A stretch of DNA of 28,961 nt from a virus. Under the pieces are notes generated by a model. The model searched no databases and had not been told where the DNA came from. It saw only the letters and a list, made by a program, of their open reading frames with translations. Both the position numbers and the translations under genes were made by a program. Shown here one piece after another: positions 1 through 28,961 of this stretch (position 1 is the stretch's first letter; each line of letters begins with the position of its first letter). The DNA is taken from positions 1 to 28,961 of the IMG/VR virus record IMGVR_UViG_3300042691_016530; one strand, written 5' to 3'.

Positions 1-800
1 ACGAAGCAACTCCTAATCAAATCGATATACACATAGATCAAAATGCTGCGTTCCGTGGAGAATTTTCTCCAGCACAACTAGAACAATACGGTATTATGCA
101 AGGTGGCGATGCGGCGCCTTACAGAGATGCTAGTATGGATGCTGATGTAAACGATTGTATCAATGACGGCATTATTTTTGTAGGGTCTGCTGGAAATGGT
201 GGTTTTAAGGTAGATGTACCGACCGGAGAAGATTATAATAATTATTACCTAGACAATGGCGAAGCTATTTACTATCATAGAGGGTCTAGTCCTAATGCGG
301 CTAGTACTGATATAATCATAGTAGGTGCTTTAGATAGTACTAGTAACGAAAATAAAACACAAGCAAGTAATACTGGACCACGAGTAGATTTATATGCTGC
401 TGGAAAAAATGTTATTAGTAGTGTGTACGATGCCACTGGCGGAACCGGTGGCAACACTGCAGGAATGATAACTGAAGGTGGCAATAATTATCAAAAATAT
501 AATGGAACTAGTATGGCATCGGCACAAGTTGCCGGAGTGTTAGCAGTAGCATTAGAAACGTATCCTCGAATGAATCAAGCAGATGCCAAAAACTATATTG
601 TAGGTTATGCTCAAAGTGGTAAGATGGCAGATAGTGGTGGTGGTTATGGCGATTCTAATAGTTTACAAAATGGCAATAACAAAATACTTTTCCATAATCT
701 AGAACGTGCTACGTCAGGTAACACATTTCCTAAAATTAATTGTAAACCTAGACCTGCTAGCGGTATGGTGTTTCCAAGATTTAAAATTTACAAATCTTAA
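1..800 (+). CDS. Subtilisin-like serine protease (S8 family), 3' part only
   Basis: The reading frame is open from base 3 and has no stop before 798-800, so this is the C-terminal part (about 265 residues) of a gene that begins upstream; the ATG at 96 is internal. Seen: an oxyanion-hole segment VGSAGNG and the catalytic-serine block GTSMAS (Ser codon at 510-512), both diagnostic of subtilases. The catalytic Asp and His would lie upstream, outside the window. It aligns along its whole length with the C-terminal third of the next gene, including the junction EA-PDQ/PNQID that ends the inserted beta domain there, and a common C-terminal tail of the form RP-x-SGM-xx-PR. Inference: a tandem paralogue, probably a virion-associated or secreted protease. 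The C-terminal tail could be a shared anchoring or assembly tag. Confidence 0.85.
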   Translation, partial: EATPNQIDIHIDQNAAFRGEFSPAQLEQYGIMQGGDAAPYRDASMDADVNDCINDGIIFVGSAGNGGFKVDVPTGEDYNNYYLDNGEAIYYHRGSSPNAASTDIIIVGALDSTSNENKTQASNTGPRVDLYAAGKNVISSVYDATGGTGGNTAGMITEGGNNYQKYNGTSMASAQVAGVLAVALETYPRMNQADAKNYIVGYAQSGKMADSGGGYGDSNSLQNGNNKILFHNLERATSGNTFPKINCKPRPASGMVFPRFKIYKS

Positions 801-805
801 ACTGT

Positions 806-3430
806 ATGACCGAATCTATTAAGAAATATACAGAAACCAAAGAGTATATTGTTACTTTAAAAAGTATCGACGATCTTGATTCTTTCTATGCTGAGATGGA
901 AGAGCATGGCAAATTTGAAGGAAGTACTGCTCCCGAGCGTGCAGTGACTTGCGTAGATCTAAAACCTAATAGTAGAAGTACACATTACATGCTGACCGAC
1001 TGGGAAGTATTAGAGTTGAGAGAAGATGCCAGAGTTGAAAGTGTGTCTATCCATTCCAGGTACTTAGGAATGAGGCCTGGAACTTTTGCTACAACAACAC
1101 AAACTAGCAGTAACTGGAATAAATCAGGATCAACAAGTAACGTCATGTTGAACTGGGCATTGTTAAGATGTACAGAGGGTGTAAACAGAATTGGTTGGGG
1201 CAGCGATGGTACTACTAACCAAACTGGCACAGTAAAAATAACATCAACAGGAAAAAATGTAGACGTTGTAATTGTTGATGCTGGCAATCCAGATAGTGCT
1301 CATCCAGAATATGCTGTTAACGCAGACGGCACAGGTGGGTCAAGGATGTTAAACTATAACTGGTTTCAACACAACCTTGCTGTGAAAGGCACCGCACCTG
1401 GAACATATAGTAACCCAACACATAGTCATAGTGTCCACGTAAGCGGCACAGTTGCTGGGAACACACAAGGCTGGGCAAGAGACGCTAACATCTATAACAT
1501 TTACTATGATGCAGGAGATAGCGGCGACTTTAGTTATGTATTTGGTTATGTAAAAGAATTTCATAAAGCTAAAAGTATAAATCCTGCAACTGGTAGAAAA
1601 AATCCAACTATATGTAATAACAGTTGGGGCGAAAGTATTTTCCCTAGCGAATGGTCCATGAGTGACATTACTGCTGTTACTTATAGAGGTACAAGATACA
1701 CACCGAGCGGTGCTGTTACTTACAACGGATATAGCGGTGTTTGTAACTCTAATGAAAGATTAGCTGTACTCTTAGGCTTTGAAAATTTTGGAAATAGGAT
1801 TACCACTACCGGTCCTTATACACCACCTGGCGGCAGTTTACTTACTGTACCGGCAAGTTGGAGTCAGGAAGGCCAGCAAGCATACTTAACAATATTATCT
1901 GCTCCAGATGCTAGTTACGAAATTACTGTTCAAGGTCCGGCTGATATAAGTTTGATAAACAATGTTGCTGCTGAATGTTTTAGCGGCACAGTAAATTTAA
2001 CAAGTAGTATTACTATAAAAAAATCTGATAACAGCATAGTTGATACGTTTACACAAGGTCCATTTGAAGACATAGCGGTTGAAACTGATATTAGAGAGGA
2101 AATAAATCTAACGGAAACCGATGTTTATACAATAATATTTGATACGACATTAGAGTTAGATAACGCAGTTACTCCTACTATTGCTGTAGCTATGAGTCTA
2201 CTAGTTAATACTACATCAACAGGTAGTAGTGCAACCGTAACTGAAATTACTAATAGTTTACTAGGTTCGGCAGCACTAGACAGTACTGTTACGCCAACTG
2301 TTGGTAACAATGACGATGGATACTGGACTCTTACATTACCGTTTAATATATCATTTTTAGGTAATACATACAGTACCATTTATGTTGGCACTAACCATTA
2401 TGTGACATTTGGTGCCGGATCAACTTTGTATAGCGGGCTTGGGCAAGCAAGTCCAAATCTTCCAAAAATTATGTGGTCATGCGCCGACAACAGTGTACAG
2501 CGGATCTATTACGGTGTCGAAGGAACAGCGCCTAATAGAACATATAGAGTAAGACTTGAAGGAACAGCATCAACTGGCGGCACTGTCGGTAGCCCAAATA
2601 TGGTCAACGAATTTGTATTCTACGAAGCAATTCCTGATCAAATTGATCTTCAGTTAGGCGCCAATGCTAGAAAAACTGTAGGCGGCGGTTTTACTACAGA
2701 ACAGTTGAATGCGTGGGGATTTATAGCAGGACAACGTATTCCTTCTCGAGTACCAGGATGCGATGCTGACATAGTAGATGCTATAGCAGAAGGCGTTATC
2801 ATGGTTGGTGCTGCGGGTAACGGATTATGGAAACATGATGTACCAGGTGGTGTAGACTGGGATAATACTTTTGAAATGGCTTCTAGATATCCAGCTAGCG
2901 TTTTAAATCCTTACTACTATATGCGTGGAACAAGTCCTACTGCCAACGATACAACTATTCCAAACATATGTGTTGGCGCAATAGATGTGACTAGTAGTGA
3001 TCAAAAAAGCTACTATAGCGATTGTGGTCCAGGTGTAGACATTTGGGCACCAGGTACTAACATTATTAGTGCTTATTTAAGTGGTGTTGGTGATGGCAGA
3101 AATGCGTCATATCTGCTAGGTAAAATTAGTGGAACTAGTATGGCAAGTCCAAACGTATGCGGAGTGTTGGCTTGTGCTCTAGAACAAAATCCACACTGGA
3201 ATCAAGTACAAGCAAAAGCCTACATTACAAGTATTGCCAAACAAGGACAAATAAGTGCTACGACCGGCGGCCCTGCTGATATTAGGGACTTACAAGGAGC
3301 ACCTAATTTATACTTATATTATAAAAAAGAACGTCCTACAGAAGGGCAAACGGTTCCTAGACTATCGCAAGGCGCACGACCAACTTCAGGCATGGCGTGG
3401 CCTAGAACTAGAATTTTTAGATTCGGTTAA
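806..3430 (+). CDS. Large subtilisin-like serine protease with an internal beta-rich insertion
   Basis: This 874-residue protein carries a complete S8 catalytic set. Asp158 lies in VIVDAG, His208 in HSVHVSGT (variant of HGTHVAGT), the oxyanion Asn672 in VGAAGNG and Ser778 in GTSMASP. Typical subtilases have about 90 residues between the His and Asn regions; here about 460 residues separate them. The extra segment (about 290-640) is beta-rich and contains a stretch near 510-540 (PFNISFLGNTY, then VGTNHYVTFG) resembling NIDO-like extracellular domains. Residues 1-100 may be a propeptide-like region (YIVTLKS). No signal peptide is visible, which suggests delivery on the virion rather than Sec export. 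It starts 5 bases after the upstream paralogue stops, with no clear Shine-Dalgarno. Likely role, by inference: cleaving host surface proteins or maturing tail adhesins. The protease family is well supported; the biological role is not. Confidence 0.88.
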   Translation: MTESIKKYTETKEYIVTLKSIDDLDSFYAEMEEHGKFEGSTAPERAVTCVDLKPNSRSTHYMLTDWEVLELREDARVESVSIHSRYLGMRPGTFATTTQTSSNWNKSGSTSNVMLNWALLRCTEGVNRIGWGSDGTTNQTGTVKITSTGKNVDVVIVDAGNPDSAHPEYAVNADGTGGSRMLNYNWFQHNLAVKGTAPGTYSNPTHSHSVHVSGTVAGNTQGWARDANIYNIYYDAGDSGDFSYVFGYVKEFHKAKSINPATGRKNPTICNNSWGESIFPSEWSMSDITAVTYRGTRYTPSGAVTYNGYSGVCNSNERLAVLLGFENFGNRITTTGPYTPPGGSLLTVPASWSQEGQQAYLTILSAPDASYEITVQGPADISLINNVAAECFSGTVNLTSSITIKKSDNSIVDTFTQGPFEDIAVETDIREEINLTETDVYTIIFDTTLELDNAVTPTIAVAMSLLVNTTSTGSSATVTEITNSLLGSAALDSTVTPTVGNNDDGYWTLTLPFNISFLGNTYSTIYVGTNHYVTFGAGSTLYSGLGQASPNLPKIMWSCADNSVQRIYYGVEGTAPNRTYRVRLEGTASTGGTVGSPNMVNEFVFYEAIPDQIDLQLGANARKTVGGGFTTEQLNAWGFIAGQRIPSRVPGCDADIVDAIAEGVIMVGAAGNGLWKHDVPGGVDWDNTFEMASRYPASVLNPYYYMRGTSPTANDTTIPNICVGAIDVTSSDQKSYYSDCGPGVDIWAPGTNIISAYLSGVGDGRNASYLLGKISGTSMASPNVCGVLACALEQNPHWNQVQAKAYITSIAKQGQISATTGGPADIRDLQGAPNLYLYYKKERPTEGQTVPRLSQGARPTSGMAWPRTRIFRFG

Positions 3431-3448
3431 ACATAAGTTCTGTTTTTT

Positions 3449-3458
3449 GGTTAAATAC
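3449..3458 (+). promoter_or_regulatory. Putative T4-like late promoter (GGTTAAATAC)
   Basis: TTAAATAC lies 17 bases upstream of the ATG at 3475, in a 44-base intergenic gap and followed by the Shine-Dalgarno GGAG. T4-type late promoters have a TATAAATA-like -10 and no -35. The identical 8-mer occurs on the minus strand before phoH, and CGATAAATA relatives occur at 14420, 22836 and 27816. The call rests on motif recurrence in intergenic positions only. Confidence 0.5.
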
Positions 3459-3474
3459 ATAAAACGGAGCTGAA

Positions 3475-6400
3475 ATGGCATTAACGTGGATCCCAGAGTC
3501 CGGCTATAGTTATAGCTTAGGAACAATCAATGAAAGACAAACAGTAAGTATAGCACTACCTGTAAGCTCTAGCGTTGGCATAACTTTTCAAAAGATAACC
3601 GGAAAGATACCGCCAGGTATGCGTATTCAAGGCAGCAACTTAGTAGGAACGCCTTACGAAATACCTAGAACAACAGAATTTAAATTTGTCATTAGAGCAA
3701 GCAGTAGTAGTGAATTTGCGGACAGAACTTTTACAATTACAGTAGTTGGTTCAGATGAACCTAATTGGTTAACACCTGCTGGCGCATTGCCTATTGGTGC
3801 CAATGACGCATATTATATATTAGACAGCAGCTATATTGATTTTCAATTGGTTGCCACAGATACCGATACGTCTACAGGACAACAACTTAAATTCTTCATT
3901 GCCAGCGACGAAGGCGAATTGCCACCTGGTTTAATTTTAACAGAAAGCGGAAGAATCACAGGCTTTGTTCAGCCGTTACTATCTATTCCTTTAAACGCAG
4001 GTGAAGGACCTTTTGATACAGATTTGTACGACAACGTAGCATACGACTTTGGCTATAGAAGCACCAACGGGTATGACACGTATGTGTTCGATTTAACTGT
4101 GTTCGACTTTAGTGTACCAACTGGTAGACCAAGGAAACTAAATCGAAATTACGAATTTATAGCAACAGTTACAGATGGAGACAGCGTAACCAAGCGAAAG
4201 TTTAGAATTTTCGTAGTGGGCGATGACTTCTTTAGAAGTGATAACGTTATTGAAACTGCGGGTACAGGTGCGTATACTGCAGATGTATCCTATGTACGTG
4301 CTCCTATATTCACAACACCGCAGTATCTTGGATTGCGAAGAGCCAATAATTATCAAACATTCAAAATAGATATTTACGAAGGCTTTAGCGAACTAGGTCC
4401 TGTAATATATGATTTTTCAGACATTAACGCACTAATTAGTGCTATCTGTATAAGAGAAACTGCCAATGACAACAGACTTGGGCAAAGCGTAGTTAGAATC
4501 GAGCGGGCTGATGGCGTGCCACAAGTAGGATATAAATTTTCATTCAACGGAGAATTTACAGGCGCTACTGAAGAAATTTATACTATTACAGATGTTGATG
4601 TGCTCGGCGGAGACATTTATCGACTAACTGTTAGCCCTGCTCTAGAAGTTACAGTAGTTAACGGTAGTGCTGTGTTCATAGGCACTGAAAGTACCTTACC
4701 AACAGGTATGATATTTGACCAAACTACCGGAGAAGTATTCGGTACTGTACCTTATCAACCTGCTATTACAATAACACATCAATTTACTATTAAGGCTATT
4801 AGATTCGGTCAGGGTTCGGAACAAGCAGTAAGTCGTCGAGTATTTACTGTAGATATTTTAGGCGAAGTAGAAAGTGTCATGAACTGGACTAGCCCTGAGA
4901 ATCTAGGCACCATTGACAGCGGCTACGTTAGTACACTTAGCATAGTTGCCACTAGTACCTTTAAAGAATCTGCTATCCTTTATACGCTAGAAGATGGCAA
5001 ACTACCGCCTGGGCTAACTTTAAATCTCGACGGTGAAGTAGTGGGTAAGGTAAATCAACTTACTAATCAAATACGTTATAGAAGTTTATGGAAACCGAGT
5101 ACTAGCTACCAAACAAATACCGTTGTTAAACAAAACAACATACGAGGAATTAAGTCGTTAACAAGACGACGCAATGTAGCAACAGTAGTTACAAGTTTAG
5201 ATCATAATTTTGTCACCGGCGATTTAGTGGAAATTGTTAGCGACGATTTAAATTTTAACTATTACGATGCAGTTAGTGTTACTATTGCTCCTATTGAATT
5301 AACTGGTTCAACTTCAACAACATCCGATAATGTGTATACTAACATATCAGGTGTAAGTGTGGCTGCGGCTGGTACATATACAAACGTTGCCAGCGTGGCT
5401 GTTACAGGGGGCGGCACTGGAGCAACATTTACCGTAATTAAACGTAGTAGCTTAACAGGATACAATAGTGTAACCACAATTAAAATAGTAAACGCTGGCT
5501 CAGGATATAGTACAGGCGATCAAATTAAAATATTAGGAAGTTTGCTAGGCGGAGTGAGTCCTGCAAATGATTTAACATTTACCATGAGTGAATCTGTTAA
5601 AGTAGCATTTACAATTCCTACACAAAAATTAACTCCGCTAGCACCAGTGTTTACTTTAGTAAAAGGAACTAGTAACGGTGCAGCACCGTTTGTTTATAAC
5701 GATGTGCCTGCTGCTTCAACAACGGGCAGCGGAACCGGCGCACGATTCAAAGTAGAAAAAGGCTTTAACGGAAGCACAAATTACACTGGACTAGTCACAG
5801 TAATCTTAGTTGATCCAGGCTTTGGCTACCTTCCTGGAGATAGGATAACAATCGGCGGCGCTCATCTCGGTGGCGCTGATGTCGTTAACGATTTAACATT
5901 TACTACATCTACAGGTTTAGAATTTTGGTATAGAATTAACGGCAATAGTAATAGCAAGTATAACGGCAGATATTTTGCCACAACCTCTAACTCAAGTACA
6001 ATTACCTTAAATTATTACGCTACACCTGGAACATTTGGCAGTGGATTGATTAGTGTTGAGACGACGCCAGGCGTTTACGCAGGTCAAACTTTGATTATTC
6101 CATTAAATTATTTTAATTATCCAAATAAGGGTACTAGCATAGGAATGAAGCCGGCATCGGGTACGACATATAATTTACCTACATTTTATAAATGTATTAC
6201 TGCCCACACTAGCAGCCCATTGTTCGATACAGATCTTACAAAATGGAGTGTATATAAATTTCCAGAAAGTGATAAAACACTTACCACGTTCGATAGTGTC
6301 AACCTAAGTTTAGATTCAGGCGATACTACACTAGATAGAAGTTATACATTTACTATTCGTGCTAGGGACCAATTGGGGTATAGTGCTATAACTAGAACCT

Positions 6401-7281
6401 TTACGTTAATTGTTAATACACCTAACAATACCTATTACAGCAATCTAACAGCAAAACCGTTCTTGAAATTAAATCAGAGATCATTATTTCGAGATTTTAT
6501 AACCGACGGTGAAGTATTTGATCAGTCAGTAATATACCGTCCATCAGATCCTTATTTTGGCATACAAACTGATTTAAAAATGTTAGTATACGCAGGAATT
6601 GAAACCAAACAGGCTGTGGAGTATGTCAGTGCTATGGGTCGAAATCACAAGATAAAACGATTTCATTTCGGTGAACTTAAAAAGGCCGTGGCAAAGATAC
6701 CAGGCACAAATACTGTAGTATATGAAATTATCTATGTAGAAATGTTAGATCCTTTAGAAAAAGGAAAAGATCATTTACCTTCAACTATCAAATATAGTAA
6801 AAGCAATATAGACATAACAGTGGATCAAAACAATGAGTTCTATGTTGGGCCAGATTTTAGTAAAGATACGGCGTTTTGGAATCGCCCAATCCCATTTAAT
6901 GTAACATTAGATAGGAACGATGTGTTTGCTGGAGATCCTGGAACCGGAATTAGATTCCCTAGCAGTATTAGCTTATGGCGTTACAGGATTCAAAATATGG
7001 AAAATACTGCCAGCGAGCGCAACTATTTGCCATTATGGATGCGCAGTATTCAGCCTGGCGAAACTACGGAAATCAACTATGTAGCAGCCGTTCCCTTGTG
7101 CTATTGTAAGCCCGGTGGAGCAGACACTATTTTGCTAAACATTGAAAATTACATAAAAACTACATCATTTGATTTTAAGAATTTAGATTACACCATAGAC
7201 AGATACACCATAGATTCTGTTACCGGTGAATATACAGATAAATATCTAGTATTTAGAAACGATAGGACCACAATAACATGA
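3475..7281 (+). CDS. Ig-like (He_PIG) tail/baseplate-associated structural protein
   Basis: This is a 1268-residue protein. The N-terminal half contains at least four putative Ig-like modules recognisable by the He_PIG signature, for example IPPGMRIQGSNLVGTP near residue 43, LPPGLILTESGRITG, LPTGMIFDQTTGEVFG and LPPGLTLNLDGEVVG. The middle carries two copies of a GTGA...GYxxGDxIxI..LGG..NDLTFT module at residues 645-703 and 751-810. The last ~300 residues (from about 970, KPFLKLNQRSLFRDF) resemble a conserved C-terminal module of large structural proteins in cyanophage and pelagiphage myoviruses, recalled rather than searched. It has a good Shine-Dalgarno (CGGAGCTGAAATG) and overlaps the next gene by ATGA. 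Likely role, by inference: an extended tail or baseplate adhesin. A whisker or fibre connector is an alternative. Confidence 0.75.
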   Translation: MALTWIPESGYSYSLGTINERQTVSIALPVSSSVGITFQKITGKIPPGMRIQGSNLVGTPYEIPRTTEFKFVIRASSSSEFADRTFTITVVGSDEPNWLTPAGALPIGANDAYYILDSSYIDFQLVATDTDTSTGQQLKFFIASDEGELPPGLILTESGRITGFVQPLLSIPLNAGEGPFDTDLYDNVAYDFGYRSTNGYDTYVFDLTVFDFSVPTGRPRKLNRNYEFIATVTDGDSVTKRKFRIFVVGDDFFRSDNVIETAGTGAYTADVSYVRAPIFTTPQYLGLRRANNYQTFKIDIYEGFSELGPVIYDFSDINALISAICIRETANDNRLGQSVVRIERADGVPQVGYKFSFNGEFTGATEEIYTITDVDVLGGDIYRLTVSPALEVTVVNGSAVFIGTESTLPTGMIFDQTTGEVFGTVPYQPAITITHQFTIKAIRFGQGSEQAVSRRVFTVDILGEVESVMNWTSPENLGTIDSGYVSTLSIVATSTFKESAILYTLEDGKLPPGLTLNLDGEVVGKVNQLTNQIRYRSLWKPSTSYQTNTVVKQNNIRGIKSLTRRRNVATVVTSLDHNFVTGDLVEIVSDDLNFNYYDAVSVTIAPIELTGSTSTTSDNVYTNISGVSVAAAGTYTNVASVAVTGGGTGATFTVIKRSSLTGYNSVTTIKIVNAGSGYSTGDQIKILGSLLGGVSPANDLTFTMSESVKVAFTIPTQKLTPLAPVFTLVKGTSNGAAPFVYNDVPAASTTGSGTGARFKVEKGFNGSTNYTGLVTVILVDPGFGYLPGDRITIGGAHLGGADVVNDLTFTTSTGLEFWYRINGNSNSKYNGRYFATTSNSSTITLNYYATPGTFGSGLISVETTPGVYAGQTLIIPLNYFNYPNKGTSIGMKPASGTTYNLPTFYKCITAHTSSPLFDTDLTKWSVYKFPESDKTLTTFDSVNLSLDSGDTTLDRSYTFTIRARDQLGYSAITRTFTLIVNTPNNTYYSNLTAKPFLKLNQRSLFRDFITDGEVFDQSVIYRPSDPYFGIQTDLKMLVYAGIETKQAVEYVSAMGRNHKIKRFHFGELKKAVAKIPGTNTVVYEIIYVEMLDPLEKGKDHLPSTIKYSKSNIDITVDQNNEFYVGPDFSKDTAFWNRPIPFNVTLDRNDVFAGDPGTGIRFPSSISLWRYRIQNMENTASERNYLPLWMRSIQPGETTEINYVAAVPLCYCKPGGADTILLNIENYIKTTSFDFKNLDYTIDRYTIDSVTGEYTDKYLVFRNDRTTIT
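5407..5583 (+). repeat. Internal protein module repeat, copy A
   Basis: Copy A encodes about 59 residues (645-703 of the Ig-like structural protein) with the pattern GTGATF near its start and GSGYSTGDQIKI then LGG and NDLTFT at its end. It matches copy B at 5725-5904, starting 318 bases downstream. The match is at the protein level. Confidence 0.7.
5725..5904 (+). repeat. Internal protein module repeat, copy B
   Basis: Copy B encodes about 60 residues (751-810) with GTGARF near its start and GFGYLPGDRITI then LGG and NDLTFT at its end. It is a paralogous beta module to copy A at 5407-5583. Such modules are common in phage fibres and can expand or contract. Confidence 0.7.
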
Positions 7282-8912
7282 CCAGCGCAATAGTATCAGC
7301 TACCATCGACGCAGATTTTCCTGTAGCCGGAGTAGATAACGACAGTCAAGGATTCAGAGATAACTTTAGCATTATTAGGGATGGCTTGGCCACCGCAAAT
7401 GCCGAGATTACAGAATTACAGACTAACACCGCCAAACTCAATGACGATAACGATTTCAACGGAAATGTTATCTCTAACGCAGTAACCAACCAATTGTATG
7501 GTAGTGTTTATACAACTACTAGTACTCCTACTACTAATGTAAGTTTAACAGATGGCGAATACCAGGTGATCACACTATCTGGAAACCACACACTAACATT
7601 CAAAGACTGGCCTGAAACAGATTTGTATGGAAAAATTCGTTTAGAATTAAAAAGCGATGGCACTGAGCGTACTATAACATTTAGCACAGAGTCAGGCGGC
7701 GTAGTACGCAAAGAAATTAGTTCTGTGTTAATTGAAGCTAGTAATGCGTCGAGAACTGCTAGCAGTGTTGCTACCACAAATACAACCATTAGTTTTCCAA
7801 CAGCAAATATTAATGTTATTGGAACTAGTTCGGGCGCAGGTGTATTCCAAGTGGCAGATAGAATATTCGGTACAGGACTCACCGGCGATGTATCAATTAG
7901 TTCTATTACAAATTTAACTAGTACTGCTAGTGCTACTACTCCACCAAATACACTAACTTATACAACTATAACTAGTGCTGGAGTCGTAACGTGTTCTAGT
8001 CCAGCAACTTCAATAACAACTGGTACTAAGGTACAGTTAAGTGATAATACAAACATTACAGGTCTGTCTACAACCGAAACTTACTATGCTTACGGAGCAA
8101 CTGGTAGTCAGTTTAATCTAGCATCTAGTTTGGCTAATGCTACAGCTGGTACACCAGTTAGTGGGCTAACAGGCACAGTGGCGTACACTAGTATTACAGT
8201 AGGTGCCACTGTTAAAGTTATTACTACCGGAGCAGGCAGTATTCCAGCTGGAAACACCGTTGTGTTAACAGATACTGGAGGATTAACAGGATTAACTCCT
8301 AGCCCAACAGTATACTACGCCTACGGTGCTGATAGTACAGGTGTATATCTTGCCGCAAGTTACGCTGATGCAACTGCTGGTACTCCGGTACCTATTAGTT
8401 CAGCAACTGGTACATACACTGGTGTAGCTAGTACTTTTGTACATAACTCCGGTTTTTCAGGAACAGCAACAGCAACATTCCCTGAACTAGATCCAAGCAG
8501 CAATAGATTAACTGTTAGCACATCAACGGGCATGTTTGTAGGTATGCCAATTAAATTTACAGGAACAGGATTTGGCGGCGTTAGTTCGGGAACAGATTAT
8601 TTTGTAACTAAAGTAATCGATAGCACTGGTATTAGAATTTCTACTACATTAGGCGGCGCACCTGTTACATTAACTACAGCATCAGGAACTTTAACTATGG
8701 TTCCCCGTACGGTACTAGGAACAACATTTAGCAGTCAAGTAGTGTCATCTGTAGACGGTGTAGCATCCACGCTAACACTAACAACTTCCGATGTAACCTT
8801 CCCAACTCCATTTACAGTAAATGCCGATCCAACTAAAATACGAATAGTAGAGGCGTGGACTTCAAATGGCGGTGTAACTGTTTACATGAAATATTTAGGT
8901 GAGTACGCATGA
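7278..8912 (+). CDS. Tail-fibre-like beta-repeat structural protein
   Basis: A 544-residue protein whose start overlaps the preceding gene by ATGA. The N-terminus (FPVAGVDNDSQGFRDNF, then a short helix rich in Ala/Glu/Asn) resembles the start of a recurrent class of T4-like marine phage fibre-like proteins. It is rich in Thr, Ser and Gly throughout. Three related modules are visible, at about residues 236-301, 310-385 and 403-474; the first two share TYYAYG/VYYAYG followed by ATAGTPV, and the third has a GxPIKFTGTGFGG ... DYFVTKV version. The C-terminus (VEAWTSNGGVTVYMKYLGEYA) is a compact end typical of phage tail-fibre-like proteins. Inference: a trimeric fibre or baseplate appendage working with the 1268-residue protein. 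No enzymatic motif is seen. Confidence 0.7.
   Translation: MTSAIVSATIDADFPVAGVDNDSQGFRDNFSIIRDGLATANAEITELQTNTAKLNDDNDFNGNVISNAVTNQLYGSVYTTTSTPTTNVSLTDGEYQVITLSGNHTLTFKDWPETDLYGKIRLELKSDGTERTITFSTESGGVVRKEISSVLIEASNASRTASSVATTNTTISFPTANINVIGTSSGAGVFQVADRIFGTGLTGDVSISSITNLTSTASATTPPNTLTYTTITSAGVVTCSSPATSITTGTKVQLSDNTNITGLSTTETYYAYGATGSQFNLASSLANATAGTPVSGLTGTVAYTSITVGATVKVITTGAGSIPAGNTVVLTDTGGLTGLTPSPTVYYAYGADSTGVYLAASYADATAGTPVPISSATGTYTGVASTFVHNSGFSGTATATFPELDPSSNRLTVSTSTGMFVGMPIKFTGTGFGGVSSGTDYFVTKVIDSTGIRISTTLGGAPVTLTTASGTLTMVPRTVLGTTFSSQVVSSVDGVASTLTLTTSDVTFPTPFTVNADPTKIRIVEAWTSNGGVTVYMKYLGEYA
7983..8700 (+). repeat. Three degenerate beta-module repeats within the fibre-like protein
   Basis: Approximate unit starts are 7983, 8205 and 8484. 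Units 1 and 2 share the order: entry strand, V-x-LxD near the middle, YYAYG, then ATAGTPV. Unit 3 keeps the length and the G-x-x-V/I-x-F/L pattern but has diverged. Boundaries are approximate and based on protein similarity only. Confidence 0.55.
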
Positions 8913-9142
8913 TACATCCATTAGCAGAAGATTTTAGCACACTAAAAGATACCGAAGTTGAAGAAAAACTTCAAGAGCTAAGTAGAAAATATTGGCAAGC
9001 TAACAACCCTTCGGTAAAGCAACAAATTGCTATTTTTATCGATTTGTATAAAACAGAGCTCAGTATGCGCCGTGCTAGACAATGGGACCAAACTTATCAA
9101 AAGAGAGATAAAGACCTTGACAATTTGATCAAAGTCAGTTAA
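8909..9142 (+). CDS. Small charged protein of unknown function
   Basis: 77 residues, starting in an ATGA overlap with the fibre-like gene and therefore probably co-translated with it. The protein is almost all helical and highly charged, with a central NNPSVKQQIAIFIDLYKTEL segment and a basic RRARQW patch. I recall similar short proteins next to structural genes in marine T4-like phages, but no function is known to me. It could be a chaperone or small structural partner of the fibre; this rests on position only. Confidence 0.65.
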   Translation: MIHPLAEDFSTLKDTEVEEKLQELSRKYWQANNPSVKQQIAIFIDLYKTELSMRRARQWDQTYQKRDKDLDNLIKVS

Positions 9143-9145
9143 ACT
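9117..9145 (+). promoter_or_regulatory. Candidate sigma70-like promoter ahead of the DnaE-like fragment gene
   Basis: A perfect TTGACA (9117-9122, inside the end of the previous gene) is followed by a 17-base spacer and TAAACT (9140-9145, four of six matches to TATAAT). The ATG at 9152 is seven bases after the -10, and no Shine-Dalgarno is visible. The geometry matches the stronger promoters at 10678 and 18596. The weak -10 keeps confidence low. Confidence 0.35.
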
Positions 9146-9151
9146 AGTGGC

Positions 9152-9652
9152 ATGCAATATGACCAACTAGGCAATGTAATCTATCAAGAAAAAGATATAT
9201 TTGATTTAATATACTCTAATAAGGTAGATTACCTTCCAGAAATCCTGATAGAAAAAACAACTAGCACACAACAGCTAGAAACTCACGCTGAACTAAACTT
9301 AAAATTGTTTGAGCAATTGGATGTCGATCAAACACAATTTGACGCAATGTGCCAGACTGATTGGTTTATGCCCGACGAATATCGAAATATGGATATAGAA
9401 GGATTTCTAGTAAACCAATGTCCTAAACAAAATTACCAACGGCTTATAGAAGAATTACAAGAATTTCGATCAAGAAATATGATAGATATTCTACGTGTAC
9501 TTAAATATGTAGTAGATACATTACGTGATAAAAATGTATTATGGGGAGTGGGCAGGGGAAGTAGTGTAGCCAGTTATGCGCTATTTTTAATAGGCGTACA
9601 CAAAATCGACAGTGTTAAATACGATTTAGACTGGCGAGAATTTTTAAGATAA
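9152..9652 (+). CDS. DNA polymerase III alpha (DnaE) palm-like fragment protein
   Basis: 166 residues. The last ~75 residues resemble the part of bacterial DnaE that precedes the catalytic aspartates: an amphipathic helix pair (NYQRLIEELQEF...), then WGVGRGSSVASYALFLIG, which matches the DnaE block GPGRGSxAGSLVAYxLxI, then the I-D-x-x-x-Y-D-L...FL block. In real DnaE this is followed at once by NPER..PDxDxDF, which holds two catalytic Asp residues. Here the protein stops at WREFLR, so these residues, the PHP domain, fingers and tau-binding parts are all missing. It therefore cannot be a polymerase by itself. Inference: a domesticated palm fragment, perhaps binding DNA, dNTP or a replisome partner. 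The N-terminal half is unrecognised. No Shine-Dalgarno. Confidence 0.7.
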   Translation: MQYDQLGNVIYQEKDIFDLIYSNKVDYLPEILIEKTTSTQQLETHAELNLKLFEQLDVDQTQFDAMCQTDWFMPDEYRNMDIEGFLVNQCPKQNYQRLIEELQEFRSRNMIDILRVLKYVVDTLRDKNVLWGVGRGSSVASYALFLIGVHKIDSVKYDLDWREFLR

Positions 9653-9677
9653 GTACATATATAACAGGAGAGCTATT

Positions 9678-9887
9678 ATGGCGCAAAGACAAACTTATAG
9701 AACTATGCAAGGTAAAGAAATTGACCTTGATAAATTACGCAACAGAAATGAAACTGTTCTTGCTGTGGGTAATGCCCGAGTAAATGCCCGTGGTGACGAA
9801 ATTGGTCCGGGTGGCAAAATTATTCGTAAGCGTGAAGATGTTATGGCAGAATACTACACTGGCCGTCCACAGCCCAAAGACGAATAA
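9678..9887 (+). CDS. Small conserved phage protein, unknown function
   Basis: 69 residues, with a strong Shine-Dalgarno (CAGGAGAG). The protein is polar and basic, with GKEIDLDKLRNRNET near the start, a glycine/proline turn GPGGKIIRKRED in the middle and a disordered acidic/proline tail. I recall similar proteins in marine T4-like phages with no assigned role. No catalytic motif or membrane segment. It sits between the DnaE-like fragment and the co-chaperonin gene, with a 9-base gap to the latter. Confidence 0.7.
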   Translation: MAQRQTYRTMQGKEIDLDKLRNRNETVLAVGNARVNARGDEIGPGGKIIRKREDVMAEYYTGRPQPKDE

Positions 9888-9896
9888 GAGGCTTAC

Positions 9897-10280
9897 ATGA
9901 ATGTTGTAAAAGGAAAACTGAGACCGTTACGTGATAATGTATTGGTAACAGATATGAGTTTTGAAGAACAGACTACAGCTAGTGGTATTGTTATTCAAAG
10001 TGACGATGGTAAAAGTCACGGAATTAAACCTAGGTGGGCCCGTGTATGGGCAATAGGTCCAGAACAAAAAGATGTACAAGTAGGTGAATGGATTTGTATC
10101 GAACATGGTAGATGGACTCGAGGCGTTAAAATAGACGACAACGGTGTAGAGATTGTTATTAGGCGTGTTGAGCCTGTTTCAATTATGCTTCAAGCAGATG
10201 AAAAACCTAATGATTTGTACATTGGCGAAGAATTTAATTCTAGCCCAACTAGCAATATTAAACCAGACGACTTCCTATGA
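9897..10280 (+). CDS. groES: GroES-like co-chaperonin (T4 gp31-type functional analogue)
   Basis: 127 residues. The start KLRPLRDNVLV matches the first strand of GroES, and TASGIVIQ at about 27-34 matches the mobile loop whose hydrophobic tripeptide (IVL in E. coli, IVI here) docks on GroEL. GDxI/GEWICIEHGRW then gives the second half of the beta barrel. The family caps GroEL; T4 gp31 and related phage co-chaperonins replace GroES so that the capsid protein can fold. About 30 extra C-terminal residues, polar and probably disordered, extend beyond the normal GroES length of about 97. It overlaps the next gene by ATGA. Fold assignment is good; the requirement for capsid folding is inferred from the T4 case. 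Confidence 0.85.
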   Translation: MNVVKGKLRPLRDNVLVTDMSFEEQTTASGIVIQSDDGKSHGIKPRWARVWAIGPEQKDVQVGEWICIEHGRWTRGVKIDDNGVEIVIRRVEPVSIMLQADEKPNDLYIGEEFNSSPTSNIKPDDFL

Positions 10281-10666
10281 ACCCTTTTAGAGACCAAGAA
10301 AAATTTATGCGGGCCTGCGACCAAAGTGTTGACGGCGATGAGAAACAATTTGATATGTATTTGGACCTAATTAGGGAAGAATATAAAGAGTTGTTAGTGG
10401 CGCAAGGGCTCGATGACAATCACAAACGAGTAAAAGAAGCAGATCCGGTTGAGACACTAGATGCTCTAATTGATATCATTGTGGTTACAATCGGCGCTAT
10501 ACACTCAGCAGGCTACGATGCTGAAGGCGCTTGGAAAGAAGTTATGAGTACAAACTTTGCCAAGATTGATAAAGAAACAGGCAAAGTTCGTAAACGAGAA
10601 GATGGTAAGGTATTGAAACCCATAGGGTGGGTGCCGCCAGAGTTGGCTCCTTTTGTGAGCAAGTAA
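10277..10666 (+). CDS. MazG/PRA-PH-like nucleoside triphosphate pyrophosphohydrolase
   Basis: 129 residues, all-alpha. The metal-binding pattern of the all-alpha NTP pyrophosphatase superfamily is visible as IREEYKELL near residue 33 and ETLDALIDIIVVTIGAI near residue 60 (E-x-x-D type). The C-terminal segment GKVLKPIGWVPPEL is typical of the phosphoribosyl-ATP-pyrophosphohydrolase-like phage proteins of this group. The family hydrolyses (d)NTPs to monophosphates plus pyrophosphate and is used for nucleotide-pool cleansing or, in cyanophages, proposed to alter alarmone levels. The substrate here is unknown. It starts inside the ATGA overlap with the co-chaperonin gene and is the last gene before a hairpin terminator. 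Confidence 0.82.
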   Translation: MNPFRDQEKFMRACDQSVDGDEKQFDMYLDLIREEYKELLVAQGLDDNHKRVKEADPVETLDALIDIIVVTIGAIHSAGYDAEGAWKEVMSTNFAKIDKETGKVRKREDGKVLKPIGWVPPELAPFVSK

Positions 10667-10669
10667 CTC

Positions 10670-10697
10670 AAAGGGTCTAGACAGACCCTTTCTTTTT
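10670..10697 (+). terminator. Rho-independent terminator after the MazG-like gene
   Basis: A perfect 9-bp stem AAAGGGTCT / AGACCCTTT (10670-10678 with 10683-10691) with a four-base AGAC loop is followed by the T-rich run CTTTTTCT. It lies three bases after the stop codon. The -35 element of the next promoter is embedded in its loop. Confidence 0.88.
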
Positions 10698-10706
10698 CTG
10701 TATAAT
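10678..10706 (+). promoter_or_regulatory. Sigma70-like promoter nested in the terminator hairpin
   Basis: TAGACA (10678-10683; one mismatch to TTGACA), a 17-base spacer and a perfect TATAAT (10701-10706). The predicted start of transcription six bases beyond the -10 falls on the A of the ATG at 10713, and there is no Shine-Dalgarno, so the transcript is probably leaderless. It would drive the replication/nucleotide operon up to 13562. Confidence 0.75.
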
Positions 10707-10712
10707 AAACGT

Positions 10713-10973
10713 ATGGCCGACTTGTTTAAGACTAAAGAAGAAGCTCGTGCGTTTTTACGCAGGGTAATGGGTCCTCCACGGAAGACTCTAGAAGGAAAAG
10801 AAAAAGAACGAATTCTATTACTATTATCAGTAATGGAACCATTTAAGGAAACAAATAATCAACGTAGTTGGACCAGCTACTTCTTAATAGGTGAAACCGA
10901 ATATCATGTCACTTCATGGCCAAATTCGGATGATCCCAATGTTGAGGAGTTACTGCCAGAGGACGACGAATGA
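10713..10973 (+). CDS. Small protein of unknown function, first gene of the replication operon
   Basis: 86 residues with no recognised domain. The N-terminal half is helical and basic (KTKEEARAFLRRVMGPP), the middle has a short strand region (SWTSYFLIGETEYHV) and the end is very acidic (EELLPEDDE). It begins right at the predicted transcription start of the promoter at 10678-10706 and overlaps the next gene by ATGA. Its position as first, leaderless gene under a host-type promoter suggests early expression. Function not inferred. Confidence 0.7.
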   Translation: MADLFKTKEEARAFLRRVMGPPRKTLEGKEKERILLLLSVMEPFKETNNQRSWTSYFLIGETEYHVTSWPNSDDPNVEELLPEDDE

Positions 10974-11380
10974 AAGTAGGATTCACCTGTTCAACATTTG
11001 ATTTATTACACGCTGGGCATGTTAGTATGCTTCGAGAAGCCAAAGAGCAATGCGACTATCTTATCTGCGGTTTACAATTTGATCCTAGCATAGACCGTGC
11101 TAATAAAAATAGTCCAATTCAAACTGTGGTAGAACGCTACACACAATTAAACGCTGTAAAATATGTTGATGAAATTATTCCATATTCGACAGAGAAAGAC
11201 CTAGAAGACATCTTGGAAATGTATCATATAGATGTTAGAATACTAGGAGAGGAATACAGAGATAAAGATTTCACTGGCAAGGATATTTGTCGAAAACGTG
11301 GAATCCAATTACATTTTAATAAACGTGATCATAGATTTAGCAGTAGCAATTTAAGAAAACGTGTATCAGAAAAGGATTAA
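10970..11380 (+). CDS. Glycerol-3-phosphate cytidylyltransferase-like (TagD-type) nucleotidyltransferase
   Basis: 136 residues, the normal length for TagD-type enzymes (about 130). The signature HAGH at residues 14-17 sits in FDLLHAGHVSMLREA, and the C-terminal FSSSNLRKRV corresponds to the family's second nucleotide-binding motif (ISSTxLRxR). EYRDKDFTGKD near 95 matches the loop seen in the cytidylyltransferase family. The family transfers CMP from CTP onto a phosphorylated alcohol such as glycerol 3-phosphate, giving an activated precursor for surface polymers or phospholipids. The substrate cannot be read here; an adenylyltransferase is an alternative. Joined by ATGA to the gene before, with a 2-base gap to the one after. 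Confidence 0.85.
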   Translation: MKVGFTCSTFDLLHAGHVSMLREAKEQCDYLICGLQFDPSIDRANKNSPIQTVVERYTQLNAVKYVDEIIPYSTEKDLEDILEMYHIDVRILGEEYRDKDFTGKDICRKRGIQLHFNKRDHRFSSSNLRKRVSEKD

Positions 11381-11382
11381 TA

Positions 11383-11649
11383 ATGATTGATAACAATGAT
11401 AACAAGTGCCCTATCTGCGGCGATGTTTATTCACCCACTTGCGACTACAACCAGGGCCGATGCCCTAACCATCCTCCCATGATTAAAATTCAACCTAAAG
11501 ATACAAGCAAGGGACATTTTTATGTTAGTCTTGCTAAGAGTGCCATTCGAATTGTAGCAGGTGGCTGTTTGATTACAGGCAACCTGCTAATGGCAGGCGT
11601 CTGTTTTATTATGGCAGAAGTATTGGGCATTGTAGAGGAGTTAGTATGA
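11383..11649 (+). CDS. Small zinc-ribbon-like protein with C-terminal membrane hairpin
   Basis: 88 residues. The N-terminus has paired cysteines CPIC (9-12), then C at about 20 and C at about 27 next to PNHPP, consistent with a small zinc ribbon. Residues ~50-85 (SAIRIVAGGCLITGNLLMAGVCFIMAEVLGI) are hydrophobic and long enough for one membrane helix or a tight hairpin. Shine-Dalgarno AAGGA. It overlaps the next gene by ATGA. No known family recognised; it might tether a replication or nucleotide enzyme to the membrane, which is speculation from topology. Confidence 0.65.
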   Translation: MIDNNDNKCPICGDVYSPTCDYNQGRCPNHPPMIKIQPKDTSKGHFYVSLAKSAIRIVAGGCLITGNLLMAGVCFIMAEVLGIVEELV

Positions 11650-11870
11650 GCGAACGAATTAAAGAACTAGCAATAGAGTGCTATAACCCTTACAGCAACT
11701 TCGACCATGAAAAGTTTGCTGACTTGATTATCGACGATGTATTAGCTATACTAGCAGATGAGAAAAACTTTAACAAATGTGTCTATACCACTTTTGATTT
11801 AGCGCAGGGTCAATGTGTTGCTAAAGAACTTATTAACAAAATAAAAGACCATTTCAAGGATACACAATGA
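11646..11870 (+). CDS. Small helical protein of unknown function
   Basis: 74 residues with ATGA overlaps at both ends, between the zinc-ribbon membrane protein and the clamp loader. It is predicted helical with an aromatic/acidic YNPYSNFDHEKF segment near residue 14 and three cysteines (12, 45, 57). I recall similar short proteins in many phages, often near replication genes, without a known role. No catalytic motif. Confidence 0.65.
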   Translation: MSERIKELAIECYNPYSNFDHEKFADLIIDDVLAILADEKNFNKCVYTTFDLAQGQCVAKELINKIKDHFKDTQ

Positions 11871-12793
11871 AAGAACTATGGGTTGAAAAGTATCGTCCCG
11901 ATACACTAGACGGGTACGTATTTAAAGACGAACATCAGAAATCTCAAATAGAAAACTGGATCAAGGAAGGCAGTATTCCGCATTTACTGTTTAGTGGAAA
12001 TGCCGGAGTGGGTAAAACTACTCTAGCAAAGATCCTTGTTAACATGCTAGATGTACAGGATACTGATGTGCTTTCAGTAAACGCCAGTAAAGACGGTAGA
12101 AAGATTGATTGGTTACGTGATAAGCTAGAAGGTTTCTGCCAAACTATGCCGTTTGGCGATTTCAAAGTTGTCATTCTAGATGAGGCAGACTATCTTAATC
12201 CAACAAGTGTACAGCCCGCATTGCGTAACTTGATGGAAGATTACAGTCACAGTGTTAGATTCATTCTAACTTGTAACTATCCTAATCGTATTATTACACC
12301 ACTACACAGTAGGTGTCAGAAATTACATATTGAAAAAACTGACATTACAGAATTTACAGCAAGAGCAGCTACTATTCTAGTAGAAGAAAATGTTGAATTT
12401 GACTTGGATACGCTAGATACTTTTGTTAAAGCTACTTACCCAGACCTTCGTAAATGTATTAACAATATCCAAATGAACAGTTTAGACGGTAAATTACAAA
12501 GCGCTGAGTCGGACGAAAGCACACTTGATTATAGAATCGAAATGGTCGAGCTTTTCAAGAAAGGCAAAATTAACGAAGCACGTAAAATCTTGTGTAGTCA
12601 AGCTCGACCAGAGGAGATGGAAGAGATCTATCGCTGGATGTATGACAACATTGATTTGTTTGGTAAGGACGACCATACTAAAGATAGCGCAGTCTTAATT
12701 ATCAAGCAGGGTTTGGTGGACCATGCGCTAGTTAGCGATGCCGAGATTAACCTATCAGCAACACTTATTAGATTAGCGAGGATTAACGAATGA
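11867..12793 (+). CDS. 44: Sliding-clamp loader ATPase subunit (T4 gp44 / RFC-small type)
   Basis: 308 residues, AAA+ ATPase. It begins with the RFC/gp44 hallmark [14 protein letters not shown], followed by Walker [10 protein letters not shown] (44-52), Walker [11 protein letters not shown] (101-110), sensor-1 Asn137 in TCNYPN and the SRC motif (148-150) with its arginine finger. In T4 four gp44 subunits plus one gp62 load the gp45 clamp onto DNA for the replicative polymerase and for late transcription. Length is close to T4 gp44 (319). The partner gene 62, which normally follows gene 44 in T4-like phages, is not here; a ferredoxin gene occupies that place. ATGA overlaps on both sides. Confidence 0.93.
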
Positions 12794-13113
12794 CCTACTT
12801 AGTTACTGAAAATTGTATTAAATGTAAACATACCGATTGTGTAGACGTATGTCCAGTTGACTGTTTCTACGAAGGACCTAACTTCTTAGCAATCAACCCC
12901 GATGAGTGTATCGATTGTGCGGTGTGTGTACCCGAATGTCCAATCGATGCTATTGTGCCTGACAACGACACTACCATAAATGTAATCGAGTGGACTAACT
13001 TAAACAGACGTCTGAGTAAAAAGTGGCCCAACATTACCAAAAAGAAAGCAGCATTACCTGACGCTGCCGAGTGGAAAGATAAACCTAATAAACTTGATCT
13101 TCTAGAAGAATGA
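12790..13113 (+). CDS. fdxA: 7Fe ferredoxin, FdxA type
   Basis: 107 residues, the normal FdxA length. The Cys pattern at 9, 12, 17, 21, 25, 40, 43, 46 and 50 reproduces, shifted by one, the nine cysteines of Azotobacter ferredoxin I (8, 11, 16, 20, 24, 39, 42, 45, 49), which bind one [3Fe-4S] and one [4Fe-4S] cluster. [19 protein letters not shown] and [10 protein letters not shown] are close to proteobacterial FdxA. The C-terminal region ([18 protein letters not shown]) is also of that family, so this is the whole protein and not only a clostridial-type domain. It is a cytoplasmic one-electron carrier. It overlaps the clamp loader and dCMP deaminase genes by ATGA, so it is a translated part of the operon. 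Inference: acquired from a proteobacterial host as an auxiliary metabolic gene; its redox partner is unknown. Confidence 0.93.
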
Positions 13114-13562
13114 AACAAAAGTTTGTAAATGCCTACATGGATGTTGCTGAACGGTTTGCTGAATTAAGTTCAGCACGTAGACTTCATGTAGGTGCTATTG
13201 TAGTTAAAGATGATAGAATTATCTCTATTGGCTATAATGGTATGCCCGCTGGTTGGGACAATGATTGTGAATATAAACATTATAAAATAGACGGCTTTCT
13301 AGTAGACGACGACGGATGTTATGAACTTAAAACTAGACCAGAGGTATTACATGCTGAAACAAATGCAATTGCCAAGTTGGCTAAGTCTAACGAATCTGGT
13401 TTGGGTGCTACTATGTTTATTACCCATGCTCCATGTTTGGACTGTGCCAAACTTATCTACCAAAGTGGTATTAGCAGTGTTCTATACAGGAACACTTATA
13501 GAGATACTAGTGGTATTGCGTTTCTCGAGAAATCGGGCGTAGAGATCACACAAGTAGAGTAA
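13110..13562 (+). CDS. cd: dCMP deaminase
   Basis: 150 residues. The zinc/catalytic signature HAETNA (81-86; His81, Glu83) and PCLDC (108-112; Cys109, Cys112) define the cytidine/deoxycytidylate deaminase family, and GYNGMPAG (41-48) is typical of dCMP deaminases. The enzyme converts dCMP to dUMP, feeding thymidylate synthesis for phage DNA. It is somewhat shorter than the T4 enzyme (193 residues). Last gene of the operon; the stop is followed after one base by a bidirectional terminator shared with phoH. Its place beside clamp loader, NTP pyrophosphohydrolase and other nucleotide genes fits. Confidence 0.93.
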
Positions 13563-13563
13563 C

Positions 13564-13591
13564 AAAAAAAGGACCCGAAGGTCCTTTTTTT
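13564..13591. terminator. Bidirectional terminator between dCMP deaminase and phoH
   Basis: A perfect 12-bp inverted repeat, A7-GGACC / GGTCC-T7, with the four-base loop CGAA (13576-13579). Read on the plus strand it ends in seven T; read on the minus strand it also ends in seven T and has a C(UUCG)G tetraloop. It begins one base after the dCMP deaminase stop and overlaps the phoH stop codon at 13590-13592. Confidence 0.95.
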
Positions 13592-14309
13592 AATCTCCGT
13601 ATACTGAAAGTACTTCCCTCACAGCATCATGTCGTTCGATATCCTTATGATCGAATCGCACTACTTCTATGTGATTTAATTTTGGATGAGCTTTAAGCAA
13701 GTTACAAAAATCAACAAGACCGTTGTCCTTAACACGGTCTGCTTGTGCTAGGTCGCCGGTAACGACCATTCTGCTGTTTTCACCGAGTCTAGTTAACAGC
13801 ATTTTCATTTGATTTTGTGTGGCATTTTGCATTTCGTCCGCTATAACGTAAGCATTCTTAAACGTGCGGCCGCGCATATATGCGAGCGGGCTTATTTCGA
13901 CAATGCCTTCATAGAGCATATTTTCTATATCCTTTTGTTGATAATATTCACCTAACACATCGAATATAGGTCTAGTCCAAGGTGCCATTTTTTCATTTAG
14001 CGTACCTGGCAAGAATCCTAGATCTTCATCGACGGAAACTGCGGGTCTGGTCACTATGATTTTATCCACTAGTCCTTCCTGATACATTTTAATACCATTT
14101 TGTACAGCAAGTAAAGTTTTACCCGTGCCAGCAGGCCCGATGGCAAAAACAATGCTTTTGCTGTCGTCTTGTAGCTTTTGTAGGTAATTCTCTTGGTTTC
14201 TGTTGCGTGGCAACAGCGTTACTCTATGCTTCTTTTGAGGCGCATGTGTATGGAAATCAATCACGTTAACATTCGAAGTAAAACGTTTTTTCACTCGGTT
14301 TTTACTCAT
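13590..14309 (-). CDS. phoH: PhoH-like ATPase
   Basis: 239 residues, the only minus-strand gene of the window. Walker A GPAGTGKT at 58-65, PAVSVDEDLGFLPG in the middle and the PhoH Walker B signature ADEMQNAT are all present, followed by the RLGENSRMVVTGD block. PhoH proteins are cytoplasmic P-loop ATPases, sometimes linked to RNA remodelling; phoH is common in marine phages, where its role in infection remains unclear. A basic N-terminal extension (about 35 residues, His/Lys/Arg-rich) precedes the ATPase core. Good Shine-Dalgarno GGGAG. The leader contains a 12-bp hairpin directly after a late-promoter-like motif. Confidence 0.93.
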   Translation of the reverse strand: MSKNRVKKRFTSNVNVIDFHTHAPQKKHRVTLLPRNRNQENYLQKLQDDSKSIVFAIGPAGTGKTLLAVQNGIKMYQEGLVDKIIVTRPAVSVDEDLGFLPGTLNEKMAPWTRPIFDVLGEYYQQKDIENMLYEGIVEISPLAYMRGRTFKNAYVIADEMQNATQNQMKMLLTRLGENSRMVVTGDLAQADRVKDNGLVDFCNLLKAHPKLNHIEVVRFDHKDIERHDAVREVLSVYGD

Positions 14310-14334
14310 TAAGTTTCTCCCACTTTAGTAAGCA

Positions 14335-14362
14335 GGACTGTAGGGACCGTTTCCTACAGTCC
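14335..14362 (-). other. Hairpin in the phoH 5' leader
   Basis: A 10-bp perfect inverted repeat GGACTGTAGG / CCTACAGTCC (14335-14344 with 14353-14362), extendable by one G-U and one A-U pair to leave a four-base loop. It lies between phoH and the divergent gene at 14454, about 25 bases before the phoH start. No T tract follows on either strand, so it is not a terminator. Confidence 0.8.
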
Positions 14363-14368
14363 CGCATA

Positions 14369-14376
14369 GTATTTAA
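14369..14376 (-). promoter_or_regulatory. Putative late promoter for phoH (TTAAATAC on the minus strand)
   Basis: On the minus strand TTAAATAC is identical to the motif upstream of 3475. Counting 6-7 bases on puts the transcription start at about 14362, exactly the first base of the leader hairpin. Motif-based call only. Confidence 0.45.
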
Positions 14377-14419
14377 GACATTTGGCAAAAAGTAATATGA
14401 TAAGATATGATTTAAGCTT

Positions 14420-14428
14420 CGATAAATA
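14420..14428 (+). promoter_or_regulatory. Putative T4-like late promoter (CGATAAATA)
   Basis: CGATAAATA lies 25 bases before the ATG at 14454, in the intergenic region divergent from phoH. The same 9-mer recurs at 22836-22844 and 27816-27824, each time upstream of a gene. A Shine-Dalgarno AGGAAG follows. Confidence 0.6.
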
Positions 14429-14453
14429 AGTATAGAAGTTTCTAGGAAGAAAT

Positions 14454-15011
14454 ATGCTTGATATTTTAGACGTTATTAAAAACGTGGAGTCCATTTATTC
14501 TGCTAATACCAGTTTAGGTCAACTCAAGGATTTCGAAAGAGTGCTTGACGAAATGGATATGTACGTATATAAAAATTGGCAAGACGGTGAACTTGCGGAA
14601 GGCCCTATTTTGGAAAGGCATTGGATCAGCGCCAGTTTTATGTGGCCCATAGACAAAATGCCTGATCCTATGGCAGGCAAACGATTGCTCGACTACGGTT
14701 GTAAAGTTCGATACAAAAAATCAATGTTGATAGAACCTAGACAAGTTAAAACTCCAGAGGACCTACGTCCTAATACGCAAAAAGGTAAATTGGATCGTAA
14801 GCCTGTATGGTTAGTAGAAATTGTTATGCCGAGAAAACTAGTTGAAGATACATTTAACGGTTACATGACCAAAATGAGAGAACATATGGGCATAGGAAAA
14901 ACAGAAGGTCAACAACCTGCTCCAGCAGAACCGGCAGATAACGCACAAGTAGAACCAGCAGCGCCAGCAGCGCCAGCAGCAGGAGGAGCTCCAAGTGTCC
15001 CAGCAGTTTAA
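14454..15011 (+). CDS. Conserved phage protein of unknown function, Ala/Pro-rich tail
   Basis: 185 residues. Residues 1-145 look like a folded alpha/beta domain (start LDILDVIKNVESIYSANTS; core KPVWLVEIVMPRKLVEDTF). From about 150 the chain is a low-complexity Pro/Ala/Gln tail (PAEPADNAQVEP, then repeated APAAP). Shine-Dalgarno AGGAAG, late-type promoter 25 bases upstream. It overlaps the next gene by 17 bases. I recall a pair like this in marine T4-like phages but no function. Late promoter and position hint at a structural or assembly role. Confidence 0.7.
   Translation: MLDILDVIKNVESIYSANTSLGQLKDFERVLDEMDMYVYKNWQDGELAEGPILERHWISASFMWPIDKMPDPMAGKRLLDYGCKVRYKKSMLIEPRQVKTPEDLRPNTQKGKLDRKPVWLVEIVMPRKLVEDTFNGYMTKMREHMGIGKTEGQQPAPAEPADNAQVEPAAPAAPAAGGAPSVPAV
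14981..14988 (+). promoter_or_regulatory. Ribosome binding site that fixes a GTG start
   Basis: AGGAGGAG, a near-perfect Shine-Dalgarno, lies six bases upstream of GTG at 14995 inside the preceding coding sequence. No ATG is available at suitable distance, so GTG is the start of the next gene. Confidence 0.75.
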
Positions 15012-15732
15012 CGAAGACCTACGTCAAGAAGATTTACGAAATCTTGTTGATAATATATTTGAAATTGATAGCTATGCCAGCAAAATGGGCAGCGACAAAG
15101 ACATTGTGGTTGTTAGTTTCACTGTGGAAGATCATGAGCCTGCCAAGGATCTAGTAAATTTTGTAGAGCGCGGTTACGATTTTGTACTGGATGCTGATGC
15201 TACACCAGGCGAGTTAAGCGATGGAAAATATAAAGTATTTGTGGAAATCGAACGTGGTCGTCGCATCGGTGAACAAATTATGGAAATTCTCGACGGTGTA
15301 GGCAAGCTAACGGGTATTGATCAATTTAAGTTTAGATATCATAAGAGTTTTCATTCGTTACCAGTAGATGAGCAAAGTTTAATAGAAACTATTCCTAACA
15401 CGCCCGATGAATACGATATGCGTATTCGCGAAAGTCGAATTAATAATTTTACCAACTTCTTTAATAAAAGTTATCTAGAAAGTATAGATGTAGACACAGA
15501 CGGGATTACGTTTTCTAAAAAGTACACAGCACCACTGACTATGCGTATTAAAAATTGGGGTCCGCGTAAAGACGTCTATGAAACAATTCAAGGACGTATG
15601 ATGATAGAAAATTCAGACATTGCTGAAATACTCTATCTAACAAAGGTACTCGGAAATTATAACATTACCAAAATTGGCGATACATTTATTTTTGAAAATG
15701 AAGGTAACGCAGTGGCCTTGGAGAAAATCTAA
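14995..15732 (+). CDS. Conserved phage protein of unknown function
   Basis: 245 residues from a GTG start supported by the strong Shine-Dalgarno at 14981. The protein is acidic and mixed alpha/beta with no recognised domain. Visible features are an N-terminal acidic helix (DLRQEDLRNLVDNIFEIDSY), a strand-rich centre (KYKVFVEIERGRRIGEQIMEIL) with FKFRYHKSFHSLP, and a C-terminal segment TKIGDTFIFENEG. It is translationally coupled to the 185-residue protein before it and abuts the lysis cassette (its final A is the A of the next ATG). Confidence 0.7.
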   Translation: MSQQFNEDLRQEDLRNLVDNIFEIDSYASKMGSDKDIVVVSFTVEDHEPAKDLVNFVERGYDFVLDADATPGELSDGKYKVFVEIERGRRIGEQIMEILDGVGKLTGIDQFKFRYHKSFHSLPVDEQSLIETIPNTPDEYDMRIRESRINNFTNFFNKSYLESIDVDTDGITFSKKYTAPLTMRIKNWGPRKDVYETIQGRMMIENSDIAEILYLTKVLGNYNITKIGDTFIFENEGNAVALEKI

Positions 15733-16208
15733 TGTGGCAAATAACTTGGATATTAGGATTACTGCCTGACTGGTTTTGGACAGTAGTATTGATTGCTGGT
15801 GTTTTAGGAATACTAGCATCATGGGTTTTAAAATTTGTTCCTTTTGTGTCTAATTACAGATTACCTATTCAAGTAGGATCAATTCTTGCGCTGTTAGTTG
15901 GAGTATACTTTCAAGGAGTTATTGCCAATGAAGAAAAATGGAAGAACGAAATCGCAGCACTACAGAAGAAAGTTGACGAAGCAGCCCTTAAATCAAACGA
16001 AACTAATGTAGTAGTTCAAGAAAAAGTTGTCACTAAGACCAAAGTAATCAAAGAAAAGGGTCAAGATATTATCAAATACGTTGACAGGGAAGTTGTAAAG
16101 AAAGAAGAAATTATCAAGTATATTGAAATGTGTCCTGTTCCTAAAGAAATAATTGATTTACACAATCAAGCTACTGAATTAAACAAAGCAGCAGAGGGTA
16201 AAAAATGA
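15732..16208 (+). CDS. i-spanin-like inner-membrane protein with periplasmic coiled coil
   Basis: 158 residues. Two hydrophobic segments (about 13-38 and 43-64) are followed by a long charged coiled coil (about 65-135; KTKVIKEKGQDIIKYVD, REVVKKEEIIKYIE). This layout resembles Rz-like inner-membrane spanins, although most have one membrane helix. The next gene starts in its stop (ATGA) and encodes a small lipoprotein, the expected order for i-spanin then o-spanin. Spanins fuse the inner and outer membranes in the last step of Gram-negative lysis. This supports a Gram-negative host. Alternative: a generic two-TM holin-like protein. Confidence 0.7.
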   Translation: MWQITWILGLLPDWFWTVVLIAGVLGILASWVLKFVPFVSNYRLPIQVGSILALLVGVYFQGVIANEEKWKNEIAALQKKVDEAALKSNETNVVVQEKVVTKTKVIKEKGQDIIKYVDREVVKKEEIIKYIEMCPVPKEIIDLHNQATELNKAAEGKK

Positions 16209-16471
16209 AATACTTTGCCTTAGTTATAACTGCTCTTCTAATGGGTTGCTCTACAGTTGTACCTGTTAAGACTAACTTCCCCGAAGTTCCGCAGGCACTA
16301 AAAGAAAAATGCGAAAGTCTTAGAAAAATAGAAGGCGATAAAGTAGCTATTACAGAAATGTTAAAAGTTGTGATCCACAATTACACATTATATCACGAAT
16401 GCTCAACTAAAGTAGAAGGTTGGCAAGAATGGTACGAGACACAAAAGAAAATACACGAAAGTATAAAATGA
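16205..16471 (+). CDS. o-spanin-like lipoprotein (Rz1-type)
   Basis: 88 residues. A short signal peptide ends in the lipobox LLMGC with Cys15 as the lipidation site; the mature part starts CSTVVPVKTNFPEVPQALK, has prolines near its start and continues with VVIHNYTLYHECSTKVEGW, a pattern I associate with phage Rz1-like lysis lipoproteins. It overlaps the coiled-coil membrane protein by ATGA, and its own stop overlaps the next start. Outer-membrane lipoprotein by inference, pairing with the 158-residue protein. Confidence 0.75.
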   Translation: MKYFALVITALLMGCSTVVPVKTNFPEVPQALKEKCESLRKIEGDKVAITEMLKVVIHNYTLYHECSTKVEGWQEWYETQKKIHESIK

Positions 16472-16692
16472 AAATTGCAATAATTATCTCAGCACTATTG
16501 TTATCCGGTTGTGCCATTACTAATTCCGAAGTAAATAAATCTTTGTCAAGAGATCAAACTATGGAAAAGATGGCAAAAACTGCCTTGATAAATGAGATGC
16601 TAAACAGCCCCGATCCTCATGTAAGAGCTAAAGGTGCTAGTATTGCGGAAAAGTTTTTGACAGAGCCATCGAAAAATATATTTGGATTTTAA
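16468..16692 (+). CDS. Second small lipoprotein
   Basis: 74 residues from the ATG at 16468, which overlaps the previous stop (ATGA) and begins a proper signal peptide; a longer reading from 16420 would hide the signal sequence. Lipobox LLSGC with Cys15. The mature part is short and helical (MEKMAKTALINEMLNSPDPHVRAKG). No family recognised. It could be part of the spanin complex or an outer-membrane protein that blocks superinfection; neither is shown by the sequence. Confidence 0.72.
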   Translation: MKIAIIISALLLSGCAITNSEVNKSLSRDQTMEKMAKTALINEMLNSPDPHVRAKGASIAEKFLTEPSKNIFGF

Positions 16693-16703
16693 GGAGCGAG
16701 TAA

Positions 16704-17267
16704 ATGGCATTACATGATTCAATTTTAAAATTAATTACTAAAGAACAAAAGGACCCGGACGCACCAAAGCCGCCAGTAGGTTCACGTAGCGAACGTGAAG
16801 CTAAATTAAAAGACAAAGCAGGTATGGTTATTTCCATCTTTGCTTTACTACTAGCAGTTAACGCATGGTATGGTGGCAAGTTAAGTTCAACTGTGCTAAA
16901 CAATACCCTAGGTGCTAACAATACATGGGCGCAGTATCAAGCCAAAGCAGGGCGTGGCGTTAGCTATGAAATTGCCGCTAAGACAACTGCTGATCCAAAA
17001 TTAAAAGCAGAGTTCATGGCTGAAAAAGAGCGAATGGATGATGACAAGAAAGAAATTGCTGTCAAAGCAAGAGCTATGGAAGCAGAACGAGAAATTGCTA
17101 AGAAGTCTAGTCCGTGGATTGGTTACGCAAGTACAGCATACCAACTAGCCATCGTTGTTCTATCAGCAAGTATTCTTGCTGTTAGTATGGCTATGTTCTG
17201 GGGTAGTTTTGTAGTAGCAGGATTTGGAATACTATTGAGTCTAAACGGCTTATTCCTTTGGTTTTAA
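16704..17267 (+). CDS. DUF4337-like membrane protein
   Basis: 187 residues, Shine-Dalgarno AAGGAG. One hydrophobic helix at about 40-60 (MVISIFALLLAVNAWYGG), a soluble helical middle with NNTWAQYQAKAGRGVSYEIA and charged repeats, then two closely spaced hydrophobic helices at about 140-187. This layout and the W-x-x-YQAK segment match the DUF4337 family of bacterial membrane proteins, whose function is unknown. It lies between the spanin/lipoprotein genes and a lipase, with only two bases before the lipase start, so it may work with the lipase at the membrane. Confidence 0.7.
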   Translation: MALHDSILKLITKEQKDPDAPKPPVGSRSEREAKLKDKAGMVISIFALLLAVNAWYGGKLSSTVLNNTLGANNTWAQYQAKAGRGVSYEIAAKTTADPKLKAEFMAEKERMDDDKKEIAVKARAMEAEREIAKKSSPWIGYASTAYQLAIVVLSASILAVSMAMFWGSFVVAGFGILLSLNGLFLWF

Positions 17268-17269
17268 AA

Positions 17270-17995
17270 ATGAAAACAGAACTACTTTTAGAATTTGCCA
17301 AGATAGCGGCAACTACATATGACAATCCTAAAGACTCTAAGGCTAAGTTTAAAACACTAGGCTATACTATTGTCCAGTTCTTTGACATAGACGGAGCACA
17401 AGCATACTTGTTGACCAACGGTACTATTACAGTGCTGTCGTTTAGAGGCACTGAGGTAACACAAAAGTCAGATGTATTAGCAGACTTAAAAGCTGGTAAG
17501 AATATCGAAGCCTGTGGCGGTAAGGTTCATGTAGGATTCAAAGGTGAGATCAACAAACTGTGGCCTAGTATCTCTGCTGCACTTGCAGACAATCCAGGTA
17601 ACCTATATGTAACTGGACATAGTCTCGGTGCTGCCATGGCCACTATCGCTGCCAGTCGTATGCAGGATCGTGTAATTGCGTTAGTTACCTTTGGTTCGCC
17701 AAGAGTTGGCAACACTGAGTTTGTCAAAAGTTTAACTGTTGAACATTACAGAGTACAGAACAACTGCGATGATGTAACCAAAGTTCCATTTAGAGCCATG
17801 GGATTTGATCATCACGGTACACACAAGTATATGAATTTCTATGGAGAATTCAGAAATCTAACACCTTGGCAGCGAGTAAAAGATATGGCTCGCAGTAGAA
17901 TGAAAGCTAGAGCAAAAGGACAAAAGTTTATTGGTGTGTTTGATCACTTGATGACCAACTATATCTCTAAATTAGAAAAGTTAAAGGACAACTAG
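17270..17995 (+). CDS. Class 3 lipase / phospholipase (alpha/beta hydrolase)
   Basis: 241 residues from the ATG at 17270; the upstream TTG at 17258 is rejected as start. All lipase-class-3 signatures are present: oxyanion loop FRGTE (58-62), VHVGF (86-90), nucleophile Ser118 in GHSLGAA, TFGSPRVGN (140-148), an Asp in NNCDDVTKVP (167/168) and a His in DHHGTHKYMNF (one of 181, 182, 185). Thus the Ser-Asp-His triad seems intact. The family hydrolyses acylglycerols or phospholipids. No signal peptide is visible, so it would act from the cytoplasmic side or after membrane disruption. It sits inside the membrane/lysis cassette. Inference: degrades host membrane lipid during lysis, or supplies fatty acids. 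Lipases are unusual in phages. Confidence 0.88.
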   Translation: MKTELLLEFAKIAATTYDNPKDSKAKFKTLGYTIVQFFDIDGAQAYLLTNGTITVLSFRGTEVTQKSDVLADLKAGKNIEACGGKVHVGFKGEINKLWPSISAALADNPGNLYVTGHSLGAAMATIAASRMQDRVIALVTFGSPRVGNTEFVKSLTVEHYRVQNNCDDVTKVPFRAMGFDHHGTHKYMNFYGEFRNLTPWQRVKDMARSRMKARAKGQKFIGVFDHLMTNYISKLEKLKDN

Positions 17996-18004
17996 GAGCG
18001 AACA

Positions 18005-18595
18005 ATGAGTGAAGAAGTTAAAGTACTAAGCGAAAGCGAAAAGAAAAAAGAAGATTGGATGAATTCGAAATGGCGTCCAATGATGGGTTGGATGTATATG
18101 TTAGTGTGTACTGCTGACTTTATATTATTCCCTGTAATGTGGAGTCTGTTACAAACATTTGCTAAAGTACCAATTACTCAATGGCAACCATTAACACTAC
18201 AAGGCGCTGGTTTGTTCCATATCGCAATGGGTGCTGTTCTAGGTATTGCGGCATTTGGCCGTACACAAGAAAAACTAGGAGGAGCAAACAATGGCGGAAT
18301 ACAAGCACCAGCAACAGGATTCCAGAGCGGGACTCCAGCATTTGGCCAATCTTCAGCAGGAGGCTTCGGTGCCCCAAGCAGTAGTTTTGGTTCAGCACCC
18401 CTCGGTGGGAACAGCGCAAGTAGCTTTGGCGGAGGTGGCTTTGGAGGCACACCTCCATCAGCGGCACCAAGCGGCTTTGGTGGCAGTTCAGGATTTGGAG
18501 CGCCAGCGGCTGCAGGCTCAAAACCAATGCCAACAGTAGGCAAGCCTGCTAACATCGGTCCAGTTGACGACGACTATATGCCGCCAAGAGAATAG
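18005..18595 (+). CDS. Three-TM holin-like protein (GTA-holin type) with FG-rich C-terminal tail
   Basis: 196 residues, Shine-Dalgarno AGGAG. The first ~90 residues resemble the GTA_holin_3TM family: SKWRPMMGWMYMLVCTADFI, then FPVMWSLLQ and a final LFHIAMGAVLGIAAFGR. Hydrophobic helices lie at about 25-50 and 66-84. Residues ~92-185 are low complexity, Gly/Ser/Ala/Pro-rich, with seven Phe-Gly pairs (AFG, GFG, SFG types), like nucleoporin FG repeats; the chain ends in an acidic DDDYMPPRE. Holins form inner-membrane holes that release endolysin; the GH19 endolysin lies far away at 26948. The long FG tail is not part of the holin family. Confidence 0.75.
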   Translation: MSEEVKVLSESEKKKEDWMNSKWRPMMGWMYMLVCTADFILFPVMWSLLQTFAKVPITQWQPLTLQGAGLFHIAMGAVLGIAAFGRTQEKLGGANNGGIQAPATGFQSGTPAFGQSSAGGFGAPSSSFGSAPLGGNSASSFGGGGFGGTPPSAAPSGFGGSSGFGAPAAAGSKPMPTVGKPANIGPVDDDYMPPRE

Positions 18596-18624
18596 TTGAC
18601 TTTTTAGTCTGTGTGCTATATAAT
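18596..18624 (+). promoter_or_regulatory. Strong sigma70-like promoter for the dnaJ operon
   Basis: TTGACT (18596-18601), a 17-base spacer, TATAAT (18619-18624). Only five bases separate the -10 from the ATG at 18630, so the start site is predicted on or next to the start codon and no Shine-Dalgarno is present. This is the best host-type promoter in the window. Host sigma70 recognition is inferred. Confidence 0.8.
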
Positions 18625-18629
18625 GTACT

Positions 18630-19484
18630 ATGGACTATTATTCAACTTTAGGTGTCACCGAAACGGCAAGCGATGATGAAATAAAAAAAGCCTACAAAAA
18701 ATTGGCTATGAAACATCATCCAGATCGTGGAGGTGACACTACTACTTTTCAATCTATCAGTCAAGCATATGACACACTATGCGATCCGCAAAAAAGGGCG
18801 CAGTACGATGCCGAGCGCAGAGGTGGTGGAACACAATTCCATTTTCACACAGGCAACCCATTCGACCCGTTTGCCCAAATGTTTGGAGGTCAACACCCTT
18901 TTGCAGACATGTTTGGCAGACAACAGCGTGTTCGTCAAAAGAATAGAGATCTAAATATTAGATGTACTGTCTCTTTTAAACAATCATTTACTGGCGCTGA
19001 CATGGAGGCAAATTTTACACTGCCTTCTGGTAAAAATCAAAATGTCGTAATTAAAGTTCCTGCTGGGATAGAAAGCGGGCAAGTAATTAGGTATGGAGGC
19101 ATGGGAGACGATTCAATACCTAACTTGCCAAGAGGAGATCTCAACGTAACTGTAATGGTAGAAGCTAGCCATGACTACGATAGACGTGGTGACGACTTGA
19201 TTGCGTTTTTAGAAATCAGCCCTATCGAAGCTATGATTGGTTGTACAAAAAGTATTATCACATTAGACGACAATGTTGTACGCATTAATATACAAGCAGG
19301 TGTTCAACCGGGCACGGAGTTTTTGTCTAGAGGCATGGGGTTTAGGAATGTAAATAGTGGTTATAAAGGAAACTTAATTGTTCACACAAGATTAAATGTT
19401 CCCACTGTATTAGATCCTACACTAAAAGAGAAACTAGAAAAAATTCATGCTGAACTTAATAACACATCCAAATCCAATACTTGA
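18630..19484 (+). CDS. dnaJ: DnaJ/CbpA-type Hsp40 co-chaperone
   Basis: 284 residues. The J domain at 1-68 (YYSTLGVTETASDDEIKKAY) contains the essential HPD at 30-32. A Gly/Phe-rich linker follows (about 69-100; GGTQFHFHTGNPFDPF), then the two beta-sandwich substrate-binding domains (about 105-275), with no cysteine-rich zinc finger. That makes it class II, CbpA-like. It would stimulate host DnaK ATPase activity and deliver substrates to it. It begins at a strong promoter with a likely leaderless mRNA. Its end overlaps the deformylase gene by 38 bases. Confidence 0.93.
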   Translation: MDYYSTLGVTETASDDEIKKAYKKLAMKHHPDRGGDTTTFQSISQAYDTLCDPQKRAQYDAERRGGGTQFHFHTGNPFDPFAQMFGGQHPFADMFGRQQRVRQKNRDLNIRCTVSFKQSFTGADMEANFTLPSGKNQNVVIKVPAGIESGQVIRYGGMGDDSIPNLPRGDLNVTVMVEASHDYDRRGDDLIAFLEISPIEAMIGCTKSIITLDDNVVRINIQAGVQPGTEFLSRGMGFRNVNSGYKGNLIVHTRLNVPTVLDPTLKEKLEKIHAELNNTSKSNT

Positions 19485-19980
19485 TAAAGTATTACCAGAC
19501 TTCGACTTTGAAAATCCAGTAATGGATCCTCATCAGTTAGAAGAAGAAATGGTTAAATTAATGTACGAAAACAACGGCATAGGTCTTGCTGCCTGTCAAG
19601 TGGGTATCGAAGCTAGAGTGTTTGTAATAATGACAAGACACTTGGCCAATGTTACTACACCATTTGCGGTGTTTAATCCTAAAGTTATTGCCGTAAGTGA
19701 TGAGCTGGAACAAGACGAAGAAGGATGTTTAAGCTATCCCGGATTGTTCTTTAATGTCAAACGACCATACCATATTGTAGTCGAATTCCTTGACAGGGAT
19801 AAAAATACCTGTATAATTAGACTTGATAGCATCGATGCTAGATGCTTCCTACATGAGTTAGATCACTTAAACGGTGTATGTTTTACATCGAAGGTAAGTA
19901 AATTAAAGCTAGATTTAGCAATTAAAAAACAGAGGAAACGTAATGGTAGAACCCAGCAACGAATTACAACTAGTGTTTGA
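19447..19980 (+). CDS. def: Peptide deformylase
   Basis: 177 residues. The three deformylase motifs are intact: GIGLAACQ (44-51), EGCLS (92-96, metal-binding Cys94) and HELDH (136-140, metal ligands His136 and His140, catalytic Glu137). The start ITHPNPIL is usual for the family, which supports this ATG despite the 38-base overlap with dnaJ and no clear Shine-Dalgarno. The enzyme removes the N-formyl group from new proteins at the ribosome exit. Deformylases are known in cyanophages. The C-terminus is a basic tail (KKQRKRNGRTQQR), which may bind the ribosome, and it overlaps the next gene by 38 bases. Confidence 0.93.
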   Translation: MLNLITHPNPILDKVLPDFDFENPVMDPHQLEEEMVKLMYENNGIGLAACQVGIEARVFVIMTRHLANVTTPFAVFNPKVIAVSDELEQDEEGCLSYPGLFFNVKRPYHIVVEFLDRDKNTCIIRLDSIDARCFLHELDHLNGVCFTSKVSKLKLDLAIKKQRKRNGRTQQRITTSV

Positions 19981-22207
19981 AAAAGCAATAGATGTTGCCA
20001 AAAAATTAAAACACGAATATCTTACAATTGAGCATTTGCTTTTTGCCATGCTCTGCGAAGAAAGTTTTACTAACTGTGTAACAGGTTACGGAGCCGATCC
20101 AGATTATATTAAAAAGAATCTCGAACATTATCTTAAGACCAAGTGTGACGAAATTATTGGCACAGCAGCCGATATTAAACCACGTAAAACACAAACTGTG
20201 GAACGTGTACTTAATCGTGCGTTTACACAAGTGTTATTCAACGGCAGACAACGTATTGAACCTACAGATGTATTTCTTGCCATGATGAGCGAGAAGCGTA
20301 GTTGGAGTAACTACTACATTCAGCAAGCAAACATCGATAAAGACAAGTTTGCAGATTATCTCAATAATGAAGTGGAAACCCCGTTGGAAGAAGAAGAAGA
20401 AACTAAAGATACACAAAGTGATCGAGCACTAAAAGCATTTACTACAAATTTAAATGAACAAGTTAAAAAAGGTAAAGTTGATCCTGTTATCGGTCGTGTC
20501 GACGAACTAGAAAACATTGCTCTAGCATTAGGTCGTCGTAGTAAGAGTAATGTGATACTTGTTGGTGATCCAGGTGTAGGTAAAACTGCTATCGCCGAAG
20601 GTCTTGCTCATAATATTGTAAACGGATCAGTTCCTGACTTCTTAAAAGAATATAGTGTTTATAATTTAGATATTAGTGCCATGCTAGCAGGTAGCAAGTA
20701 TCGCGGAGACTTCGAAGAACGTTTCAAGGCTGTGCTTAAAGCACTAAGCAAGAAAGGTAAAACTGTCTTGTTTATCGACGAAGCACACATGATTAGCGGC
20801 GCCGGTAGTGCTAACAGTGGGTCAAATGACCTTGCTAACATGATGAAACCTGCGTTGAGCAAAGGCAATATTAAAGTTATTGCTAGTACTACATGGGAAG
20901 AATATCGTAAGTACTTTGAAAAGGATCGTGCCTTGATGCGTCGATTCCAACGTATCACTGTTGATGAGCCTACACAAGAAGTAACATTACAAATCCTTAA
21001 AGGTATTAAGAAATATTATGAACAACATCATAATGTTAAAATTAAAGATGATGCGCTTCAAGCTTCGATTAAATTAAGTGTTAAGTATCAAACAGACAAG
21101 AAGTTGCCCGACAAGGCTATTGACTTAATTGACTTGGCTTGCTCGCGTTTTAACTTAAAACTTGCCGATGAGCGAGTTGTCAACGAAGCAAGCATACAGT
21201 TCGAAATGGCAAAGATGATTCAGATGCCTGAAGAGCAAATTGCCGAACAAGAAGCTGGAAATCTTGCCAACTTAGAAAGCCAATTGAAACAGGAAGTCTA
21301 CGGACAAGATACTGCTATTACAGAAATCGTAGACAAGATTCTTGTTGCTCGTGCCGGACTTAAAGCAGAGAACAAACCTGTTGGTAGCTTTGTGTTCATG
21401 GGTCCAACAGGTACAGGTAAAACTGAAACAGCTAAGGCATTGGCCAAACACCTTGGTACTAAACTTGTACGCTTTGACATGAGTGAATATCAAGAAAAAC
21501 ACAGTATTTCCAAGTTAATTGGTAGCCCGCCTGGTTATGTTGGCTTTGAAGAAAATGCTGGTTTGTTAATTACTAAAATTCAAGAAGCTCCTAACTGTGT
21601 GTTGTTGTTAGACGAAATTGAAAAATCACATCCAGATGTATCAACAATCTTGTTACAAATGATGGACAACGGTTTTATTACAGGTTCAAATGGGAAACAG
21701 GCAGATTGTCGTAACCTAATTCTTATTATTACCACAAACGCTGGCGCACAAGCAAGTGAAAAGAATGCTATTGGCTTTGGCAAACAAGATAAAGATTATA
21801 GCGATACAGATCTTAAAAAATTCTTTGCTCCTGAATTCCGTAATCGTTTAGATGGTGTAGTAACATTTGGCAAGCTGACCAAAGAAACCATGATTAAAAT
21901 TGTCGGTAAATTTATGGTCGAGCTTAAAAATCAAATTAAAGATAAAGCTATTCGTATTAAGATTAGCGATGAAGCAATCGATTGGTTGATTGAAAAAGGC
22001 TTCGATGCTAAGATGGGCGCAAGGCCATTACAGCGAGTAATCGACAAAGAGATTAAGAGACCTCTAGCTAAGTTAATGCTATTTGGAGATCTCAAAGGTG
22101 GTGGAGCATTAAGTATTGTGGTTGAAGACGACAACTTGTTATTAATTGCCAAGCCAAAGGTAGCAAGGATTCCACTAAGTGAAACTGCCAAAATTAGTCA
22201 AGATTAA
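19943..22207 (+). CDS. clpA: ClpA-like AAA+ unfoldase
   Basis: 754 residues, close to E. coli ClpA (758). A Clp-N domain (1-145; LTIEHLLFAML) is followed by an acidic linker, the first AAA+ module with Walker A GDPGVGKT (208-215) and Walker B LFIDEAH, and a second with Walker A GPTGTGKT (487-494), LLLDEIEKSHPDV and the FAPEFRNRLD segment. The ClpB middle coiled coil is absent. IGF at 610-612 lies just where ClpA has its IGL loop that docks on ClpP, so the phage protein probably can engage host ClpP; no clpP is seen here. Shine-Dalgarno AGAGGAAA. Codon use looks like its neighbours. Role by inference: redirecting host proteolysis, or protein remodelling during assembly. Confidence 0.92.
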   Translation: MVEPSNELQLVFEKAIDVAKKLKHEYLTIEHLLFAMLCEESFTNCVTGYGADPDYIKKNLEHYLKTKCDEIIGTAADIKPRKTQTVERVLNRAFTQVLFNGRQRIEPTDVFLAMMSEKRSWSNYYIQQANIDKDKFADYLNNEVETPLEEEEETKDTQSDRALKAFTTNLNEQVKKGKVDPVIGRVDELENIALALGRRSKSNVILVGDPGVGKTAIAEGLAHNIVNGSVPDFLKEYSVYNLDISAMLAGSKYRGDFEERFKAVLKALSKKGKTVLFIDEAHMISGAGSANSGSNDLANMMKPALSKGNIKVIASTTWEEYRKYFEKDRALMRRFQRITVDEPTQEVTLQILKGIKKYYEQHHNVKIKDDALQASIKLSVKYQTDKKLPDKAIDLIDLACSRFNLKLADERVVNEASIQFEMAKMIQMPEEQIAEQEAGNLANLESQLKQEVYGQDTAITEIVDKILVARAGLKAENKPVGSFVFMGPTGTGKTETAKALAKHLGTKLVRFDMSEYQEKHSISKLIGSPPGYVGFEENAGLLITKIQEAPNCVLLLDEIEKSHPDVSTILLQMMDNGFITGSNGKQADCRNLILIITTNAGAQASEKNAIGFGKQDKDYSDTDLKKFFAPEFRNRLDGVVTFGKLTKETMIKIVGKFMVELKNQIKDKAIRIKISDEAIDWLIEKGFDAKMGARPLQRVIDKEIKRPLAKLMLFGDLKGGGALSIVVEDDNLLLIAKPKVARIPLSETAKISQD

Positions 22208-22820
22208 AGACACAACTAGTCTTTTTATGAACAAGTACAAATACAAAATTGTACTTGTTTGTCCAGTGGCCAATTGGTTTAGGGGTAATGACTTGGCGTT
22301 TGTAGCAAGTAAGCTCGACGAACTAACAGCTACTGGACAACATCCACCGTGGGTTAAAATCAGAACAGCCGACGATTTAGAGTTTTGTAGAACGTTACAA
22401 AATACCATGTCTGCGTTATCGGACTACGTACTACGTATAGAACACCCCTTAATCAATGTCTACACCAACGCACCTATTAATTTAGAAAAATTAGCAGTAA
22501 TCGATTCAGATCGCGTAAAATACATTAGCATACCAAACAAAACTAATCCCGAATTATCAAATAATACAGTAATTGTAAAAAAGCTAGACTACGATTATAA
22601 AATTTTCCTTGGTAAAACTAAACAAAATCATACAAATTTTGTAGAGTGGAGTAAAAATAACAAGAAAATAAAGCTGACTCCAACAGCTAAACGTAGTTTA
22701 TCTCGTAATAATAGTTGGGGAGGTAGCTACTTTTATGTCAAAGGCGAGCAAACACTAACTATGGTTAGGATGTTTGTGGGCGATTCAATAGCAAAGATAG
22801 AGACCGTAATTAAAGCCTAA
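22179..22820 (+). CDS. Protein of unknown function
   Basis: 213 residues if it starts at the GTG at 22179 (AAGGA lies nine bases upstream, inside clpA); 197 residues if it starts at the ATG at 22227, which I consider almost as likely because KYKYKIVLVCP looks like a natural first strand. Mixed alpha/beta, basic C-terminal half. Visible blocks include VIVKKLDYDYKIFLGKT and the end region KRSLSRNNSWGGSYFYVKGE followed by a strand-helix end. I recall phage proteins with a similar final block in marine T4-like genomes, without function. An 11-bp inverted repeat lies just after the ATG at 22227. Confidence 0.65.
   Translation: MKLPKLVKIKDTTSLFMNKYKYKIVLVCPVANWFRGNDLAFVASKLDELTATGQHPPWVKIRTADDLEFCRTLQNTMSALSDYVLRIEHPLINVYTNAPINLEKLAVIDSDRVKYISIPNKTNPELSNNTVIVKKLDYDYKIFLGKTKQNHTNFVEWSKNNKKIKLTPTAKRSLSRNNSWGGSYFYVKGEQTLTMVRMFVGDSIAKIETVIKA
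22206..22226 (+). terminator. Weak terminator-like hairpin at the end of clpA
   Basis: AAAGAC (22206-22211) pairs with GTCTTT (22219-22224) across a seven-base loop and runs into five T. The stem is short and AT-rich, so any termination would be partial. It overlaps the clpA stop codon and would lie inside the next gene if that gene starts at 22179. Confidence 0.35.
22230..22259 (+). other. 11-bp inverted repeat at a gene start
   Basis: ACAAGTACAA (22231-22240) is the exact reverse complement of TTGTACTTGT (22249-22258); one more A-T pair extends the stem to 11 bp with an eight-base loop. It sits directly after the ATG at 22227, where an RNA hairpin could reduce translation initiation or a dimeric repressor could bind. 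Confidence 0.7.
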
Positions 22821-22825
22821 GCTGG

Positions 22826-22862
22826 TCCCCTATTTCGATAAATACACGAGATAGGGGATTTC
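22826..22862 (+). terminator. Terminator-type hairpin with a late promoter in its loop
   Basis: TCCCCTAT (22826-22833) pairs with ATAGGGGA (22851-22858), and the stem extends inward through one T-G wobble to G37/C47, giving 12 bp with a nine-base loop ATAAATACA. A TTTCTT tract follows. It lies just after the stop at 22820 and so can end the dnaJ operon. Confidence 0.75.
22836..22844 (+). promoter_or_regulatory. Putative T4-like late promoter (CGATAAATA) inside the hairpin
   Basis: The 9-mer CGATAAATA, identical to those at 14420 and 27816, occupies the top of the terminator stem and its loop. The predicted start at about 22851 lies at the beginning of the 3' arm, so the late transcript would not carry the whole hairpin. 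It would serve the block starting at 22904. Confidence 0.6.
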
Positions 22863-22891
22863 TTACGAGTATAAGTTGTCCCTGCTAAATT

Positions 22892-22900
22892 TGGTATACA
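22892..22900 (+). promoter_or_regulatory. Possible extended -10 promoter before 22904
   Basis: TGGTATACA (TGn plus a four-of-six -10 TATACA) lies three bases before the ATG at 22904, which has no Shine-Dalgarno. The distance from -10 to ATG is shorter than usual for a transcription start, so this is only a candidate. Confidence 0.3.
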
Positions 22901-22903
22901 GCT

Positions 22904-23245
22904 ATGGAAATTAACGATTTATTACCCGCAGATTCTGAAAAGAAACAATTAGGCTACGATCTTAAAGATGATCTTGTTTGCTTTATGCAAAACGACCCTA
23001 AGTTCTATCGTAAAGAGTACTTTCCTGTAATGTACAGATTTAAAGAATATGTAGAATCAGGAAAATCAGTCCACCCAAGAGCATTCGAAGGTCTTGTTAA
23101 AAAAGCCTATGAATCATATCAAAGTACTTTTAAAGTGGAAGGTCTAGAACCTGCTCTGGAAAAAGACATGTGCGAAGGCATATGTAATGCGTTACATGAG
23201 CAAGAAACAAAAAATATAGAAGACGGTCATTACGACGAGAAATAA
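22904..23245 (+). CDS. Small acidic protein of unknown function
   Basis: 113 residues with no recognised domain. Helical and acidic; features are a segment DPKFYRKEYFPVMYRFKEYV near residue 31 and a C-terminal EKDMCEGICNALHEQE helix. No Shine-Dalgarno is seen upstream, in contrast to most genes here. It begins the late block and is followed after one base by the nucleotidyltransferase fusion. I recall similar proteins in marine T4-like phages but no function. Confidence 0.68.
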   Translation: MEINDLLPADSEKKQLGYDLKDDLVCFMQNDPKFYRKEYFPVMYRFKEYVESGKSVHPRAFEGLVKKAYESYQSTFKVEGLEPALEKDMCEGICNALHEQETKNIEDGHYDEK

Positions 23246-23246
23246 A

Positions 23247-24782
23247 ATGAATTTAAGAGAATTATTCGAATCCCGTAGTAGTGATGTAGCTATCATTTTT
23301 GGTAGGTTTAATCCGCCTCACTTCGGTCACGCAGGTGCTTGGAAAGTGGCGTCAAACTTCGACAACTGGTATGTAGGCACGAATCAAAGCACACAAGGTC
23401 CTAAAGATCCGTTACCATTCAATATGAAAATAGCAGCTATGAAAACTGTCATGCCTGAACTAGAAGGGCATGTAGTTGCTGAACAAAGTTGGCTAACTTT
23501 AGCAGTTATGGTATACAAAAAGTTTGGAGAATCTGTATCATTACACGTTGTAACAGACCCTAAAGATGCTAAAGTTTTTGTTCCGTTATTACAGGATCAA
23601 AACGGCAAAGAAGGCCCGCACGGATATTACAAATTTAAATCAGTCGAGTGGGCAAAGGCAGACCGTTCTAGTGAAGCAACTCTAGTAAGAAATTCAATTA
23701 GAGAAAATAATCCTAAAGATTTTGAAAAATATGCCGGAGTTCCTCCCGATACATTAGTTGCCGGAGTTCCATATTTTAATCTTGTTAGAAAATATATGCT
23801 ACCTTATATGGAGGCAGAAGAAGCTAAAGCTCGCGCTGACAAAGAAAGAGAACAAGCAAAGGCAGACAAAGCTAGATTAAAAGCAGAAAAAGATGCCGCC
23901 AAGTTAGATAAGAAAAAAATTAAGCAACCCGACACTCAAGGTATGGCAGAGGATGCTGAACCAGTAGATCGTGAATTTCATCTAGTTAAGAAATTAGGCA
24001 GACTCGGCGAACGCATTGCACAAAATCCAAAACTTTGGGACAAGTATTCTGAAGCTATCGATAATGACGATTCCGATTGGGTTGTTAGTCTAATACAAGA
24101 AGGAACCGGTGCTACGTATAAAGAGGTATTACATCTCAGCGACCTATTTGGTGAAATAGGAGGCGGCTTGGGACGCATTGTAGATTTTGCGTGGGCTGTT
24201 AAAGAAGGTACATGGGAAGAAGATTTCTTGAATCCGTATAGACAGTATAGGAAACAGGCAATGCAAGAATTTGCGCCAGCCGGTGGTGGTAATCCGCCAC
24301 GTGGTCCTAAAAATAAAGGACGGGATCCATGGGACGATGACAGCGGAGAGGATCCATATAGTCGTCCTGAACCAGAATACTATAATCGTAGCATAGATTT
24401 CTTTGGACGATTTGAAGCAGATCATTTTGACGATGAAGTCTTTAATGAGAAAACTGGTGTGTTTAAAGGTTATTGGGACGACGAAGAAGGCAGAATACAG
24501 ATTGCTTATTTTAAATTCGACGATCCAGAAAACGTCGGTAGCGATGATCCAGGCATGGGCTGGTATTATGAACCACAAAATGAGAGTGTGGCGGAGACTG
24601 CTCGAATGAGTGCTGCTGCCAAACTAAGTAAAGCATGGGACAGACAACAGGCTAAAAGTGCGGCAAGTCGTAAGCGTGGACAGGAATTATTAAATCCTCC
24701 TAAAAAAGAAGAGCCTAAGACACAGCAACCAGTTAGTGAAAAGTTTCACATATTCAAAAGATTTAAAAAGACAAGGAAATAA
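23247..24782 (+). CDS. HxGH nucleotidyltransferase fused to a long charged phage domain
   Basis: 511 residues. Residues ~12-190 are a nucleotidyltransferase domain: GRFNPPHFGH (19-28, HFGH 25-28) binds the nucleotide alpha-phosphate, and RSSEATLVRNSI corresponds to the second motif ISSTxxR. This resembles NMN adenylyltransferase/cytidylyltransferase folds. A charged helix of about 35 residues (EEAKARADKEREQAKADKAR) follows, then an acidic, probably helical domain, a Gly/Pro/Asp-rich disordered section and a basic C-terminus (HIFKRFKKTRK). The N-terminal peptide MNLRELFE, then Ser, resembles a T4 capsid-targeting sequence with an LxE cleavage site. Possible roles, inferred: a virion-packaged, injected nucleotidyl- or NAD-metabolism enzyme. 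Substrate unknown. Confidence 0.8.
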   Translation: MNLRELFESRSSDVAIIFGRFNPPHFGHAGAWKVASNFDNWYVGTNQSTQGPKDPLPFNMKIAAMKTVMPELEGHVVAEQSWLTLAVMVYKKFGESVSLHVVTDPKDAKVFVPLLQDQNGKEGPHGYYKFKSVEWAKADRSSEATLVRNSIRENNPKDFEKYAGVPPDTLVAGVPYFNLVRKYMLPYMEAEEAKARADKEREQAKADKARLKAEKDAAKLDKKKIKQPDTQGMAEDAEPVDREFHLVKKLGRLGERIAQNPKLWDKYSEAIDNDDSDWVVSLIQEGTGATYKEVLHLSDLFGEIGGGLGRIVDFAWAVKEGTWEEDFLNPYRQYRKQAMQEFAPAGGGNPPRGPKNKGRDPWDDDSGEDPYSRPEPEYYNRSIDFFGRFEADHFDDEVFNEKTGVFKGYWDDEEGRIQIAYFKFDDPENVGSDDPGMGWYYEPQNESVAETARMSAAAKLSKAWDRQQAKSAASRKRGQELLNPPKKEEPKTQQPVSEKFHIFKRFKKTRK

Positions 24783-24784
24783 TA

Positions 24785-25219
24785 ATGGATGAATTACAAA
24801 AGGCAACTAAGATAGCGTTTGCCAGCGAATTTAGCTTTTTCTTAAAAGCACAAAACTTTCATTGGAATGTTGAAGGAATGTTTTTTGAATCGTTTCATTC
24901 GTTGTTTGGAAGAATCTACGAAGAAGTGTATGGCAGTATTGATACGTTTGCCGAACAACTAAGAGCATTAGGCACTTACGCACCGGCTAGTCTACAACGA
25001 TTTAGTATGCTAACACAAATAGATGATGAAACAGAAATCTTAGATAGCAAACAAATGGTTATTGAATTACTAAACGATAACGAAAAATTAGTTAAAATTT
25101 TAAAGATGGTATTCGATCTAAGCGAACAAATGGGTGAACATGGATTTAGTGATTTTATTGCCGGTAGAATGGACGCACATCGTAAACACGGTTGGATGTT
25201 AAAGGCCACACTAAAATGA
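24785..25219 (+). CDS. dps: Dps-family ferritin-like protein
   Basis: 144 residues. The Dps core FLKAQNFHWNVEGMFFESFH and SIDTFAEQLRALG is clear. Gapless alignment with E. coli Dps puts His in NFHWNV (E. coli His51), His in ESFHSLF (His63), Asp in SIDTF (Asp78) and Glu in AEQL (Glu82) in place, but the position of ferroxidase ligand Asp67 is Gly (HSLFG). The N-terminal tail is short, lacking the Lys-rich DNA-binding extension of E. coli Dps. Dps dodecamers store iron and protect DNA from peroxide. Shine-Dalgarno AAGGA. It lies among putative virion genes and overlaps the next gene by ATGA. Role by inference: iron/peroxide protection of phage DNA or iron scavenging. Confidence 0.88.
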   Translation: MDELQKATKIAFASEFSFFLKAQNFHWNVEGMFFESFHSLFGRIYEEVYGSIDTFAEQLRALGTYAPASLQRFSMLTQIDDETEILDSKQMVIELLNDNEKLVKILKMVFDLSEQMGEHGFSDFIAGRMDAHRKHGWMLKATLK

Positions 25220-25512
25220 AGCAGTACAAGGTCACTAGCTATGACTTAAATCAAGATAGTCCAGATGACTGCTATCTCGATCCTGCTGACCCTATACAAG
25301 AACTTAAAGTATTATCGGGGCTCGGTGGTTTAGGCGGCGCAGCTAGACTACACGAATATCGTGGACAACAAGTTAGTTACGGCGAAACATTTGGACAAAG
25401 CGGCAGTGAAAAAGCTGAAATAATGCGTAAGAATAATATCAGGCCAGGTGATGCTGAATGGTTTAAGTTATGGTTTAGTTTGCCCTATATGACTGGGGAG
25501 AAACCCCAATGA
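25216..25512 (+). CDS. Small protein of unknown function
   Basis: 98 residues from the ATG at 25216 (ATGA overlap with dps); a TTG eight codons upstream is rejected. Strand-poor, Gly-rich in the middle (LSGLGGLGGAARLHEYRG), with DAEWFKLWFSLPYMTGE near the end. A similar type of short protein accompanies virion-like genes in marine phages, in my recollection. The four-base overlap with the metalloprotease gene suggests coupled translation. Function unknown. Confidence 0.68.
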   Translation: MKQYKVTSYDLNQDSPDDCYLDPADPIQELKVLSGLGGLGGAARLHEYRGQQVSYGETFGQSGSEKAEIMRKNNIRPGDAEWFKLWFSLPYMTGEKPQ

Positions 25513-26951
25513 AAGCTCACCAGATTGTAGACGAACACAAAAAAGGTGTACGAGCCAAGAAATATAATAAAAAACCCAAAGCCTACATTACTCCTAAGAA
25601 ACCTTTAGCAGGTCCAGGACAAGGTGGTAGCTATGGCGCTGACGCAGGATATAGTGGAGTGTCCGAAGATACAAATACTCAACCACAGTTAATGACTGCA
25701 TTTACAAAATTTTTACCGTTGGTCATGCATGCACTGGCATTAAAAAAGTTGCCTAAAATCAAATTAGAAACAATCATTATAGATCATGAGCAACCTACTT
25801 TTGGAAAATACGATGACGGTGAACAAATAATCTATCTAGCTATAGAAAACAGACACGCATTGGATATATTAAGAACACTGGCGCACGAGCTGATACACTT
25901 TAAACAAAATACCGAACACAGACTGGATATCAATAGCGGTGGCACTGGCAGTGAGATAGAGAACGAAGCAAATGCCCAAGCTGCCATAATAATGAGACAC
26001 TTCAATAAAAAGTATCCAGAATTTTTTAAAGACAGTGCTGTTGACTTGGAAGAGTTTGACCAAAATCAGTCTTTAGAAGAGCGTAAGAAGAAACGCCGAG
26101 TTCGACAGGCCGCATACGGACCTGGTCTGTATGGTGGATATGGATACTATGCCGGCTATAGTGGCGACAGCGGAACCAGTGACGGTGGTGGAGATGGAGG
26201 CGAAAGTGTACATGAACTGTTCGATGGCGGTAAAGATTGGAAGTGGACTTATCAAGACAAGAATCAAGCCATGGCAGAATTCACTGTGGGTGATGTACAC
26301 TATACATTTTCAGCTGGACAAGATCCAGATGAAGCACCCGGCGATTGGGACATTGAGTTTGCGGCTAAAAAAGAAGCAGGCACAGCAAGTTGGGGCGTAA
26401 CTGGTACTGGTAATTCAGCACAGGTATTTGGCACTGTGGTTGAAATTATGAAGGCCTTTATCACAAGTAAAAAAGCTTCTATACGTAGAATGACATTTGC
26501 CGCTAAAGAAGATTCAAGGCAGGGTCTTTATGCACGTATGGTCAAGAGACTGTTGCCCAAATGGAACTTGGAACAAAATGGCGAAGCATTCGTATTAACT
26601 CGCCCTGGCGGACTAGCATTTTGGGTCTACAGCGTGGAAGCACCATATAACAAAATACCACCAGTAAAAGTCAAAGCCAATACAGCAAGTGAAGCAGAAC
26701 AAATTGTGTTAACAACAATGCCTGAGTTTAAAGGTGCTGACCTAATGGGAATGGGCGCCAGTAAAAATAAACCTGACCTAAGCGAGAACTTTGCTGATGG
26801 TCGTAACCCACAAGATAAGGGTGACAGCAAACGTCACGGAGTTCCAACCAAAGCTAGCATAAGTACATTACGCAAGGTTGCCAAGCAAGGTGGCAGAAAA
26901 GGTCAACTGGCACACTGGATGGCCAATATGAAATCAGGGAGAAAAAAATGA
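25509..26951 (+). CDS. HExxH metalloprotease-like multidomain phage protein
   Basis: 480 residues. After a basic, Gly-rich N-terminal 55 residues comes a compact zinc-protease-like domain (about 60-170): LAHELIHFKQN with HELIH at 126-130, and ENEANAQA at 151-158 giving a candidate third ligand Glu (gluzincin-like). A Tyr/Gly-rich linker (200-235) leads to a domain at about 240-385 with an SRQGLYARMVKRLLPKW segment, of unknown function. The C-terminus (HGVPTKASISTLRKVAKQ, GRKGQLAHWMANMKSG) is a basic block that I recall at the end of other phage virion-type proteins. N-terminal MKAHQIVDE resembles the other capsid-targeting-like peptides here. Inference: a packaged protease. Enzyme activity is untested. 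Confidence 0.7.
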   Translation: MKAHQIVDEHKKGVRAKKYNKKPKAYITPKKPLAGPGQGGSYGADAGYSGVSEDTNTQPQLMTAFTKFLPLVMHALALKKLPKIKLETIIIDHEQPTFGKYDDGEQIIYLAIENRHALDILRTLAHELIHFKQNTEHRLDINSGGTGSEIENEANAQAAIIMRHFNKKYPEFFKDSAVDLEEFDQNQSLEERKKKRRVRQAAYGPGLYGGYGYYAGYSGDSGTSDGGGDGGESVHELFDGGKDWKWTYQDKNQAMAEFTVGDVHYTFSAGQDPDEAPGDWDIEFAAKKEAGTASWGVTGTGNSAQVFGTVVEIMKAFITSKKASIRRMTFAAKEDSRQGLYARMVKRLLPKWNLEQNGEAFVLTRPGGLAFWVYSVEAPYNKIPPVKVKANTASEAEQIVLTTMPEFKGADLMGMGASKNKPDLSENFADGRNPQDKGDSKRHGVPTKASISTLRKVAKQGGRKGQLAHWMANMKSGRKK

Positions 26952-27580
26952 GTTTTGAATTTGAATTTACACCAGCTAAATTAGCAGAGTGTATCCATAA
27001 AAATAAAAACCCACAAATGTGGTATGAAGCATTTGCGGAACATTTTCCAGCATTTGAAATTACAACACCTGCTCGCGTAGCAGGATTTATCGCACAATGT
27101 CAACACGAAAGTTTAGACTTTACTGTACTACAAGAAAATCTAAATTACGGCGCTAAGGGTCTACGTGGATTGTTCGGTAAGTATTTTCCAACAGATGCTT
27201 TAGCTCAACAATACGAACGCAAGCCTGAAATGATTGCCAATCGCATCTACGCAAATCGCATGGCCAACGGAAACGAACAAAGCGGCGACGGTTGGAAGTT
27301 TAGAGGGCGTGGAATACTACAAATTACAGGGCGTGATAATTATACACGTTGCAGCAGAGAACTATTCGGCGATGATTGTTTGGTAGAGGATCCAGATTTA
27401 CTAAGACAACCAGCTTATGCCACACTAAGTGCCTGCTGGTTCTGGCACAAGAATGGTCTTAACGCTATTTGCGATAAGGGCGACATTGTATTGTTGTCAA
27501 AGCGTATCAACGGTGGAACTATCGGACTAGAAGATCGTATTCATCACTGGAATATAGCATTAGATTTATTCGAGTCTTGA
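26948..27580 (+). CDS. GH19 chitinase-like endolysin
   Basis: 210 residues. The glycoside hydrolase 19 motifs are visible: AQCQHESLDF with catalytic Glu54 and LQENLNY with Glu63 as the second acid, FRGRGILQITGRDNY (118-132) and INGG near 188. The enzyme cleaves the sugar backbone of peptidoglycan and is the likely endolysin of this phage. No signal peptide is present, so it needs a holin, and the three-TM holin-like protein at 18005 is the obvious candidate, although it is more than 8 kb away. ATGA overlap with the metalloprotease gene; Shine-Dalgarno GGGAG. A virion-associated lysin for DNA entry is an alternative. Confidence 0.9.
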   Translation: MSFEFEFTPAKLAECIHKNKNPQMWYEAFAEHFPAFEITTPARVAGFIAQCQHESLDFTVLQENLNYGAKGLRGLFGKYFPTDALAQQYERKPEMIANRIYANRMANGNEQSGDGWKFRGRGILQITGRDNYTRCSRELFGDDCLVEDPDLLRQPAYATLSACWFWHKNGLNAICDKGDIVLLSKRINGGTIGLEDRIHHWNIALDLFES

Positions 27581-27581
27581 T

Positions 27582-27821
27582 ATGAAAATACGTGAAATAA
27601 CCATGAAAGAAAGTGCTACAGCAGGAGCCACAAGTACTGCTAACATAGGTACAGTGGTAAATCCACACATTAGCCCAGGGCCAGCCCGTGGCAAAAGAAG
27701 CTATATAGGAAGCCCCGGAAAAAGCGGCACAAAGGCGCCGCCGCAACCCAAGGTAAAAGCAGTTGATCCCAGCAAGGCTACAGGTGTTAGTTTGTTCGGC
27801 GGACCTGCAATAAAACGATAA
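27582..27821 (+). CDS. Small basic Gly/Pro-rich virion-type protein
   Basis: 79 residues. It starts MKIREITMKE, like the two other capsid-targeting-like peptides here, followed by TSTANIGTVVNPHISPGPAR, RSYIGSPGKSGTKAPPQPK and a final FGGPAIKR. The chain is basic, without hydrophobic core, so probably disordered. I recall close relatives in several cyanophages and pelagiphages, annotated only as hypothetical. One base separates its start from the endolysin stop. Possible internal virion protein by analogy with T4 internal proteins; this is inference. Confidence 0.72.
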   Translation: MKIREITMKESATAGATSTANIGTVVNPHISPGPARGKRSYIGSPGKSGTKAPPQPKVKAVDPSKATGVSLFGGPAIKR

Positions 27822-27824
27822 ATA
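27816..27824 (+). promoter_or_regulatory. Putative T4-like late promoter (CGATAAATA)
   Basis: The third copy of CGATAAATA, overlapping the stop codon of the small basic protein and 20 bases before the ATG at 27845. A Shine-Dalgarno (ACGGAG) follows. Same 9-mer as at 14420 and 22836. Confidence 0.6.
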
Positions 27825-27844
27825 CTAGAACAACGGAGTTTACT

Positions 27845-28961
27845 ATGCCAGGAATGAATATGATGAATCACCCTCATCCAGATGATCAAGAAGCCGCAAT
27901 GGCCCGTGCCGATCTTTATAAGATGGCCAACTATAGCTTCAAGCTATTTAAAATGATCAAAGACGGTGACCAACTAGAAGGTTGGGTACAAGCTAAAGTT
28001 ACTAAAGCAGCTGACTATATTGCCAGCGTTTATCACTATATGGAATACGAAATGAAATTTAGTGAGTATGGCAATAAAATTGAAAATGCTGACATGTACA
28101 CCGAAGCAGTACGCACAGAATTCAAAAAGAAATTGAATGAAGCTAAAGTTAAGTTAGAAAAATTAAAAGAAAAAAATCAAAAAGATTTAGACGAAGTTTT
28201 TAGTTCTGACGACAAAGTAGGTTCTGAAAAGAAAACCCGTACAGGTGTAGCAACAAAAACTAGTACTGGTTTAGTTCATAAGAATACTAGTTATAAAGAC
28301 GGCGAAGACGAGATTGCCACAAATGCTAAATCAGGCAAGGGCAAAGCAAGCCATGCTAAGGGAAAATCAGCTGCTGAAAAGAAATCACAAGCTCCAAAAC
28401 TAAAGCAAAGTCCAAAGAGTGCTAAGACTTGGGGCATGAAGGATAACGAAAAATTTGACAATAGAGATAAAGAAGTGAAAGAAGGCATGGCTCCTAGTTC
28501 ACCTGACGGAGCAACAGCTCCTCCGCCAAAGGGCAAAGACGGCCAGTATCCTGTTGTAACATCAGGACCACACAAAGGCAAGCGTTGGAGTCCTAAAACT
28601 CCTGGCCCAACTAATCCTGCAATGAAAGAAGCTGTCAAATCTAAAAAGGGAGACGGCAATCTAGCTAACAATGCTAAACCTTACGATAAAGTAACACAAG
28701 GTGATGTTGTTGCTGGTCGTTTAGGCAAAGACGAAAAAGGCGGTAAGGATAAAAAAGTTAAAGAAACAGCAATAAGTGGTGCACCACAAAAATCTGGAAT
28801 TCCGGCAACCGCAAAAACTACAGTACCAGGAATGCGAGCCACACCACAAGATCTAAAGAAAGCAGGCGCAAGTGCGGCACTTGGCGAAGGCAAATGTAAT
28901 CACACTGCCAAAGGTAAGTCATGCCCAGTACACGGTATGAAAGAATGTGGTAGTATGTATG
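27845..28961 (+). CDS. Virion-type structural protein, 3' end outside the window
   Basis: The frame from the ATG at 27845 is open to the last base, giving at least 372 residues. Shine-Dalgarno ACGGAG and late promoter upstream. Residues ~15-125 form a charged helical domain (ARADLYKMANYSFKLFKM, LEGWVQAKVTKAADYI, YHYMEYEMKFSEYGNK) that I recall in structural proteins of marine T4-like phages. From ~125 the chain is very Lys/Gly/Ser/Pro-rich and probably disordered. Near the window edge a Cys/His cluster appears: C-N-H, then C-P-V-H-G-M-K-E-C, a possible small zinc site. The other frames in this region are shadows. Function not known; a head or core protein is a guess. Confidence 0.75.
   Translation, partial: MPGMNMMNHPHPDDQEAAMARADLYKMANYSFKLFKMIKDGDQLEGWVQAKVTKAADYIASVYHYMEYEMKFSEYGNKIENADMYTEAVRTEFKKKLNEAKVKLEKLKEKNQKDLDEVFSSDDKVGSEKKTRTGVATKTSTGLVHKNTSYKDGEDEIATNAKSGKGKASHAKGKSAAEKKSQAPKLKQSPKSAKTWGMKDNEKFDNRDKEVKEGMAPSSPDGATAPPPKGKDGQYPVVTSGPHKGKRWSPKTPGPTNPAMKEAVKSKKGDGNLANNAKPYDKVTQGDVVAGRLGKDEKGGKDKKVKETAISGAPQKSGIPATAKTTVPGMRATPQDLKKAGASAALGEGKCNHTAKGKSCPVHGMKECGSMY

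Follow-up and report, generated by a model that had tools for sequence, protein, structure and literature searches.

N-terminal peptides shared by unrelated late proteins of a T4-like jumbo phage resemble capsid-targeting propeptides

In phage T4, the internal proteins and Alt carry capsid-targeting sequences, i.e., short N-terminal peptides on unrelated proteins that end in a hydrophobic-x-E site cut by gp21. Alt is processed at both ITE-6 and LTE-619, losing 63 C-terminal residues (PMC5694885). Prohead-protease processing after Glu also occurs in phiKZ and SPN3US, which package ejection proteins (PMC5694885). Here we describe a probably comparable system in a window of 28,961 nucleotides (the whole stretch of DNA analyzed), which represents a 29-kb fragment from a T4-like jumbo phage. 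The window proteins share with T4 the short N-terminal peptide and the type of site at its end, and the T4 sequence MKTYQEFIAE is similar to MRAQEFIAE and MRAREFISE in relatives. However, the core motif here, M[KR][ILVA]x[EDQ][ILVF], differs from the MKT(Y/F)xEFI of T4; moreover, the tags stand on many larger enzymes and polyproteins, in which a similar site recurs between modules. The differences from the other two phages are larger: SPN3US propeptides mostly exceed 100 residues and end in A-x-E and the phiKZ protease belongs to MEROPS S80, whereas the tags here have 8–11 residues with a hydrophobic P3 ([ILVMF]xE), not long propeptides with A/S-x-E, and the protease of relatives is of family S77.

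The nearest relative of the window, G001 (383 kb), encodes 11 core-motif proteins among 425. The operon at 22904–27821 is flanked by two ATAAATA elements, the T4-type late-promoter core. In relatives, this element lies upstream of genes approximately 20 times as often as expected (G001: 48 genes versus 2.2 expected); this supports the description of these proteins as late in an earlier note on this DNA. That note also proposed the block as a set of ejected effectors, but it is not purely so: it includes untagged genes for a ferritin-like protein (24785) and a GH19 endolysin (26948), and the tagged genes of relatives are spread over several places in the genome. The first gene of the operon belongs to a frequently tagged family, although the window copy departs from the tag, with Glu at position 2 and no clear site.

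Table 1. Coordinates of features in the tagged operon. A slash marks a predicted cut or module joint.
Feature	Position	Strand	Remarks
ATAAATA, T4-type late-promoter-like element, operon head	22838..22844	+	1 of only 4 in the window, all on + strand
113-aa protein MEINDLLPADSEK	22904..23245	+	Family with tag in 24/42 members (MKIRELFENFSPK etc.)
Tagged multi-domain protein	23247..24782	+	Nucleotidyltransferase, middle module, C-terminal helix and basic tail
N-terminal tag MNLRELFE, predicted cut LFE-8/S	23247..23270	+	Most homologs conserve M[LKRI]LR[EQH][LF]FE
Glu-235, predicted site GMAE/DAEPV, joint after nucleotidyltransferase domain	23949..23951	+	Low-pLDDT linker 226–237
Glu-450, predicted site SVAE/TARMS, breakpoint of inserted middle module	24594..24596	+	G001: DMSE/TARMS
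Glu-498, predicted site PVSE/KFHIF, ahead of basic C-terminal tail	24738..24740	+	Low-pLDDT 484–511
Tagged multi-domain protein	25509..26951	+	HExxH metalloprotease-like, GNAT-like and NFADG modules
N-terminal tag MKAHQIVDE, predicted cut VDE-9/H	25509..25535	+	Distant homologs conserve M[KR][AI]xx[FL][ILV]xE
Glu-182, VDLEE/FDQ, left breakpoint of middle module versus G001	26052..26054	+	Inside predicted helix
Glu-426, PDLSE/NFADG, junction of mobile C-terminal module	26784..26786	+	Low-pLDDT 409–433
NFADG...RHGVPTKAS...AHWMANMKSGRKK module	26787..26948	+	
79-aa basic protein; post-tag SATAGATSTANIGTV like mature gp23 N-arm	27582..27821	+	G001 gp23: YLAE/SASAGATSAGNVATL
N-terminal tag MKIREITMKE, predicted cut MKE-10/S	27582..27611	+	Tag length 8–11 residues among homologs, E fixed at junction
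Second ATAAATA element	27818..27824	+	Ahead of next gene (27845)

The N-termini of the proteins at 23247, 25509, and 27582 proved to be exactly as first described: a peptide of 8–11 residues that is common to otherwise unrelated proteins and is retained in the families of all three. We counted protein families at related loci using gene calls whose start choice was blind to the motif, families of at least four members, and presence of the motif in at least half of the members. The core motif was found at the N-terminus of 23 of 161 unrelated families, whereas the same test at internal offsets of 14–59 gave a mean of 0.087 families and a maximum of one. When no tag pattern was imposed, [ILVMF]xE peaked with the Glu at residues 5 (0.072), 8 (0.052), and 9 (0.062), compared to 0.018 ± 0.004 elsewhere; the earliest regular expressions gave a modest enrichment per genome (10 versus about 1 in G001). 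By these counts from sequence, the shared peptides are real and beyond chance. The same tag residues are encoded by different codons in the window proteins (e.g., aga and cgt for Arg) and are therefore not a recent DNA copy.

All three tags end in a gp21-type site (LFE, VDE, and MKE), with Val and Met at P3 widening the T4 rule. In the first protein, residues 13–223 form a nucleotidyltransferase of the NadD/NMNAT/PPAT fold (phrog_3041, 8.8e-13; best Foldseek NadD/NMNAT match, 9.4e-5), followed at about 238–445 by a middle module that is an insertion relative to G001. The tag pattern of this protein is present in most of 24 nucleotidyltransferase homologs and absent from the free nucleotidyltransferase of phage CBB. 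In the second protein, the layout, for which an AF2 model was also used, comprises a HExxH metalloprotease-like domain at about 58–190 (HELIH in the sequence; phrog_87 metallo-protease, 0.0033), a GNAT-like middle module at about 245–405 (best Foldseek GNAT match 1.4e-3, weak), and the NFADG module at 427–480; a Pfam search gave no name above cut-off for the metalloprotease domain or the NFADG module. This protein had been thought to fit the cut-site pattern only loosely. It is instead a full member, since most of its metalloprotease homologs carry tags such as MRAKEFLAE, MKIRQLFES, and MRAAQFLTEN. Of the cut sites proposed for the other two proteins, LFE-8 is the one predicted in the first, while IRE-5 in the third gives way to MKE-10 as the likelier cut.

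Similar sites recur where modules meet. Of 55 non-redundant joints ahead of the NFADG module, 49 have a hydrophobic residue at P3 (p = 6e-22), with other positions at or near background. This module is joined to dozens of unrelated proteins or stands alone behind a tag (MRAREFISE/NFADG, MRINELLE/NFADG); tblastn against named phages gave no match, possibly due to low-complexity filtering. Pfam DUF6321 (PF19846), which occurs as a module in numerous phage proteins of varied length but in none of the three window proteins, also lies directly behind a tag or behind [ILVM]xE, and the rule holds at eight of nine of its joints. One upstream module end, TDPTYNVxE, is joined directly after its Glu to several different modules, although three of nine such joints have no spacing residue. 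Module gains and losses between the window and G001 break at VAE/T, LEE/F, and LSE/N. Predicted sites at residues 235, 450, and 498 of the first protein and 53, 236, and 426 of the second lie in or adjoin low-confidence linkers, but such placement is not in excess of that of all Glu residues and some predicted sites fall within folded domains. Tagged polyproteins reach 1,709 residues, with modules that comprise nucleotidyltransferase, HExxH protease, amidoligase, cytidine deaminase, and NFADG. Alt is likewise an enzyme with N- and C-terminal sites, and its C-terminal piece of 63 residues is not much longer than NFADG, which has 54. However, no similarity between the two was seen by eye, and NFADG is mobile among many proteins.

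The third tagged protein differs in character. Proteins of this type occur at 242 loci in viral contigs and 44 of 45 homologs have the core motif. In G001 and two further relatives, G003 and G005, the sequence after the tag best matches the gp23 arm of the same phage; P1' is identical to that of gp23 in G001 (S/S) and G005 (N/N), and different in G003 (T/S). The same kind of protein is present in CBB, Phosso, Vibrio 2.275.O, and T4. A tblastn search with the 27582 protein against named phages gave no match, possibly again through low-complexity filtering. The T4 protein, gp61.1 (54 aa, annotated as hypothetical), begins MKTFKEFIKE and continues with a gp23-arm-like stretch (ISIGTTSGAVVNKGP versus NIAAGQTSGAVTQIGP in gp23) and a basic tail. 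It thus shares the layout of the 27582 protein, each resembling its own gp23, and seems to be its counterpart; we found no functional report on gp61.1 in the literature. The 27582 product had been proposed as one of the ejected effectors, but looks instead like a mimic of the gp23 arm and is more likely to be capsid-associated.

S77 (gp21) protease and gp23 were found in six of seven relatives searched, including G001, and lie together within the head module; the relatives also have a scaffold-like protein. Their presence in the phage of the window is read from these relatives, as the window does not reach that region and contains neither gene. In the head module, a small gene located between those for portal and protease opens with the tag, or with a degenerate version of it, in G001, G003, G005, PA5oct, and Vibrio 2.275.O. 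As a positive control, a search of T4 with the T4 form of the tag recovered IPI and a 193-residue protein beginning MKTYQEFIAE. A phage-nucleus import signal was set aside, since the phages with this S77 protease and gp23 are presumably T4/RaK2-type rather than phiKZ-type.

Virion mass spectrometry of cultured relatives gave mixed results. Among the PA5oct proteins annotated as detected by ESI-MS/MS are the tagged protein of the head module and two tagged HExxH proteins, the latter no more than remotely related to that in the window (hhalign probability 35%). Tags were enriched among PA5oct virion proteins (7/93 versus 1/272 others) with a motif refined post hoc on those N-termini, whereas an independently trained profile showed no significant difference (2/93 versus 3/272) and a generic site test was negative. 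In CBB, strict tags were found in none of 52 detected virion proteins, while sites at residues 7–11 were commoner in detected proteins (14/52 versus 36/277; p = 0.012, uncorrected). The PA5oct data do no more than suggest that tagged proteins are present in virions. Because the positive result came from a post hoc motif and both the independent profile and the strict CBB tags were negative, we do not use the association as proof.

The likeness to T4 capsid-targeting sequences and gp21 sites, first drawn in the earlier note, is well supported by the tag shared across families, the S77 protease and gp23 of relatives, the common rule at joints, and the mature-gp23-like sequence after a predicted cut. 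We consider it probable that the peptides are T4-type capsid-targeting propeptides on cargo that includes multi-domain enzymes, and infer packaging and ejection, as well as cutting, the last from sequence rules. Proteolysis is favored because a gp23-like arm follows the 27582 cut, [ILVMF]xE precedes the NFADG module, and modules are gained and lost at such sites. The tag would carry each protein into the prohead core, where the S77 protease would cleave after [I/L/V/M/F]xE to remove it and, in multi-domain proteins, would also cleave linkers to free separate modules within the head. The freed enzymes would remain with the DNA and then be ejected; in the window these would be the NadD/NMNAT-like nucleotidyltransferase and the HExxH protease-like and GNAT-like modules, to which relatives add a deaminase, an amidoligase, and a HAD phosphatase. 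The 27582 protein would be processed in the same way, its new N-terminus copying the gp23 N-arm and docking on the inner shell, and would probably not act on the host.

A broader proposal, which we hold tentatively and lean slightly against, is a cassette system: the prohead protease site would be a universal joint of interchangeable modules, such that one N-terminal tag suffices to package a single-gene polyprotein (of up to about 1,700 residues), which is split in the head into separate effectors before injection, beside an ancient capsid-arm mimic also found as T4 gp61.1. If true, packaged cargo could be predicted from sequence alone, by tag and cut site, across many uncharacterized jumbo-phage proteins, and a single polyprotein could supply a phage with several enzymes to deliver; it would also provide a testable idea for gp61.1 and bear on why Alt has propeptides at both ends.

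A less probable reading, though one that retains appreciable weight, is that the tag targets the capsid but the cargo is structural or retained in the head, lining the shell, condensing DNA, or maturing the head. The arm mimicry, the small tagged protein of the head-assembly module, and the NFADG and DUF6321 modules with no assigned function are consistent with this; however, among the tagged modules there are many of enzyme-like character for which no role in the head is evident (nucleotidyltransferase, HExxH, GNAT, deaminase, and amidoligase), and the T4 internal proteins and Alt, which bear such peptides, are ejected (PMC3012670, PMC5694885). It is improbable that the shared N-terminus is instead a docking peptide for the tail, baseplate, or outer shell. 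This clade may have docking tags, since kelch and laminin-like virion proteins of CBB share another N-terminal peptide (MLPF.R[ML].EYGN), but the [ILVMF]xE rule at internal joints, together with the gp23-like sequence that follows the cut, agrees with cleavage by the prohead protease, which acts inside the head. Finally, the idea that translation-start or composition constraints, or recombination at gene starts, produced a functionless pattern accords with small, shuffled genes and recombining modules, yet is largely refuted and very unlikely to hold given the different codons, the variable tag length with Glu fixed at the junction, the same rule at joints far from starts, and the yield of 0.09 families at internal offsets.

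The three N-terminal peptides singled out in the earlier note, MNLRELFE-S (23247, a nucleotidyltransferase), MKAHQIVDE-H (25509, metalloprotease-like) and MKIREITMKE-S (27582, a 79-residue basic protein), are borne out by the ORF starts in the 28,961-base viral record. Because their codons differ among the three genes, their resemblance does not reflect a copied DNA stretch. Gene calls for about 190 relative loci and for three large relative genomes (G001, G003, and G005) used our own start rule, which was blind to the motif; clustering on residues 15 onward yielded 1,225 families, 161 with at least four members. M[KRNH][ILVA]x[DEQ][ILVFM] began at least half of the members in 23 of these 161 families, compared to a mean of 0.087 and a maximum of one family when the identical criterion was applied to internal offsets 14-59; given that loci were picked by resemblance to window proteins, these counts describe this clade, not phages generally. 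This core motif was fixed after viewing G001, G003, G005, and phage PA5oct, but the internal-offset control is independent of that choice, as is a regex-free position profile, in which [ILVMF]xE peaks at E5, E8, and E9 at up to four times background. The tag, i.e., a short N-terminal peptide ending in a predicted cut after [ILVMF]xE, occurs in 44 of 45 members of the 27582 family. Most of the 24 nucleotidyltransferase homologs begin M[LKRI]LR[EQH][LF]FE, while in the free nucleotidyltransferase of phage CBB the domain starts directly at the N-terminus. Tags of the metalloprotease family include MRAKEFLAE, MKIRQLFES, and MRAAQFLTEN; since this family is tagged, MKAHQIVDE is a regular member rather than the loose fit first supposed. 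In the 22904 family, 24 of 42 members are tagged and the window copy is degenerate.

The tagged genes form part of a single, nearly gapless gene run flanked by two of the only four ATAAATA elements in the window. This T4-type late-promoter core lies upstream of 48 genes in G001 (2.2 expected), and the label "late" for this block is therefore plausible. An untagged Ferritin/Dps-like protein (PF00210, 1.8e-18) encoded within the operon could likewise accompany packaged DNA. A Lys-rich ORF beginning MPGMNMMNHPHPDDQEAAMARADLYKMANYSFKLFKMI runs past the window end.

Coordinates of the main features in the window, its relatives, and cultured phages
Feature	Sequence	Position	Strand	Loci
ATAAATA	window	7238; 14422; 22838; 27818	+	
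Gene run with tagged genes	window	22904-27821		
Ferritin/Dps-like protein	window	24785-25219		
NFADG module	window	26787-26948		L054, L179, L180, L232, L107
Lys-rich ORF	window	27845-28960		
Polyproteins (1,389-1,709 aa)	L094	5192-10195		
	L101	5093-10219		
	L106	6023-10189		
T4 gp61.1	NC_000866	18966-19130		L325
PA5oct tagged gene trio	NC_071039	260677-262300		L262
CBB MLPF.R[ML].EYGN genes	KU574722	344368-354701; 75120; 173132		L264, L266, L268

Related loci lie on contigs of up to 383 kb, and three large relatives were read almost in full (381 of 383 kb from the start of G001, plus G003 and G005). G001 carries all three tagged genes in the window order, with identities of 99% (27582), 94% over the metalloprotease part (25509), and about 60% (nucleotidyltransferase). 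The gp21 and gp23 genes are absent from the window, and both are known from the genomes of relatives: PF03420 (S77 protease, T4 gp21) and PF07068 (gp23) scored above cut-off in six of seven, and G001, G003, and G005 contain a T4-type head module of portal, small protein, acidic protein, protease, scaffold-like coiled protein, and gp23. By gp23, the closest cultured phages are Phosso, Vibrio 2.275.O, PA5oct, and the CBB/GAP32/121Q/RaK2 group.

Three arguments point to proteolysis. First, the 27582 sequence directly past the tag, SATAGATSTANIGTV, nearly matches the residues downstream of the point where gp21 is expected to cut gp23 in these phages (G001 KYLAE/SASAGATSAGNVATL; slashes mark predicted cuts). 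Across 51 homologs of 27582, the tag is mostly 8 to 11 residues long with a constant Glu at the junction; in several, the module is part of a larger protein, either internal or at its end, and again follows an xxE whose P3 is hydrophobic (GIRE/SATAG, NVAE/TATPG, DIAE/TATPG). When the best match to its own gp23 arm was sought in each of eight genomes, this was a small protein bearing a short peptide at its N-terminus in G001, G003, G005, T4, CBB, Phosso, and Vibrio 2.275.O, and in PA5oct a segment behind KVEE in a 498-residue MS-detected virion protein; the Phosso and G005 matches are weaker due to small margins over the runner-up (40 vs 39 and 41 vs 40). We favor a model in which the 27582 protein docks on the inner shell via this gp23-like arm. 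The T4 match is gp61.1, annotated as hypothetical, whose 54 residues comprise an MKTFKEFIKE tag, a segment resembling the mature gp23 arm, and a basic tail; it may represent a processed T4 protein, internal or lining the shell, that has so far gone unrecognised.

Second, the same site recurs at module joints. The mobile, basic NFADG module, 54 residues that Pfam does not recognise, is C-terminal in the 25509 protein and present on dozens of unrelated proteins, either C-terminal or alone behind a tag (MRAREFISE/NFADG, MRINELLE/NFADG). Of 55 non-redundant joints, 49 have I, L, V, M, or F at P3 of xxE/NFADG (background 27%, p = 6e-22), a preference absent at P2 and P4-P9 of these joints. The DUF6321 module follows the same P3 rule (8/9 joints), and the Glu terminating one upstream module (TDPTYNVxE) directly abuts varied partners (NFADG, AKKRK, GVLED, NALAE, ADASD). 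Third, module edges fall at xxE sites when the window and G001 are compared. A module of about 200 residues occurs in the nucleotidyltransferase of the window but not in that of G001 (right edge SVAE/TARMS vs DMSE/TARMS), and a metalloprotease module of about 240 residues has edges VDLEE/FDQ and PDLSE/NFADG.

The putative cargo is diverse. The 23247 protein has a NadD/NMNAT/PPAT fold (Foldseek 9.4e-5; phrog_3041), and the 25509 protein combines a metalloprotease-like domain with an HExxH motif (HELIH), a central domain weakly resembling GNAT (best E 1.4e-3), and the NFADG module. In relatives, the tag is also carried by HAD phosphatase-like and GNAT-like proteins as well as by amidoligase and DUF6321 proteins. 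Three polyproteins join nucleotidyltransferase, HExxH, and other domains to NFADG; the 1,668-residue L094 protein (weak nucleotidyltransferase Pfam match, 0.0036) adds amidoligase (PF12224, 2.5e-7) and cytidine deaminase (PF00383, 9e-11), with joint sites such as MFLNE/DD, NVTE/AD, and ELPE/NF. AlphaFold2 models of the 23247 and 25509 proteins (mean pLDDT 74.8 and 66.0) show low-confidence linkers between folded domains, with predicted sites 235, 450, and 498 (23247) and 53, 236, 406, and 426 (25509) in or touching them. As the sites show no statistical excess over all Glu in proximity to linkers (3/15 and 4/9 sites vs 13/45 and 8/31 Glu, respectively), the linker sites only appear accessible; further xxE matches within folded domains need not be cut.

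Most likely, the tag would carry each protein into the core of the prohead, the S77 protease would cleave after Glu to free the module(s) inside the head, and some freed modules would leave with the DNA by ejection. In T4, both targeting by the tag and processing by gp21 are established (PMC3012670; PMC5694885); T4 Alt is reported to be processed near its N- and C-termini, at ITE-6 and LTE-619, and the propeptide role to be open (PMC5694885). The window tags share the sequence features of the T4 capsid-targeting sequences and would work likewise; on this sequence basis, we consider them a variant of that system rather than a proven member. They lack the long propeptide and A/S-x-E site of the phiKZ/SPN3US type. 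New relative to T4 are the many enzyme families, the predicted cut site doubling as a mobile-module joint, and the polyproteins.

Data from cultured phages are suggestive of tagged proteins being present in virions. GenBank "ESI-MS/MS" notes for PA5oct list a tagged small head-module protein (82921) and tagged HExxH proteins (260677, 261410), among others, as detected. The latter two belong to a trio of neighbouring tagged genes (MRLNEI, MKILEF, MKLSEI). The enrichment in PA5oct (7/93 detected vs 1/272 other proteins, p = 3.7e-4) used a motif refined after viewing its N-termini, whereas a profile trained on relatives alone, with families selected by an earlier tag regex, gave no significant difference (2/93 vs 3/272) and a negative rank test. 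The profile test is weak both ways, since the profile is blunt: its training set includes miscalled starts, and it recovers no T4 protein. The strict tag occurs in none of 52 detected CBB proteins (PMC5259590), although these carry a site within residues 7-11 twice as often (14/52 vs 36/277; p = 0.012 with five bins tested, uncorrected). About nine CBB virion proteins, MS-detected and including kelch and laminin-like proteins, begin MLPF.R[ML].EYGN, which differs from the cut-site tag and which we interpret as another docking-type tag.
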